DNA from: Bacteroidota bacterium
Lineage (GTDB): Bacteria > Bacteroidota > Bacteroidia > UKL13-3
Direction: 5' to 3'
Length of the DNA stretch: 59,892 bases
Assembly: GCA_947507965.1 (NCBI GenBank)
Contig: CANNQU010000011.1
Span: 1 to 59,892, forward strand
In this document: positions 1 to 59,892 of the stretch, piece by piece
How positions within the stretch are numbered: the stretch's first letter is position 1
Layout of the letters: the number at the start of each line of letters is the position of its first letter
The notes under the pieces: generated by a model
Database searches by the model: none
What the model was told of the DNA's origin: nothing
What the model saw: only the letters and a program-made list of their open reading frames with translations
Position numbers and translations under genes: made by a program

Positions 1-417
1 ACCCCACGTAATGAAACACCAAGGGAAGAGCAACCTTCGAGCACACCGCGTAACGAAGCACCAAACAACACGCCACGAAATACAACGCCACGTAACGAAA
101 CACCAAGCAATACAGCACCTCGAAACGAATCACCACGAAACTCGAAACCTCGAGGAGAGGCTTATCGTGGAGAATCGCCACAAGCAACACCTCGCTATGA
201 AACCCGCAGCTATGAAGCTCCTGCAAAACCATCGCAGCCGCGTTACGAAGCACCAAAGAGTGAAGCACCTCGACCATCTCAGCCTCGAAATGAAACACCT
301 ACCTATGCAGCTCCTCGTCAGCAAACCGTTACTGCACCCCGGTCGGAATCGAAAAACAAGAGCAGTGAAAATAGTGGCAAAACAAACACGGAACGCAGTG
401 GTAGAAACCCACGCTAA
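1..417 (+). CDS. C-terminal part of a Pro/Arg/Asn/Glu-repeat protein (5' end outside window)
   Basis: Frame 1 is open from the first base to a TAA at 415-417 (138 codons, no start in view). The peptide is low complexity, built on repeats of PRNE, PRYE and EAP with S/T/Q spacers, and ends SGRNPR. It has no hydrophobic segment. Frame 2 (11-430) is also open because the repeat carries no stops there, but its product is a Lys/His-rich string without family character, and frame 1 has the cleaner repeat and stops just before the next gene. In Bacteroidota such tails are common on secreted or envelope proteins (some DUF6600 proteins end this way); that link is a guess. The N-terminal domain that would identify the gene is not visible. 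Confidence 0.6.
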   Translation, partial: TPRNETPREEQPSSTPRNEAPNNTPRNTTPRNETPSNTAPRNESPRNSKPRGEAYRGESPQATPRYETRSYEAPAKPSQPRYEAPKSEAPRPSQPRNETPTYAAPRQQTVTAPRSESKNKSSENSGKTNTERSGRNPR

Positions 418-447
418 ATTTATAAATTGAATTCATACTACGTCTAT

Positions 448-1950
448 ATGCGAAATTTAAATATTCTTTCAACCCTAGCCATACTGCTCTTAGCGATGGG
501 TACACAGGCACAAAATGAGCAAGACATATTACGCTACTCTTATACCAATGTAATCGGTAGTGCCCGAAGCATGGCTTGTGGCAATGCCTTTGGTGCCTTG
601 GGCGCCGACTATAGCAGTATCGTAACCAATCCTGCTGGCTTGGCTAGATACCGAAATTCAGAGATCGGAATGACGGCCAATCTATTTAATGTAAAAACAA
701 ATTCCTTCTATATCAACAACACAAAAACCGATAGTAAGTTCAATTTGAACATCAATAATTTTGGGCTGGCCATTGCCATACCCACCGAGAATAGCAGTGG
801 CTGGCGTTATGTGAACGTAGGTTTTGGGGTAAATCGAATTGCCAACTTCAATAAATCGATTTATTTCGAAGGTATTAATACCAAAAGCAGTATCGTTCAA
901 CATTTTGAACAAAGTGCCAATGGAACCGATACGGGCGACCTAGGCTCTACCTCTGGAGCCTATTTGGCTTGGTACCAATACCTAATTAATAACGAAGCAA
1001 CTTCAGGAAATCAATATTTTAGTGATTTCACCAACGATAGCAGCTTTAGTGTTCGCCAACGGGTAAGTATTGAACAAGACGGAGGCATGAATGATATCAG
1101 CTTAGCCATCAGTGGCAACTATGATGATAAGGTTTATTTCGGGGGGTCGCTAAACTTTTACAAAGTGAAATTCTCTGAGTCAAACACTTTTCTTGAAGAT
1201 GTATTAAACAATTCAGTTGCCGGTTATCAAAAGCTTTCGTATCAGAATAATTTAAATACCAGTGGATTAGGTTTGGGGGCTAAAATTGGGATTATTGCTT
1301 TGCCAACAAAATATCTTCGCATTGGCTTGGCTTTTCATACCCCTTCAAAAATATACTTAACCGACAATTATAACAGCACGTTGAGTGGAACCATCAACAA
1401 CATCAACAACACCAAAAACAGTCCGGATGGAACGTATGATTATTCGATAACTATTCCGGGAAAGATAGCCGCAAGTGCTGCCTTTTTGTATAGTAAAAAA
1501 GGGTTCATCAGCGCCGATTTTGAACATATTGACTATAGAGAAGGCAAACTCAATGCAGGAACTGAAAGAATAACAACCGTTGATACGTTTACTTTGGGTA
1601 TAAATAACAACGTAAGGAGCCAATATAAAGCGGCCAATAATATACGTATCGGCACGGAGTACACCTTTGGAGAAGTATATGCTGTTAGAGCCGGTATCGG
1701 CTTTACCGGTTCGCCGTATAATTCAACGATTTCCGGGCCTCCGAAATTTAAAACTGCCATTCCATTTATTTCCTGTGGTTTTGGAATACGTAATGGCAAT
1801 TATTTTCTCGACCTCGCCTTGGTTAAGAATTATGCTACTACATACTACGCACCATATACCTTAAACCCTAATGGATTAGCTCAATACTACACTTCAGAAA
1901 CGCAAAGTGTTGCCACCAATTTCACGGCCACCATCGGAGTTAAATTTTAA
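448..1950 (+). CDS. OmpP1/FadL/TodX-family outer-membrane transport protein
   Basis: The 500-residue protein starts at ATG 448 with a signal peptide (MRNLNIL, then a hydrophobic core, cleavage near GTQA-QN). A TTG at 427 would add seven residues ahead of the signal and is not favoured. Just after the signal lies the family hallmark, about residues 33-65: a Gly/Ala-rich GSARSM..GNAFGALGADYSSI..NPAGLARY block. The rest alternates polar and hydrophobic residues as in a beta-barrel and ends in Phe (TIGVKF). Known members form 14-strand barrels that pass hydrophobic compounds across the outer membrane. The substrate cannot be told from sequence. It lies 30 nt after the repeat protein on the same strand and converges on the DUF5723 gene. 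FadL-superfamily membership is secure, finer naming is not. Confidence 0.85.
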   Translation: MRNLNILSTLAILLLAMGTQAQNEQDILRYSYTNVIGSARSMACGNAFGALGADYSSIVTNPAGLARYRNSEIGMTANLFNVKTNSFYINNTKTDSKFNLNINNFGLAIAIPTENSSGWRYVNVGFGVNRIANFNKSIYFEGINTKSSIVQHFEQSANGTDTGDLGSTSGAYLAWYQYLINNEATSGNQYFSDFTNDSSFSVRQRVSIEQDGGMNDISLAISGNYDDKVYFGGSLNFYKVKFSESNTFLEDVLNNSVAGYQKLSYQNNLNTSGLGLGAKIGIIALPTKYLRIGLAFHTPSKIYLTDNYNSTLSGTINNINNTKNSPDGTYDYSITIPGKIAASAAFLYSKKGFISADFEHIDYREGKLNAGTERITTVDTFTLGINNNVRSQYKAANNIRIGTEYTFGEVYAVRAGIGFTGSPYNSTISGPPKFKTAIPFISCGFGIRNGNYFLDLALVKNYATTYYAPYTLNPNGLAQYYTSETQSVATNFTATIGVKF

Positions 1951-1992
1951 GAATACCTAGAAACGGGTAACGCCAAAGGCACACCAATAAAT

Positions 1993-3261
1993 TTATTTGA
2001 GATAAAAGCTCCAATCAAGAAACGCCCCTAAGCCAGAGCCCTGCTTAGGGTTTAATAAGCCCTCGATGCTTTTTAATGAGAACTCAAAATACATCTTTTT
2101 GTTACGGTACCGGGCCATCAAGTCCAGATCAAATTTCGAATACCCTCCTATCCTCGTGCCCGTGCCTAGATATAAATTCTTATTAAGCAAATAGAGATAC
2201 CCCACCTTAAGCATTGGCAACGCATTATAAAGATAGGCGTTGGTTTGAAATTGAATTATTGATCGAGGCGATAAAACGTGTTCAACCCTTATACCTAAAA
2301 GAGATGGCAGCGTAAAATTAAACGCCTCCTCTCTTGATTCCAGGTTGAATTTATTAAGAATAGAATCCTTTAATCCAGCCGAACTAAAGGAAGAAACAGA
2401 AGAAAATGCGCCTAAGTCAATACCGGTAAAATGAATGGCTGTATCAACCGTTTGAATCCCGGTAGTAGCGCCGTAATGAACCAATCCCATATTTCGAATT
2501 TCAACACAGAGTGTTGTTTTCGCCTTCGCGAATAATTTGATCCAGTTAATATTGAGTGCTGCCCCATATCCTTTTGGATTATTAATTCCTGCACCCAGAG
2601 AGGAGGTGTGTCGTTCGTAACGCAAGTCGATGTCGAGGAATTCGCCATTCTGTTCGGTGAAAATACTTCCTCTTTCAATTTTAAATTGATTTGCATAATC
2701 GCCTAAAATAAAATCAATGGTAGCGGTAATACATTGAGTTTTGGCTTGGAAATAGTTACGAATGCCTACTCCGATTTTTTGATATTCAATATTTCGATAA
2801 AAGAGGCCACTGAAATCTAGTTTCTCATTTCTATAACGAGCATTACCATAAAGAACTAAATTATAGGTGTTTTTATGGAATGATGCATCCTGAAATGTGG
2901 CGGCTGACGACTCAATAACAATCCCAAGGTTCGAGTCCTTTTTTAAAGGAAAAACATAGTAAATGCCGCCTTCGGCATAATTTACGAAATAATTCGTATT
3001 CTTCAATTTCTTTGCTGAATTATCCACCGATTCACGTGTCAGCACTAAATCTCTTCTTACATCCAATAAAAAGCTATTGGTAAATGCAGTGGAATTGGTT
3101 TGCCAATCGAATAAACAGCCGGCCATGGGTAAATTCAGTTTGCTTTTTACAACCGCAGCCGGTGCATGGTATGCCACAGAATCGTCACTGTTTTTTTGAG
3201 CAGTAACGTAATTGCTAATCGCAATAAAAAACAAGAGAGATAGTTTAACGTTTGCCCGCAT
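1993..3261 (-). CDS. DUF5723-like secreted outer-membrane protein
   Basis: A 422-residue protein with an N-terminal signal peptide (MRANVKLSLLFFIAISNYVTAQ). The remainder has beta-barrel-like alternation, many Tyr/Phe/Asn residues, and an aromatic C-terminal strand ending DWSFYLK. It resembles the uncharacterised Bacteroidota family DUF5723 in length, in the early NLPMAGCLFDWQTNS-like block and in its C-terminal strand; this is my recognition, not a search result. It overlaps the upstream lipoprotein gene by 17 nt, so the two are almost certainly translated from one message. Together they would place a lipoprotein and a barrel protein in the outer membrane. No enzymatic motif is visible. Confidence 0.65.
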   Translation of the reverse strand: MRANVKLSLLFFIAISNYVTAQKNSDDSVAYHAPAAVVKSKLNLPMAGCLFDWQTNSTAFTNSFLLDVRRDLVLTRESVDNSAKKLKNTNYFVNYAEGGIYYVFPLKKDSNLGIVIESSAATFQDASFHKNTYNLVLYGNARYRNEKLDFSGLFYRNIEYQKIGVGIRNYFQAKTQCITATIDFILGDYANQFKIERGSIFTEQNGEFLDIDLRYERHTSSLGAGINNPKGYGAALNINWIKLFAKAKTTLCVEIRNMGLVHYGATTGIQTVDTAIHFTGIDLGAFSSVSSFSSAGLKDSILNKFNLESREEAFNFTLPSLLGIRVEHVLSPRSIIQFQTNAYLYNALPMLKVGYLYLLNKNLYLGTGTRIGGYSKFDLDLMARYRNKKMYFEFSLKSIEGLLNPKQGSGLGAFLDWSFYLK

Positions 3262-5323
3262 GATAAGTAAATTCTCCTGTTAATTTTAATTTCAATTGGT
3301 AATCGCTGTAAATTTTAAGATGACTGCTGCTCGTTGTATTGAGTGCCGCCTTTACGATAAGACGGTTCGCCTGTTTCAATCTTTCGTAACGAGCCTCATC
3401 GATAATCACGGAGAGTATCGATTTAGACGCCGCCGTGGTGCGAAGGGTTGTTACGTCTAATGTGCCGCCCGTAATTAAAGCTCCAGCGCCTTCGAATACG
3501 GAATCGATAATTTGGCTCTGGCTATTTACAAAATATAGTTTCACGTTAAGTGTAATGGGGTAATTATTCTCAAAAATAAAATTCAGTTTCCCTCTATCTA
3601 TACTCGACGTGTTTTGCGTATTACCTATGGAAAAGGCTGTAGTGTCTAATAGTGTAAGCTGGTTGGCTTTAAAAGCGAATGGCATCTGTACATCTAAATT
3701 TGCAATTAACTTACTATCGTAATCAACAAAGTCGGTGTAACTTTGATTTCCGTAAGGGTTTATTTTTGCAGTAAATTTATAGTTTACTTCGTCGGGGAGA
3801 TTCTCAATAAACGGCTTTACGTTGGAGTTGGTGGTGGTTAACGATAGCGTACTACTCTTGGGTATTGTGCTATAACCCATTCGAGTAGCACGAGCCACGC
3901 TAAAAGGACTGTTTAAGGCGGGTGCGTTTAAAGCCACGGTCGTTCCGTTCCTTGTGTTTTTGGAGGTAAAATAATCGAAATCAAGGGTTGCATCGGCTCC
4001 AATACCATTTTCGATGTTAATATCAATTTTAATATCTTTTAAATCAAGTGAACCACTGATGATTTTCGAAAAGGCCTCAATGGTTGACTTGGTTGGGCCA
4101 ATTTCAATGGTATCCTGACCAAGATAACCTTCAGCAAATTGAGGGATAATACTGTAGAGGCCATATCGAATCCAAACACTATCGGTCGTTGAAAGTGGCA
4201 TTAGTTTGCCCGTGCTGTCGATACTCGCTTTGAAGATGTTCCAAAACGTATTATACGACGTTCCACTTCTGCCACGAAGGTCAATGGTATATCCGGCTAA
4301 ATCAACTTCTCGAGTAACATTTTGCACGCTTCCAGGCACGGCAGGAGGAACCTTTAAAAAGATATGGACCGTATCATTATTTTTAAGTGCACTTGGTATT
4401 TTATAATCGATAAACAGGGTATCCTGCAACGTACTATACATCTGCATCTTCACTTTACCACTTCGAATCAACATCGATTTAAGTTGTGCTTTACCTAGAT
4501 CATATACCACGGTATCATCGACAATGATCAAATCCTGTTTAGGAAATTGGGCTATTGCGTGGCTTGCGGTGAGATCTCTCACTTTCAGCTGAAGGATTAA
4601 AGCCTTGGAGGTGTCGATGAGTACAGGAAGTCCGCCACTTCCGGGAGAGCCAATGGTGACCAAGGTGCCAACCATGCTGCCTTCCAGGTGCTTGCCTGCT
4701 AAATTGTAGGTACGTGTTACCGAGGCTCCAGCCGGAATCAAGGAAAAGGTATCCTTAAATATCGTTTGCCCGTCGATTTTATTTTTGACATTAAAATCCA
4801 AATCCGAGACGGGTATCGGCAAATCATTAAAAATAGTCAAATCTAGAAACCCATTCGTGAGGTCGGCTTCCCTAAAGAAACTATTCGCATCAATATCCGT
4901 AACCTGATTGGAAGTACTTGCCGGAATTGCAGGAATAACGGTGGTTTGCCCATTCAACAAAACAATGAGCTGCCCTGTTGTTCCTAAATTTTTCGCAATC
5001 TGACCTAAGGTCATTTTTTGTTGAATGAAATTATTGGAAAGTTTGGAAGTGCCCAATTTAGAGGTAATGGTAACAGAGGTATCTGGAATAATTAATATTT
5101 CTCTTAACGAATAATTATAAAAGGGATAACGATAAACAATATCAATACTTTTATCATTATTAACTTTTGCAGAACTATCGGCAATAAGCTTCTCAAAGCC
5201 AATAGAGGTACTTGCTAAAGGCACCAAAACATCGGTCGTAAAATCAGGGAGCTGCCGTTTTCGATTACAAGAATAAACCGAGAAGACCAGTGCAAGAATT
5301 AGAAATGTATATCGTTTACTCAT
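3245..5323 (-). CDS. large predicted lipoprotein, function unknown
   Basis: A 692-residue protein whose N-terminus (MSKRYTFLILALVFSVYSC) is a lipoprotein signal with the lipidated Cys at position 19, followed by a basic NRKRQ stretch. The mature part is rich in Asp, Thr, Ser and Ile with repeated D-T-V and I-D-S elements, as in all-beta, possibly Ig-like domains. I recognise no catalytic motif. Its stop lies inside the start of the DUF5723 gene (17-nt overlap), so I infer a lipoprotein/barrel pair. The start is the only ATG that gives a complete lipobox. It lies about 140 nt from the PUR-type gene, with a terminator for that gene in between, so the lipoprotein gene has its own promoter. Confidence 0.7.
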   Translation of the reverse strand: MSKRYTFLILALVFSVYSCNRKRQLPDFTTDVLVPLASTSIGFEKLIADSSAKVNNDKSIDIVYRYPFYNYSLREILIIPDTSVTITSKLGTSKLSNNFIQQKMTLGQIAKNLGTTGQLIVLLNGQTTVIPAIPASTSNQVTDIDANSFFREADLTNGFLDLTIFNDLPIPVSDLDFNVKNKIDGQTIFKDTFSLIPAGASVTRTYNLAGKHLEGSMVGTLVTIGSPGSGGLPVLIDTSKALILQLKVRDLTASHAIAQFPKQDLIIVDDTVVYDLGKAQLKSMLIRSGKVKMQMYSTLQDTLFIDYKIPSALKNNDTVHIFLKVPPAVPGSVQNVTREVDLAGYTIDLRGRSGTSYNTFWNIFKASIDSTGKLMPLSTTDSVWIRYGLYSIIPQFAEGYLGQDTIEIGPTKSTIEAFSKIISGSLDLKDIKIDINIENGIGADATLDFDYFTSKNTRNGTTVALNAPALNSPFSVARATRMGYSTIPKSSTLSLTTTNSNVKPFIENLPDEVNYKFTAKINPYGNQSYTDFVDYDSKLIANLDVQMPFAFKANQLTLLDTTAFSIGNTQNTSSIDRGKLNFIFENNYPITLNVKLYFVNSQSQIIDSVFEGAGALITGGTLDVTTLRTTAASKSILSVIIDEARYERLKQANRLIVKAALNTTSSSHLKIYSDYQLKLKLTGEFTYHAGKR

Positions 5324-5401
5324 AACGTATTAAAAATAACCACGGAGATGCATTGCAATATAATAATTTTAATTGATGATCGATAGGCGGTTATAAAATG
5401 C

Positions 5402-5432
5402 ATTAAAAAAAGCCAGCTGAAGAGCCGGCTTT
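5402..5432 (-). terminator. rho-independent terminator of the DUF3276 gene
   Basis: Read on the minus strand: AAAGCCGGCT, loop CTTC, AGCTGGCTTT (one G-U pair), then a run of seven T. It sits 29 nt past the stop of the PUR-type gene and separates that gene from the lipoprotein/DUF5723 pair. Confidence 0.85.
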
Positions 5433-5460
5433 CTTTACTTCCTATTCTGGAAATTCCAGC

Positions 5461-5868
5461 TTAAATTATGGCGTTGTCGGGGTTATCGGAAACCTCTGTA
5501 TTGTTTGGTGTAATAGCATCCTGGCTCCCGGTATTCAGGTGATTAGCCGAATGGTTTTCTGTATTATTTCCATAATCTACATACTCCCGTTGTGGAGGGT
5601 TATCGAAATCATAGTCAGGAAGTTGTTCTTTAATATAGTCTGTCGACTCGTTAATTCCATCCATAAACTTTTTAAAGTCTTCCTTATAAAGAAATATCTT
5701 GTGCTTCACAAAACGTTCCTCTCCCGGTCGCTTTGTACTCTCTGTTATCGTCAAATAATAATCATTTGCTCGGGTTGTTCTCACATCAAAAAAATAAGTA
5801 CGTTTACCGGCTCTTACACGTTTCGAGAACACCGCTTCTCGGTCTTGTTTGTTGAATTCGTTTTCCAT
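5461..5868 (-). CDS. DUF3276 / PUR-type nucleic-acid-binding protein
   Basis: A 135-residue cytoplasmic protein. The N-terminal ~90 residues match the PUR-alpha-like fold of DUF3276: VFSKRVRAGKRTYFFDVR, then ANDYYLTITES, then a KHKIFLYKEDFKKF strand-helix unit. Known members, including the Borrelia PUR protein, bind single-stranded DNA or RNA. The C-terminal ~40 residues are an Asn/Asp/Pro-rich tail without predicted structure, which is normal in the family. The ATG at 5868 begins exactly where homologues begin. The gene is monocistronic, with a clear terminator downstream. Which nucleic acid it binds in this organism is unknown. Confidence 0.85.
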   Translation of the reverse strand: MENEFNKQDREAVFSKRVRAGKRTYFFDVRTTRANDYYLTITESTKRPGEERFVKHKIFLYKEDFKKFMDGINESTDYIKEQLPDYDFDNPPQREYVDYGNNTENHSANHLNTGSQDAITPNNTEVSDNPDNAII

Positions 5869-6044
5869 TATTGGGTACCTTTGGGGTTAAAATTAAAATG
5901 TTTAGGTTGCTAATATAGCATATTGAAAATTAGATTACAAAATTTAATTATAAAATTACTATTATTTTGTGATATCGCCCAACGATAGATCCCTACGACG
6001 TGCCCACTTTTTATTTTTAAAAAAGGAGTCCATAGAGCCCCGAT
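5869..6044. other. intergenic, nothing recognised
   Basis: 176 nt of AT-rich sequence between the DUF3276 start and the end of the ABC exporter gene. A weak TATATTAG (one mismatch to TAnnTTTG) on the minus strand near 5920 could be the DUF3276 promoter. No RNA gene or repeat is evident. Confidence 0.5.
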
Positions 6045-7817
6045 TTAAACCACCGCCAATTCCTTCTCCTCCTCCTGCTGCATCCGATAAATATCGAAAT
6101 AGTAGCCATTTGCAGCTATTAATTGCTCATGTGTACCGCGTTCGACGATTGCTCCTTGCTGCAAAACGATGATCTCATCGGCCCATTGAATCGAAGCTAT
6201 TCGATGACTAATAATTAATGCCGTCTTCATGTTAATTACGTTCTTTAATTCGAACCATATTTCTTTTTCCGTCGCGGCATCCACGGCACTTACGCAATCA
6301 TCGAAAATTAAAATGGAAGGATTCTTTGCCAAAGCCCGAGCGATACTAATTCGTTGTTTTTGCCCGCCAGAAAGGGTGATGCCCCGCTCTCCGATGAGCG
6401 TTTCAAACTGCGACTCGAAAGACATAATATTTTCATAAACTACCGCCTTCTTTGAACTTGCAATGATGGCGTCTTCGTCCACCCTTTGCTCATCGGAAAA
6501 AGCAATATTATTTCTAATCGATTCACTAAATAGAAACACATCTTGTGGCACATAGCCAAATTGCTTTCGATAGGCTTGCAGATTAAATTTTTCAATAGGG
6601 GTATGGTCGGCAGTAATCGTTCCGGACGTTGAATTATTTATTCGAAGGAGTAACTGAGCCAATGAAGTTTTTCCACTTCCGGTAGCCCCTGTGACACCAA
6701 CGACCTTTCCTTTCTGTAATTTTAAATGAATATTTTTTAGTGCAAAAACGGCACTATCAGGATACTTGAAAGAAACATGGTCGAGTACAATTTCTTCTTT
6801 AAATTCAAACTTTTCAATAGCTCCCGACTTTATTTCAGGGGGCGTATCTAAAAACTCATTGATTCGTTTCTGGGAAGCCGCAGCCCGCTGTACAATGGCC
6901 GTAACCCAACCCAATGAACTCACCGGCCAAGTAAGCATGTTTACATAAAACACAAACTCCGCGATATTACCCAACGTGCCTTTGCCACTAATAAATTGTA
7001 ACCCTCCAATGTAGATGGTGATGAGGGTACTTAAGCCAATTAGCAATAAATTAACAGGAAAATATAATGCATCGGTTTTTGCTAAAGAAAGTTGTTTCGT
7101 TCGGTAATCGGTAATTTGCTCCTGCATTTTTGAACGCATGATATCTTCACGTGCAAATGCTTTTACCAAACGAATGCCCGAAATACTTTCCTGCACAAAG
7201 GAGGTAAGAGAAGACAACTGTTCTTGTATGGCTTCACTCTTTTTATTAATAATATCATTCACAAAATACATTAATATAGAAAGTAAGGGTAATGGAACAA
7301 TCACATACCAGGTTAATGTAGCATTTACCTTAAACATGGCACCTATTACAAGGATAAAGGTAAAGAGTGTATTCAATGCATACATTACAGCAGGCCCTGT
7401 GTACATGCGCACGCGGCTAACATCTTCACTGATACGATTCATTAAATCGCCCGTATTGTTATTTTTGTAGAAAGAACTGGATAGTTTTTGATAGTGATCA
7501 AAGATCTCATTTTTCATATCATTCTCTATTCGGCGCGACATTACAATAAGGGTTTGTCGCATAAAAAACATGAATATGCCGCGAAGAAAAGAAAAACCAA
7601 TAATGGCAACTGAGAACCAAAGCACTTGCCTGTATATCGTATCCCCTGTTTCCTTGTATTTTACATAATTCGTCACGGCATCTATTGCTTCACGCAACGC
7701 TTGGGCCGGATAAACCGAAAAATAATTAGAGAGAAAAATAAAAACGATCCCCCAAAGCACGAGCCATTTATACTTTAGAAAATACTTGTTGATGTTTTGG
7801 AGATGTTTCAATGGCAA
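6045..7817 (-). CDS. ABC exporter half-transporter (fused membrane domain and ATPase)
   Basis: A 590-residue protein with a six-helix ABC membrane domain (residues ~18-310) and an ATPase domain: Walker A GATGSGKT near 376, signature LSGGQKQ near 482, Walker B ILIFDD near 505, H-loop SHR near 538. The residue after Walker B, normally the catalytic Glu, is Asp (FDDC.SAVD). This pattern is known from the degenerate site of heterodimeric exporters such as the MdlA/MdlB type. No partner half-transporter is adjacent. No in-frame ATG exists between the upstream stop and the first membrane helix, so TTG at 7817 (or 7811) is the start. The substrate is unknown (lipid or drug export is typical). Confidence 0.85.
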   Translation of the reverse strand: MPLKHLQNINKYFLKYKWLVLWGIVFIFLSNYFSVYPAQALREAIDAVTNYVKYKETGDTIYRQVLWFSVAIIGFSFLRGIFMFFMRQTLIVMSRRIENDMKNEIFDHYQKLSSSFYKNNNTGDLMNRISEDVSRVRMYTGPAVMYALNTLFTFILVIGAMFKVNATLTWYVIVPLPLLSILMYFVNDIINKKSEAIQEQLSSLTSFVQESISGIRLVKAFAREDIMRSKMQEQITDYRTKQLSLAKTDALYFPVNLLLIGLSTLITIYIGGLQFISGKGTLGNIAEFVFYVNMLTWPVSSLGWVTAIVQRAAASQKRINEFLDTPPEIKSGAIEKFEFKEEIVLDHVSFKYPDSAVFALKNIHLKLQKGKVVGVTGATGSGKTSLAQLLLRINNSTSGTITADHTPIEKFNLQAYRKQFGYVPQDVFLFSESIRNNIAFSDEQRVDEDAIIASSKKAVVYENIMSFESQFETLIGERGITLSGGQKQRISIARALAKNPSILIFDDCVSAVDAATEKEIWFELKNVINMKTALIISHRIASIQWADEIIVLQQGAIVERGTHEQLIAANGYYFDIYRMQQEEEKELAVV

Positions 7818-8011
7818 CCAATAAAAGAAGAATACAAGGATACACTATGAAAAGTATAAATAAAAATCAAATTGAGAATCGTACGATAAATACAATAACT
7901 GCAATACGAACACATGGCTATAATGAATAGGCAAAAGAATTTTTCGGTGAGATAACGTGTACAAAAGCGTTCGAAAAAAATGTAGGCCAACCCACAGAAG
8001 TGCCTACGTTA

Positions 8012-8911
8012 TTACGCTAGTGCGGCTGCGCCACCTACTATTTCGCTTATTTCTCTGGTTATGGCCGCTTGCCTAGCCTGATTGTATTGAAGTCGTAAAG
8101 ATTTAAGCAATTCGCCGGCATTATCCGTTGCCTTATCCATGGCCACCATTCGTGCACCATGTTCGGCCGCTTGGCTATCTAATACCGATTTGTATAATTG
8201 CGTTTTTAACGTCATCGGTATTAGCGTGGTAAGAATACCATTCATATCCGGTTCGAAAATATAATCTTTTTTACTACCTACGCCCTTTGTGGCTTCAGTA
8301 TTATGAGCCTGGATTTCTTTTACATCAACAGGCAACATCGTTTCAGCGGTTAATATTTGGGTTGCCGCATTCTTAAATTGGTTGTACACAATAACCACTT
8401 CATCTGTTTCTTTTTTCAGAAAGCTTTTAATAATATCGGCCCCAATTTCGAAGGTGCTTTCGGCACTAAGTTTCTGGAAAAGGATGACGGCATCGGCACT
8501 GGTATTGTATTTAGACTTCGAGAAAAACTCGAACCCTTTTTTACCGAAACAAATAAAATTTACTTTGCCGGCATCCACCTGCGCTTGATATTTCTCCTTC
8601 AGAAGGCTGACGGTTAGTTTCGCTACATTGGCATTAAATCCGCCGCATAATCCACGGTCGCTGGTAACCACTACAAAAGTTACCTTATTCACCGCCCGTT
8701 TCTCAATAAAAGGAGTAAGTACGTCGCTGCTCACATTTCCTCCCAAGCTCCCTAAAATAGCTTTTATTTTTTTAGCATACGGACGCATTTGGATGATTTC
8801 ACCCTGAGCTTTACGCAACTTGGTAGCACTTACCAATTTCATCGCCTTGGTAATTTGCTGCGTGCTGCTGGTGCTCGCGATCCGTACTCTTACTTCTTTT
8901 AAATTGGCCAC
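8012..8911 (-). CDS. atpG: ATP synthase F1 subunit gamma
   Basis: The central rotor shaft of F1, 299 residues. The N-terminus (ANLKEVRVRIASTSSTQQITKAMK) and the C-terminal NQARQAAITREISEIVGGAAA block are the conserved helices that form the coiled coil inside the alpha/beta ring. GLCGGFN near 90 is also diagnostic. The start codon is GTG at 8911, set by the conserved N-terminus. It is the last gene of the operon and is separated from atpA by 69 nt holding a perfect palindrome. The beta and epsilon genes are not downstream; in Bacteroidota they are usually elsewhere. Confidence 0.97.
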   Translation of the reverse strand: MANLKEVRVRIASTSSTQQITKAMKLVSATKLRKAQGEIIQMRPYAKKIKAILGSLGGNVSSDVLTPFIEKRAVNKVTFVVVTSDRGLCGGFNANVAKLTVSLLKEKYQAQVDAGKVNFICFGKKGFEFFSKSKYNTSADAVILFQKLSAESTFEIGADIIKSFLKKETDEVVIVYNQFKNAATQILTAETMLPVDVKEIQAHNTEATKGVGSKKDYIFEPDMNGILTTLIPMTLKTQLYKSVLDSQAAEHGARMVAMDKATDNAGELLKSLRLQYNQARQAAITREISEIVGGAAALA

Positions 8912-8927
8912 TTTTTAACTCGAATTA

Positions 8928-8968
8928 AAAATTGAAAATTGAAAATTGACATGGGCTCATGAGCCCAT
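8928..8968. repeat. AAAATTG x3 followed by an 18-bp perfect palindrome between atpA and atpG
   Basis: Three tandem AAAATTG heptamers (8928-8948) lie next to ATGGGCTCATGAGCCCAT (8951-8968), a perfect palindrome. In atp mRNA it would fold into a 7-bp hairpin with a CAUG loop, followed by a U-rich stretch. It could be a processing or attenuation site, or a protein-binding operator. Confidence 0.7.
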
Positions 8969-8980
8969 AGCAATGGTGCA

Positions 8981-10561
8981 CTAATTCTTAAAACTCGGCA
9001 TTATTTCTTTAGCAACGGCTTCTAATTTATTGGTGATCTCATCGTTATAGTTTCCTTTTTTCAGATCAGCCAACACTTCTTTATGCTTCAACTCTAGTAA
9101 TTGCAGAAACGCAGCCTCAAATTCGCGAACTTTATTCACCGGAATATCATTCATCAATCCTTTGGTTCCAAGATAAATTATGGCTACTTGTTTTTCCACC
9201 GGAACCGGACTGTATTGGCCTTGTTTTAATATCTCCACATTACGAATACCTTTGCTCAACACAGCTTTTGTTGCGGCATCGAGGTCAGATCCAAATTTAG
9301 AAAACGCCTCTAATTCACGAAATTGTGCCTGATCTAATTTCAACGTACCGGCTACTTTTTTCATCGATTTTATTTGCGCATTTCCACCCACACGTGAAAC
9401 GGATATTCCCACGTTGATGGCAGGACGAACCCCTGCGTTAAACAAGTTCGACTCTAAAAATATTTGTCCGTCGGTGATCGAAATTACGTTGGTAGGAATG
9501 TATGCCGAAACGTCGCCAGCCTGTGTTTCGATGATGGGTAATGCCGTTAATGAACCTCCGCCTTTAACCATTCCTTTCATCGAATCGGGAAGGTCGTTCA
9601 TTTTTTGGGCGATACTATCATTCGAATTTACTTTAGCCGCACGCTCTAGAAGTCGAGAGTGCAGATAGAATACATCCCCAGGGTAAGCTTCTCGTCCTGG
9701 AGGACGTTTTAACAATAAGGATACTTCACGATAAGCCACTGCTTGTTTCGATAAATCATCGTAAACAATCAAGGCAGCTCTGCCCGAATCGCGGAAGAAC
9801 TCGCCAATAGCGGCTCCTGCAAAGGGTGCAAAAAATTGCATCGGAGCAGGAGAAGAGGCTGCCGATGATACCACTACCGTATAAGGCATGGCACCTTTTT
9901 CTTCTAATGCTTTCACCACCTGAGCTACCGTAGAAGCTTTTTGTCCGATAGCCACATAGATACAAAATACCGGTTGACCGGCATCATAAAATTCCCTTTG
10001 ATTGATGATGGTATCAATAGCAACGGCCGTTTTACCTGTTTGACGGTCGCCAATGATCAGCTCTCGCTGTCCTCGGCCAATAGGAATCATCGCATCAATT
10101 GCTTTGATACCCGTTTGCAATGGTTCTTTTACCGGCTCACGAAAAATAACACCTGGCGCTTTACGTTCCAGAGGCATTTCATAAAACGGTCCTTCAATAG
10201 CACCTTTACCATCGATAGGGTTTCCAAGGGTATCGATTACTCGACCCAGCATTTTCTCGCTCACGTTAATGGATGCAATTCGACGCGTACGTGTTACCGT
10301 ATCACCCTCTTTCACACCTTGGCTTGAACCCAATAATACAGCACCGATATTATCCTCTTCCAAGTTTAATACGATACCTTTAATTTTATTGCCGAATTCG
10401 ATGAGCTCCCCGCTTTGAACCTGCGTTAGGCCATAAATACGGGCAATACCATCACCCACTTGTAGCACGGTTCCGGTTTCTTCCAATTCAGCTTCTGATT
10501 TGAAGTTCGATAACTGTTGGCGAATTATCGCCGATACTTCATCTGGTCTTACGTCAGCCAT
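8981..10561 (-). CDS. atpA: ATP synthase F1 subunit alpha
   Basis: The 526-residue alpha subunit, non-catalytic nucleotide-binding partner of beta in the F1 hexamer. It has the P-loop GDRQTGKT near residue 171, the [12 protein letters not shown] segment, and the family signature [17 protein letters not shown] in the C-terminal third. The length is normal. ATG 10561 gives the expected N-terminus ([17 protein letters not shown]). It lies 31 nt from atpH. Confidence 0.98.
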
Positions 10562-10592
10562 TGTATTTTGTGAATTATAATTTTAAAAAATA

Positions 10593-11129
10593 TTAATCTA
10601 ATAAATGCAGTTTTAAGTTATTTAACTGCCTGGCAATGCTGTCATCGAACAGTTTGTCGCCTACTTGTATTTTTATCCCTCCGATAAGCTTGGCGTCAAC
10701 CTTGCATTCTAACTCAATCGTTTTGCCTGTTTGGCTTTGCAAATTGCTCTTTATTTGTTGCTTCACCTCCTCATTAATGGCGGTAGCAGTAGTAACCGAT
10801 GCCGTAACGATATTATTATGAGCCTTAAACAACTCCAAAAACTCGGTAGCTATAGCAACCAAATATTTCTCCCTCCGTTTTTTAATAATGGTACGAATAA
10901 ACACCAGGCTAAGTTTATTGAAATAGGGCAAAAAAATGCCTTCCAACACGCCTGTTTTCTTATCGCCATCGATAATTGGGCTTTTAAGAATTGAAATGAG
11001 AGAATGATTTTCGTTGCACGTTTTCACAAACAGTTTCATGTCGGCATGAACCAGTTCCAGGTTTTTTTGTTCGATAGCCAAATCGAATAATGATAAGGCG
11101 TAACGGACGGATATTCTAATCTCTGACAT
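10593..11129 (-). CDS. atpH: ATP synthase F1 subunit delta
   Basis: A 178-residue delta (OSCP) subunit joining the peripheral stalk to the top of F1. The N-terminal helical domain starts ISVRYALSLFDLAIEQ and the C-terminal domain ends with the conserved LIGGIKIQVGDKLFDDSIARQL element. It lies between atpF (20 nt away) and atpA (31 nt away), the standard order. Confidence 0.95.
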   Translation of the reverse strand: MSEIRISVRYALSLFDLAIEQKNLELVHADMKLFVKTCNENHSLISILKSPIIDGDKKTGVLEGIFLPYFNKLSLVFIRTIIKKRREKYLVAIATEFLELFKAHNNIVTASVTTATAINEEVKQQIKSNLQSQTGKTIELECKVDAKLIGGIKIQVGDKLFDDSIARQLNNLKLHLLD

Positions 11130-11149
11130 TTTCTTTTTCGCTTACGCTA

Positions 11150-11644
11150 TTAGTTTAAATGAAAATCATGAATCGCCTTGTTTACCAATTCTTCCTGTTC
11201 CTTATTCGATTCGAGTTTCTTACGCACTAAGCGTTCAGCAATTTCGATACTATAGGATGCCACTTGGTTTTTTAAATCGTTGATGGCTGCCGTTTTCTCA
11301 CGTTCAATATTTTCTTTAGCGTGCGCAATCATTTTCTTACCTTCACTATCTGCGGAAGTTTTTGCTTGCGCAATAATACTTTCCTTCATTTCCTTCGCTT
11401 CACGTAAAATGGCTTCACGTTCGGAGCGAGCTTGAGCCAGTAACTTCTCGTTTTCTGCCTGCATGCTTGCCATCTGCTTTTTTGCTTCTTCGGCCTGATC
11501 TAATGCCTCGGTGATCGCGTTTTCTCTTTCACCAAGAGCCTTTAGTATAGGCTTCCACGCATATTTCCCTAGGATATACAATACGATTCCGAATGTAATG
11601 AGCATCCAAAACAATAAACCTGGGTCGGGTGTAATTAAATTCAT
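11150..11644 (-). CDS. atpF: ATP synthase F0 subunit b
   Basis: A 164-residue peripheral-stalk subunit: one membrane helix (residues ~8-28) followed by a long charged helix rich in Ala, Glu and Lys that dimerises as the stator. The start [20 protein letters not shown] is typical. Gene order and spacing fit the F0 block. Confidence 0.96.
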
Positions 11645-11720
11645 TTGATATTATTAATTAGTATTGAGAAGTAATTAAGGTACTGAAACTATTCCGATGG
11701 TTATCGGAAAGTACAGGTCC

Positions 11721-11990
<270 letters not shown>

Positions 11991-12032
11991 TTAAAAATTG
12001 ATGTTATAATTGTGTTTGAAATTGAGTTTAAA

Positions 12033-13151
12033 CTAATGGTGTTCCGGCACTTCTATAGCCGAACTGAAATAGATTGAGGATAGCAAGGTAAAAACAAAAG
12101 CCTGTAAAAAGGCAACGAGCAAATCGAGACAGAACATAAATACGGTAAACAACACCGATACCACGGAGACGCCATAACCTGCTGCCACACTTTTAGCTCC
12201 AAAAATAAAGATCAGACTGTAAAAAGCCAAAGCAATAATATGCCCTGCTGTAATATTGGCAAACAAACGAATCATTAACACAAATGGGCGTAATACGAAC
12301 CCCAAAATTTCTATTGGCGTCAATATAATAAGAACCCATTTTGGAACTCCCGGCATGGCCACAATATGTCCCCAATAATGTTTGTTGGCGATGAAAATAA
12401 TGACGATTAAAATTACGATGGCTAAAAAGAATGGGATAGCAATATTACCGGTAAGATTTGCACCGCCTGGAAAAAAGGGAATTAAACCCAAAAGGTTACC
12501 AAAAAATATAAAAAAGAAAATGGTAAGTAGTAACGGCATAAAACGCTTATAGTTTGTTCCAAGCGTTGGCTTCGCAATGTCATCCCGAACAAAAAGAATT
12601 AAAGGTTCTAACCACGACTGCAGGCCTTTAGGAGCTTTGCCTTCGCGTGTTTTATAACTCCTGGCAACGGTAAGAAAAACGAAGAGTAATAAAGCCGCTG
12701 ATACAAATAGCGAGAGTACATTTTTGGTAATCGAAAAATCGTAAACTTTTACATCTACCAGGGTAAGCAGGCCCTCTTTGGTCTCATAATCCAATAAGGA
12801 AATCTTACCCTCTTTCATTTCGTATCCATTATACTTCCGTTCTTCGCCATGATGCGGTTCAAAGTTACTCGAGAGGAATACATCCAAACCTTTTGTTTTA
12901 GAGTATAGAATACAAGGAAGTGGTATGGTAAAATCTCCGATGATGTGCCAGTCGTGTTCATCACCAATATGGCCCATAATCATTTTCCCGGCATTAAAAC
13001 CCTCTGTATGTTCTTGAGTTGTTGTAACCGCAGTGTCGGTTTCTGCTTTTTGTTCTACTTGTGAATAGGCGTTTACATTAAAAAACGTCACAAATAGCAC
13101 CAAAAGGCTGAAAACTTTTACGTAAAAAAAACATGAAACCTTTGCTGACAT
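12033..13151 (-). CDS. atpB: ATP synthase F0 subunit a, with long N-terminal extension
   Basis: A 372-residue subunit a, the half-channel subunit that works against the c ring. The essential Arg lies near residue 294 in MIRLFANITAGH. About 130 residues precede the first core helix, starting with a signal-peptide-like segment (hydrophobic to residue ~30, then a Glu/Thr-rich stretch). Bacteroidota AtpB proteins commonly have such an extension and it may be processed. The gene is 6 nt from the AtpI-like gene. Confidence 0.95.
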   Translation of the reverse strand: MSAKVSCFFYVKVFSLLVLFVTFFNVNAYSQVEQKAETDTAVTTTQEHTEGFNAGKMIMGHIGDEHDWHIIGDFTIPLPCILYSKTKGLDVFLSSNFEPHHGEERKYNGYEMKEGKISLLDYETKEGLLTLVDVKVYDFSITKNVLSLFVSAALLLFVFLTVARSYKTREGKAPKGLQSWLEPLILFVRDDIAKPTLGTNYKRFMPLLLTIFFFIFFGNLLGLIPFFPGGANLTGNIAIPFFLAIVILIVIIFIANKHYWGHIVAMPGVPKWVLIILTPIEILGFVLRPFVLMIRLFANITAGHIIALAFYSLIFIFGAKSVAAGYGVSVVSVLFTVFMFCLDLLVAFLQAFVFTLLSSIYFSSAIEVPEHH

Positions 13152-13157
13152 TGAACT

Positions 13158-13550
13158 TTACTTATTTTGATTTTCCTTTATTTCGGGTCGCAAGTTAGGA
13201 AAAAGATTAACAATTTCAAACCCTGTATATAAAAAATATAAAATTATAAAAACAATGGCCTCACTCAGGCTGTTTTTTCCCATTACCAGCAGTGAAATAA
13301 GCAGCATCATTAAGCTTCCGAACAGCCTGATGAGGGTAGTGAAATAGAATGCGTAAATAAATTTTTTTGACTCTTGCTTCAAGCTTTTGGTGAGCATCGA
13401 GTAAATTAATATCGTAAGCAACATAAAAAAGACGATACTTACTAAATAAAATGGCGCCACGTTAAATGTGGGAAGAAAAAAGTTTATACCATACAAGGCA
13501 AAAACCAAAAAAAGACTAAAGAGCGTGATTTTAACGATGAATTTACGCAT
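13158..13550 (-). CDS. AtpI-like small membrane protein, first gene of the atp operon
   Basis: A 130-residue protein with four predicted membrane helices (about 5-25, 35-55, 65-90, 98-118) and a short charged tail. Its place directly ahead of atpB, with a 6-nt gap, is that of AtpI/AtpZ, which in other bacteria aid c-ring assembly or cation supply. Sequence similarity to AtpI is weak by eye, so the role rests on position, size and topology. The 97 nt to the divergent sucC must hold the operon promoter; I cannot place a clear -7 box there on this strand. Confidence 0.6.
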   Translation of the reverse strand: MRKFIVKITLFSLFLVFALYGINFFLPTFNVAPFYLVSIVFFMLLTILIYSMLTKSLKQESKKFIYAFYFTTLIRLFGSLMMLLISLLVMGKNSLSEAIVFIILYFLYTGFEIVNLFPNLRPEIKENQNK

Positions 13551-13599
13551 GATATACTACGGCTTGAAAAAAATTACTTCGCATTCCCATTTCAAACAT

Positions 13600-13607
13600 T
13601 ATTTTTG
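13600..13607 (+). promoter_or_regulatory. -7 box of sucC (TATTTTTG)
   Basis: Exact TAnnTTTG, 40 nt before the sucC ATG. A TTCG (13578-13581) 18 nt upstream may be a weak -33 element. Confidence 0.5.
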
Positions 13608-13647
13608 CGCGAAATTATAATTATTAATTCATTATTTTTTCTCATCC

Positions 13648-14859
13648 ATGAATATTCACGAATATCAAGCGAAAGAAGTACTAAAAAAGTACGGGGTTGC
13701 AGTGCAAGAAGGTATTGTTGCCTCCACCACAGAGGAGGCAGTGGCCGCTGCAACACAGTTACAGACCCAAACGGGAACGCAGTTTTTTGTAATAAAGGCA
13801 CAAATACATGCCGGTGGACGAGGTAAAGGAAAAATTGAAGGAACCGATTTCAGGGGCGTAATGGTGGCTAAGAGCCTTGACGACCTAAAACAAAAAGCAG
13901 CCGGTATTTTAGGCGGCAACCTAATAACCATTCAAACTGGGGAGAAGGGCAAATTGGTAAACAAAGTGTTGATTGCTCAGGATGTTTACTATCCTGGTGC
14001 CAACCCTACTAAAGAATTTTATCTTAGTATGTTGCTCGATAGAGCCACCGGTACCAATGTAATAATATATACAACAGAGGGAGGAATGGACATTGAGGAG
14101 GTAGCACATCATTCACCGGAAAAATTATTTAAAGAACATATTGACCCCCGTGTTGGCTTGCAAGGATTTCAAGCCCGCAAGATTGCTTTTAACTTGGGTT
14201 TAAGCGGCGAGGCAAATAAGCAGATGGTTAAGTTTGTTGGCAATTTATACAAAGCTTTTGTGGCCAACGATTGCGAGATGATTGAAATAAACCCATTGTT
14301 TAAAACCAGTGATGATAAGATAATTGCCGTAGATGCAAAGCTTAGTTTCGACGATAATGGTATTGAGCGTCATCCCGACCTAATGGCATTGCGTGATGAA
14401 AGTGAAGAAGACCCGACAGAAGTAGAGGCAAAAAAATCGAACCTCAACTATGTTAAACTCGACGGTAATGTAGGGTGTATGGTAAATGGGGCCGGGCTGG
14501 CCATGGCAACGATGGATATTATAAAACTTAGCGGAGGAGAACCGGCAAACTTCTTAGATGTTGGAGGGAGTGCGAATGCTACCACCGTTGAAGCTGGCTT
14601 CCGTATCATTCTTTCCGATCCCAATGTAAAGGCTATTTTAATCAATATTTTTGGTGGTATTGTTCGATGCGACCGTGTAGCACAAGGAGTGGTGGATGCG
14701 TATAAAAATATTGGAAATATCCATGTGCCTATCATCGTACGTTTGCAGGGAACCAACGCAGCAGAAGCGAAAAAACTGATTGATGAGAGTGGTTTAAAGG
14801 TGCAATCGGCAATTCAGTTGAAGGAAGCGGCTGAATTGGTAAGTCAGGTATTGAAATAG
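13648..14859 (+). CDS. sucC: succinate--CoA ligase (ADP-forming) subunit beta
   Basis: A 403-residue TCA-cycle enzyme subunit that makes ATP (or GTP) from succinyl-CoA. It starts with the conserved MNIHEYQAKEVLKKYGV and has the ATP-grasp domain (FVIKAQIHAGGRGKG near 50-64). The C-terminal ligase domain shows FLDVGGSAN and LINIFGGIVRCD, the latter near residue 330. Full length. The alpha subunit gene sucD is not adjacent. It is transcribed divergently from the ATP synthase operon and converges on the ABM-domain gene 16 nt downstream. Confidence 0.97.
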   Translation: MNIHEYQAKEVLKKYGVAVQEGIVASTTEEAVAAATQLQTQTGTQFFVIKAQIHAGGRGKGKIEGTDFRGVMVAKSLDDLKQKAAGILGGNLITIQTGEKGKLVNKVLIAQDVYYPGANPTKEFYLSMLLDRATGTNVIIYTTEGGMDIEEVAHHSPEKLFKEHIDPRVGLQGFQARKIAFNLGLSGEANKQMVKFVGNLYKAFVANDCEMIEINPLFKTSDDKIIAVDAKLSFDDNGIERHPDLMALRDESEEDPTEVEAKKSNLNYVKLDGNVGCMVNGAGLAMATMDIIKLSGGEPANFLDVGGSANATTVEAGFRIILSDPNVKAILINIFGGIVRCDRVAQGVVDAYKNIGNIHVPIIVRLQGTNAAEAKKLIDESGLKVQSAIQLKEAAELVSQVLK

Positions 14860-14875
14860 TTCTACAGCCCTGATT

Positions 14876-15160
14876 TTAAGCCTCCTGGGTGCTCCAAGCC
14901 ATGGGTTTTGCGGCAAACATTACTTTTGTTTTTGCCCAAGTATCCTCAAATAAAGCGGAAGTACGATAATGATCTAGATGTTGTGTTGATTGCCAATGGC
15001 TAAGGGTAAAAAATATTTCCGGATTCATCGTATCCTGAACCAAGGTAACCCCTTCACACCCATCATAAGAATTGATCTTCAGCTTTACGCTTTGATATAG
15101 CAACTGGAAATTTTCAATTTCCGATGATTTGAAATGCATTTTAACGATTCGTGTTATCAT
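14876..15160 (-). CDS. ABM-domain protein (antibiotic biosynthesis monooxygenase / quinol monooxygenase fold)
   Basis: A 94-residue single-domain protein. The start IVKMHFKSSEIENFQLLY and the centre EIFFTLSHWQSTQHLDHYRTS fit the dimeric alpha-beta ABM fold, where the conserved Trp and the His/Tyr helix line the cavity. Members range from quinol monooxygenases to heme-degrading enzymes and many with no known activity, so no substrate is assigned. It stands alone between sucC and the SAM hydrolase. Confidence 0.8.
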   Translation of the reverse strand: MITRIVKMHFKSSEIENFQLLYQSVKLKINSYDGCEGVTLVQDTMNPEIFFTLSHWQSTQHLDHYRTSALFEDTWAKTKVMFAAKPMAWSTQEA

Positions 15161-15258
15161 ACTTTTTGGGGTGGGATGTGAGAGACGATAATAGCATTAA
15201 GGCTATGGGTACGATTCGTTTTGAATGTCAGAAAACATCCCTTTTATTAATTTTACGT

Positions 15259-16029
15259 TTAAACAAATTCAAAAATAATGGGCGATTTAATCTGCATTCC
15301 CAATAAGCTGCCGGCATCACCGTTATTAATAGCAATCTCAAGTAAGCCCATGCTGTTAATAATACACACGAACTCCCCTTCTAGTACCGCATAATAACTT
15401 TCTTTGATTCCTTCAATTTTTTCGCCATGTGGAAGATGAACGAGTACCTTTCTTCCTTTTTGATAGCGAACAAATTCATCCTGATGCAGGTTCGTGATAC
15501 AATTCCCATACTTATCTTTAGCTAAGATTTGCGCCATTAAACGATTTCCAATGATACTTGGCAGTGGTTGCAAAAACGATTTAAAACGGGAGATGGGGAC
15601 AAACAATTCATCACTTCGGGTATTATTAAGGATATGTTGTGCTGCAAAAGCAAATTTCATATAGCGACTTTCCTTTAAAATAGCATCCAATTTCACCTCG
15701 TACATCGGTGTTTCTATTCCTGGTAGAACCAATGAAAGCACCCCATTATCGAGAGCCAAAAAATGATGTGTCAGATAGTGGGTATAGAGTAAACGTTTAT
15801 GCAATACAAAACTACTGTCAACATCAATAATATGAAGTGTTTCGTTGGGGAAATAGGAATAACTGTTTTGCAGGTAAAAAGCAGCTTGGGAGATATTCCT
15901 AAGATGGATATCCGTATTTATTTCTGTGACCACTAAATCCATGAATTCACGATACAAAATCCCTTTGAACACCGAAACATAGACGGATTCACGTCCAGCA
16001 TCTGTCGTTATCGTAATATTGTGGCGCAT
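15259..16029 (-). CDS. SAM hydrolase family (DUF62, SAM hydroxide adenosyltransferase), divergent
   Basis: A 256-residue protein. Family landmarks are TTDAGRESVYVSVFKG (N-terminal SAM/adenosine site), NISQAAFYLQNSYSYFP, FLALDNG (near 93), DKYGNCITN (start of the C-terminal barrel) and NSMGLLEIAINNGDA near the end. Known members split SAM into adenosine and methionine with water, or are chlorinases/fluorinases. The usual DPGVG..R loop is replaced, and the position expected to hold the catalytic His (in F-A-P-V-A-A-H) reads F-V-P-I-S-R-F, so activity is doubtful. It is divergent from phoH, a neighbourhood I recall from other Bacteroidota. Confidence 0.75.
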   Translation of the reverse strand: MRHNITITTDAGRESVYVSVFKGILYREFMDLVVTEINTDIHLRNISQAAFYLQNSYSYFPNETLHIIDVDSSFVLHKRLLYTHYLTHHFLALDNGVLSLVLPGIETPMYEVKLDAILKESRYMKFAFAAQHILNNTRSDELFVPISRFKSFLQPLPSIIGNRLMAQILAKDKYGNCITNLHQDEFVRYQKGRKVLVHLPHGEKIEGIKESYYAVLEGEFVCIINSMGLLEIAINNGDAGSLLGMQIKSPIIFEFV

Positions 16030-16087
16030 TGTTTAAACTGTGTGTATAAACTGTGAGTGTTAAATTATCACAGTAACATTTCTCTTT

Positions 16088-16095
16088 TATCTTTG
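16088..16095 (+). promoter_or_regulatory. -7 box of phoH (TATCTTTG)
   Basis: Exact TAnnTTTG, 49 nt before the phoH start, in the phoH/SAM hydrolase divergent gap. Confidence 0.55.
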
Positions 16096-16144
16096 TGGCA
16101 AAAATATATTATATTTTATTATTTCTAATTTATAAAATTAAACT

Positions 16145-17101
16145 TTGATAGAGAAAACCATAATATTGAATGAAATGGAGCCTGCCGCATTTTGGGGCAC
16201 CAACAATATTAACCTGCGGCATTTGCAGAATAAGTTCCCGAAGCTAAAAATCATTGCACGAGGCTCTGAATTAAAAGTTACGGGTGAAGTAAGTGAAATT
16301 GAACAATTGAACACGAAAATCAACCAATTAATCAATTCTTTACAAAATAACGGCTCGTTAAACGAAGGCAAAGTAAATGAAATTTTGGAACGCTCTGATT
16401 CTGATATAACGCAGACTGACGCAGACATTTTGGTGTATGGTCAAGCCGGAAAAATCATAAAAGTTCGCACGGCAAATCAACGAAAATTAGTAGCGCATGT
16501 TAGTAAAAACGATATCGTTTTCGCTATTGGCCCTGCCGGCACAGGCAAAACCTATACTGCCGTGGCTCTTGCGGTTCGTGCCTTACGAAACAAGGAGGTA
16601 AAGCGTATTATTTTAGCCCGACCTGCCGTTGAAGCCGGCGAGAATCTGGGTTTCCTTCCGGGTGATTTAAAAGAGAAAATCGACCCCTATCTACGTCCGC
16701 TTTATGACGCTCTTGAAGATATGATTGCCGCCGACAAGCTAAAACTTTACCTTGAAAACAGAACCATAGAAGTAGCTCCCATGGCCTTTATGAGAGGCCG
16801 GACATTGGATAATGCATTTATTATTTTAGATGAAGCTCAAAATGCAACACAGCCGCAATTGCGAATGTTTTTAACTCGTATGGGCCCCAATGCAAAGGTT
16901 ATCATCACCGGAGATTTAACCCAAATTGATTTACCAAGAAGAAATATGAGTGGCTTGGCGCCGGCCATCAAAATACTCAGCGACATCAAAGGCATCAAAG
17001 TGCAGCACCTTGATGTGACGGATGTTGTTCGACACCGACTCGTTAAAGATATTATTTTAGCCTATGATCAATTAAGCCTGGATCAAGAGAAAGAAATCTA
17101 A
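16145..17101 (+). CDS. PhoH family ATPase
   Basis: A 318-residue cytoplasmic ATPase. An N-terminal KH-like segment (residues ~1-75) is followed by the PhoH domain with P-loop GPAGTGKT near 129, ARPAVEAGE, and Walker B ILDEAQNAT near 230. It ends with the RNMSGL and VVRHRLVKDI elements of the family. Relatives are RNA helicase or ribonuclease-associated proteins induced by phosphate limitation; the role here is not shown. The likely start is TTG 16145, because homologues begin with the same IEKTI..L block; an ATG at 16175 would remove it. Confidence 0.9.
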   Translation: MIEKTIILNEMEPAAFWGTNNINLRHLQNKFPKLKIIARGSELKVTGEVSEIEQLNTKINQLINSLQNNGSLNEGKVNEILERSDSDITQTDADILVYGQAGKIIKVRTANQRKLVAHVSKNDIVFAIGPAGTGKTYTAVALAVRALRNKEVKRIILARPAVEAGENLGFLPGDLKEKIDPYLRPLYDALEDMIAADKLKLYLENRTIEVAPMAFMRGRTLDNAFIILDEAQNATQPQLRMFLTRMGPNAKVIITGDLTQIDLPRRNMSGLAPAIKILSDIKGIKVQHLDVTDVVRHRLVKDIILAYDQLSLDQEKEI

Positions 17102-17115
17102 ATTGATTAACTTGC

Positions 17116-17123
17116 TATATTTG
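17116..17123 (+). promoter_or_regulatory. -7 box of purC (TATATTTG)
   Basis: Exact TAnnTTTG, 87 nt before purC, in the phoH-purC gap. Confidence 0.45.
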
Positions 17124-17210
17124 CCGCAAATACGGAGAGGCAAATCTAGGTTCCATGAATTAAAGATACCCTCAAGGCATAACAATTAAACCATCTAAAT
17201 CATTCCAATC

Positions 17211-18170
17211 ATGCGTGAAGCTTTAATGTCAACCAACTATTTTTTCCCGAATCAAAAAAAATTCATCAGAGGAAAAGTACGAGATGTATATGAAATTGGC
17301 GAAGAACATCTGGTGGTGATAACCAGTGACCGGATTTCAGCATTCGACCATGTTTTAGCAAGAGCCATTCCGTACAAAGGGCAGGTACTAAATCAAATTG
17401 CAGCAAAATTTTTAAAAGACGTAACCCATATTGTGCCTACCTGGCTTACGCATACTCCCGACCCCAATGTATCGGTTGGAATACGTTGTACTCCTTTCAA
17501 AGTGGAGATGGTTGTAAGAGGGTATCTTAGCGGGCACGCCTGGAGAGAGTATCAAAGTGGCAAACGATTGATTTGTGGTGCCAGCATGCCCGATGGGATG
17601 AAAGAAAGTGATCGATTCCCTCACCCTCTTATTACGCCATCATCCAAAGCCGAAACGGGGCATGATCTCGATTTATCGCCTCTTGAAATCGTAGAACAAA
17701 ACTATATGTCGCAAGTTCAATTGGATGAAGTGATGGCCATAGCGCTTAAATTATATGAATACGGCCATAATGAAGCTCGCGAAAAAGGCTTGATTTTGGT
17801 TGACACCAAATACGAGTTTGGTGTAAAAAATGATATCATTTATCTACTCGACGAAATACATACCCCCGACTCTTCACGTTATTTTTATTTAGAGGGCTAT
17901 GAAGAGCGTCAGAAAAATAAGGAACCTCAAAAGCAACTTTCAAAGGAATTTGTTCGTCAATGGTTAATTGAAAATGGCTTTCAAGGCCTAGAAGGGCAAA
18001 TTGTTCCAGTGATGAATGACGAAATTGTGGATTCCATTACGGATCGATACATTGAATTATACGAAAAGATTGTGGGGATGCCATTTGAAAAAACCGATTA
18101 TACCAATATACTACATCGGGTAGAAAGCAATATATTGAACCACTTGAAAGAACTTGGGTATAAAAATTGA
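17211..18170 (+). CDS. purC: phosphoribosylaminoimidazole-succinocarboxamide synthase
   Basis: SAICAR synthase of 319 residues, joining aspartate to CAIR with ATP in purine synthesis. Motifs: GKVRDVYEIG near 22, ITSDRISAFDH near 37, VVRGYLSGHAWREY near 104 and VDTKYEFG near 200. The length fits the longer PurC class seen in yeast and Bacteroidota. The start may be 17211 or the ATG at 17226, which gives MSTNYFFPNQ. No other pur genes are adjacent. Confidence 0.96.
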   Translation: MREALMSTNYFFPNQKKFIRGKVRDVYEIGEEHLVVITSDRISAFDHVLARAIPYKGQVLNQIAAKFLKDVTHIVPTWLTHTPDPNVSVGIRCTPFKVEMVVRGYLSGHAWREYQSGKRLICGASMPDGMKESDRFPHPLITPSSKAETGHDLDLSPLEIVEQNYMSQVQLDEVMAIALKLYEYGHNEAREKGLILVDTKYEFGVKNDIIYLLDEIHTPDSSRYFYLEGYEERQKNKEPQKQLSKEFVRQWLIENGFQGLEGQIVPVMNDEIVDSITDRYIELYEKIVGMPFEKTDYTNILHRVESNILNHLKELGYKN

Positions 18171-18176
18171 AAACAC

Positions 18177-18184
18177 TATATTCG
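18177..18184 (+). promoter_or_regulatory. probable -7 box (TATATTCG)
   Basis: TAnnTTTG with one change (TTCG), 28 nt before the NHL-protein start. The same TTCG variant recurs before both tRNA-Leu genes. Confidence 0.4.
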
Positions 18185-18212
18185 CAACTAAATAACACTA
18201 TTTCCATTTCAT

Positions 18213-20156
18213 ATGAAACGACTTTTTTTACTCTTAGTTTTTGGTATTATCAGCATTTCTTTGTTCTCTCAAACCATCACCACATGGTCGGGCGATAAAA
18301 CCACCACCGGTAATAATACGGGGGTCCTGTTAGCCAATGCGAAATGGTCGCAACCCCATAGTATGTGCCTCGATGGTAATGGAAATGTATGGGTAACGGA
18401 TGATGGAAATCATTGTGTTAAATTAATTCAAGGTGCATCGGTTTACACCCGTGTTGGCTCTCCTTATGCCCCAGGCACTGCGGGTGCCTATGGATATGCC
18501 AATGCCTATAGCACCAGTGCTACGTTTAATATGCCAAGAGGTATCGTGTGTGATGCCAGCAACAATATCTATGTTTGCGATTATTTCAATAATGCCATTC
18601 GTAAAATCGACGCATTCACCACCATTGGAAACGCTCAAGGTGTATCTACCCTATGTGGTGCACCGGAAACCACCGGCGTAGCTGCATCAGGCACCACCGA
18701 TGGCATTGGAACAGCCGCACGTTTCAACCACCCTTCAGGAATATGTAAAGATAATTCTGGTAATTTTTACGTTACCGATGAAGATAATAACATGATCCGT
18801 AAAATTGTAATCGCAACCGGAGCGGTAACAACCCTATGTGGTGCGGCAAGTGGCTCTGCTGGTGGCTTGGTGGATGGAAACTATGCCACTGCGAAATTTC
18901 ATTGGCCTAGAGGAATTACGTATTCCCTATCCGAAAACGCATTATATGTGACCGAATTATTCAATAATAGAATTCGTAAAATTGATCTTACAGCACAAAC
19001 GGTAACGGTATGGGCCGGCGGTACTGGAGGGTTTCAAGGCAGTGATGGGCATAGAATTAATGCCGCTAATTTAAGAGCTCCGGAAGGGATAACCACCGAT
19101 GCTTTTGGAAATTTGCTATTTACGTCAGGGGCCAATGCACACACGGTTCGTAGGATTGAAAAAACGACCAATAATGTTTTCACCTTAGCAGGAGTACATC
19201 AAACTCCTGGAAATACCGATGGCGTTTATACGAATTCACGCTTCAGCTCTCCCACCGGCTTATTACTTGCTGCATCAACCCTTTATATTTGCGACAATTT
19301 AAACGGCTTATTGAGATCCATTGATTTAAAGCCAGCCGTAGATTTCTATTCCGATTATACCGCCTTAGCTACCAATGCCATAGCCACGCTAAAAGATACC
19401 AGCCTGAGTTTGGTTACTTCACGAATTTGGACCATTAGCCCTGGAGCGGTAAACGTAAATTACCAATATATGAATGCCACATCGGCAACGAGTGCCATAC
19501 CACAAATTAAATTTTTGATTGCCGGAACCTATTCGGTGAAACTAGATGCCACCAACGTATATGGGACAGGTAGTCTAAGCAAAGCAAGTTATATCATAGT
19601 AAGTAATTCGAGTGGTGTGCCTGCAGCAGATTTTGTGGCCAATAAACTCTATGGAGATGTCAATTCCACGTTTCTTTTTACCAATCAAACCACCAACCCA
19701 ACGGGATGTTCATACACTTGGAGTTTTGCTCCATCAACCATCAACTATATGAATACCACGGGTCAAAATAGTGTGAACCCTCAAGTTCGGTTTTCAAACG
19801 TCGGATTTTATACTGTAACATTAAACGTAACACATGCTAGCTATACCGTTGCGCCAATAACCAAAACAAACTATATTCGAATTACTGGTGTTGGTATCAA
19901 TAACGTAGCCAACAATTTTCTTTTCAAGGTATTCCCAAATCCAAACAATGGAAATTTCACCTTGCTAACTACCGATAAGTTGAATAATGCGAGTGCATTG
20001 GTTATTGATTTGCAGGGTAAAACAGTTGCAAAAATAAATCTACTTAATAACAAGGAAGAACAACCCATTGTGCTGCCCAAATTAAGTCCGGGCATTTATT
20101 TCATCACCATAAGCTCTCCCACCGCAACGGCTACACAACGTTTGGTGATTGAATAA
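18213..20156 (+). CDS. secreted NHL-repeat / PKD protein with type IX sorting domain
   Basis: A 647-residue exported protein. Signal peptide MKRLFLLLVFGIISISLFSQ. Residues ~40-370 hold about six NHL-type beta-propeller blades, each built around G-I-x-x-D-x-x-x-N-x-Y-V-x-D followed by N-x-I-R-K-I. Two PKD-like Ig folds follow (~375-465 and ~480-560). The C-terminal ~75 residues form a type A sorting domain (VFPNPNNGNF near 572, then LSPGIYFITI and a basic last strand), which sends proteins through the type IX system and anchors them on the cell surface. The ligand is unknown; propellers of this type usually bind proteins or carbohydrates. Confidence 0.88.
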   Translation: MKRLFLLLVFGIISISLFSQTITTWSGDKTTTGNNTGVLLANAKWSQPHSMCLDGNGNVWVTDDGNHCVKLIQGASVYTRVGSPYAPGTAGAYGYANAYSTSATFNMPRGIVCDASNNIYVCDYFNNAIRKIDAFTTIGNAQGVSTLCGAPETTGVAASGTTDGIGTAARFNHPSGICKDNSGNFYVTDEDNNMIRKIVIATGAVTTLCGAASGSAGGLVDGNYATAKFHWPRGITYSLSENALYVTELFNNRIRKIDLTAQTVTVWAGGTGGFQGSDGHRINAANLRAPEGITTDAFGNLLFTSGANAHTVRRIEKTTNNVFTLAGVHQTPGNTDGVYTNSRFSSPTGLLLAASTLYICDNLNGLLRSIDLKPAVDFYSDYTALATNAIATLKDTSLSLVTSRIWTISPGAVNVNYQYMNATSATSAIPQIKFLIAGTYSVKLDATNVYGTGSLSKASYIIVSNSSGVPAADFVANKLYGDVNSTFLFTNQTTNPTGCSYTWSFAPSTINYMNTTGQNSVNPQVRFSNVGFYTVTLNVTHASYTVAPITKTNYIRITGVGINNVANNFLFKVFPNPNNGNFTLLTTDKLNNASALVIDLQGKTVAKINLLNNKEEQPIVLPKLSPGIYFITISSPTATATQRLVIE

Positions 20157-20220
20157 GGAATTGGAAGTTTTGATGGTATTCATTGCCTTAACCCAGCTTC
20201 TGAGTAGCTAAGGTATTGAT

Positions 20221-20430
20221 TTAGGGTACGGGGTCATAGCCGTGTCCGCCCCAGGGATGGCAGCGTAGTATTCTTTTTATAGCCATTCGCCCCCCTTTGA
20301 AAGCCCCGTGTTTCTTTACTGCTTCGATACCATATTGCGAGCACGTTGGAGAATACCTGCACGCGTTAGGTAATAGAGGCGACAGCAATAACTGATACCC
20401 TCGAAATATCAAAATTAGGAGTTGTTTCAT
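20221..20430 (-). CDS. yidD: membrane protein insertion efficiency factor YidD
   Basis: A 69-residue protein carrying the family core: YQLLLSPLL, then [20 protein letters not shown], and [17 protein letters not shown] at the C-terminus. It helps YidC insert membrane proteins. It overlaps rnpA by 4 nt and belongs to the classic rpmH-rnpA-yidD cluster. Confidence 0.96.
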
Positions 20431-20810
20431 GCTTTATTAATTTCGTCAACGATCTTCTTCAAAGCACTAATCATGGCTAATTCAATGGCCTGAAAAGAGA
20501 GTATCTTAGGGGCGATATAGTTAATATGTAAGAGTATCTGCTTTGCCTCTAACGCATCGTATATTAAATGTTTGTTTAATCGATACGCCTCTCTTACTAA
20601 TCGTTTCACTAAATTTCGATCAACAGCCCGTTTGTATTTCTTTTTTGAAACCGATATGAGCACCTGTGCTTTTATTGGAGGGGGTAGGGCAACGACATGC
20701 CAAACAAAGATACATGGAAAATTTAAAAATGAAGGGTTGCTGCGTTGCATTAACACATCAATAAGTTTCTGGCTGCTAAGCCGCTCGTTTTTGGTGAAAG
20801 TGAACCGCAA
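20427..20810 (-). CDS. rnpA: ribonuclease P protein component
   Basis: A 127-residue protein cofactor of RNase P. The N-terminus ([12 protein letters not shown]) and the RNR-type motif ([15 protein letters not shown] near 62-76) are diagnostic. The start is TTG 20810, where homologues begin; no in-frame ATG lies nearby. A strong stem-loop separates it from rpmH, so it may depend on read-through or on a promoter overlapping the terminator. Confidence 0.95.
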
Positions 20811-20826
20811 TTTATTAGCAAAAATA

Positions 20827-20860
20827 AAAAGGCAGTTAACGTGAATGCTAACTGCCTTTT
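20827..20860 (-). terminator. stem-loop terminator/attenuator between rpmH and rnpA
   Basis: A perfect 12-bp stem, AAAAGGCAGTTA against TAACTGCCTTTT, with a 10-nt loop and a T-rich 3' side on the minus strand. It starts 20 nt after the rpmH stop and probably limits rnpA-yidD transcription relative to rpmH. Confidence 0.85.
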
Positions 20861-20879
20861 GTTTATCTGTTGATTAACC

Positions 20880-21038
20880 TTATCTTTTATGTGTTCCTTC
20901 GTCAGATACCGTAAGGCGTTTCCGGCCTCTGGCACGACGGGCTGCCAACACTTTTCTGCCGTTTTTGGTACTCATGCGTTCACGAAATCCATGCTTGTTT
21001 CTACGCTTACGGTTCGATGGTTGGAAAGTAATTGACAT
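20880..21038 (-). CDS. rpmH: 50S ribosomal protein L34
   Basis: A 52-residue basic protein: [19 protein letters not shown], then [20 protein letters not shown], with a short Bacteroidota-type tail ending GTHKR. It is the first gene of the rpmH-rnpA-yidD cluster. dnaA is not next to it. Confidence 0.97.
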
Positions 21039-21082
21039 ATATATATTCTTTTTGTATGGTTATAAAATTAAAAATCGGGCTG

Positions 21083-21090
21083 CAAAGGTA
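21083..21090 (-). promoter_or_regulatory. -7 box of rpmH (TACCTTTG)
   Basis: Exact TAnnTTTG on the minus strand, 44 nt before the rpmH ATG. Confidence 0.6.
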
Positions 21091-21115
21091 AAAAAAATAC
21101 CCAAATAATGAAATC

Positions 21116-22534
21116 CTAATAGAACTTTATTTTTCGGGCGGCAAACATACACATACGAAGCAGGATTAATCCGTGCTTGAACCTACTGATATTCGTGCTT
21201 CCATAGGTACGTTCTTTATAGCGGATGGGGATTTCAATAATCTTCAAATTAAGTTTGTAGGCTCCAAAAATAAGATCGAAATCGCCGAAAGGATCGAAGT
21301 CGCCAAAGAATTTGCGATTGGAAATTAACCGCTCATAATCTTCTCTAAAAATTACTTTCGTGCCACAAAGGGTATCCTTAAACGATTGAGATAAAAGCCA
21401 GGTAAAAGCCCAACTAAAAAATTTATTACCCAAAACATTTAAAAATCGCATCGCATTATTTTCCATTTGATATACCAATCGGGAGCCATTAATAAAATCG
21501 CCTTTCCCTAATGCGATGGCGTCGTAAAACTTAATTAAATCTTCCGGTGGCACCGTTAAATCGGCATCTAAGATCATTAATATATCGCCTGTGGCCATGG
21601 CAAAACCTTTCCTCACGGCATCGCCCTTTCCTTTTCCTTCCTGCCTTCCAATTTTTATGTTATGCGTGTTCTTATACTTTTCGGAAACCGCAACGATCGT
21701 TTCCCATGTATTATCGGTACTATTACCTTCAATAAAAATGAGCTCCACCCCTTTTCCCATTTCAGGCAGTTGTTTTACGGCGTTCTCAATATTACCGGCT
21801 TCGTTGCGTGCGGGCACCACCACACTCACGGTAAACTCCTTTTCCTCTTGTTTTAGATAACGTATGTTTTGTTTTGCAAAGAAAAAATGATTAATACAGA
21901 ACCAGTTAAATACAGGAAGCTGTGATAATATCCTATTAAAAAACCATGAAAGGATGGGGATGTTTACCGGTATTATTTGCCTGTTTGCCGTTTTATATAC
22001 GTCGAAGCCAGAAACATAGAGCAAATTTTCCAAATCGGCTTTGGTCAACCAATTTTGATCGGGTGTCTTTAGCTTTATTCCTATTCTCTCGGCAAACTTC
22101 AATGCCGGCTCCCATAAATAGTTATACGAGGTAATGATGACTTTGGTGTTTCTATGACAAACTTGATGCAGGTTGGTAAAGCATTTCTGAATATCATCGA
22201 GGTAGCCGGTGAGATTAGAAATAATGACGACATCAAATTTCTTATCCAATGAAAAATTTTCAGCATCCATCTCATGAAATTCGAGCGACGGAAAATTAGC
22301 TTTGGCATTCGCTATCATAGCAGAACTCATATCAATACCTACTTTTCTCATGCCATTTAATTCACTAAGCATCTCCCCATTGCCGCAACCTATTTCTATC
22401 ACGCTGTTTTCCGAATGAATAAAATAGTTGCAAAACCGGGTGATATCGTTCCAGTAGTAGGTGTTTCTCTTACGAATGAGCTTTCTTTTATCAGCTACGG
22501 AATTAAAATAGATAATACTTTTTTCTTTGTTCAT
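21116..22534 (-). CDS. fusion: class I SAM methyltransferase + family 2 glycosyltransferase
   Basis: A 472-residue two-domain enzyme. Residues ~1-210 are a Rossmann methyltransferase (VIEIGCGNGEMLSEL near 45-60, then VGIDMS and VVIISNLTGYL). Residues ~228-472 are a DPM1-like GT2 domain (VSVVVPARNEAGN, EGNSTDNTWE, metal-binding LDADLTVP near 319, GTKVIFRE). GT2 enzymes of this type move sugars to polyprenyl phosphate or other acceptors. The start overlaps the stop of the next methyltransferase gene (ATGA), so the two are coupled. I infer glycan or lipid modification; the substrate is unknown. The fusion itself is seen directly, with no frameshift. Confidence 0.85.
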   Translation of the reverse strand: MNKEKSIIYFNSVADKRKLIRKRNTYYWNDITRFCNYFIHSENSVIEIGCGNGEMLSELNGMRKVGIDMSSAMIANAKANFPSLEFHEMDAENFSLDKKFDVVIISNLTGYLDDIQKCFTNLHQVCHRNTKVIITSYNYLWEPALKFAERIGIKLKTPDQNWLTKADLENLLYVSGFDVYKTANRQIIPVNIPILSWFFNRILSQLPVFNWFCINHFFFAKQNIRYLKQEEKEFTVSVVVPARNEAGNIENAVKQLPEMGKGVELIFIEGNSTDNTWETIVAVSEKYKNTHNIKIGRQEGKGKGDAVRKGFAMATGDILMILDADLTVPPEDLIKFYDAIALGKGDFINGSRLVYQMENNAMRFLNVLGNKFFSWAFTWLLSQSFKDTLCGTKVIFREDYERLISNRKFFGDFDPFGDFDLIFGAYKLNLKIIEIPIRYKERTYGSTNISRFKHGLILLRMCMFAARKIKFY

Positions 22535-23295
22535 ACTTTTTCGATTACGATGGTTGCAAACATGGCAAACTCTTTACTTATTTTAAGCAAGATATTTTCA
22601 ATCCACTTAAAAAAATTAAAAGTGAAATCAGGCACCATCTGCTTTTTGGATACGCCACCACTTAGCAAATAACGCAGGGGTGTGTGATACCTTATCTCTT
22701 TTATTTTGAGGCTTGGAAATTCTCTTTCAAATTTATCCCGGTCGCGAATAAAAACGATATAAGGTAATGCCTGGTTCGAACCACTCATGGGTCCTGACTC
22801 GGGAATAAACCAGTCTCCATCCGTATTAAACGGTTCATGATGGAAGTTCTTGTAAATAAATTTCCCAAAAATCGTCTTTGCCGGCTCACTCATCACCATT
22901 CTACCTCCCGTCATTAAAACACGGTTGGCCTCCTTTAAAAATGCGGCGCTGTCGGGGATATGATGAAAAACATCGGTCATAAAGATTCCGGCAACGCTCT
23001 CGTTTTCAAAAGGCATATTTTGAGCATAAAAAATTTTATCTACTAAATCCGGTATTTGCAATATATCAGAGGTGATCACCTGGGGTAACGTTTCTTTTAA
23101 GAACCCACCACCTGATCCTAATTCTACGAGTGTTCCATGAGGCAGCTCGCCTGCTTGAAGCTTAAACACAGCATACCACTCCTCATACAGCTTTTTAAGG
23201 AAAGGCTTCGACAAAATCACCTCTCGATGCTGCAAGGTTCTTCGTGGATCATCGATGTCAAATGTTTCCTTATGTTTTAAATCTAAAATACCCAT
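22531..23295 (-). CDS. class I SAM-dependent methyltransferase
   Basis: About 254 residues from ATG 23295 (MGILDLKHKETFD); a longer TTG start at 23328 would run through the promoter and is unlikely. It carries LVELGSGGGFLKE (SAM site), SDILQIPD, and FMTDVFHHIPDSAAFLKEANRVL typical of the UbiE/Coq5-like group. It is coupled by a 4-nt overlap to the methyltransferase-GT2 fusion. The methyl acceptor is unknown; context suggests a glycolipid or polysaccharide precursor. Confidence 0.82.
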   Translation of the reverse strand: MGILDLKHKETFDIDDPRRTLQHREVILSKPFLKKLYEEWYAVFKLQAGELPHGTLVELGSGGGFLKETLPQVITSDILQIPDLVDKIFYAQNMPFENESVAGIFMTDVFHHIPDSAAFLKEANRVLMTGGRMVMSEPAKTIFGKFIYKNFHHEPFNTDGDWFIPESGPMSGSNQALPYIVFIRDRDKFEREFPSLKIKEIRYHTPLRYLLSGGVSKKQMVPDFTFNFFKWIENILLKISKEFAMFATIVIEKV

Positions 23296-23301
23296 GGCTG
23301 G

Positions 23302-23309
23302 CAAAAATA
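23302..23309 (-). promoter_or_regulatory. -7 box of the methyltransferase/GT operon (TATTTTTG)
   Basis: Exact TAnnTTTG on the minus strand, only 6 nt from ATG 23295, so the mRNA may be nearly leaderless. Back to back with the DUF2079 promoter. Confidence 0.55.
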
Positions 23310-23316
23310 GAAAATG

Positions 23317-23324
23317 TATTTTTG
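23317..23324 (+). promoter_or_regulatory. -7 box of the DUF2079 gene (TATTTTTG)
   Basis: Exact TAnnTTTG, 24 nt before ATG 23349 and 7 nt from the divergent -7 box, so the two promoters must compete or be co-regulated. Confidence 0.55.
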
Positions 23325-23348
23325 GCAAATAGATTTTTATTTGACAAA

Positions 23349-24863
23349 ATGAAATTTAAGTCCTCTACCATATTACTATTCGTATTGGCTGGCTTGCTCT
23401 TGGCCTTTTATTTTGTGGTGAATTGCCTTCATTTTCAAAGGAGCGACTATACTTCCGACATCTTCTCACTTTATCAATTGAGCCACGACTGGCTCCTTGG
23501 GAAACCGCTCTTTTATGAGAATAGTTTTGGGTTTCATAGTAAATTACATAATTATTTTATTACCCTCTTCATCGCACCATTCACCTATATTTTCGGCGTT
23601 TATGGAATATTTGTCGTTTTATTTAGCCTGGCCCTTGGTGCTCTGTATGCGGTTTTGAAAATGATGGATGCTATGGGAACATCGATCCATGCAAAATGGT
23701 TATTTGCCATTTTATATATCAGTCCCCTCACCTATTTTATATTCCATGACGAAAATTATGGATTCCACATAGAGCTACTTCTGATTCCTCTCGGGTTGCT
23801 TTTTATATCCGCCTTTCTTCAACATAAAAAATGGTATCTCGTGTGGGCACTCCTAATCCTATTGGTAAAAGAAGATGCCGTTGTATTTCTTTGTTGCTTA
23901 TGGATTACAAAATATAGTTCCGATTGGATAAAAAAAGATCTTACCGCCAAAGCTTTTCTCATCCAATCGATAGCCGCAGGGGCTATATGCTTATTGGTAT
24001 TTAGTGCCGGACTATTATGGCTTAAGTACATGAACCACTGGTCGGCCACACGTTCGGGTGACGTTTACTCAACCCTTAAGGAACAGCCCTTTAATGAGAT
24101 ACTAGCTTCATTTACCTACTTATTGCAAACCCGAATACAACTTACTTGTTTTGTTTTGGTTATCGTATATTTCTACGCCGGATGGCGATTTACTGTTGGT
24201 GCGATACTATTATCGACACCCATCTTAATACTGAATTTCCTGTCGGGGATTTTCTATATGGTTGATGGGGCGATCTTCATAAAAAACACGTTCTCCCTCC
24301 TATGGGCTCCTCGTTTAGGCTCCTATTGGGCTTATTGGTTGGGTGTTTTAGTCATTGCCTTAACCCATAAACCATCATGGTATTTCTATCCCTATTTTAT
24401 TCGAACGTTGGCTTGCCTTGTTTTTGGATTTTTGGTATTCCGACTTCAATATTTTTTTCTCAAATCTTGTGAAGTTACGAGGCTCGACATCACTAAAAAC
24501 ATGACCGAAGCCTTTGAACCGAATATTGAATTTGAATATAATACAGAGTTTAAAGATGCGGCAAGCATAGCCCAACAATTGCCCAACCATTACCCTGTAG
24601 CTCCAATGTATCGGGTATTTGGTGCATTCTACCAACAAGATATCGTTTGGCTTAATTCGTGGTGGAATGCCTATTACCCACCTCGAATGATTTTGGCAAG
24701 TTATAATAAAGATGAAATACCGGATGTGACAAAAGTGATGAAGCACCCGGTATATATGTTATACAAAGAAAAATTACATATTTACACGGAGGTGGATGAC
24801 ACCATTTTCATTGCCAGAGCAGGGATTCGAGGAGAGTGGAAGGAGCTGGAAATGAAACCGTAA
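23349..24863 (+). CDS. DUF2079 polytopic membrane protein
   Basis: A 504-residue protein with about ten membrane helices. The region after helix 1 (SDIFSLYQLSHDWLLGKPL, then the helix after LHNYFI) and the later FIFHDENYGFHIELLLIPLG and LLVKEDAVVF segments match DUF2079, a GT-C-like family of unknown activity. ATG 23349 begins right at the first helix. It is divergent from the methyltransferase/GT operon, which suggests a shared glycan or lipid-sugar pathway (inference). It ends in a soluble C-terminal domain of ~120 residues. Confidence 0.75.
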   Translation: MKFKSSTILLFVLAGLLLAFYFVVNCLHFQRSDYTSDIFSLYQLSHDWLLGKPLFYENSFGFHSKLHNYFITLFIAPFTYIFGVYGIFVVLFSLALGALYAVLKMMDAMGTSIHAKWLFAILYISPLTYFIFHDENYGFHIELLLIPLGLLFISAFLQHKKWYLVWALLILLVKEDAVVFLCCLWITKYSSDWIKKDLTAKAFLIQSIAAGAICLLVFSAGLLWLKYMNHWSATRSGDVYSTLKEQPFNEILASFTYLLQTRIQLTCFVLVIVYFYAGWRFTVGAILLSTPILILNFLSGIFYMVDGAIFIKNTFSLLWAPRLGSYWAYWLGVLVIALTHKPSWYFYPYFIRTLACLVFGFLVFRLQYFFLKSCEVTRLDITKNMTEAFEPNIEFEYNTEFKDAASIAQQLPNHYPVAPMYRVFGAFYQQDIVWLNSWWNAYYPPRMILASYNKDEIPDVTKVMKHPVYMLYKEKLHIYTEVDDTIFIARAGIRGEWKELEMKP

Positions 24864-24935
24864 AACAGGGACATTAACTCATGGCATTCGGCGAGTTGTA
24901 AAAACAGACTTGACTTTTCTCCTTTTGTGTTGAAA

Positions 24936-26180
24936 CTAATCCTTCATTGCTTCGGCGGTTTGCCACATCTCCACGAAGGTATTGTATAAAGGCGTAGGCC
25001 CCATGCGTATGACGTTAGGTTCACGCCAGTCGGCCAGAATATTATTTTGTAAGAGCCGATCGAAGGCCGCTCTGCCATTTTCTTTGTACAGCAAACTTAG
25101 CTGACATCCACGTTCACGTATATTCTTCGGAGTGATTATTTCGAATTCCATTTTAGTGTTCCCCTCCTCTAATAAAAACTCAAGAAAGCCGGTTAGCTTC
25201 TCACTCTTGCTTCTTAGATTTTGCATTCCGGCTCTTTCAAAAATTTCCAAAGAGGCGTTATGTATGGCCATTGGAAAAACCTGAGCATTGCTTAATTGCC
25301 AGCCTTCAGCACTTGGTGTGGGTTTAAATCCTTTCAACATTTGAAAACGACTCCCTTCATCATGCCCCCACCACCCACCAAAACGAGGGATGGAAGTGTC
25401 TTTTGCGTTACGATCATGAATGAATACACCGGAGGTTCCACCGGGGCCGGAATTCAAGTATTTATAGCTACACCAGCAGGCAAAATCAACATCCCATTGG
25501 TGAAGTTGTAATACTAAATTCCCGGCAGCATGAGCCAAATCGAAGCCGGCATAAGCACCTATGCTATGGGCGGCGGCCGTGATCAATTTCATATCAAAAG
25601 CCTGTCCTGTAAAATAGTTTATGCCACCCATCATAACCAGTGCAACACGCTCACCATGTTCCAATATCGCAGCCATAATATCCTCGGTGCGCAAGGTATG
25701 CTCGCCCTCACGTGGATAAAGCTCCACAATACAATCATCAGGATTTAATCCATGATGCCGAACCTGAGTTTCCATGGCATACTGGTCGGAAGGAAAGGCT
25801 CTACCCTCCATAATGATTTTATACCGTGATGAGGTAGGGCGATAGAAAGAAACCATCAACAGATGTAAGTTAGTCGTCAGGTTATTCATCACCACTACTT
25901 CATGTGGCAATGCTCCAACAACAGAAGCCGTCTTCTCCGTTAGAAATTTATGATAATGAAACCATGGGTTTTTACCTTCAAAATGGGCTTCTACACCATA
26001 CTTTTGCCAGTCGGCAAACTCCTGCTCAACGGCGGCCCGTGCCGCTTTGGGCTGAAGCCCCAGGGAGTTACCACATAAATATATTTTATCTTCTAACAGA
26101 TGGAATTCATCTCTGAAATGGGCCAGGCTATCTTCAGCATCCAAACGCTGTGCGAACCCCAAACTATTTTGAAACAACAT
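24936..26180 (-). CDS. kynU: kynureninase
   Basis: A 414-residue PLP enzyme that cleaves kynurenine to anthranilate and alanine in tryptophan breakdown or NAD synthesis. Motifs: YLCGNSLGLQP near 30, GVEAHF and PWFHYH, GFDLAHAAGN, the PLP lysine in SYKYLNSGPGG near 238, and RFGGWWGHD. The ATG at 26180 fits the family N-terminus; a longer reading to 26261 overlaps the upstream gene and adds a hydrophobic leader not seen in kynureninases. No other kynurenine genes are near. Confidence 0.95.
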   Translation of the reverse strand: MLFQNSLGFAQRLDAEDSLAHFRDEFHLLEDKIYLCGNSLGLQPKAARAAVEQEFADWQKYGVEAHFEGKNPWFHYHKFLTEKTASVVGALPHEVVVMNNLTTNLHLLMVSFYRPTSSRYKIIMEGRAFPSDQYAMETQVRHHGLNPDDCIVELYPREGEHTLRTEDIMAAILEHGERVALVMMGGINYFTGQAFDMKLITAAAHSIGAYAGFDLAHAAGNLVLQLHQWDVDFACWCSYKYLNSGPGGTSGVFIHDRNAKDTSIPRFGGWWGHDEGSRFQMLKGFKPTPSAEGWQLSNAQVFPMAIHNASLEIFERAGMQNLRSKSEKLTGFLEFLLEEGNTKMEFEIITPKNIRERGCQLSLLYKENGRAAFDRLLQNNILADWREPNVIRMGPTPLYNTFVEMWQTAEAMKD

Positions 26181-26184
26181 AATG

Positions 26185-26192
26185 CGAAAGTA
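26185..26192 (-). promoter_or_regulatory. possible -7 box of kynU (TACTTTCG)
   Basis: A TTCG variant of TAnnTTTG, 4 nt before the kynU ATG on the minus strand, inside the end of the upstream gene's intergenic gap. Confidence 0.3.
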
Positions 26193-26221
26193 AGAAATTA
26201 AGCAGAAAAGCAATGAACCCA

Positions 26222-27535
26222 TTAAGCCTCTCGCTTCGTACCAAGAAAATAAGTGCTGCAAAAAAGAAGAACAGGATAAATCGCTACCTTATAACGAGCT
26301 GTTCCCATGGCCATCGACGATATTCCCGCAATATAAAGAAGTAGGATTAAGGCGCTAATTTTTAACGGGAGCGGTATTCGTTTAGAGAAAACAAAAAAAC
26401 ATAAGCCAAGAAGCACGAAGAGATTCCATAAGACAACGAGCACATTTAATAGAAACAGAGAGAGCGGCTGCGAGGTAAAGTAATTTTTAACGCCCTTCCA
26501 TCCATTAACGTTAAGCTCTTTAATAAAGCTTTTAGGTTGTGCCTCATCTTGATCGAGATAAGAGTTGACAAACTCACGGCCAGGTGCCACAAAAAAATTG
26601 AGTACCCCCTGGGAATGGTACCAGGTATAGCTGACGATGTTTTGCATAAGTACATGCGTGCAGGCACTGTCAAGAAATTGATATTGATGTTCAAAATCGG
26701 GTTGCAGCTTGCTTTGCAGCCAGATTTCTTTTTTATAGGTATAGCCACTATCATGGCCATACTTCAGGTTTAAAAAATTGGTGGTGTTATACGTCCATAG
26801 GTTTTCCACCTTGCTGGAACTAAAATGATAATATCCGGTTACCCTTTTATTAATTACACTTACCATGATAATAAACAGTGGCAATATAAAAGAACAGGCA
26901 ATAACAGTCCAGCTTCTCTTCAATTTAAAATAGACATACCATGCAAAAAGAATATTAAAATACGCATAATACACAAAGGCCGGCTTGGTGAAAAGTGCGA
27001 ATACAATATACATGGTATAGTATAAAAAATAGTTGCTTTTTTTAAAGTAGATAAAATTCAGTAAGCTAAAAAATGATAAGGAAATGAAAAACTGAAAGAG
27101 AATATCACTAAAAACACTATTGCATAGAACGAGCTGTATAGGATTTAACAATAAGGCAAGCACTAAATAAAGATGCAACCTCGATTCGTTTACGGCAGGA
27201 ACAAATTGCAGAACAAAATGTCGAAGCTTAACCCAAATAAAAATGCTCAATACGGATTGCACGAACAATAAAACATAAACATTCGACGATACCTCGGCTG
27301 TAACTAATACCAATAGGCCATACATAGGAGGCCGGAGCGAATAGAAGGAAAAATTATGTGGCCAAACATCCCAGTTGGCAGCATAAAAGCTGCCATGATA
27401 AACCATGTTATGAGCTTGGGCTAGGTACTCAACACTATCTTGGTTCATATAGGTTTTTAACACGATACTCCCAATGAAGTAAAGCGCATGAATACTTACG
27501 ACAAGAATTAAAAATACTTTTTTAGACCACTGCAT
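26222..27535 (-). CDS. polytopic membrane protein, GT-C (ArnT/PMT-like) type
   Basis: A 437-residue protein from ATG 27535 (a TTG at 27547 is possible). About ten membrane helices. The first periplasmic loop has YMNQDSVEYLAQAHNM, where an Asp pair-like motif is typical of GT-C glycosyltransferases that use lipid-linked sugars. A later RPPMYGLL also fits. Similarity is too low to name a family. It sits 41 nt upstream of kynU on the same strand but is not functionally linked to it. Confidence 0.6.
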   Translation of the reverse strand: MQWSKKVFLILVVSIHALYFIGSIVLKTYMNQDSVEYLAQAHNMVYHGSFYAANWDVWPHNFSFYSLRPPMYGLLVLVTAEVSSNVYVLLFVQSVLSIFIWVKLRHFVLQFVPAVNESRLHLYLVLALLLNPIQLVLCNSVFSDILFQFFISLSFFSLLNFIYFKKSNYFLYYTMYIVFALFTKPAFVYYAYFNILFAWYVYFKLKRSWTVIACSFILPLFIIMVSVINKRVTGYYHFSSSKVENLWTYNTTNFLNLKYGHDSGYTYKKEIWLQSKLQPDFEHQYQFLDSACTHVLMQNIVSYTWYHSQGVLNFFVAPGREFVNSYLDQDEAQPKSFIKELNVNGWKGVKNYFTSQPLSLFLLNVLVVLWNLFVLLGLCFFVFSKRIPLPLKISALILLLYIAGISSMAMGTARYKVAIYPVLLFCSTYFLGTKREA

Positions 27536-27621
27536 GGAGAGCGTCAAAAATACATATTATTGTGAATGGAAGAGAAATGAAAATCTAGTGTAAAAAAAGT
27601 CCGAATTCTTTTTTCTTTCCT

Positions 27622-27629
27622 TATTTTCG
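27622..27629 (+). promoter_or_regulatory. possible -7 box of paaB (TATTTTCG)
   Basis: A TTCG variant of TAnnTTTG, 10 nt before the paaB ATG. Confidence 0.35.
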
Positions 27630-27639
27630 CATTATAAAT

Positions 27640-28002
27640 ATGAAGATTCTTTCCTTAGACCCGCGTATCGCACGCGTCGATTTGCCGGAAGGCCCTGTTG
27701 AACTTAGCCCATTGGATGAGTTTCAGACGTACGAAGTGTTCCATCAAAAAAAACGAGGAGACCAACACGAACATGTAGGTATTGTACATGCTCCAAACGA
27801 TGAGATGGCCTTACTCTTTGCGAAAGACCAGTATGCCCGCCGGGGAATTTGTGTTAATATTTGGGTGGTGAAAAGCGAAAATGTAATTGCCTCCAGCTAC
27901 GATGACACCGATATTTTTTTAATCGCACCAGAGAAAATATATCGCGAAGCAGGAGGGTATAAAGTAATGGATAAAATCAACAAATTCAAAGGGAAAAAAT
28001 AG
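27640..28002 (+). CDS. paaB: 1,2-phenylacetyl-CoA epoxidase subunit PaaB
   Basis: A 120-residue small subunit of the multicomponent epoxidase that starts aerobic phenylacetate breakdown. The conserved core is YEVFHQKKRGDQHEHVG, then HAPNDEMALLFAKDQYARR and IWVVKSENV. It is followed 46 nt later by paaC. The catalytic PaaA and the PaaD/PaaE genes are not in the window, so this is a split paa locus. Confidence 0.93.
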   Translation: MKILSLDPRIARVDLPEGPVELSPLDEFQTYEVFHQKKRGDQHEHVGIVHAPNDEMALLFAKDQYARRGICVNIWVVKSENVIASSYDDTDIFLIAPEKIYREAGGYKVMDKINKFKGKK

Positions 28003-28048
28003 TCATTGACCCACTTAAGGGAGGAAGAATTATCAATTTAAAACAACC

Positions 28049-28807
28049 ATGAGTTACGATATATCTTTAAAGAATTTTTTATACCGCCTTGCCGATGACC
28101 ACCTGATACTAGGTCATCGTAATAGCGAATGGACGGGGTTAGGGCCATTTTTGGAAGAGGATCTGGCCTTTAGTAATATGGCGCAGGACAAATTAGGACA
28201 GTCGCTGGCCTTGTTTGAAATATTGCAAAGTTTAGGAGAGCAACATCCCGATACCGTAGCTTTTACCCGTAAAGAAGAAGAATACCAATGCTGCCAATAT
28301 GTAGAGTATCCTATAGGTGAATATGACTACTCTTTAATTCGACATTTCCTATTCGACCATGCTGCTTATCTTCGTTTTGAGATGCTAACACAGAGCCGTT
28401 GTGAGCCATTGGCAAAACTTGCAGCCAAGGTAAAAGGAGAGATAAAATATCATGTGATGCATGCCAATATATGGGTTGATAAATTAGGAAATGGCAATGA
28501 AGAAAGTCGCCACAGATTGCAAACCACAATTAACGAGAATTTCAATTTGGCATTAGGTATTTTTGAAACCACCGACGAGGAGCAAGAGCTCATCAATGAA
28601 AAAATATTTGAAGGAGAAGAAATGTTAAAGGAGAAATGGCTGGCAGCGATTGAACCCATCCTTGCAAAAGCCACCTTGAAACTTCCTCCAAGAACACAGT
28701 GGGATGCTGCTGTTGGTGGCCGTAAAGGCATTCACACCGTGCATTTGCAACCCTTACTTACGGAGATGCAGGAAGTATTTGCCATCGACCCAAAGGCCGA
28801 ATGGTAG
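28049..28807 (+). CDS. paaC: 1,2-phenylacetyl-CoA epoxidase subunit PaaC
   Basis: A 252-residue ferritin-like structural subunit that pairs with PaaA. Landmarks: FLYRLADDHLILGHRNSEW at the start, EEDLAFSNMAQDKLGQSL, and ARHA-like KYHVMHANIWVDKLGNG. It ends GGRKGIHT..LQPLLTEMQ, the usual C-terminus. PaaC lacks the di-iron ligands of PaaA, so it needs PaaA from another locus. Confidence 0.93.
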   Translation: MSYDISLKNFLYRLADDHLILGHRNSEWTGLGPFLEEDLAFSNMAQDKLGQSLALFEILQSLGEQHPDTVAFTRKEEEYQCCQYVEYPIGEYDYSLIRHFLFDHAAYLRFEMLTQSRCEPLAKLAAKVKGEIKYHVMHANIWVDKLGNGNEESRHRLQTTINENFNLALGIFETTDEEQELINEKIFEGEEMLKEKWLAAIEPILAKATLKLPPRTQWDAAVGGRKGIHTVHLQPLLTEMQEVFAIDPKAEW

Positions 28808-28820
28808 TCGCCATGGAATT

Positions 28821-30083
28821 TTAAGTTTTCTGTTTCTTCTTCTTCGCCGAAGGGAATAATACATTATTTAATATTAAGCGGTAACCCGGTGAATTTGGAA
28901 AAAGTTTCAGATCTGTGGGTGGCTCACCTACCTGATGTTGATAGTCTTCCGGGTCATGACCACTATAAAAAGTCCAGGTTCCTTTCCCCATATCACCATG
29001 AATATATCGGGCTTCTCCTAAGGCTTTATTTTCGCCCATCACCAATACATCGGTTTTTATCAGGTTCGTTCTAAAGGCCGTGGTTTGCCCGTAAAAGCCC
29101 TTTATAACCCGGGTATGATCCTGGCATAACATGGCAGGAACAACATCATACTTCGCGCTGAAATCGAATAATCCAAAAACATCATTTTCTTCTCTTACCT
29201 GACCGGCTCGCTCCGGTGGCACATCGATGCTACTAAATTCGTACACCATTGGCTCTTTGATTAATTTAAAATCTTTGAATGCAAAACAGTTGTCGTAATT
29301 TATCTTTTGAGCCGAATTCGGGTCGCTTCCGTCACCATCGAATACGCTCTCGCAAATATCCACTCCATCGGCGGCCAAGGCAATATCATAGCTATCGGTT
29401 GCACTACACATAGCAAATAAGTAACCACCGCCACTTACGAATTCTCGTATCTTTTTGGCCACCGCCAATTTTAACAGCGATACTTTACTAAATCCATGCT
29501 TAGCTGCTGTTGCCTCTGCTTCTTGTACCTCGGCAATATACCATGAGGCATTTCTATAGCTGCCATAGAATTTTCCGTATTGACCCGTAAAATCTTCATG
29601 ATGTAAATGCAGCCAATCGTATTTTGCCAGGTCGCTATTTAATACTTCATCATCAAAAACTACGGTATAAGGAATCTCTGCATAGGTTAAAACCATCGTC
29701 ACGGCATCGTCCCAGGGCTGCTTGGTTTTGGGTGAATATACGGCAATCCTTGGAGGTTTCTGTAGTTTTACTGCTTCCATATTCACCTCGGGCTGGGCTA
29801 TTTGCGAATGGATATCAAATACCTTACTGTCGCTTATTTTTTCGAAGGTGATACCACGTATCAAGCACTCTTTTTCGATATCGCTGGTGTATGGGAGTAG
29901 GAAGCTACCACCACGATAATTCAACAACCACTCTACCTCTAAATCTTTCTGTAAAATCCAGTAGGTGATGCCATACGATTTCAGATGATCTTTTTGAGCT
30001 TCATCCATCGGTAGTAAGATGGAGGCTGCCTTCGTTGAGAGCACCATAGCGCTAAAAAAAACGAAAAGAAAAAACTTTTTCAT
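28821..30083 (-). CDS. secreted amidotransferase-like protein (often labelled asparagine synthetase B in databases)
   Basis: A 420-residue protein with a signal peptide (MKKFFLFVFFSAMVLSTKA). Highly typical of a conserved Bacteroidota family: KIAVYSPKTKQPWDD-like segment, YDWLHLHHEDFTGQYGKF, GGGYLFAMCSATDSYDIA near 219-236, and YSGHDPED. The Cys near 226 after a Gly-rich strand looks like a class I glutamine-amidotransferase nucleophile elbow. No adenylation or synthetase domain is present, so the database name asparagine synthetase looks wrong. The export signal implies a periplasmic role. Convergent with paaC. Confidence 0.7.
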   Translation of the reverse strand: MKKFFLFVFFSAMVLSTKAASILLPMDEAQKDHLKSYGITYWILQKDLEVEWLLNYRGGSFLLPYTSDIEKECLIRGITFEKISDSKVFDIHSQIAQPEVNMEAVKLQKPPRIAVYSPKTKQPWDDAVTMVLTYAEIPYTVVFDDEVLNSDLAKYDWLHLHHEDFTGQYGKFYGSYRNASWYIAEVQEAEATAAKHGFSKVSLLKLAVAKKIREFVSGGGYLFAMCSATDSYDIALAADGVDICESVFDGDGSDPNSAQKINYDNCFAFKDFKLIKEPMVYEFSSIDVPPERAGQVREENDVFGLFDFSAKYDVVPAMLCQDHTRVIKGFYGQTTAFRTNLIKTDVLVMGENKALGEARYIHGDMGKGTWTFYSGHDPEDYQHQVGEPPTDLKLFPNSPGYRLILNNVLFPSAKKKKQKT

Positions 30084-30090
30084 CGGTGCT

Positions 30091-30098
30091 CAAAAATA
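30091..30098 (-). promoter_or_regulatory. -7 box (TATTTTTG) of the amidotransferase-like gene
   Basis: Exact TAnnTTTG on the minus strand, 7 nt before ATG 30083; predicts a leaderless or nearly leaderless message. Confidence 0.55.
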
Positions 30099-30572
30099 AC
30101 GATAGTTCATGACGAGAAAAATCGCATTAACAATTAATAAGCATCTCACTTGGATATTTCCTGTAGTGATGATATAATACCTCTTGCCATTTGCCGTTCG
30201 CGCCAATTCAATATTTTCCATATGAATAGTTATTTTTCGCGTTCTCCTTTTATGTGTTATCTGCACCAAGAGTGCAAATCAGAGATTTGTTTACACCTCT
30301 ACGTAGTCAGAAACATACGTGGAGCGGGTCACCGGTGTTTTAGAAGACTACCGAGAACGGAGTCGGCAAGAGAATAAATCTACCAAATGAAGAAGAGATA
30401 TTTTTTTGGGAAGTCCTGGCTGACACAATGTATCTTTCTTATTATGCAACCGCCAGAGATAAGACTTTTTCAGAAGATAAGTATAATTGGAAATTTGAAA
30501 GGAAAAATGACTATTTAGAGTTACAAATAATAAGTAGGAAGAAATATGTTCGTCAGCTATCTCTTAGAATTT
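30099..30572. other. 474-nt gene-poor gap with clustered inverted repeats
   Basis: No convincing gene. Inverted repeats crowd 30275-30337: CAAATC-AGA-GATTTG (30275-30289), CTCTACGTA with TACGTGGAG (30297-30324, one G-U), and the palindrome CACCGGTG (30330-30337). A 43-codon frame from ATG 30388 (starts MKKRYFFGKSWLTQ) has no recognisable family and may be a remnant. The downstream end runs into the toxin gene. Confidence 0.5.
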
Positions 30573-30908
30573 TCAGTTATCAAGTTCTAAGCTTTCAATC
30601 ATTTCTTTAAGCTCGTTTGGTTTCAATTCCGTTTTCTCACCTTTATCATAAATAGTCAATAGGTACACAATTTCTGCATCAAAGAAGAAATATGAAATAA
30701 CCCTTGCACCACCGCTTTTACCTTTACCTTTGCTTTTAATTGCCAAACGAGTTTTATAACAATTGTTACCCAGAAAAGTGCCAATTTCTGGATTGCGTAA
30801 TAAGTTTTGAATAAGTAGAGCAAATTCATCTTTCAAAGAAGGGTATTTCTTTACCAATCTTTTGATTTCTTTCTCAAACCGATGAGTTATAATAATTTTA
30901 TAATTCAT
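30573..30908 (-). CDS. RelE/ParE-superfamily toxin
   Basis: A 111-residue basic protein: IITHRFEKEIKRLVKKYPSL, a Gly-rich KSKGKGKSGGARVISYFF strand, and LLTIYDKGEKTELKPNE. This is the compact fold of RelE/HigB-type mRNA interferases or ParE-type gyrase poisons; the basic central strand favours RNase type, but this is not certain. It overlaps the antitoxin gene by 11 nt, the usual sign of a translationally coupled pair with antitoxin first. Confidence 0.85.
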   Translation of the reverse strand: MNYKIIITHRFEKEIKRLVKKYPSLKDEFALLIQNLLRNPEIGTFLGNNCYKTRLAIKSKGKGKSGGARVISYFFFDAEIVYLLTIYDKGEKTELKPNELKEMIESLELDN

Positions 30909-31107
30909 CTAGTAGCTTCTGTGCGGTTTTTAATTTAATTTTTCCTTGTTTGTGCAGGCGTACTTGCGAAGCAGCATCCTTTAAAGTTTCCCAAAGTTCA
31001 ACATTCTCTGTTGACATTTGCTTCGCTTTCTTTACAAACGACAAACTATTTAAAACTTTCATGCCAAAAGTTACTTGGTTATCTGGAATATCAATTAATA
31101 CCTTCAT
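30898..31107 (-). CDS. antitoxin partner of the RelE/ParE toxin
   Basis: A 69-residue protein. A short N-terminal beta strand (MKVLIDIPDNQ) and a helix are followed by a charged C-terminal helix (ETLKDAASQVRLHKQGKIKLKTAQKLLDEL) that would wrap the toxin. It is encoded first and overlaps the toxin by 11 nt. I see no classical ribbon-helix-helix or HTH signature, so its DNA-binding mode is unclear. Confidence 0.75.
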   Translation of the reverse strand: MKVLIDIPDNQVTFGMKVLNSLSFVKKAKQMSTENVELWETLKDAASQVRLHKQGKIKLKTAQKLLDEL

Positions 31108-31495
31108 TATTATATTTACTTTATCTATAAATCTTCTGTTTAGTATTTATGGGAAGCGTTTTATTTTTCAAATTTTCAACAAAGTTAATGAATTTTGAAT
31201 GCACTAAAAAACACAATTGCAGTAAACGTTACAACAACTCACATTCTCGCCTTAGCTCGTCATGCAGAGGAGCGCAAGCCTTGACCAAAAGCGTAGCGGT
31301 AGCTTCGGCATCAGTTCGTATAATGCAAGGAGCGTCTATAAAAACAAGCAGATGCCACGGGGCATTTCCAGTCACATATCCATCCTCTAAATGCCCCTAC
31401 ATCAATTGTAACCTGCATTGACACACAAAAAAGAGCAGTACCCAATAAATTAAAGAAATGAAAAAGAAGTTGTTCTTTTAGCAATCAGGCGCGCT
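31108..31495. repeat. intergenic with repeat-like GC-rich patch and a 9-bp inverted repeat
   Basis: 388 nt without a gene. Bases 31257-31357 look like a degenerate copy of a dispersed element of the type CATGC.GAGGAGCG...GCAGATGC found in many intergenic regions. GGGGCATTT (31359-31367) pairs with AAATGCCCC (31389-31397). The open frame over it has no protein character. Confidence 0.4.
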
Positions 31496-32908
31496 CTATT
31501 TCAAAGCATAGACCTTTTCCTTCACCGTAATCTCCACAGGGTATCCTTCCTTTAGCAAAGCTACCTGAAAGGCTTCCAGTGAGTTTTGTTCGCCATGCAC
31601 CAAAAATATTTTTTTGAGCGTTGTTGCGTCGTACCTCTTCACGTAGTCCACCAGCATTTGATGGCCGGGATGCGAGCTAAAAATATCGGTACTTGCAATG
31701 GTGCAATATTTCGGAATTTGCTTGCCATGAATGGTTACTGATGCATCGGGTTGTTTTAACTTCCAACCAAGGGTACCCTCAGCGCAATAGCCCGCAATTA
31801 ATATCGCACTCTGTGGGTTCTGTAAATTATTGTAAACATGTTCTACAATTCGCCCCCCTTCTACCATGCCCGCAGCCGACACAATGATGCAGGGCTCATA
31901 ATTATTAATAATGGCTTCACTGTCTCTCATATTCTCCACTTCAAACAATAAAGGGAAATCAAACAAACTTCCGTTCTGCCGCAAGAACTCACGCGCATCG
32001 TCATTTAAATATTCGTGGTATTTGGTGTAGATAGAGGTACTTTCAATTGCCAGCGGGCTATCGACATATACATTGATATGATTAAACCGGCCTTGCTTAT
32101 ATAATTTGTGAAGTGAGTATATGATGGCTTGTGTTCGGCCCACACTGAAAGCGGGAATGATGAGCCTGCCGCGTTTATCGATGCAGGTGGCTTGTATATG
32201 CTCCATCAATATATCCTCCGGGCTTTGGGTGTCGTGATGCAACTTGCCTCCATACGTGCTCTCACATACGAGGTAATCAAGTCTTTCCATGACCATCGGA
32301 TTCACTACCAAATTGGCGTCATTCCGGCCTAAGTCGCCGGTAAAACCGAAACGTGTTTCTTTGCCATTTTCTACCACGTTAAACACGACACTGGCGGCAC
32401 CTAAAATATGCCCGGCCGGAATAAAAGTGAAATGAATATTCTCCGCCAGCTCCACCTCTTTTTCAAAATTAAAAGTAACCATCCTCCGCAAGGTTTCCAT
32501 CACATCTTTTTGGGTATAGAGCAAATCGGAAGCTTGGGTAGCTTTGGGTTTGCGTCGTTTGCCTTTCGTGTTATTCTTATTGAGTTCCGACATCTGGACA
32601 TTTACGCTATCCATTAACAAATGGGTACAAAAGTCGTAGGTGGGAGTGGTGCATAAAATTTGACCCTCATAGCCTTGTTTGATGAGGTTGGGTAAATTGC
32701 CGCTATGGTCGATATGGGCATGAGTTAGGATCACCACATCGATGCTTTTAATGTCAAAATCAAAAAAACGATTGCTGTCTGTCAGCGATTTTTTCTTGGT
32801 TTCGTAATCCAAACCACAGTCAACCAAAACCCTGAAACCATTATCCAGCTCCAATAGATGCATGCTTCCAGTAACCTGCTGAGCAGCACCGTACGATATA
32901 AACTTCAT
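31496..32908 (-). CDS. MBL-fold metallo-hydrolase with beta-CASP domain (CPSF73-like nuclease)
   Basis: A 470-residue protein. The metal site HAHIDHSGNLP lies near 63. Further motifs are FTGDLGR, STYGGK near 218, the beta-CASP motif IIPAFSVGRTQ near 243, SAAGMVEGGRI and the late HPGHQMLVDYV and FLVHGE. This domain set is that of the RNA-processing nucleases related to archaeal CPSF and bacterial RNase J-like proteins. Expected activity is endo- or exoribonuclease; the RNA target is unknown. It stands alone. Confidence 0.88.
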   Translation of the reverse strand: MKFISYGAAQQVTGSMHLLELDNGFRVLVDCGLDYETKKKSLTDSNRFFDFDIKSIDVVILTHAHIDHSGNLPNLIKQGYEGQILCTTPTYDFCTHLLMDSVNVQMSELNKNNTKGKRRKPKATQASDLLYTQKDVMETLRRMVTFNFEKEVELAENIHFTFIPAGHILGAASVVFNVVENGKETRFGFTGDLGRNDANLVVNPMVMERLDYLVCESTYGGKLHHDTQSPEDILMEHIQATCIDKRGRLIIPAFSVGRTQAIIYSLHKLYKQGRFNHINVYVDSPLAIESTSIYTKYHEYLNDDAREFLRQNGSLFDFPLLFEVENMRDSEAIINNYEPCIIVSAAGMVEGGRIVEHVYNNLQNPQSAILIAGYCAEGTLGWKLKQPDASVTIHGKQIPKYCTIASTDIFSSHPGHQMLVDYVKRYDATTLKKIFLVHGEQNSLEAFQVALLKEGYPVEITVKEKVYALK

Positions 32909-33142
32909 GAATTAGTTCTCTTTTTTTAGGTCGGCAAAAATGGCGAAAAATAATTAGATATCCGGGATTATATTAGAAGCAGGAAAAACAACAAAACCAA
33001 AACACAAAAATATGATTCACAGAACGAATACAAGAGAAACCTGAAGATACAAAAAAGAGAATAACTTCAACATGGTTAGAATGCTAATTCTGAAAATTTT
33101 ATCCTGCTGAAAATTCCGATTCCGAACATGTCATGAAATCCA
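32909..33142. other. intergenic, nothing recognised
   Basis: 234 nt of AT-rich sequence between two leftward genes. No repeat, terminator or RNA gene is visible. Confidence 0.4.
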
Positions 33143-34276
33143 TTATCCTGTGATGGAGACACCGATTAACCTCCCAATGGCAAAGGTTACAGCCGCAGCC
33201 GCCAAGCCAAATAACACCTGTCTAAATCCGGAAAACAAAACTCCTTTACCCGTAAATAACGTGGTGGCAGCTCCAATAGCGAACAGGCCTACAACACTAA
33301 AGGAAAGACTAAGAAGTATGGCATTCGTACCTGACAGAAACATAAAAGCAATGACCGGTAAGATGGCACCGAAAGCAAATAATATAAAGGAAGCAATAGC
33401 AGCTTCCCATGCCGAGCCTCCCAGCTCGTCGGGGTCGATATTTAATTCTTCTTTAATAATGGCTTCCAATGCCGTGTCTTTGTTTTCAAAAACCTTATGC
33501 GAGAGTGCCTCTGCTGCCTGCAAATCCATTCCTTTGGCTTGATATAGGAGCACCAGTTCTTCACGCTCCTGTTCGGGTGAACTCTCTATCTCTTCGGCTT
33601 CAAGGGCAATTTGTTTTAGATGTAACTCCCTTGAGCTTTGCACAGACAGCCATTCGCCTAAGGCCATGGAGATGGCTCCTGCCAATAGCCCTGCGATACC
33701 GGTGAGTAAAATGGTACTGTTGGGCACTGCCGCACCGGCTACGCCAGCGGCGCCGGCTACACCCATCACCAAACTCATATTCGACACCAAGCCATCATTA
33801 GCTCCTAAAACAGCCGCACGCAAGGCGTTTCCACCGATCGATTTATGCCGCCCTTCGAACTTTGAGATAATACTACCTGTGATAGGTAAGGAATGATTTT
33901 TAGAAACTTCCTGCATGATCTGAAAATGATTGGTTTCAAAACCACTGGGCTTCTCACCCAGGTTCATCTTGCTTCTTACTGCCGCCTTGGCAATTTGCTT
34001 CTCGGTATTGGTGAGGTCGTTTAGAATAAAATCGTAGCCAAAAACCTTTCCTAACTTAATTTGAATTTTAGCTTTTGTGCTTGGAGCAGGAGCAAGAAAA
34101 CCAGGAGTATCTTTTCTTATTTTTGCCAACATGTGTGAAGCATGCGACGCTTCGATTTTGGAAAGATTTTCAAAAATCTTACTCATGGTCTCATCTTTGG
34201 TAAGTTCTGATAGCCTTTGATAAAAAAAGGCGGTATCCACTTCTGTTTGTATTTGTTCTTTTAGCTGACGATTCAT
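33143..34276 (-). CDS. MbfA-like membrane iron exporter: ferritin-like domain fused to VIT1/CCC1 domain
   Basis: A 377-residue protein. The N-terminal ~140 residues are a ferritin/rubrerythrin-like helical bundle with metal-ligand pattern E-x-D-T-A-F-F near 12 and KIEASHASHM near 40. The C-terminal part is a VIT1/CCC1 transporter: AAVLGANDGLVSNMSLVMG near 157, LAGAISMALGEWLSVQSSRE near 198, then three late helices. Known fusions (MbfA) export iron and protect against iron-driven oxidative stress. Cytosolic ferroxidase feeding a membrane exporter is the inferred mechanism. Confidence 0.85.
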   Translation of the reverse strand: MNRQLKEQIQTEVDTAFFYQRLSELTKDETMSKIFENLSKIEASHASHMLAKIRKDTPGFLAPAPSTKAKIQIKLGKVFGYDFILNDLTNTEKQIAKAAVRSKMNLGEKPSGFETNHFQIMQEVSKNHSLPITGSIISKFEGRHKSIGGNALRAAVLGANDGLVSNMSLVMGVAGAAGVAGAAVPNSTILLTGIAGLLAGAISMALGEWLSVQSSRELHLKQIALEAEEIESSPEQEREELVLLYQAKGMDLQAAEALSHKVFENKDTALEAIIKEELNIDPDELGGSAWEAAIASFILFAFGAILPVIAFMFLSGTNAILLSLSFSVVGLFAIGAATTLFTGKGVLFSGFRQVLFGLAAAAVTFAIGRLIGVSITG

Positions 34277-34313
34277 GGTGTTGATGCGAAATTCTATATG
34301 TTGCGAAATTAAA

Positions 34314-34321
34314 CAAATTTG
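34314..34321 (-). promoter_or_regulatory. possible -7 box (TAATTTCG)
   Basis: A TTCG variant of TAnnTTTG, 37 nt before the MbfA-like start on the minus strand. Confidence 0.3.
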
Positions 34322-34401
34322 ATTGATGTTAAATTTTAAAAGCCGTTATACCCGTTTTAATTACAGATCGAATTGCACCAGGCTTTTCCTGCCTTTACCT
34401 C

Positions 34402-34436
34402 AAAAAAAATCCCCACACCATCAAGATGCAGGGATT
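34402..34436 (-). terminator. rho-independent terminator of the M16 protease gene
   Basis: On the minus strand, AATCCCTGCA pairs with TGTGGGGATT (10 bp, two wobble pairs) around a 9-nt loop, followed by eight T. It lies 28 nt after the stop. Confidence 0.8.
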
Positions 34437-34463
34437 GTATTTCTATGAAAGATGAAGAAATAA

Positions 34464-37283
34464 TTAATTCCCGTTTTTGTCCACTTGAATTACTTTAAAA
34501 CCGCGTTTTTCAATACTCTTCTTAGATAATTTTTTATCGGAAACAATAACGATAACCATATTATCCGGCAACAAATATTTTTTAGCATATTCGTTAATTT
34601 GCTCTTTAGTGAAATTTTTCACCAGCTCATTTTGCTCATCGCTATAGTTGGTAGGTAAGCCATATTCCTGCAAACGGTATAGGAAGCCAGCTTTCTGGCC
34701 TGAAGTTTCATATTTTAATCCGTCGCTGCTGGTATATGATTTCTTGGCAAATGCCAATTCATCATCGGTAATACCTTCCGCAATATATTTACGCATCACG
34801 TCGATCGACTCCACCAAAGCACTATCACAGGCCGTTCCACGCAAGCTGGCGCTGATAGAGAATTGTCCGGAGTTTTTGTTTCCTCCAAACCCACCATAGA
34901 TACCATACGTATAGCCTTTATCTTCACGCAGGTCGAGGTTTAAACGACCTAAGAAACTACCACTGAAAGAGAAGTTCATTAAGTTCGCCTTAAAATATTC
35001 GCCTTTATAATCGAAAGGTAGTGCTGGGTATCCCATCACTATATTCGCATCGGTAGCATCGATCATGTCAACAAAATAAACGGTGGTTTTTTCAGGCTTC
35101 GCTACATCGGCAAGTGAAGGTAATATATATGGTTTTGATGTCCAACTTTTCAAAAACCCTAATTTAGAAACTAAGGCTTCCTCATCGATATCCCCGGCAA
35201 ATACAATGGTAGCATTCGATGGGTTATAATAATTTGCATAATAATCCTTAACATCCTTCATCTCAATGGAAGCCGTAGTGGTAAGATCGCCTAAATAATA
35301 ATTTCCAAGCGGAGAGCCTTGATAGATTAATTTGTTGAATACCTTGGTGGCGATAAGGCTTCCATTTCTAAATTCACTCTTGAAGTTTTGTTTTGTTTCG
35401 CTTTTAATTCTACGTAACGCTTTTTCGTCGAAACGAGGATGATTTAATGATTCGTTAAGTAGCTCCAATGTTGCATCCAGATTTTTCACCATACATGAAA
35501 CACTAATAGAGGTTCCGGTAGGCCCACCTCCAAAGCTAATGCTACTGCCTAATTTATCCAACTCTGCTTCAAATTGTTCAGCGGTATATTTCTGTGTTCC
35601 TTCGTTCATCATTTCAGCCGTTAGCACACCCAATCCTAATTTCTTGGCAGGATCGAGTTGAGCGCCGCCTTTCATATTGATGGAGATGGTGATGGTAGGT
35701 GATTCGCTTGTTTTGGTACCAATAACTTTCAAGCCATTATCAAAGCTATAGGTCTTAAAGGTTGGAACTAACGCATTTTTATAAGGCCCAACTTCCGGAC
35801 GCTTAAAACGGTCGAAATTATCGGTAGGACGAACATAGCTTAACGCATTTTTCGTATCAGAGGCATTGCCAACCAAAGGATTTTCAGCTGTTTTAATCTT
35901 TTCTTTCCCGGCATCCTGACTCTTGGGATGAACCTTCGTGATCAAACATTTTCTGCCTTTGATATATCGGGCATAAACCCTCATGATATCGGCTTTAGTA
36001 ACATTTTGATAACGTGTTCTCTCCGACTGAACATTTTGCTTGTTATCGGTTATTGCCCACCAGCGTGCCAAAAGATTAGCTTTACCAAAACAACTTTCGC
36101 CAGAACGGGCATAGCCAAATTCCTGCGCACCTTTTAAGCGTTCCAAATCGGCATCCGTAAAGCCTTTGGTTTCAAAGTCAACAAAGGCATCACGTAGTTT
36201 AGCTTCAAATTCACCATAAATTTTGGAGTCATCTTCCGCGCCATCAGGATAAGGTAAAATACCCACATCAAAGGAGCCAGCCAACTCGTTGGTGCCATGA
36301 GAAGCAAAAGATTGCCCTAATTCCTGATCATCAAATTTCTTGTATAAAATGCTATTCTTACCCGCACCTATCAACTGACTTAAAAAATCTAAAGCCGGCT
36401 CATCAGGGTGATACATCGGTACCGTAGGGAACGTTAACGTAATCAAAGGAAGATATACATTGTCTTCCATGTTGGCATAGCGGTCTTCCGGCAGAACCAC
36501 TGTTTCTACCTTCATTTTCTTTACCTCAGGACCCTTTTGAATATTACCAAAATACTGATCTACCAATTTTAAAGCCTCATCAATTTTAATATCGCCCGAC
36601 AATACAAGACACGCATTATTAGGGCCATACCATTGAAGAAAAAACTGTTTTACATCATCCAGCTTTGCACTTTTTAAATCGTTAACATAGCCAATTACAG
36701 GCCAGCTGTATGGATGTCCGGGGGGATATAAGGCAGCATTCGCTACTTCACTCACCCGTGCATACGGGCGGTTATCCCAATTTTGAGATTTTTCATTTCT
36801 CACGGCATCACGTTGGTTTTCGAACTTCTTAAGGGTAAGAGAATCCAATAAATATCCCATCCGATCGCTTTCCAGCCATAGCGCTGTAGCCAGATGATTA
36901 CTTGGCACTGTTTCATAGTAATGCGTCAGATCTTCTTCTGTATTCCCGTTTTGTTGCCCTGCACCAATCTCCGACGAAATCTTAAAATGTTGCTCATCGG
37001 CTATATGACCCGATCCTTGAAACATCATATGCTCGAAGAAGTGAGCAAAGCCCGAACGACCGGCGGCCTCACGGGCACTGCCTACATGGTACGTTACACG
37101 CACCGACACCAATGGATCACTATGATCTTCATGTAAAATAACGGTAAGGCCATTGGCTAACTTATATTTTTCATAGGCAATGGTGTATTCACCGGGCTTA
37201 CGTTCAACTTTTTCTACTAAGGTAGCCTGCGAGAAAGCACCAACAGTAAAAAATAAAAAGAGAAGGGTTTTTAAGGTACGCAT
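34464..37283 (-). CDS. M16 zinc protease, exported, two-domain
   Basis: A 939-residue protein with a signal peptide (MRTLKTLLFLFFTVGAFSQA). The first M16 module carries the inverted zinc motif HFFEH near 83 and the downstream Glu in the RDAVRNEKSQ helix. The second module (from ~500) has no HxxEH and should be the inactive partner half, the standard layout of pitrilysin/PqqL-like proteases. It is predicted to be periplasmic and to degrade peptides. It is divergent from the FeoB-associated/selD pair, with a 277-nt gap between starts. Confidence 0.92.
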   Translation of the reverse strand: MRTLKTLLFLFFTVGAFSQATLVEKVERKPGEYTIAYEKYKLANGLTVILHEDHSDPLVSVRVTYHVGSAREAAGRSGFAHFFEHMMFQGSGHIADEQHFKISSEIGAGQQNGNTEEDLTHYYETVPSNHLATALWLESDRMGYLLDSLTLKKFENQRDAVRNEKSQNWDNRPYARVSEVANAALYPPGHPYSWPVIGYVNDLKSAKLDDVKQFFLQWYGPNNACLVLSGDIKIDEALKLVDQYFGNIQKGPEVKKMKVETVVLPEDRYANMEDNVYLPLITLTFPTVPMYHPDEPALDFLSQLIGAGKNSILYKKFDDQELGQSFASHGTNELAGSFDVGILPYPDGAEDDSKIYGEFEAKLRDAFVDFETKGFTDADLERLKGAQEFGYARSGESCFGKANLLARWWAITDNKQNVQSERTRYQNVTKADIMRVYARYIKGRKCLITKVHPKSQDAGKEKIKTAENPLVGNASDTKNALSYVRPTDNFDRFKRPEVGPYKNALVPTFKTYSFDNGLKVIGTKTSESPTITISINMKGGAQLDPAKKLGLGVLTAEMMNEGTQKYTAEQFEAELDKLGSSISFGGGPTGTSISVSCMVKNLDATLELLNESLNHPRFDEKALRRIKSETKQNFKSEFRNGSLIATKVFNKLIYQGSPLGNYYLGDLTTTASIEMKDVKDYYANYYNPSNATIVFAGDIDEEALVSKLGFLKSWTSKPYILPSLADVAKPEKTTVYFVDMIDATDANIVMGYPALPFDYKGEYFKANLMNFSFSGSFLGRLNLDLREDKGYTYGIYGGFGGNKNSGQFSISASLRGTACDSALVESIDVMRKYIAEGITDDELAFAKKSYTSSDGLKYETSGQKAGFLYRLQEYGLPTNYSDEQNELVKNFTKEQINEYAKKYLLPDNMVIVIVSDKKLSKKSIEKRGFKVIQVDKNGN

Positions 37284-37545
37284 AATATGAATTTTAAAAT
37301 AAAGTGCAATATTATAAATTAAAATGGAGTTGCCTAAATTTCCGCCCTATTAACGAGAGGAAAAATTGCTTTTTTGCCTCAATTAACAAAAAGAAATCTG
37401 AATATCACCCCGACGGGGGCAGGATCTTGATCTACTTAAAATGCACGTTTGCGTAATTCCATGCATCTCCGCTTATTTGCACAGCACACCGTAAACAATG
37501 ATAAGAACAGAACAGACTTACCCCTTTCTTTTGGCCACTATTCTT
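37284..37545. other. intergenic promoter region between M16 protease and selD locus
   Basis: 262 nt before the -7 box of the rightward pair. For the leftward M16 gene a TAATATTG (one mismatch) lies ~20 nt before the start. Otherwise nothing is recognised. Confidence 0.4.
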
Positions 37546-37553
37546 TACCTTTG
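37546..37553 (+). promoter_or_regulatory. -7 box (TACCTTTG) of the FeoB-associated/selD pair
   Basis: Exact TAnnTTTG, 7 nt before ATG 37561. This supports the short start and predicts a leaderless message. Confidence 0.55.
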
Positions 37554-37560
37554 CCAACTT

Positions 37561-37716
37561 ATGCTCCTTATTCAATATCTCATCATCTCCATTATCGCAC
37601 TGGTTGCCTTGGTTTTTCTCATTAAAAAGATGAAGGCTCAGTTGACCAGCAACGATTGCGAATCGGGATGTGGGAAATGCGGCATTGCAAAATCTTTCGA
37701 CGATATCCATGGATAA
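37561..37716 (+). CDS. FeoB-associated Cys-rich membrane protein family
   Basis: A 51-residue peptide: one membrane helix (LLIQYLIISIIALVALVFLI), a basic linker, then a Cys-rich tail (C-ESG-C-GK-C). This is the layout of the small FeoB-associated family, thought to help ferrous-iron uptake. A longer start at 37498 would place the -7 box inside the gene. FeoA/FeoB are not in the window. The 3' end overlaps selD by 8 nt, so the two are coupled. Confidence 0.65.
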   Translation: MLLIQYLIISIIALVALVFLIKKMKAQLTSNDCESGCGKCGIAKSFDDIHG

Positions 37717-38740
37717 AATACGACTCACTCAATTCTCCACGAGTTCAGGCTGTGGATGCAAAATAGCACCTGCCGTTTTGCAAGGCATTTTAAAGAACCA
37801 GTTTGAGAACCATAATGCCAATGTGCTCGTTGGCATAGATAGTTTCGATGATGCCACCGTAATTGCTATTAATGAAACCGACTGCATCGTAAGCACTACC
37901 GACTTTTTCACGCCACTGGTTAATGATGCTTTTGAGTTTGGCTGTATTGCAGCCGCCAATGCCATCAGCGATGTGTATGCTATGGGAGGCAAACCCATTT
38001 CAGCGATCAGTGTTTTGGGCTTCCCGGTTGATAAAATTCAGCCTGAAATAATAAAAGAAATTATGGCGGGAGGTCAAAGTAAATGCAAGGAAGCCGGCAT
38101 CACAATCTCGGGGGGGCATAGCATCACGGCTCCTGAGCCCTTCTTTGGCTTATGCGTTACCGGCATCATCAAAAAAGAAAACATAAAACGCAATAACACA
38201 GCGAAGGCCGGTGATAAAATATACCTTACCAAACCCTTAGGAACCGGCGTTTTTAGTGCTGCATTAAAACGTGATATTTTGGAGGAGAGCCATTATAAAA
38301 TATTTTTTAATAACGCCTCTAAATTAAATTCTATTGGCGAAATATTAGGAACGAAACCTTTTGTTCATGCCATGACCGATGTTACTGGCTTTGGGCTTCT
38401 AGGGCATTTGGTGGAGATGAGTGAAGGGAGTAAATTGTCGGCAACCATTATAGCTACCAACGTACCATTGCTCCCCAACTTAACAACGTATATCGAAAAA
38501 TCATGCATCCCCGCGAGTGTTAATCGTAACTGGAATGCCTGCGAGAAAAAAATTCAAGGCCTTTTACCCGAAAGTTTCGTTCCATTTAACGACCCACAAA
38601 CCAATGGTGGCTTGCTTATTGCAGTTGACCCTGCGTTTGAAGATGCGTTTCTTGCTACATTCCATGATCATGGGATGTCACCGGTTTATGAAATTGGAGT
38701 GATGAAAGCACAAAACGATTTCAGTGTTTATCTAGCCTAA
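37709..38740 (+). CDS. selD: selenide, water dikinase (selenophosphate synthetase)
   Basis: A 343-residue enzyme that makes selenophosphate from selenide and ATP. The catalytic Cys/Lys motif GCGCK lies near residue 15, followed by the AIRS-type kinase fold: VGIDSFDDA, STTDFFTP, AAANAISDVYAMGG, GHSI and DVTGFGLLGH. The catalytic site is Cys, not selenocysteine. ATG 37709 gives a family-like N-terminus. No selA, selB, tRNA-Sec or mnmH lies nearby, so selenophosphate use (selenouridine or Sec) cannot be decided here. Confidence 0.93.
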   Translation: MDKIRLTQFSTSSGCGCKIAPAVLQGILKNQFENHNANVLVGIDSFDDATVIAINETDCIVSTTDFFTPLVNDAFEFGCIAAANAISDVYAMGGKPISAISVLGFPVDKIQPEIIKEIMAGGQSKCKEAGITISGGHSITAPEPFFGLCVTGIIKKENIKRNNTAKAGDKIYLTKPLGTGVFSAALKRDILEESHYKIFFNNASKLNSIGEILGTKPFVHAMTDVTGFGLLGHLVEMSEGSKLSATIIATNVPLLPNLTTYIEKSCIPASVNRNWNACEKKIQGLLPESFVPFNDPQTNGGLLIAVDPAFEDAFLATFHDHGMSPVYEIGVMKAQNDFSVYLA

Positions 38741-38752
38741 TTACATCCTACC

Positions 38753-39754
38753 TCAGGATAATCCTAAAACAGTTCGTGCAAAGGTGTTTTTAATATATTT
38801 TCTTGCCAGAAGTGGCAGTGTGAGAATTAAGATTAATACCATTAGAATGCCCGTGTTTTGACTATAATAAAATTTCTGATATCCTATTTTCACACCCGTG
38901 ATGATAAACCAGGAAAGGAGATACATGCAGAAATAAAGGCCATCATAAATTTTCAAGCGGTTAAATAAAGGCTTCGATAAAACATGTCCGAAGGAGAGTG
39001 AAAACAAGATACCGACACAAGCCAGAAGTAGATCATTTCCGTTTTTAGTAAGCCATAACATGAGTATATCACGGGTAGTATAGAGATTCAAAATTAGTAA
39101 AAGCAAACCTGAAACGACAAAAAATGCAAGTGAATTTAAAAATGCGAACTTACCCTGTAATCTATAAAAATAAAACCCCAAAGCAAAATACAAAAGATAT
39201 TGAATAATACCACCCAAATTCAGGAATTCGACATCGGATAAAGGCCGGTAAATAGTTACGATAACGAGCAGTAGAAGCACAGCAATAGCCACCCCTACCG
39301 ACTTAATATAGTTAAGAAAAAAAAGAATTCCAAAAACAAAAAGCAAGGTAGGAAGAAACCAAAGATAGATGATGGGGTTATGCCAAGGGTAAAGAAACCC
39401 ATCGAAAAAAGATGACCAGGAAAAAGCCACGGGTCGTAGGGCGTAGTCGTACAACAGCAATTTAATTACAAAGCCGATGCTACCGAGTACAAAATAAGGT
39501 ACGAGCATTTTATACGCCCGATGCAACATGAAGTAACCATACGTAAGTTTTTTTTTGTGCTGAGAAAGGCAAAATAAAAAGCCCGAAAAAAACATAAACA
39601 AAGGCATGTCGAAACTGCTGCAAAAAAAAGAGGTAAACCATATCCACCACAACGGTGTAATCAGAGCATTATTATTAGAGAGAGTACAGTGTCCTAACAC
39701 CACGAGAAGCACCCCAAAAGTTTGTGTTCGGCTAATAAAGGTGATTCTTCCCAT
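38753..39754 (-). CDS. acyltransferase family 3 (OafA/NolL-like) membrane protein
   Basis: A 333-residue protein from ATG 39754, which has an AGGAGG-like element 5-12 nt upstream (rare in this window); ATG 39772 would add six residues. About ten membrane helices. The first helix starts SRTQTFGVLLVVLGHC, with the catalytic His expected in the (R)x10(H) pattern, and LFMFFSGFLF follows. Such enzymes O-acylate sugars or lipids. It lies 23 nt after the DinB-like gene and may be cotranscribed with it. Confidence 0.8.
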   Translation of the reverse strand: MGRITFISRTQTFGVLLVVLGHCTLSNNNALITPLWWIWFTSFFCSSFDMPLFMFFSGFLFCLSQHKKKLTYGYFMLHRAYKMLVPYFVLGSIGFVIKLLLYDYALRPVAFSWSSFFDGFLYPWHNPIIYLWFLPTLLFVFGILFFLNYIKSVGVAIAVLLLLVIVTIYRPLSDVEFLNLGGIIQYLLYFALGFYFYRLQGKFAFLNSLAFFVVSGLLLLILNLYTTRDILMLWLTKNGNDLLLACVGILFSLSFGHVLSKPLFNRLKIYDGLYFCMYLLSWFIITGVKIGYQKFYYSQNTGILMVLILILTLPLLARKYIKNTFARTVLGLS

Positions 39755-39777
39755 TGCTCCCTCCTCTTGCATCCAGT

Positions 39778-40299
39778 TTATAGGTATTTCTCTTCAATAA
39801 CCCGAGCATGGTGGGCGATATGGCCATACGCCATATAACCCATCGAACGTACGCTCACCAAGGTATTATTGGCCTTGCCTTGCAACAAGGTTTCGTCAAC
39901 CGTCAAGGATTTCAAAAATTCAATGGTGCTGTCACGCACGGCGGTAAACTCCTCGATAAATGATTGTTTGCTACGTAACGACGAATCGACATGATCGGCA
40001 AATTCATTCTGATTGAAACCCGGGATCTCCATGAGCCCGTGTCGAACAAAATTTAGCATACGATAAGAAAAAATCCGCTCCGTATCCAAGAGGTGCTGAA
40101 TCACTTGGGCAATGGTCCATTTCCCTTCGGCATAGCGATAGTTCAATTTCTCTGGTGTGAGCTGATCAATGAAATCGGCAAAAAGTTTTCTTTGGTTCAC
40201 TAATTCGGAAATTAAATCCTCTGATGGCACGAGCCCGATATAGTAGCGATAGTATTCGGGATGCTCTGTGATCAATGGTTTTGATATTTGTATGGTCAT
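39778..40299 (-). CDS. DinB-like four-helix protein
   Basis: A 173-residue DinB/YfiT-type protein. Metal-ligand positions are seen at QVIQHLLDTE near 66 and GHIAHHARV near 159-166 (three His in all). These proteins are four-helix bundles, usually Zn- or Ni-dependent thiol S-transferases or of unknown role. First gene of a possible operon with the acyltransferase. Confidence 0.85.
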   Translation of the reverse strand: MTIQISKPLITEHPEYYRYYIGLVPSEDLISELVNQRKLFADFIDQLTPEKLNYRYAEGKWTIAQVIQHLLDTERIFSYRMLNFVRHGLMEIPGFNQNEFADHVDSSLRSKQSFIEEFTAVRDSTIEFLKSLTVDETLLQGKANNTLVSVRSMGYMAYGHIAHHARVIEEKYL

Positions 40300-40350
40300 A
40301 ATTATTGCAAATATGTAAATCTTTAAACAAATAAAGAGAGTTTATTTTGC

Positions 40351-40358
40351 TATTTTCG
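40351..40358 (+). promoter_or_regulatory. probable -7 box of tRNA-Leu(GAG) (TATTTTCG)
   Basis: A TTCG variant, 65 nt before the tRNA. The other tRNA-Leu gene has the same TTCG form. Confidence 0.4.
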
Positions 40359-40423
40359 CCGTTCGAATCCATGAAGTTGTTTCGCACGTTACCATCGTTG
40401 ATGACTCGAAAACAATCGTAGAA

Positions 40424-40505
40424 GCCCACGTGGTGGAATTGGTAGACACGCTACCTTGAGGTGGTAGTTCCGAAAGGTGTAGGAGTTCGAGTCTCCTCGT
40501 GGGTA
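40424..40505 (+). tRNA. tRNA-Leu (anticodon GAG)
   Basis: 82 nt. Acceptor GCCCACG pairs with CGTGGGT; anticodon stem CTACC/GGTAG around loop TTGAGGT gives GAG, reading CUU/CUC. Long variable arm and T arm GGAG-TTCGAGT-CTCC are present. CCA is not encoded. Confidence 0.96.
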
Positions 40506-40511
40506 CTTTAG

Positions 40512-40539
40512 AAACCCGCTTAAAGAGCGGGTTTTTTTT
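40512..40539 (+). terminator. terminator of tRNA-Leu(GAG)
   Basis: AAACCCGCT, loop TAAAG, AGCGGGTTT, then a T run: 9-bp stem, 6 nt after the tRNA. Confidence 0.92.
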
Positions 40540-40666
40540 ATGCTTTGAGGTTTCAATATTAGTTTCATCTGCTTTCGCAGTAATCGCTACGATGAACCTG
40601 CTACTAAATATCCCCATGCGACATGAAAAACAATTTCGAATAAAATTAAATATTCCTGCTTTCTTC

Positions 40667-40674
40667 TATATTTG
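40667..40674 (+). promoter_or_regulatory. -7 box (TATATTTG) of the matrixin-like protease gene
   Basis: Exact TAnnTTTG, 53 nt before the start. Confidence 0.5.
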
Positions 40675-40727
40675 AACGTAATTTCAAATTTTAAAGTGAC
40701 CATTTAAAAGACACCTAAATTAATTAT

Positions 40728-41960
40728 ATGAAACATCTCTACATCACTTTAATTTCCATTTTTTTTCTTCTCAATACAACCTTAGCAGGTGTTATCACTT
40801 CCATTAATCCTAAAAACATAATCGGAGGTATGGGTCAAATACTAACCATTAACGGCACTGGGTTCGGGGCCGACCGCCTTGCCAATTACGTTTCGCTGAT
40901 GCAGGAATCGGGCAATTATTTGGATCCTGCCATTAGTAAACTTTTAAAATATAAAAGCTGGACCCATACGATGATTGAAATAGAAATGCCTTCCGCATAT
41001 TCCGGACTCGTCAAAATCAATCTCGCAGGAGCAGATATATTTTCGTCGGACACCCTAAAAGTAAAAGCTAATTTAGGCTACCGTAGTGTGAATCCGTTAG
41101 ATTACATTTTTTTGAATAACACCAACAACAAAGGAGGCTATACCTGGCACATGCATACTTCTTATTGGAATAACCCAGCCATAAAATCGGCTATAGAAGA
41201 TGTTTTCAAAGAATTCAGATGTAGTACAGGCATCAACTATATTTTAGCCACCGTACCATCAGGTGCCCAGTTAGTACTCAATGATTACATCAATTTAATC
41301 TCCCCCGATTCGCTATTTGGGGCAGCCGGATACGCAGATAAGTTATGGAGCTCCTGTGTTTTTGGTGGGACTACTTTTTACAATTCGTCAACGATGGATA
41401 TTCGTTTCTCCACCAAACTTGATTGGTACTTCGGGAATGGAACAGTTCCGGCTGGCAAATCAAAATTTAGATACGTGCTCATGCATGAACTAGGACATTC
41501 GTTGGGGCTTGGGCATGTGAATGAACTAGGGCAGACGATGTTTCCTTCGGTTACTCAATTGCCTTCCGACAACTGGAATTCGAGAGACAATCTGACGATT
41601 GAAGAGAAAACCGCCATTGGTTATTTTGTAAATCTATCCCAAACGTTCACCTTTAATTCCTGTGGAATTAAACCCTTGGGCCAGGTGTTCAATTGTAATG
41701 ATGTTTATGGCTTGTCTGCCGGCATCGTGATGCAAGAGCAACCCACTAGCATCAATATATTTCCAAACCCCGGCACCGGAATATATAGCCTGAGTGAGAT
41801 GGCCGATGACATCAAAATTTATACGACTACAGGAAGAGAAATAATTTTTGAATCAGAGAACAAAACTACTTTTAATATATCCAATGAATCCAACGGATTA
41901 TATATTATCAAAATTTACGACCACGATAAAATTTACTTACACAAAATCATAAAAAGATAG
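40728..41960 (+). CDS. secreted matrixin-like zinc protease with IPT/TIG and type IX sorting domains
   Basis: A 410-residue exported protein. Signal peptide ends near TTLAG; residues ~22-110 form an IPT/TIG-like Ig domain (GMGQILTINGTGFG). The catalytic domain has the full zinc site HELGHSLGLGH at ~253-263 and a MFPSVTQ Met-turn after it, the metzincin pattern of M10/M12-like peptidases. The C-terminal ~75 residues are a type A sorting domain (IFPNPGTGIY near 343, NGLYIIKI, basic end). It is therefore expected on the surface or outside the cell. Substrate unknown. Confidence 0.87.
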   Translation: MKHLYITLISIFFLLNTTLAGVITSINPKNIIGGMGQILTINGTGFGADRLANYVSLMQESGNYLDPAISKLLKYKSWTHTMIEIEMPSAYSGLVKINLAGADIFSSDTLKVKANLGYRSVNPLDYIFLNNTNNKGGYTWHMHTSYWNNPAIKSAIEDVFKEFRCSTGINYILATVPSGAQLVLNDYINLISPDSLFGAAGYADKLWSSCVFGGTTFYNSSTMDIRFSTKLDWYFGNGTVPAGKSKFRYVLMHELGHSLGLGHVNELGQTMFPSVTQLPSDNWNSRDNLTIEEKTAIGYFVNLSQTFTFNSCGIKPLGQVFNCNDVYGLSAGIVMQEQPTSINIFPNPGTGIYSLSEMADDIKIYTTTGREIIFESENKTTFNISNESNGLYIIKIYDHDKIYLHKIIKR

Positions 41961-41997
41961 CGTTCAAGAACAACGAATATTCCAGCACGAGTATTCG

Positions 41998-42005
41998 TAT
42001 CTTCG
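41998..42005 (+). promoter_or_regulatory. probable -7 box of tRNA-Leu(CAG) (TATCTTCG)
   Basis: A TTCG variant, 31 nt before the tRNA. Confidence 0.4.
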
Positions 42006-42036
42006 CAACATACGCTTCGAATGAAAAGAGCAAAAA

Positions 42037-42118
42037 GCCCGGATGGCGAAATTGGTAAACGTTGCGGTCTCAGAAGCCGTTGGATTAATCCTTGAGAGTT
42101 CGAGTCTCTCTTCGGGCA
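42037..42118 (+). tRNA. tRNA-Leu (anticodon CAG)
   Basis: 82 nt. Acceptor GCCCGGA pairs with TTCGGGC; anticodon loop CTCAGAA gives CAG at 42071-42073. D loop AAATTGGTAAAC and T arm GAGAG-TTCGAGT-CTCTC are normal. Confidence 0.95.
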
Positions 42119-42119
42119 C

Positions 42120-42150
42120 AAAGGTGTTGTGAGTTTCATAGCACCTTTTT
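42120..42150 (+). terminator. terminator of tRNA-Leu(CAG)
   Basis: AAAGGTG and CACCTTT form a 7-bp stem (15-nt loop) ending in five T, directly after the tRNA. Confidence 0.7.
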
Positions 42151-42174
42151 GATTTCTATCTGTTTTAAAAATCC

Positions 42175-42182
42175 TACCTTTG
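42175..42182 (+). promoter_or_regulatory. -7 box of mnmA (TACCTTTG)
   Basis: Exact TAnnTTTG between the tRNA terminator and mnmA, 80 nt before the start. Confidence 0.5.
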
Positions 42183-42262
42183 CCATTCATACTGGTAAGA
42201 ACAGGAAATGTCGCGGTTATGCAACCATTTTTTGTTCCCTTAAAGTATCGGAAGTGACTTTT

Positions 42263-43360
42263 ATGAGTAAAAAAGGAAAAGTATTGGTGGCCATGAGTGG
42301 GGGTGTTGATAGCACCGTGACCGCTGTGATGCTTAAAGAACAGGGATATGAGGTGGTAGGTATCACCATGAAAACCTGGGACTATGCCAGCAGCGGAGGA
42401 AATAAAAAAGAAACCGGCTGCTGCAGCCTCGACAGCATCAACGATGCCCGTGCGGTGGCTGTCGAACACGGCATTCATCATTTCATACTCGATATACGCG
42501 ATGAATTTGGCGATTTTGTGATCGATAATTTTGTAGAGGAATATTTAGCCGGACGTACCCCAAACCCTTGTGTGCTATGCAACACCCATATTAAATGGGA
42601 AGCCTTGTTAAAACGTGCCGATCAGCTCGATTGTGAGTTCATCGCCACGGGTCATTATGCGCAGGTACGAAAAGAAAATTCACGATATATCATCTCCAAA
42701 GGGCTCGACTCCAACAAAGATCAGAGCTATGTGCTTTGGGGCTTATCACAGAAAAGTTTAGCCCGCACCTTATTTCCTGTAGGCAATTTTCACAAACCGG
42801 AAATACGCCAGATGGCTATCGACTGGGGTTATACCGACCTGGCGAATAAAAGCGAAAGCTATGAAATTTGTTTTGTGCCCGATAACGACTACCGTGGATT
42901 CCTAAAACGCAGGGTGGACGGACTCGAAGAACGTGTGAACGGAGGCCATTTCGTGATGACCGACGGCACCATCGTGGGCAAACATCGAGGATACCCATTT
43001 TACACCGTGGGGCAGCGTAAAGGGCTGGAAATTGCCTTAGGTCGCCCACTCTTTGTGGTTGAAATACAACCCGAAACCAACACCGTGGTTCTCGGCGATA
43101 TCGAAGACCTCGACCGCACCGAGATGTGGGTGCGAAATATCAATTTGCATAAATATCCATCTTTGCTATCACCCATAGAGGCTATTACAAAAATTCGGTA
43201 TAAAGATGTGGGACATCTAGGAAGCATAGAGCAAGATGGCACCCGCATGAAAGTGAACTTCTATAACAAGGTGAACGCTATTGCACCCGGACAGGCTGCC
43301 GTATTCTATGAAGGCGACGACGTACTTGGTGGTGGCTGGATTGAGAAAAGTAGAATTTAA
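42263..43360 (+). CDS. mnmA: tRNA 2-thiouridylase MnmA
   Basis: A 365-residue enzyme that adds sulfur to U34 of Lys, Glu and Gln tRNAs. ATP PP-loop SGGVDST near 12-18; catalytic Cys in NPCVLCN near 102 and the second Cys in SYEICFVPD near 202; YTVGQRKG later. ATG 42263 starts the conserved MSKKGKVLVAMSGG; earlier in-frame codons cross the tRNA and its terminator and are not coding. Confidence 0.96.
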   Translation: MSKKGKVLVAMSGGVDSTVTAVMLKEQGYEVVGITMKTWDYASSGGNKKETGCCSLDSINDARAVAVEHGIHHFILDIRDEFGDFVIDNFVEEYLAGRTPNPCVLCNTHIKWEALLKRADQLDCEFIATGHYAQVRKENSRYIISKGLDSNKDQSYVLWGLSQKSLARTLFPVGNFHKPEIRQMAIDWGYTDLANKSESYEICFVPDNDYRGFLKRRVDGLEERVNGGHFVMTDGTIVGKHRGYPFYTVGQRKGLEIALGRPLFVVEIQPETNTVVLGDIEDLDRTEMWVRNINLHKYPSLLSPIEAITKIRYKDVGHLGSIEQDGTRMKVNFYNKVNAIAPGQAAVFYEGDDVLGGGWIEKSRI

Positions 43361-43569
43361 TTACTTATTGAACTGAGTATCTGTTCAGAACATTTTTATT
43401 GCTAAAGATTTTAGCACCTTTATTTCCACACAGAAATTTTGTGGAAAATCCTATTTAAAAACACTTCAAGCAGCCTTACTTTTGCAAGTGTAATTGAAAT
43501 ACGAGTCGATTCGTAAAAACACCGTGCGGAATACGTGTTTTCAATTGACGTAATACTTTTTAGGACCCT
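43361..43569. other. promoter region of parE-parC
   Basis: 209-nt gap. An exact TAnnTTTG (TACTTTTG) lies at 43477-43484, 85 nt before parE. Nothing else is recognised. Confidence 0.5.
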
Positions 43570-45450
43570 ATGGCAACGGCAAAATATACAGAAGACAATA
43601 TAAAATCGCTTGAACCCCACGAGCATATACGCTTGCGGCCGGGAATGTACATCGGCAAGCTGGGCGATGGCAGCGCCCCCGATGATGGCATTTATATCAT
43701 CTTTAAGGAGATTGTTGACAATAGCATCGACGAATTTGTAATGGGTGCCGGCAGTCAGATTGACATCACCGTTTCCGAACACCGGGTACATGTACGCGAT
43801 TACGGCAGAGGCATACCATTAGGCAAGGTAATCGATTGTGTGAGTAAAATTAATACCGGAGGCAAGTACGACAGTAGCGCCTTCCAGAAATCGGTGGGTT
43901 TGAACGGGGTGGGTTCGAAAGCAGTAAATGCCTTGAGTTATTATTTCAGGGTACAGAGCATTCGTGATGGAAGAACTAAAGTAGCTGAATTTAGCCGCGG
44001 TGTCATCACGAAAAACGAGAAGGAGAGAGACGAAACAGAAGAGAATGGCACCATCATGATTTTTGAGCCGGATAACACCATCTTCAAAAATTTTAAATAC
44101 AAAACAGAATTTCTTGAAAGTCAGATTCGCAACTATGTTTATCTGAACTCTGGTTTAACGATAAAATTCAACGGGAAGAAATTTGTAAGCAAAAACGGAT
44201 TACTCGATTTGCTCACCGAAAAAACCGATGATACCATCTTGTACCCCATCATTCATAGCCGCAGTAAAGATATTGAATTTGCCATTACGCACGGCAACAG
44301 CTATGGTGAGGAATATTATAGTTTTGTAAACGGACAATATACTTCGCAAGGCGGAACCCATCTCGGATATTTCCGTGAAGCCATCGTAAAAACCATTCGC
44401 GATTATTACAAGAAGGATTATGATGCTTCCGACATCCGCACTTCGGTGATTGCCGCCATAAGCATTAAAATTCAGGAACCCGTTTTTGAATCGCAGACCA
44501 AAACAAAATTAGGCTCACAATCGATAGAGCCTAATGGTGGCACGTCTTTACGTTCCTTTATTTTGGATTATGTAACGAAAGAACTGGATATTTACCTTCA
44601 TAAGAATCCGGAGACCGCACGTATCATTCAAAATAAAATTGTACAGAGCGAACGCGAACGCAAAGAAATTGCTGGCATCAAAAAATTAGCTAATGAGCGT
44701 GCCAAGAAAGCGAATTTACACAACAAAAAATTACGCGATTGCAAGATCCATCTCGATGATGAGAAACTAGAGAATCGTTTTGAGAGCTCGATATTCATTA
44801 CCGAGGGCGACAGTGCCAGTGGCTCCATTACCAAAGCCCGTAATGTGCAAACTCAAGCCGTTTTTAGCCTCCGTGGAAAACCCCTGAATTGCTTTGGGCT
44901 TACCAAAAAAATAGTTTACGAAAACGAAGAATTCAACTTGCTGCAACATGCACTCAACGTTGAAAATGGCATTGATAACTTACGTTACAACCAAATTATT
45001 TTAGCCACCGATGCCGATGTTGACGGCATGCATATTCGTTTGTTGATTATGACGTTTTTCCTCCATTTCTTTCCTGAGCTGGTTAAAAACGGACATCTAT
45101 TTGTATTGCAAACACCTTTGTTTAGAGTGCGAAATAAAAAAGAAACCATCTATTGCTATAGCGAACAAGAAAAGCAGTCGGCAATTAAAAAACTTGGATC
45201 AAACCCCGAAATTACAAGGTTTAAGGGCTTAGGTGAAATTAGTCCCGATGAGTTTGAGCAATTTATTAATGAAGGAATACGATTAGAGCCGGTGCTGCTA
45301 ACCAAAGAAATGAGTATTCAAAAATTGTTGGAATATTATATGGGCAAAAACACCCCACAACGCCAAGAGTTTATTATCGATAACCTACGGATAGAGGAAG
45401 ACGATTTGAAGGAATTGGAGGAGATGGTGCAGTTGACGATTGATAATTAA
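43570..45450 (+). CDS. parE: DNA topoisomerase IV subunit B (type IIA topoisomerase ATPase subunit)
   Basis: A 626-residue GHKL ATPase/TOPRIM subunit. Motifs: [45 protein letters not shown], the TOPRIM motif ITEGDSASG near 412, and the KGLGEI and PLFRVRN signature. Paired with the downstream A subunit (22 nt away), as in Bacteroidota topoisomerase IV-like pairs. The shorter B length and the ParC partner favour topoisomerase IV over gyrase. Confidence 0.9.
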
Positions 45451-45471
45451 CGATTGAAAATTCCAAATATA

Positions 45472-48015
45472 ATGGACGAAATAAATTTAACTGAAGATAC
45501 CGAACTACACGAGAGTGATGCTGTTAATGATATGTTCCAAAACTGGTTTTTGGATTATGCCAGTTATGTGATTCTCGATCGGGCGGTACCCCATATCAAC
45601 GACGGACTGAAACCCGTACAACGACGCATCCTTCATAGTATGAGGGAACTCGATGATGGCCGTTTTAATAAGATAGCCAATGTTATTGGCAACACCATGA
45701 AGTATCATCCTCACGGTGATGCGAGCATTGGTGATGCCACGGTGCAACTTGGCCAGAAAGAGTTAATGATTGAAACGCAAGGTAACTGGGGTGACCCGGT
45801 AACCGGCGATAGTGCGGCAGCACCTCGGTATATTGAAGGACGACTGTCGAAATTTGCGCAGGATGTAGCCTTCAACCCCAAGACCACCGAATGGAAATTG
45901 AGTTACGACGGACGAAACAAAGAACCCATCACGCTGCCCATGAAGTTTCCGTTACTTCTTGCACAAGGGGTAGAAGGAATTGCCGTAGGTCTTTCCACCA
46001 AATTATTACCTCATAACTTCAATGAACTCATCAAGGCAAGCATTGATTATTTACGTGGACGAAAAATAAATTTAATCCCCGACTTTCCTACAGGAGGCAT
46101 TGCCGATGTAAGCAAATACAATGAAGGCCTACGTGGAGGTAAAGTACGAGTACGTGCCCGCATAGAAGAACGCGATAGCAAAACATTAGTGATCACTGAG
46201 ATTCCATTTGGCACCACCACCGGAAGCTTGATGGAAAGCATTGTGAATGCGAATGACAAAGGCAAAATACGCATTCGCAAAGTGGAAGACTTAACCTCAA
46301 AAAACGTTGAAGTGGTCGTTCATCTGGCTGCCGGAGTGAGCCCCGATAAAACCATCGATGCCCTCTATGCTTTTACGGATTGCGAGTATGGCTTATCGCC
46401 CAATTCTTGTGTGATACGTGATGATAAACCACAATTTCTTTCTGTTAATGAAATCTTAAAGTTCAATACCGATCAAACGGTGCAACTGCTGAAGATGGAG
46501 TTGGAAATTGAGCTGAAAGAATTAAGTGAGAAATTATTTTATGCTTCCTTAGAAAAAATATTTATTGAAAACCGCATCTATCGCAAAATAGAGGTAGCAG
46601 AAACCTTCGAGGAAGTGATTACCATCATCGACAGAGGCCTCAAACCATTTGTACAAGAGCTATACAGAGATGTTACCCGGGAAGATATTTTAAAGCTAAC
46701 GGAGATTCGGATAAAAAGGATAAGCAAATATGATGGATTTCAGGCCGACGAATTACTAAAAAAACTTGAGAAAGAAATAAAACAAGTTCGATATAACATA
46801 AAGAACTTAATAGAATATTGCATTGAATATTTTAATGAGATTCAAAAAAAATACGGCAAAGGAAAGGAACGAAAAACGGAGATTCGTGAATTTGAGCTCG
46901 TACAAGTAAATGCGGTGGTAGCTAAAAATGCAAAGCTCTATTTCAATGCGAAAGATGGCTTTGCCGGTATGAGCTTAAAGAATGACGAGCTTCTTGCCGA
47001 ATGCAGCGACATCGACGATGTCATTGTATTTAACGAAGATGGCAGCATGAAGGTGTTTAAGATTAGTGATAAAACTTTTGTTGGGAAAGATGTAATGCAT
47101 ATTGCGGTATTTAAAAAGGGTGATGAACGTACGATATACAACATGATTTATCGTGATGGCGACAAAGGAGCGAACTATATGAAACGCTTTAATGTTACCG
47201 GCATTACCAGAGATAAGCCCTACGATTTAACACGAGGCAATAAGGGCAGTAAAGTATTGTACTTCACCGCCAACCCCAATGGTGAAGCCGAATTGGTAGA
47301 AGTGAACTTGAAACCAAAGTTGGGATTACGAAAAGATAAGTTTGAAATAAATTTTGCTGAACTGGAAATAAAAGGAAGAGGTGCTCAAGGAAATCTGGTG
47401 ACAAAATATGATGTGAGAAACGTGAAGATGCGTAAACGTGGGGTTTCCACTTTAGGTGGAGAGAAACGCTGGTTCGATAATAATACCAAGCGTTTGAATA
47501 AGGAAGAGCGCGGCATTTATTTGGGCGAATTCTTAGCGAAAGACCGTATCATTGCCATCTACAAATCGGGTAATTTTGAGCTCACCAACTACGACCTCAC
47601 CAACCATTACCGCGACGATATTACCATCATCCAGAAACTAAAACCAAAGACCACGGTGAGCGCGGCCTATTACGATGCAGAAAAAGAAAATTATTACCTC
47701 AAGCGATTTGCCATCGACAAATCGACCGAAGATAAGTTGTTTGGCTTTATAGGAGAGAACGAGAAGAATGAATTAATCAACGTTTGCTTATTTGACGATG
47801 CCCATTGTAAGGTAGAATTTGGCAAGGTAAAAGGTTTGCTTGCCCCCCCATTAGAATTTGAGGTAAGCGACTTTGTAGAGATTGCCAATCCGAAGGCCGT
47901 AGGCAAAAAAATAACTTCCGACAAAATCAAAGAGATCCGCTTTATTTCCTTAGATCCGGAAGAAGGCCTGGATGACATAGAGCCTAAGCTGGTTTTTAAA
48001 AGCACACTATTTTAA
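45472..48015 (+). CDS. parC: DNA topoisomerase IV subunit A
   Basis: An 847-residue A subunit from ATG 45472 (a TTG at 45454 is possible). Catalytic Tyr120 lies in APRYIEG. The quinolone region is YHPHGDASIGD: position 84, which is Ser in E. coli GyrA/ParC, is Ala here, and the acidic residue four places on is kept (Asp88). This is normal for this Bacteroidota subtype as far as I recall. The C-terminal half forms a beta-pinwheel-like domain with diverged blades. Works with parE to decatenate chromosomes. Confidence 0.92.
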   Translation: MDEINLTEDTELHESDAVNDMFQNWFLDYASYVILDRAVPHINDGLKPVQRRILHSMRELDDGRFNKIANVIGNTMKYHPHGDASIGDATVQLGQKELMIETQGNWGDPVTGDSAAAPRYIEGRLSKFAQDVAFNPKTTEWKLSYDGRNKEPITLPMKFPLLLAQGVEGIAVGLSTKLLPHNFNELIKASIDYLRGRKINLIPDFPTGGIADVSKYNEGLRGGKVRVRARIEERDSKTLVITEIPFGTTTGSLMESIVNANDKGKIRIRKVEDLTSKNVEVVVHLAAGVSPDKTIDALYAFTDCEYGLSPNSCVIRDDKPQFLSVNEILKFNTDQTVQLLKMELEIELKELSEKLFYASLEKIFIENRIYRKIEVAETFEEVITIIDRGLKPFVQELYRDVTREDILKLTEIRIKRISKYDGFQADELLKKLEKEIKQVRYNIKNLIEYCIEYFNEIQKKYGKGKERKTEIREFELVQVNAVVAKNAKLYFNAKDGFAGMSLKNDELLAECSDIDDVIVFNEDGSMKVFKISDKTFVGKDVMHIAVFKKGDERTIYNMIYRDGDKGANYMKRFNVTGITRDKPYDLTRGNKGSKVLYFTANPNGEAELVEVNLKPKLGLRKDKFEINFAELEIKGRGAQGNLVTKYDVRNVKMRKRGVSTLGGEKRWFDNNTKRLNKEERGIYLGEFLAKDRIIAIYKSGNFELTNYDLTNHYRDDITIIQKLKPKTTVSAAYYDAEKENYYLKRFAIDKSTEDKLFGFIGENEKNELINVCLFDDAHCKVEFGKVKGLLAPPLEFEVSDFVEIANPKAVGKKITSDKIKEIRFISLDPEEGLDDIEPKLVFKSTLF

Positions 48016-48106
48016 AGGACGTAAATTGTAATTCGAGAATGCCGACTGAAGGTACTCAATAGATATTAATTATCGTAATTCGCACCTCATAATACGCACG
48101 ATACCT

Positions 48107-48445
48107 ATGCTCCACTCCTTCCAATACGCCTTGCGCGGAATAGCCCAAGCCTTTATCTCACAGCGTAACATGAAGTTGCATGTCATAGCCGTTATCACGG
48201 TGGTTGGAGTTGGCTTTTGTTTTAATATTTCGAAGTTGGAGTGGATCGCTCTTACGGTATGCAGCGGCATTGTGTTATCAGCAGAGCTCTTCAACACCTC
48301 CATCGAAGAAATGGTGAACTTTGTTTCTCCCGAAAAGCACCCTAAGGCTGCTCTCATAAAAGATTTAAGTGCAGGAGCGGTATTGGTTTCAGCCATCATG
48401 GCATTGGTGATTGCCGGCATCATTTTTATTCCGAAATTATTCTAA
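48107..48445 (+). CDS. dgkA: diacylglycerol kinase family / undecaprenol kinase
   Basis: A 112-residue three-helix membrane enzyme. Catalytic Glu in AELFNTSIEE near 67; KDLSAGAVLVSA near 90. Starts MLHSFQYALRGIAQAF, as in the family. In non-enteric bacteria these proteins mostly phosphorylate undecaprenol to recycle the cell-wall lipid carrier. 91 nt after parC, same strand. Confidence 0.92.
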   Translation: MLHSFQYALRGIAQAFISQRNMKLHVIAVITVVGVGFCFNISKLEWIALTVCSGIVLSAELFNTSIEEMVNFVSPEKHPKAALIKDLSAGAVLVSAIMALVIAGIIFIPKLF

Positions 48446-48459
48446 CCGCTTTCCATTCG

Positions 48460-49263
48460 ATGATGAAATCCGCCCCTGACTATATCTCCAAAAACAAAAC
48501 GGCTTGGAACGCCAAGACGAAATATCATCTAGACTCGGAATTTTATGATATGAAAAGCTTTTTAGATGGAAAAAATAGTTTAAAAGAAATTGAATTGAAT
48601 TTATTGGGCGATGTAAATGAGAAATCAGTCGTGCATTTACAATGCCATTTTGGTCAGGATAGCTTATCACTGGCACGTATGGGAGCTAAAGTTACCGGCG
48701 TTGATTTCTCTGATCAAGCCATCTGCCAAGCGAAAGAATTAAATACAAAATTAAATCTTGATGCTCAATTTATTTGTTCAGACCTATACGATTTGCCAAA
48801 TCAGCTGAACGAAAAATTCGATCTCGTTTTTACCTCCTATGGCACCATCGGCTGGTTGCCCGACTTGGATCGTTGGGTAAGTATTATTGCTCATCTGCTA
48901 AAGCCTGGAGGGCAATTTATTATGGCCGACTTTCACCCTTTTGTATGGATGATGGATGCCAATTTTACGAAGATACAGTACCCATACTTTAACGTAGAAG
49001 ATATTATTGAAACCGAAACGGGCACCTACGCCAACCGCGATGCCCCCATACAAAACGAGACCATATCGTGGAACCATAGCACCAGTGAGCTTCTCAACAG
49101 CCTAATTAAAAACGGGTTGACCATCAACGTATTCGATGAATTTGATTACTCCCCATATCCCTGCTTCAACACGATGGAAGAATTCGAATCCGGAAAATTC
49201 AGAATCAAACATTTGGGAAATAAAATTCCTATGGTATACGCCATTAAAGCCACTAAAATATAA
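48460..49263 (+). CDS. class I SAM-dependent methyltransferase
   Basis: A 267-residue enzyme: VVHLQCHFGQDSLSLARMGA (SAM site near 55), VTGVDFSDQAI, and YGTIGWLPDL later. The sequence matches the family of small-molecule methyltransferases common in Bacteroidota; the acceptor is unknown. It follows dgkA by 14 nt and precedes the epimerase by 8 nt. Confidence 0.85.
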   Translation: MMKSAPDYISKNKTAWNAKTKYHLDSEFYDMKSFLDGKNSLKEIELNLLGDVNEKSVVHLQCHFGQDSLSLARMGAKVTGVDFSDQAICQAKELNTKLNLDAQFICSDLYDLPNQLNEKFDLVFTSYGTIGWLPDLDRWVSIIAHLLKPGGQFIMADFHPFVWMMDANFTKIQYPYFNVEDIIETETGTYANRDAPIQNETISWNHSTSELLNSLIKNGLTINVFDEFDYSPYPCFNTMEEFESGKFRIKHLGNKIPMVYAIKATKI

Positions 49264-49271
49264 TATAACCT

Positions 49272-50159
49272 ATGCCTTCCGTACTACTCACCGGAGCCAG
49301 TGGAATGATTGGCCAAGCCATTCACAAGCACCTCATCATGGGAGGTTTTACGGTAAGAATTCTGGTACGTGATAGAAAAAAAGCCGATGGAAAAAATTCA
49401 TTCTTCTGGGATTATCTCTCCGAGGAAATAGATCTAAAAGCCTTCGAAAATATGGATTATATCATCCACTTATCCGGTGCTAATGTAAGCAAACGTTGGA
49501 CTTTCAAGTACAAGAAAGAAATTTATGATAGCCGAATCATGTCAACCGATTTTTTATTTCAAACCATAAAAAACAGGAACATACGAATAAAAAAAATCCT
49601 CAGTGTGTCGGGCACCGGCTATTATGGAAATACCCCCACCACTGGCTTACTAGAGAGCAGCCCAACAGGGAATGACTTTTTATCGATGGTATGCCGCGAC
49701 TGGGAAAACTCGGTTAAACAGTTTAGCACGCTTAAAATTCCTGTTTGTATTTTTAGAGTAGGTGTGGTAATAAGCCGCAAGGGTGGTTTTATAAAACGAG
49801 TTGGAACACCTCTTAAATATTTCCTTGGCGTGCATCTCGGCCCCGGAAAACAAATGGTGAGTTGGATTAGCATGATCGACTTATGTCGATTGTTTACCCA
49901 CGCTATCGAAAAAAATCTGACCGGCATTTTTAATGCAACAGCGTCAACACCTATAACGATGAGGCAAATAGACGACTCCCTGGCCCAATATTATCATCGA
50001 AAAATATGGCTGCCTGCAATTCCTGAATGGTTCATAAAACTAGTTTTGGGCGAGATGAGTGCTATTGTATTTACCAACTGCCATACCCGAAACGAAAAAA
50101 TCAAGAACACCCGATTTACCTTTGAACAAGAAGACTTCATTCGTGCCTTAGCACAATAA
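49272..50159 (+). CDS. TIGR01777-family SDR epimerase (YfcH-like)
   Basis: A 295-residue extended SDR: TGASGMIGQAI at the N-terminus (NAD(P) binding), IIHLSGANV, SVSGTGYYG near 115 (variant Ser/Tyr catalytic site), WISMIDLCR, and the C-terminal DUF1731 segment after ~240. YfcH-type proteins have no settled activity. It may be cotranscribed with the methyltransferase. Converges on the dipeptide-type ABC ATPase. Confidence 0.88.
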   Translation: MPSVLLTGASGMIGQAIHKHLIMGGFTVRILVRDRKKADGKNSFFWDYLSEEIDLKAFENMDYIIHLSGANVSKRWTFKYKKEIYDSRIMSTDFLFQTIKNRNIRIKKILSVSGTGYYGNTPTTGLLESSPTGNDFLSMVCRDWENSVKQFSTLKIPVCIFRVGVVISRKGGFIKRVGTPLKYFLGVHLGPGKQMVSWISMIDLCRLFTHAIEKNLTGIFNATASTPITMRQIDDSLAQYYHRKIWLPAIPEWFIKLVLGEMSAIVFTNCHTRNEKIKNTRFTFEQEDFIRALAQ

Positions 50160-50201
50160 TTTCGGGCAAACTCTGTTGATGTAGGGCCACACCGATAAGG
50201 C

Positions 50202-51800
50202 TCATCCTGCGCTTTGCAACAAAAATTTTGTGTATTCCGATTGAGGATTTTCAAATAACGCATCAGCCGTTGCAATCTCTTGAATTTCACCTTTACTTAA
50301 TACGATTACCCGATCGGCAATAAATCGCACCACATTTAAATCGTGGGTGATAAAAAGATAGGTGAAACCCATCTCCAACTGCAAGCTTTTTAACAAATTT
50401 AAGATTTGAGCCTGAACACTCACATCCAGAGCCGATACGGCTTCATCTAAAACAATAAACTGTGGATTTAAACCCAATGCCCTTGCAATAGCAATACGTT
50501 GCCTTTGCCCTCCCGAAAACTCATGAGGATATCGATCAAAATGTTCAGGAAGTAAACCTACTTTTTCTATACTATGTAAAGCTTGCCTCCTGCATTCCCT
50601 CTTCGTATTATATACCCTATGAACCCACATCGGCTCCATAATGGCATCGCCAATGGTGTGTTGAGGATTTAATGAACCAAAAGGGTCCTGAAAAACCATC
50701 GAAGCCCAAGGATGCGTTTTAGAAACTTGGCTCTTGAAACTAATTTCACCTGTTATGTTTCGTTCCAATCCAAGCAATGCCTTGCCCAGCGTACTTTTGC
50801 CACTCCCCGACTCGCCTACCAATGCCAATGTTTCTCCCTTGAAAATATCGAACGTAATATTTTTTAATGCCTCAAAAATATCCTTTTTCCCAAAAAATAA
50901 TTTTTGCTTCTCATAATAAAGATTCAGGTTTTTAATCGACACGATGACCTCATCACTAGAGGTTCTGGTAGAAATAAAATCTCTTTTAACATCACCCATA
51001 ATATCGTCGAGAGTAGGCAACCACTCCTTCTTTACCTTCCTATCGGGCATGCATTGAAGCAGTGCCTTAGTATAATTTTGTTGAGGATTCAAAAAAAGTT
51101 CGGACGTCGTATTGATCTCTACTGCGATACCACCTTGCATGACCAAGGTTTTATGGGCAATGCGTGAAGCAAGATGCAAGTCGTGGGTAATAAATATGAT
51201 ACTGCATTGCCGCTCTTGCTGCATCTGTTGCAATAAATCAACGATGCCCTTCTGCACAGAGGCATCAAGAGCCGTGGTAGGCTCATCGGCAATAATGAGT
51301 TGTGGATTACAGGCCATCGCCATCGCAATCATCACGCGCTGCTTTTGCCCGCCACTGAGCTGGTATGGGTAACTGTCAAATAATATTTCTTTTCGTGGAA
51401 GCTGCACTTCATCAAAAAGTATTAAGGTTCTTTTTTTTGCTTCCTGAAACGAAATTTTCTCATGCAACATCAACACTTCCGTTACCTGCAACCCACAGTG
51501 CATTAATGGATTAAGGGAAGTCATTGGCTCCTGAAAAATCATGCTCATTTTTTTGCCACGCAAGAGCCGTCGTTGCGCCTCCGGTTTTAGCAAAAGATCC
51601 TCCGAATGATAAATAATTTCACCTCGGGCCACGTTCACCGATTTGGGCAAAAGCCCCATAATAGCCAGTGACGTTAATGATTTACCACTCCCCGACTCGC
51701 CCACGATAGCCAGTGTTTCACCAAAATTAAGGTGAAAACTTAAGTCGTTAACCAATACCGTATCATTGGCAGTAAGGGTAAGGTTTTTTAATTGAAGCAT
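50202..51800 (-). CDS. ABC transporter ATP-binding protein, fused pair (DppD-DppF/YejF-like)
   Basis: A 532-residue protein with two ATPase domains: Walker A GESGSGKS near 36 and near 330, each with an LSGGQ/FSGGQ signature and an ADEPTTALD or LDEAVSALD Walker B. This fused layout is that of peptide/nickel importers. Membrane and binding subunits are not adjacent. The start overlaps the end of a truncated BRO-like frame by about 13 nt. Confidence 0.9.
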   Translation of the reverse strand: MLQLKNLTLTANDTVLVNDLSFHLNFGETLAIVGESGSGKSLTSLAIMGLLPKSVNVARGEIIYHSEDLLLKPEAQRRLLRGKKMSMIFQEPMTSLNPLMHCGLQVTEVLMLHEKISFQEAKKRTLILFDEVQLPRKEILFDSYPYQLSGGQKQRVMIAMAMACNPQLIIADEPTTALDASVQKGIVDLLQQMQQERQCSIIFITHDLHLASRIAHKTLVMQGGIAVEINTTSELFLNPQQNYTKALLQCMPDRKVKKEWLPTLDDIMGDVKRDFISTRTSSDEVIVSIKNLNLYYEKQKLFFGKKDIFEALKNITFDIFKGETLALVGESGSGKSTLGKALLGLERNITGEISFKSQVSKTHPWASMVFQDPFGSLNPQHTIGDAIMEPMWVHRVYNTKRECRRQALHSIEKVGLLPEHFDRYPHEFSGGQRQRIAIARALGLNPQFIVLDEAVSALDVSVQAQILNLLKSLQLEMGFTYLFITHDLNVVRFIADRVIVLSKGEIQEIATADALFENPQSEYTKFLLQSAG

Positions 51801-51922
51801 GAATAAATTAGTATAGCGTAAAATAATGAATCGATTTCGGGCTTGGCGAAGGTGGCATTTTTCACCACAAATGATCGTACTTGCTTTTCTTCGAATAATT
51901 TAACGGAATTGTCTTTGGTCAT
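51788..51922 (-). pseudogene. 5' stub of a second BRO-N family gene
   Basis: A 44-residue frame starting MTKDNSVKLFEEKQVRS, which is the standard N-terminus of BRO-N family proteins, then switching to sequence (FVVKNATFAKPEIDS...) unlike Bro-N. It follows an R-M C-terminal tail, as the intact BRO gene does. It is a truncated remnant. Confidence 0.65.
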
Positions 51923-51932
51923 TGCTTCTTAT

Positions 51933-52013
51933 TTATGTGTTCTCAATAATTTTAATTTCTTCTTCAGTAAGGTTATATAGTTTGTAAACCAATTGGTCTA
52001 TTTGGTTTTCTTG
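51933..52013 (-). pseudogene. C-terminal tail of a second type IIG R-M enzyme (remnant)
   Basis: Minus-strand frame reading QENQIDQLVYKLY, then NLTEEEIKIIENT and stop. This is the typical last segment of Eco57I-like R-M proteins. It is in a different frame from, and overlaps, the last codons of the BRO gene, so the BRO 3' end and this tail were joined by recombination. Confidence 0.75.
51979..52005. repeat. 27-bp perfect direct repeat, copy 1
   Basis: Identical to 52902-52928. It lies in the part of the R-M tail encoding QIDQLVYKL and is the likely recombination scar. Confidence 0.85.
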
Positions 52014-52843
52014 TTAGTATCAACTGGTTTCTCAGACAGTTTCAATAATGAATTTGCATTTTTAGCCGTTACCACTTTTTTTCCAGTTTTAGCTTCTAAT
52101 TCTTTCATCGCTACTTTGGCTACATTACCACCTTGCTTAGCTACTTTTTTACTTGCCTCAAAATCTTTCGGGTTCACAACAGCAGAAATATCTTTTGTAG
52201 ATGCTTCAGCAAGCATATTTAAAATGAGTTCGGTATTGGTCATGTTATCTCTCAGGTTTTCCTTTTTCAAACCTTTTAGAATTTTATATCCTTTGGTGGT
52301 TTTACCTGCCCAGGCTTTGGTTATAATATCGGTAAGTGTGGCAAATTGTTGCCCTTCTTTCAATCCTCTTTTTTTCCATTCATTTGTAAGCTCTTTTCTT
52401 ATTTCAATACTTTTCAGCCGCTGATTAATCCAGTTTTCTGAATAGCCCAAATGCATATAGTTTTCCAATGCTCTGTCAATACTCAATTCAGGGTCTTGCA
52501 TTTCGTCTAATCTTTCTGAGGCTACTTTTGCGAGCCACAGTTTAAAGGGCTCTGCCTTGGGCGATGGAATGGATTGAATTAACCGAAACAATTGTTCGGT
52601 ATCAGCAACATCTGTTTTGTAAAATTTGCCATCGGCCGATTGCATTTTCAGTTGACTACAATTTGTAGCCAACTGACTTCCCTCTGCTTTAAGCCTTGTT
52701 TTTAACACACTCCAGTATTTTCTTGGATTGGGACTATCTGTGAGTATGGCAACCACATCTATAATGGATATATACCATTTTTCTTCTTCTTCGCTCCAAG
52801 AAGATCGTACTTTTTTACTTTCAAATAATTTCATGTCGCTCAT
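51998..52843 (-). CDS. BRO-N family (antirepressor-like) protein
   Basis: A 281-residue protein. The Bro-N domain covers ~1-120: KLFESKKVRSSW, YISIIDVVAILTDS, YWSVLKTRLKAEGSQL, then the family hallmark TDVADTEQLFRLIQSIPSPK near 78 and FKLWLAKVASER. A helical C-terminal domain with ENLRDNMTNTEL near 190 follows. BRO proteins are DNA-binding and phage-derived, but this type is widespread on chromosomes next to R-M genes. ATG 52843 or 52834. The 3' end overlaps a foreign R-M tail, so the last few residues (NKKTK) may be recombinant. Confidence 0.85.
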   Translation of the reverse strand: MSDMKLFESKKVRSSWSEEEEKWYISIIDVVAILTDSPNPRKYWSVLKTRLKAEGSQLATNCSQLKMQSADGKFYKTDVADTEQLFRLIQSIPSPKAEPFKLWLAKVASERLDEMQDPELSIDRALENYMHLGYSENWINQRLKSIEIRKELTNEWKKRGLKEGQQFATLTDIITKAWAGKTTKGYKILKGLKKENLRDNMTNTELILNMLAEASTKDISAVVNPKDFEASKKVAKQGGNVAKVAMKELEAKTGKKVVTAKNANSLLKLSEKPVDTNKKTK

Positions 52844-52855
52844 TACATAATTTTT

Positions 52856-52984
52856 TTAATTGCCTTCAATCACTTTTATTTCTTCTTCGGTCAAGTCGTA
52901 AAGTTTGTAAACCAATTGGTCTATTTGGGTTTCTAACTCGCTAGTATTTGAGTCTGAATTTTCGGATTTTATTCTCAGTAAAGC
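52856..52984 (-). pseudogene. C-terminal tail of the first type IIG R-M enzyme (remnant)
   Basis: Minus-strand frame reading ALLRIKSENSDSN, then TSELETQIDQLVYKLYDL and TEEEIKVIEGN with a stop. It follows the N-terminal remnant directly but in another frame, so the middle of the gene (normally most of the protein) was deleted. Confidence 0.75.
52902..52928. repeat. 27-bp perfect direct repeat, copy 2
   Basis: Identical to 51979-52005. Confidence 0.85.
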
Positions 52985-53370
52985 ACTAATTCTTGAAACG
53001 TTTTAGCGTTCAGTTTTGAAATCATTTCCTGCGGGCTATCACCTACAGCGAATGATTTTATCATTTCTGTTTTATTGGTCGGCTTTTTTGCTTCAATGAT
53101 TACACCAACAGAACAACTTGCGTTATTTCCATTATGAATAACAAGGTCGTTTCGACCTTTGGTATTTATAAAATGGTTTGGGTCGTTATAAGTTTTCTTT
53201 AAAAAGTCAATGACAAGGTTTTTATGAAACGCTTCGCTTTCGGTGTCATTTGTCCTGTCGAGAAGCTGTATAAGATTAATCTTGAAACCTTCAATTTCAG
53301 TCCTGTTCGGCTTTACTTTTAAAAAGGCTTTGTTGAGTGCCTTTCTTGGTTTCAATTCTTTTAATTTCAT
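52975..53370 (-). pseudogene. N-terminal remnant of a type IIG (Eco57I-like) restriction-modification gene
   Basis: About 131 codons from ATG 53370: MKLKELKPRKALNKAFLKVK, then FHKNLVIDFLKKTYNDPNHF, RNDLVIHNG, VIIEAKKPTNK and KTFQELVLY. This matches the nuclease N-terminus of long (~1000-residue) Eco57I-type enzymes, with E-x-K in IIEAKKP. It ends abruptly at TGA, just where homologues continue LVLYYLRE. The methylase and specificity parts are missing. Confidence 0.8.
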
Positions 53371-53522
53371 CTGCAATTTTATGTTCTTTTTTCAGTCGGT
53401 TAAGATAAGTTTTAATGTCGGTTTATTGTTGCTCTGTCGATCGTCATAGGGTTGCCACTAACATAAAAGTATCGTAGGAGAAAAAACAATTCGAATGGTA
53501 ATTCATGGTAAATACTTTACTC

Positions 53523-56288
53523 TCAATTGACGCCTGCTTTGCGTTTCGCTTCTAACACCAGGGCATCCGCTTTAACATTCGCCTCATTTAAAATCTTTTG
53601 AGCTCTTGCATCTGCATCTTTCTTTAGCTTATCAGCAGCAGCACGAGCTGCTACTTTGCCAATCGGGTTCTGAACGCTACTCACCAGGCTGTCGGCCGCT
53701 TTATACCCTTGCTGCTTTACCATGGCAGCATACACGGCCGCATCGGCCTTCATTTTATTCGCTTGGCTCTGTGCATCAGCCACAATTCTGAGGGCTTCTT
53801 CTTTCACTTTCGCCTCACCAAGTAATTTTAAAGTATTAAGTGAGTCTTGGGCTTTTTTTATTAGCGCATCTTTCATCTCATCAAAGGCTTTATTCGCCAT
53901 ATCGCGCAAACTTGTTCGAATTTCCGGCTTTAACATACTTCCGGTTAAAAAAACATCAACATCTACCCATTCACCTAACTTAATCGGTATCGGCGATTTC
54001 GCATTGGCTTGCTGTACCATGGCATTCAACGAACTATTAGCTGACCCGAATTCCGCACGTGGCACACTCAGCTTTAAATGAAAATTCATGCTCTTATCTA
54101 AACTGGTAGCTCCTTCCAGTAATTCCATCGTATAATTATTCCATTTGGTTTTGAAGGGCTTCACCATTACCTGCCCATCGTTGACCATAAAGGCCAATAA
54201 AATACGCTGCAAATCAAATTTCTTTAAATTCGTTAATTGTAAATTATCGGCGAGCATATCCAACGGCTTGCATCCGGAAATAGTGGCACGTAAAACATCC
54301 AGATTCCCAGTGCTGTTTATGGTGCTGAAAAGTGGTGCCAGGTTTTCATCGAGGGTAGAAGAAAAATGCATCGAAGTATTTAACATACCACTCATATACT
54401 GGGCTAATGGTGCAAAGGTTTTTACCGTCACAAATGTCTTAAATGCCTTCTGAATATCGAGTTGTTGTATGGCCAAGGTAAAATCGAACATCGGCTTCTT
54501 GATATCATGAGAATTATAGGACCCATTCATCAAAAACTTCCCGTCGAGCATCTCCAATGTGGTATTCTCAAAAGTCAAAATTCCATTATTAACTTTTACA
54601 TTCCCAACGAAATTTTGGATATCATAAGCTTCGTATTTTAATTTTTGAATCGTGGATTTTAAACTAAAGTCAATGTTTTCGGGCACCTTGAACGGTTTTA
54701 ATGGCACGGTATCGGCTGCAGGTGCATCCTTGCTTTCGCCCATAAACTCATTGCAATTAAAGAAAGAGGAATTCAAGGATAACACTCCTTTAATTTTTTC
54801 CTTACGTAACAGATACCCAAAAAAGTTTTCTAATTTTCCTTTCGCGTCGATATCCGTGCTATTGATGATGGCCTTACACGCTATTAAATCAACTTTTTGG
54901 GGAGTTAGCTGCGCTACGGCTTTTTCCACTTTCAACGACATGCTGCCTTTGCTTTCATAAACTATATTTTGCGCTACAAAACTTCCAGAGGCATTTAACT
55001 TCTCATACTCTTTATGGGCAAGTTCGGCGATATTGCCTTTGGCCGAAGCATCTACATCCAGCATACCACTTAATTTAGTATCTGCCATAGGAACGATTTC
55101 CGTTAGTGTTGCCAAATTTATTTTCCCTTTAATCTCTGCATCAATAAATGCGTTACTCGTAGGATTCGTTATTTTCACTCGAGCATCAATTTGGTCTTGT
55201 GCTACTTTAGCATGTAGATGCTGCAAATCGATGGTTGTATGATCGGTGACCCCGTCTTCATTGATAACGTGTAATGCTAAATTGATATCGCTGATCTTCT
55301 CTGGTAACGATGGGTACCTCAACGACCCTTCCTTTACTTCCAAATGCAGTGCATATCCGGGCATAACCTGCTCATTATAGGTTCCCTTTAAGGTGGCTTC
55401 TACAAGAAAAGTGCCGGTGGCCTGCATATCTTCAAACTTATTCTTGTAGAGAGCAGGCAATAAACTCAATAATTTCTTAAAGTCATACTGGTTGTTTTTA
55501 AGGGTCAGGTCCACCTCTATATCCTGATCATTAGGCAAGGCAATAAAGCCATCGGCATGAATAGCTAAGTCGTTAAAGGCAATGATATTATCTTTGAACT
55601 CAAACCTAAAGGTATTCAAATCAAAATGTAAAAGGGCATCAGCAAATGTTTTCACCTGGCTTAGATAGTTAACCCCACCATAGGCTATGGTTAATTCCTT
55701 AATATTGGTTTTTGTTTTCAGGTCGAACACCATAGCATCAAAATTTCCACTACCCAAATGATCGACGCCATTGAGGTATGCATAAAACCCAAGGCTTTGA
55801 TCATCATATTTAATCCTTCCGTTTTTGAGTTCATAAACATCCAGTTTTACCTTTAATTTAGATGTTGAGGTATCGGCAAGCGAGTCGGGCAGCGTAATAT
55901 CATAATTTGCTTTCCCGTTCTTATGGTAGATTATATTAACGACCGGTTCTTCTGCATAAAATTTTCGAATCGAAATCTCACGGGTATCCCAAAGGGCTTT
56001 TAAATCAAACACCACCTGGGTTTCCTTAGCATATATTAAGGTATCGCCCTCAAACTCACCATTCCCCAGTATCGATAAATTTCGTATGGATAAACTTACC
56101 TTCGGGAAATTTTTAAATAGGTTGAGGCTAATATTATTATCGAAGTCGAGTTTCGCATTCAAGTGTTTGTTTGCTTCCGATTTTATTCTCTCCACTATTT
56201 TACTCTTAAAAAAGAAAGGGGTAACGACCAAAATCAGTATAAATATCAAAAAAACAGTTACTCCAATTTTTAAAATTTTCTTCGCCAT
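53523..56288 (-). CDS. AsmA-like protein with C-terminal helical tail
   Basis: A 921-residue protein with one N-terminal membrane helix (residues ~7-27) and a long beta-rich body of the AsmA/TamB-like type: the first domain has LFKNFPKVSLSIRNLSI..., and repeated G-x-L-x-V-x-A motifs follow. The last ~150 residues are Ala/Lys/Glu-rich, likely a coiled coil. AsmA-like proteins act in phospholipid transport between membranes; the C-terminal extension is unusual. Start ATG 56288 sits 4 nt after a -7 box. Confidence 0.8.
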   Translation of the reverse strand: MAKKILKIGVTVFLIFILILVVTPFFFKSKIVERIKSEANKHLNAKLDFDNNISLNLFKNFPKVSLSIRNLSILGNGEFEGDTLIYAKETQVVFDLKALWDTREISIRKFYAEEPVVNIIYHKNGKANYDITLPDSLADTSTSKLKVKLDVYELKNGRIKYDDQSLGFYAYLNGVDHLGSGNFDAMVFDLKTKTNIKELTIAYGGVNYLSQVKTFADALLHFDLNTFRFEFKDNIIAFNDLAIHADGFIALPNDQDIEVDLTLKNNQYDFKKLLSLLPALYKNKFEDMQATGTFLVEATLKGTYNEQVMPGYALHLEVKEGSLRYPSLPEKISDINLALHVINEDGVTDHTTIDLQHLHAKVAQDQIDARVKITNPTSNAFIDAEIKGKINLATLTEIVPMADTKLSGMLDVDASAKGNIAELAHKEYEKLNASGSFVAQNIVYESKGSMSLKVEKAVAQLTPQKVDLIACKAIINSTDIDAKGKLENFFGYLLRKEKIKGVLSLNSSFFNCNEFMGESKDAPAADTVPLKPFKVPENIDFSLKSTIQKLKYEAYDIQNFVGNVKVNNGILTFENTTLEMLDGKFLMNGSYNSHDIKKPMFDFTLAIQQLDIQKAFKTFVTVKTFAPLAQYMSGMLNTSMHFSSTLDENLAPLFSTINSTGNLDVLRATISGCKPLDMLADNLQLTNLKKFDLQRILLAFMVNDGQVMVKPFKTKWNNYTMELLEGATSLDKSMNFHLKLSVPRAEFGSANSSLNAMVQQANAKSPIPIKLGEWVDVDVFLTGSMLKPEIRTSLRDMANKAFDEMKDALIKKAQDSLNTLKLLGEAKVKEEALRIVADAQSQANKMKADAAVYAAMVKQQGYKAADSLVSSVQNPIGKVAARAAADKLKKDADARAQKILNEANVKADALVLEAKRKAGVN

Positions 56289-56292
56289 GCTG

Positions 56293-56300
56293 CAAATTTA
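56293..56300 (-). promoter_or_regulatory. -7 box (TAAATTTG) of the AsmA-like gene
   Basis: Exact TAnnTTTG on the minus strand, only 4 nt before ATG 56288, so transcription would start at or next to the start codon. Confidence 0.55.
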
Positions 56301-56478
56301 GTATAGTGAATCCAATAATTTCGGGTTAAACCCATTTTATAATAAACACTGCCAATAAACACCTTCGGCTTTGACACTTTAGCATAATACACATTTTTTA
56401 TTGTCATAATGTGTATAAAAGTTAAAAAGGAACTGTATTTGTGTACCGTACTTTGCAACTCATAAATAAATCAAAATC

Positions 56479-56799
56479 ATGTCCATTGAATTCACCGACG
56501 CAAACTTCGAGGCAGAAGTTTTAAAATCTACTAAACCTGTAATTGTTGACTTCTGGGCAGAGTGGTGTGGGCCATGCCGAATGGTAGGCCCGGTAGTTGA
56601 AGAATTGGCAAAGGAATATAAAGACCAGGCCGTTATTGGAAAACTCAATGTGGACCATAATCCCCAAACAGCCATCACCTATGGAATTCGTAATATCCCG
56701 GCTATACTATTTTTTAAAGATGGACAAGTAGTGGATCGTCAGGTAGGTGCAGTAGGCAAAAATGTGCTACAGGCCAAGTTAGAGAGTCAGATGAAATAA
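56479..56799 (+). CDS. trxA: thioredoxin
   Basis: A 106-residue thioredoxin: active site W-C-G-P-C at 29-33, cis-Pro in GIRNIPAILFF near 75, and the Lys/Gly C-terminal helix. Cytoplasmic disulfide reductant. It stands alone and ends at a clear terminator. Confidence 0.96.
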   Translation: MSIEFTDANFEAEVLKSTKPVIVDFWAEWCGPCRMVGPVVEELAKEYKDQAVIGKLNVDHNPQTAITYGIRNIPAILFFKDGQVVDRQVGAVGKNVLQAKLESQMK

Positions 56800-56841
56800 C
56801 AAGAAGAAAACAAAAAACAACACTTGGCCGTATTTACTTAG

Positions 56842-56871
56842 GCCGTACGTTATTCGTGCGGCTTTTTTTTT
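56842..56871 (+). terminator. terminator of trxA
   Basis: GCCGTACG, loop TTATT, CGTGCGGC (8 bp, one G-U), then nine T. Confidence 0.9.
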
Positions 56872-56908
56872 ATTTCGAGAATACTCCTCTCGAAACACCA
56901 ATAGGCCC

Positions 56909-58180
56909 TTATTTAGAGCGCATCGCTTCTACCGGATCGAGGCGGGAAGCCGCATAAGCCGGAATGATACCCGACAAAATACCGATGGAAAAAGCAATGA
57001 TAAAGGCAATAGAAACATTAAACATAGAGAGTATTAAAGAAACTCCGAATATTTTGGCAATGCCAACACATAACATCACGAGAACTAAGCCTATTAGTGC
57101 TCCCATTATACACAGCACGACCGCCTCCATCAAAAACTGAATTAAAATAAAATTATTCTTGGCACCCAGCGATTTTTGAATGCCGATGAGGTGAGTACGT
57201 TCTTTCACCGAAACAAACATAATGTTGGCTACTCCAAAACATCCTACAATAATGGAGAACAAACCAACGATTGCCCCTACGATCCATAGTATCTTAAACA
57301 AACTATCGAAGGCGGTGGTGATCATCGACATTTCATTCAACGCAAAATTATCTTCCAATCCAGGGGGTAGCCTTCGCACAGAGCGCATATTTTTACGTAC
57401 CTCATCTTTTATATAATCGAGGCTTGCTTTTCCTGTAGGTTTGACATAGATGCTGGGTTCGATGAAATTTCGTCCAACGGCTACAATCGTTTTAATATAA
57501 TTATAGGTAAGCACCGCGGTGCCATCGAGGCTTGTCTGTAATAAGTTACTCCCTTCTTTTTTAAATACACCAATAACAACAATTTTCTTTCCATCGAGTT
57601 TTATTGTTTTGCCCACGGCGTTTTCCGAATTAATAAACAAGCCTTCGGCGATATCATTACCGATAATAGCCGCATTGCTACCCGTTGCAAAATCGAGCTC
57701 GCTAAAAAAACGACCAAAGGCAATGTCAAAGCTTCTGATTTTATCGTAGTTGGAGGTACACGCAATAACCCCCGGATTACTCACGGTATTCTCTAGATAC
57801 TTGAAATTACCGGCATTATAATTTAACTGTAAGCAGCAAATCGCTTGACCTTTCAGAGATTCGTTTAACCTTTCAAATTCACTATATTTAGCAATCGGGC
57901 GATTCATATATTTCCACCACGGATATTCACCACCGAATAAGATGGGCCATTTTTGAACCAATACCAAATTGCTTCCTAAGGCATCGATACTACTATGTAT
58001 ATTACGTTGCAGCGAATCAACCAGGGTGAAAACCAGTATGATACAGAAGATGCCAATGGAGATACCCAAGGTAGAAAGAAAAGAACGTAACTTATTACTT
58101 ATAATAGCCAAGAAAGCCCCTCGAATGCTTTCGGAGAATATTTGCAAGGAAAGCAAAAAAGAAGGTGGACGACGGATCAT
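56909..58180 (-). CDS. MacB/FtsX-type ABC transporter permease
   Basis: A 423-residue permease: an N-terminal helix (KLRSFLSTLGISIGIFCIILVF), a periplasmic MacB-PCD-like domain (~65-280) and three C-terminal FtsX helices with VKERTHLIGIQKSLGA near 330 and ASRLDPVEAMRSK at the end. Such permeases work with a separate ATPase and often an adaptor, moving lipoproteins or signalling. Neither partner is adjacent. Confidence 0.88.
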   Translation of the reverse strand: MIRRPPSFLLSLQIFSESIRGAFLAIISNKLRSFLSTLGISIGIFCIILVFTLVDSLQRNIHSSIDALGSNLVLVQKWPILFGGEYPWWKYMNRPIAKYSEFERLNESLKGQAICCLQLNYNAGNFKYLENTVSNPGVIACTSNYDKIRSFDIAFGRFFSELDFATGSNAAIIGNDIAEGLFINSENAVGKTIKLDGKKIVVIGVFKKEGSNLLQTSLDGTAVLTYNYIKTIVAVGRNFIEPSIYVKPTGKASLDYIKDEVRKNMRSVRRLPPGLEDNFALNEMSMITTAFDSLFKILWIVGAIVGLFSIIVGCFGVANIMFVSVKERTHLIGIQKSLGAKNNFILIQFLMEAVVLCIMGALIGLVLVMLCVGIAKIFGVSLILSMFNVSIAFIIAFSIGILSGIIPAYAASRLDPVEAMRSK

Positions 58181-58197
58181 AAAATTGCTTTAAGGGG

Positions 58198-58205
58198 CAA
58201 AAATA
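58198..58205 (-). promoter_or_regulatory. -7 box (TATTTTTG) of the MacB-like gene
   Basis: Exact TAnnTTTG on the minus strand, 17 nt before ATG 58180. Confidence 0.5.
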
Positions 58206-58270
58206 ACGTTGCCTGAGCACATTTAGCACAATTCATGTTGATAAAAGAAGAATAATTTTGAAGAATTGGT

Positions 58271-58300
58271 TTGTTCAAGTAGAAAAAAAACATACCTTTG
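58271..58300 (+). promoter_or_regulatory. promoter of tRNA-Lys (TTTG-N18-TACCTTTG)
   Basis: Both Bacteroidota elements are present: TTTG at 58271-58274 and TACCTTTG at 58293-58300, separated by 18 nt, about 44 nt before the tRNA. The most complete promoter in the window. Confidence 0.7.
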
Positions 58301-58343
58301 CACTCCTTTTTTAAGAGAGGGATGGAGATAAAACTCCGGTTAA

Positions 58344-58416
58344 GATTCCGTAGCTCAGTTGGTAGAGCATTACACTTTTAATGTAGGGGTCCTGGGTTCG
58401 AATCCCAGCGGGATTA
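58344..58416 (+). tRNA. tRNA-Lys (anticodon TTT)
   Basis: 73 nt. Acceptor GATTCCG pairs with CGGGATT (G-U at the first pair); D arm GCTCAGTTGGTAGAGC; anticodon loop CTTTTAA gives TTT; T arm CTGGG-TTCGAAT-CCCAG. The target of MnmA thiolation. Confidence 0.95.
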
Positions 58417-58841
58417 CAAAGACTTCACTCAAACAAACGCAAAGTCGCTCAGGTTTCAACACCAGAGCGACTTTTCTGTTTTTAGCCATTGCTATTGACG
58501 CTAGCAAACGCACTTAATTTATGAATCTAGTTTACATTTTTGGCGCATTTGAAGGTGATACGGTTTATAATGAAATTATCCTAACCTTATTATTTTCTCA
58601 CTCAAGAAGAAATTATACCAACTCAGCACTTATAATTATCGGGGGTCAATCGTAGTTGATACTTTCGCATAACATCAAATATTTCTTTTCGATAAATCCT
58701 GCGTTTGGTTAACATTAACGAGCACCGCATAGCTTCTGTTCAAACAAACTAAATATTGAAAAGAAATTATGGTGATTGTTTTGCATTTGTACAATTGTTA
58801 ATATTTAATTCAAAGTCTTCATTGACTGGTTGGTGTACGCT
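58417..58841. other. intergenic after tRNA-Lys
   Basis: 425 nt. Contains the tRNA terminator at 58441-58483 and otherwise AT-rich sequence without gene, repeat or clear -7 box. Confidence 0.5.
58441..58483 (+). terminator. terminator after tRNA-Lys
   Basis: AAAGTCGCTC and GAGCGACTTT form a perfect 10-bp stem with a 14-nt loop, followed by a T-rich stretch. Confidence 0.85.
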
Positions 58842-59522
58842 ATGAAATTGAAAAGTTTATCCATACTACTTGGCTCGGTAGCATCATTATTGATCATTGC
58901 TTGTCATCATGTTCCCTTGGAACCACTACCTATTCCGACCAGTAATAGCACGGTAATCATTGCTGATGCGTCAAACAAAAAAGATAGTATTTGCTTCTAT
59001 GAAGAAGTGAGACCCATTTTAATTTCCAATTGTGCCAAATCGGGGTGCCATAATGATTCCACGCGAAAGGTTGGAGTTATTCTGAATTCGTATCTTAACA
59101 CCACCCGTACCATCTCGGGCAATTTATTGATGCAATCGATTACCGATAATGGTGATTTAAGAATGCCTCCTTTACCTTCCCCTCAACTCGACTCAGCGCA
59201 GGTAGCCATCATTCAAAGGTGGATTTATGAAGGCATGAAAAATGATATCGATTGCCAGGGCCCCTGTGATACCGCCAATGTAAAATATTCTACCGTCATC
59301 GCTCCTATAATTCAAAACAACTGTATTGGTTGCCATCGTGTAAGTGGCACCATTCTTAGTAGTTATGCCAATGTATTGGCCACCGTTACCAATGGAAAAT
59401 TCCTTGGCTCAATAAATCATACCGCTGGTTTCAGGTTCATGCCTGAAGGCGGATACAAGATCTCCGACTGTAAAATCAAACAAATAAAAATATGGATCAA
59501 CGCTGGAGCGCCCAATAATTAA
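58842..59522 (+). CDS. lipoprotein with two c-type-cytochrome-like motifs
   Basis: A 226-residue protein from ATG 58842 with a lipoprotein signal (VASLLIIAC, Cys21). Two repeats of a cytochrome-like domain follow: the first has C-A-K-S-G-C-H (CX4CH, near 63), the second C-I-G-C-H (CX2CH, near 160), each followed by SY..N, then RMPP/RFMPEGG and a W-I-x-x-G helix end. The second can bind heme c; the first has two extra residues, seen in related c-type cytochrome domains but unproven as heme ligand. Likely outer or inner membrane-anchored redox protein. The next gene also carries CxxCH. Confidence 0.78.
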   Translation: MKLKSLSILLGSVASLLIIACHHVPLEPLPIPTSNSTVIIADASNKKDSICFYEEVRPILISNCAKSGCHNDSTRKVGVILNSYLNTTRTISGNLLMQSITDNGDLRMPPLPSPQLDSAQVAIIQRWIYEGMKNDIDCQGPCDTANVKYSTVIAPIIQNNCIGCHRVSGTILSSYANVLATVTNGKFLGSINHTAGFRFMPEGGYKISDCKIKQIKIWINAGAPNN

Positions 59523-59543
59523 TTCACCTAATCTATTTCAACT

Positions 59544-59892
59544 ATGAACAAGAAGTATGTTTACATTATTACATTATTACTTAGTATTGCTATGGTCGTT
59601 AATGTATTTGCCACCATTTCCGGAATTGCCGGGAGGACGGGTTCTCCAACGGAAACCACCTGTACCAGTTGTCATTCCAGCTATGCCCTGAATGCAGGAA
59701 GTGGGAGTATTGCCATCACCCATAATATTCCAACCTCTGGATATGTTCCAGGTACCACCTATGCCATCAGTGTTACCGTAGCCCAAACCGGGTTCTCCTT
59801 GTTTGGCTTTGGATTCGAAGCACTCACCTCATCAAACACCAGCGCAGGAACTATTACCGTGACAAATACAACCAAAATGAAATTAACTACTG
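59544..59892 (+). CDS. secreted Reeler/choice-of-anchor V-like protein (3' end outside window)
   Basis: The first 116 codons of a longer gene. Signal peptide MNKKYVYIITLLLSIAMVVNVFA; then AGRTGSPTETTCTSCHSSY, the CxxCH-bearing start of choice-of-anchor V (Reeler-like) proteins, then YVPGTTYAISVTVAQTG and FGFEALTS. Such Bacteroidota proteins usually end in a type IX sorting domain, which would lie beyond the window. 21 nt after the cytochrome-like lipoprotein, probably the same transcript. Confidence 0.75.
   Translation, partial: MNKKYVYIITLLLSIAMVVNVFATISGIAGRTGSPTETTCTSCHSSYALNAGSGSIAITHNIPTSGYVPGTTYAISVTVAQTGFSLFGFGFEALTSSNTSAGTITVTNTTKMKLTT

Follow-up and report, generated by a model that had tools for sequence, protein, structure and literature searches.

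A methyltransferase-glycosyltransferase fusion and a divergent membrane-protein gene in a Bacteroidota bacterium: a candidate module for sugar methylation on a lipid carrier

Could three neighbouring genes make a lipid-linked methylated sugar and then transfer it? This question is raised by positions 21,116 to 24,863 of the window, i.e. the complete stretch of 59,892 nt analysed here from a Bacteroidota bacterium (contig CANNQU010000011.1). The locus encodes two methyltransferases, one of which is fused to a glycosyltransferase, and a divergently transcribed membrane protein. The genes are genuine and evolve under selection; their joint function is predicted from homology, gene order and known pathways.

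Gene layout and domain content

The fusion gene (21116..22534, minus strand) is a single ORF encoding a protein of 472 aa. The N-terminal part (approximately residues 1-185) is a class I SAM methyltransferase, with Pfam Methyltransf_31 at 39-138, and is separated by a linker from a C-terminal, polyprenyl-phosphate-sugar-synthase-like GT2 domain (approximately 233-472; Pfam Glycos_transf_2 at 237-365). Both the SAM motif (G49, G51 and G53) and the DxD motif (D323-A324-D325) are intact, their residues being invariant in 8/8 aligned sequences. The top PDB sequence match is a dolichol monophosphate mannose synthase (5mlz, E 3.7e-15), and several GpgS structures are found among the other matches (best 4y6n, E 3.5e-7). 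Among the NCBIfam profiles, AglJ (TIGR04182) scores best for the GT2 part with 106.7 bits, which does not reach the curated cut-off of 325, followed by glucosyl-3-phosphoglycerate synthase (59.3 bits, cut-off 262). ArnC gives 43.7 bits and the hopene-associated HpnB a weak match of 27.5 bits. With an AlphaFold2 model of the fusion (mean pLDDT 79), Foldseek retrieved ArnC 9bhc (E 1.3e-12) as the best match and the methyltransferase 3l8d (E 3.9e-12). Based on the DxD motif and on DPM synthase and ArnC as the best PDB matches, the GT2 domain is, by sequence and predicted fold, of the DPM1/ArnC type and would use a nucleotide sugar to load polyprenyl phosphate.

The second gene, MT2 (22531..23295, minus strand), encodes another class I SAM methyltransferase of 254 aa (Pfam Methyltransf_11, E 1e-8). 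It overlaps the start of the fusion gene by 4 nt, an overlap present in four of the five genus members. The likely start is the ATG at 23295, which is common to all five genus members, and not the listed TTG at 23328.

The third gene (23349..24863, plus strand, with ATG 23349 as the likely start) encodes a membrane protein of 504 aa that is hydrophobic by eye. Plain membership of the Pfam family DUF2079 is ruled out, as PF09852 gives no match at E<=10. However, hhalign against three DUF2079 proteins aligned residues 23-193 with Prob 92.2 and E 5.9e-7, compared to Prob 0.16-0.78 for controls from four membrane families, and BLASTP against one DUF2079 member gave E 0.002. The C-terminal half is not aligned to DUF2079. 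These comparisons support a distant DUF2079 homologue over residues 23-193, and the protein may be GT-C-like. GT-C glycosyltransferases carry an acidic residue in their first outside loop; in this protein, D37 is invariant in 7/7 aligned sequences. The AlphaFold2 model built from five sequences is poor (pLDDT 51.8), and a PDB fold search with this low-confidence model returned nothing at E<=0.001 (best E 0.22, mostly receptors), while a PDB sequence search with a 7-member profile gave no match at E<=10.

The coordinates of the three genes and of the promoter boxes were re-checked and are as given in the first-pass annotation. Its description of two methyltransferases, one fused to a DPM1-like transferase, is borne out by the domains listed above. 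Its DUF2079 label holds as distant homology by profile comparison and fails as a match to PF09852. In a domain scan of seven window proteins, one glycosyltransferase domain was recognised, and no nucleotide-sugar enzyme, flippase, polymerase or exporter. A further membrane protein of the window (441 aa, 26222-27547) has no assigned family; it was considered as a GT-C and rejected, with Prob 1.7 against a pair of PMT_2-like proteins.

Distribution of the fusion and its partners

The three genes adjoin in 5/5 genus genomes, all of which carry the fusion and keep the divergent arrangement of the membrane-protein gene. The locus thereby passes the neighbourhood check proposed in the first-pass annotation. 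At E<=1e-60, the fusion was found in 8/64 genomes of the family and in 8/395 genomes of the phylum sample. It recurs in further families, in one MAG with the label Ignavibacteria and on Azospirillum plasmids, there with 44.9-46.5% identity over 98-100% of the query (15 matches listed). The reading frame is uninterrupted in 16 of the 18 distinct loci, the other two having a frame break. Because the fusion is present in every genus genome, uninterrupted in most loci and recurrent in other families and Azospirillum, an assembly error, as considered in the first-pass annotation, is ruled out.

The Azospirillum proteins are named by NCBI as 'bifunctional class I SAM-dependent methyltransferase/glycosyltransferase family 2 protein' and match the fusion over nearly the full length with the same domain order. 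Based on this order, the uninterrupted chain and the full-length similarity, the fusion belongs to this family, and its architecture has thus already been named. Unlike the locus described here, the three Azospirillum regions inspected contain no homologue of MT2 or of the membrane protein at E<=1e-3; two of them instead have a flippase-like gene immediately upstream of the fusion.

At E<=1e-12, MT2 is present in four of the 395 sampled phylum genomes. All four are among the eight with the fusion, for which reason MT2 looks like a dedicated partner, and all four copies directly adjoin it. The side on which MT2 adjoins the fusion, upstream or downstream, varies between loci. Outside the genus, four further loci have the fusion directly adjoining MT2, and one locus from another family (L050) has it divergent from a membrane-protein homologue (23-27% identity), without MT2. 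The complete three-gene set was not seen again outside the genus among the fusion loci examined. In the available sequence, in which some contigs are short, no MT2 homologue was found in 7/18 fusion loci and no membrane-protein homologue in 12/18. In one genome (G312), the membrane protein is present and the surrounding 19.9 kb contain no fusion.

Some other fusion loci contain PMT_2-like or flippase-like membrane proteins. In L052 (based on Pfam) and L067-L069 (based on annotation), the fusion lies amid other glycosyltransferase and FkbM-type methyltransferase genes, and L069 also has GDP-mannose dehydratase and dTDP-rhamnose genes. In L029, a gene with a lycopene-cyclase domain is located directly 3' of the fusion; this domain is found in 1/10 neighbour proteins scanned.

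The divergent promoter region

MT2 and the membrane-protein gene share a divergent promoter region of 53 nt (23296..23348). It contains two boxes of the form TAnnTTTG, the housekeeping -7 type of Bacteroidota, both conserved in the genus. The box of the MT2-fusion operon is located at 23302..23309 on the minus strand (CAAAAATA, reading TATTTTTG on that strand) and the box of the membrane-protein gene at 23317..23324 on the plus strand (TATTTTTG). As described in the first-pass annotation, they face apart with 7 nt between them. The window has 90 single boxes, and no other two of them stand back to back <=30 nt apart. In 100,000 trials under a first-order Markov model, for which the 53-nt spacer itself served as training sequence, such a pair appeared in 0.19%. 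The 23-nt core (23302-23324) is identical in four of the five genus members and the fifth keeps both boxes, whereas fourfold sites agree at 49/154. Judged from this alignment, the core is under strong selection.

The -33 TTTG of Bacteroidota is usually spaced about 19-21 nt from the -7 box. No such motif was found on the plus strand, and on the minus strand the spacer is 16 nt, off the usual spacing. According to the F. johnsoniae promoter study, the -33 motif is weak. Following the -7 box spacing rule of F. johnsoniae, transcription is predicted to start at about 23297 for the MT2 operon, 2 nt ahead of its ATG (23295), and at about 23329 for the membrane-protein gene, with a leader of about 20 nt. 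Since the MT2 ATG is exactly 6 nt from its box in 5/5 genus members, MT2 is predicted to be translated from a leaderless message. With so short a distance between the boxes, a polymerase at one of them should block a second polymerase at the other, and the two transcripts would therefore alternate.

A possible route and its alternatives

A methylated sugar made on a lipid carrier and then transferred fits the parts of this locus and known pathways. The locus would be a small module for a surface glycan. By homology, the GT2 domain would take a sugar from its nucleotide donor and attach it to polyprenyl phosphate on the cytoplasmic side of the membrane, and the methyltransferase domain in the same chain would O-methylate this sugar before or just after loading. 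MT2 might add a second methyl group or act on a neighbouring position. The loaded sugar would then be flipped across the membrane by a flippase, after which the DUF2079/GT-C-like protein would move it to an acceptor outside the membrane, and the two boxes would alternate between both halves of the route. The donor, the carrier, the acceptor and the activity itself are predictions. That the locus couples polyprenyl-phosphate sugar synthesis to methylation, with the membrane protein then using the sugar, is in our estimate evenly balanced between right and wrong. A stricter version, in which the fusion methylates its loaded product at once, this step commits the sugar and the GT-C-like partner takes the methylated donor only, seems unlikely.

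In lipid A modification by ArnC and ArnT, the sugar is modified on the carrier and the product is used by a GT-C; there, a separate enzyme modifies the sugar by taking off a formyl group. ArnC is a carrier-loading GT2 of the same fold as the GT2 domain of the fusion. In contrast, a methyltransferase is fused to the GT2 here, and the membrane protein is DUF2079-like by sequence. For the Agl pathway of Haloferax volcanii (AglJ, AglP, AglD, AglS), PMC3827465 describes enzymes that load DolP, a SAM methyltransferase that modifies the glycan while it is linked to DolP, and a subsequent transfer from DolP-mannose. The likeness lies in these three steps, while the Agl enzymes are separate proteins and the methylation concerns a hexuronic acid in an N-glycan; moreover, the AglJ profile stays far below its cut-off for the GT2 domain here. 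In the passages concerned of PMC10434189, the two names looked for refer to separate genes.

In WbdD-like logic, methylation caps the end of a growing glycan. The methyltransferase domain might similarly act late, the fusion just holding both enzymes on one complex, and the loci with glycosyltransferase and FkbM-type genes (L052; L067-L069) would suit this. We find it improbable, as the scan of seven window proteins recognised a single glycosyltransferase domain and neither a polymerase nor an exporter, and as the fused partner, with its DPM synthase and ArnC matches, is of the carrier-loading type. The weak HpnB match and the lycopene-cyclase-domain gene directly after the fusion in L029 would agree with a GT2 acting on a lipid, for instance a hopanoid, a carotenoid or a diacylglycerol; the product would then be a methylated glycolipid instead of a polyprenyl-phosphate donor. 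This is very unlikely: AglJ (106.7 bits) and ArnC (43.7) outscore HpnB, DPM synthase and ArnC are the top PDB matches, and the lycopene-cyclase domain is confined to that single neighbour among the ten scanned. Still less credible is a small soluble acceptor, as for glucosyl-3-phosphoglycerate synthase, with the methyltransferases acting on a soluble (oligo)saccharide; a methylated soluble saccharide is known in the mycobacterial methylglucose polysaccharide. The second-ranked NCBIfam profile and the GpgS structures favour it, but they are outscored by DPM synthase and AglJ, and next to the unit lies the gene of a hydrophobic DUF2079-like protein, whose divergent arrangement is kept.

The membrane protein could also stand outside the pathway, as a neighbour sharing the promoter region by accident. 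Its occurrence in G312 with no fusion nearby and the 12/18 fusion loci without a homologue in the available sequence are in line with this, but the divergent order is kept in 5/5 genus genomes and in L050, at 23-27% identity and without MT2, and the promoter core is strongly selected, making chance rather unlikely. With regard to the boxes, the intervening 7 nt do not vary among 5/5 genus members, which is not explained by two -7 boxes alone, and an 11-nt inverted repeat (91% complementary) spans both. They might thus form one palindromic operator of a regulator in place of two promoters, or an operator laid over promoters. We consider this quite unlikely; in L027, a single sequence, the right arm is changed to TAATTTTGTAA, which weakens the dyad and keeps TAnnTTTG.

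Bacteroidota O-glycans commonly carry methyl groups, and it is stated to be unknown whether these are added before or after glycan assembly. Returning to methylation on the carrier, the fusion of a methyltransferase to a carrier-loading-type GT2, together with MT2, is a candidate, open to test, for adding methyl groups while the sugar is still a monosaccharide. No result obtained here ties the fusion to O-glycans; if true, carrier-stage methylation would be one concrete answer to this question, and with one promoter region common to both sides, the cell could switch back and forth between donor making and transferase making. As the fusion is rare in the sample (8/395), it would be an accessory route and not general machinery. 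Among the titles listed in a literature search, none was a study of such a fusion, which may still be published. No paper with 'DUF2079' was found in the literature searched, and the titles listed in a further search concern fungal biotransformation and natural products, none of them bacterial surface glycans. Elsewhere in the genome, LPG_synthase_TM has two matches, a family also present in 11/14 control genomes.

The fusion protein and its distribution

The gene at 21116-22534 (minus strand) encodes a protein of 472 aa in which Pfam recognises Methyltransf_31 (E 4.6e-16) and Glycos_transf_2 (E 1.4e-24). By sequence, the best solved relatives of the N-terminal half are methyltransferase-like proteins, and those of the C-terminal half are dolichol monophosphate mannose (DPM) synthase 5mlz (E 3.7e-15) and ArnC 9hwj (E 7.3e-12). 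An AlphaFold2 model made from eight sequences (mean pLDDT 79; residues 443-458 and 463-472 below 50) matches methyltransferase 3l8d (E 3.9e-12), ArnC 9bhc (E 1.3e-12) and DPM synthase 5mlz (E 1.1e-11), with TM-scores, normalised by target, of respectively 0.71, 0.57 and 0.48. G49, G51, G53 and D323-A324-D325 are invariant in all eight aligned fusion proteins. The top NCBIfam profile, AglJ, scores 106.7 bits, far short of its cut-off of 325, followed by glucosyl-3-phosphoglycerate synthase (GpgS) with 59.3 bits against 262. Therefore, the fusion was assigned to neither.

The genome of the window comprises 3.36 Mb in 147 contigs, the window being one of these. An assembly error, considered in the first-pass annotation, does not explain the fusion: it is found in all five genus genomes and its frame is uninterrupted at 16 of 18 distinct loci (five genus, three other family, seven other phylum sample and three from a separate search). 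At E ≤ 1e-60, the fusion is present in 8 of 64 genomes at family level, including the five genus ones, and in 8 of 395 evenly drawn genomes at phylum level, including the window genome (at most four candidates scored per genome). The separate sequence search returned ten loci: four genus contigs again, three new ones (L028, L029 and L030, the last labelled Ignavibacteria) and three weak partial matches, which were left out of the count. The two frame breaks, in L048 (genome G019, 9009-10297) and L055 (genome G204, 9315-10596), may be sequencing error or decay, which cannot be told apart. In the closest named relatives found by sequence comparison, MAGs labelled Bacteroidetes, the fusion is 79-84% identical. 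Among plasmid records, 191 match the fusion, and in 17 of these one stretch spans 80% or more of the query; all 15 matches listed come from Azospirillum, with 44.9-46.5% identity. Since NCBI already names the Azospirillum protein a bifunctional class I SAM-dependent methyltransferase/glycosyltransferase family 2 protein, the architecture is known to annotation.

Neighbouring genes and membrane partners

The reading frames first proposed agree with ours, with two starts corrected: the second methyltransferase, MT2 (22531-23295, minus strand, 254 aa), most likely starts at ATG 23295 and the divergent membrane protein (23349-24863, plus strand, 504 aa) at ATG 23349. Orthologues start at corresponding positions in four genus loci, two of them with GTG for the membrane protein. 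The coding regions of MT2 and the fusion share 4 nt in the window, L025, L026 and L031. For L027 there are two possible fusion starts: a GTG, which gives the same 4-nt overlap, and the ATG codon right after it, which leaves 1 nt.

Within the genus the locus is conserved as a whole block, and the order PhoH-PurC-NHL-rnpA-fusion-MT2<>membrane protein-kynureninase persists to the limits of the contigs; beyond the genus only parts are seen again. MT2 homologues (E ≤ 1e-5) occur in the DNA around 11 of the 18 fusion loci and directly adjoin the fusion at nine (five genus, L030, L049, L051 and L055). At L048 the homologue lies two genes away and in L054 there is a weak partial match near the fusion; none was found around L028, L029, L046, L047, L050, L052 and L053. 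The genus and L049 have MT2 upstream of the fusion, L030, L051 and L055 downstream of it, so adjacency has outlasted rearrangement. At E ≤ 1e-12, MT2 is present in 4 of 395 phylum genomes, all within the eight carrying the fusion (the two draws hold the same genomes among the matches listed); leaving out the window genome, this 3/3 co-occurrence has a probability of about 3.5e-6 by our own arithmetic, kinship ignored. The membrane protein (E ≤ 1e-5) is found in three of the 395: the window genome, G434 (locus L050), with the protein divergent from the fusion as in the window but without MT2, and G312, in which the surrounding 19.9 kb contain no fusion, speaking against a strict link between the two.

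Pfam finds nothing at E ≤ 10 in the window membrane protein, and a PF09852 search of the window genome gave nothing. Yet its first-pass DUF2079 label is a fair distant relation, overlooked by the Pfam model, as judged from profiles: a seven-member alignment of the protein's family matches an alignment of the three DUF2079 proteins that exceeded the cut-off in a search of 198 phylum genomes, with Prob 92.2 and E 5.9e-7 (residues 23-193), against Prob 0.16-0.78 for four other membrane families, all from shallow alignments of 2 to 7 sequences. A single BLASTP against a DUF2079 member gave E 0.002. A GT-C fold is putative for this protein, whose structure model has pLDDT 51.8 and drew no PDB match at E ≤ 0.001.

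A Pfam scan of neighbours at other fusion loci covered ten proteins. The L049 membrane neighbour falls just short of PMT_2 (25.6 vs 26.1 bits) and clusters with a protein from L054. A protein family of about 620 aa is common to L048, L052 and L055; its L052 member matches PMT_2 very weakly (E 0.009). The L055 LPG_synthase_TM protein, 87% identical to one in L052, exceeds the cut-off of the flippase-like model TIGR00374 (46.4 vs 43.2 bits). In two of three Azospirillum plasmid regions, the gene immediately upstream of the fusion is annotated as LPG_synthase_TM (L068, 7841-8887; L069, 5841-6878) and is a candidate flippase for such a pathway; the L068 protein scores 30.5 bits, under the TIGR00374 cut-off. 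Elsewhere in the window genome, two LPG_synthase_TM matches lie on other contigs, but the family also occurs in 11 of 14 control genomes. Membrane neighbours at L030, L050 and L053 had no Pfam match and that at L051 no GT-C-type match; L029 has a lycopene-cyclase-type gene near the fusion. For L028, L046 and L047, judged from the list of neighbouring proteins, the fusion has no evident large membrane protein beside it. Such mixed partners suggest lipid-linked sugar chemistry rather than a single fixed operon.

Divergent promoter region

The predicted back-to-back -7 boxes (TAnnTTTG) were confirmed at 23302-23309 (minus strand, before MT2) and 23317-23324 (plus strand, before the membrane protein), 7 nt apart and the sole such pair in the window. 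The window, L025, L026 and L031 have the same 23-nt core, and L027 has one difference that still fits TAnnTTTG. Whole-spacer identity to the window is 0.87 (L025), 0.89 (L026), 0.70 (L027) and 0.94 (L031), compared with 0.65-0.73 for the flanking genes over their first 150 codons, so in L027 just the core stands out. At MT2 fourfold sites, 49 of 154 agree. At L050, too, a TATTTTTG box precedes the fusion and TACATTTG the membrane protein, the two being separated by 55 nt.

In Flavobacterium johnsoniae, the G of the -7 box is at -5 (PMC6847099). By this rule, transcription would start near 23297 and 23329, and the MT2 message would be leaderless; the spacing from box to MT2 ATG is the same in all five genus members. 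In F. psychrophilum, 5.5% of the mRNAs examined were leaderless (PMC9723704). Both polymerases would occupy the same DNA, and with this shared footprint transcription of MT2-fusion and of the membrane protein would be expected to alternate. The region is also a possible operator, because an 11-nt inverted repeat covers both boxes and all genus members have the same 7 nt between them.

Precedents and adjacent genes

The locus is real and conserved, ordinary part by part and unusual as a combination; its function we infer. ArnC/ArnT counts among the nearest worked-out logic. So does the Haloferax Agl pathway, where a SAM methyltransferase acts on the DolP-linked glycan and a later step draws on a separate DolP-mannose (PMC3827465). 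A 2025 review describes methyl groups as common on Bacteroidota O-glycans, with timing unknown (PMC12871550); a link of the window unit to O-glycans would be speculative.

A further membrane protein (26222-27547, minus strand, 441 aa, no Pfam match) adjoins kynureninase; it shows 56-60% identity in two genus members, and in L043 (genome G002) the gap after kynureninase is too small for it. Its ORF overlaps the kynureninase ORF (24936-26261, minus strand) by 40 nt. Kynureninase probably starts further in, because relatives' matches begin at residues 16-24.
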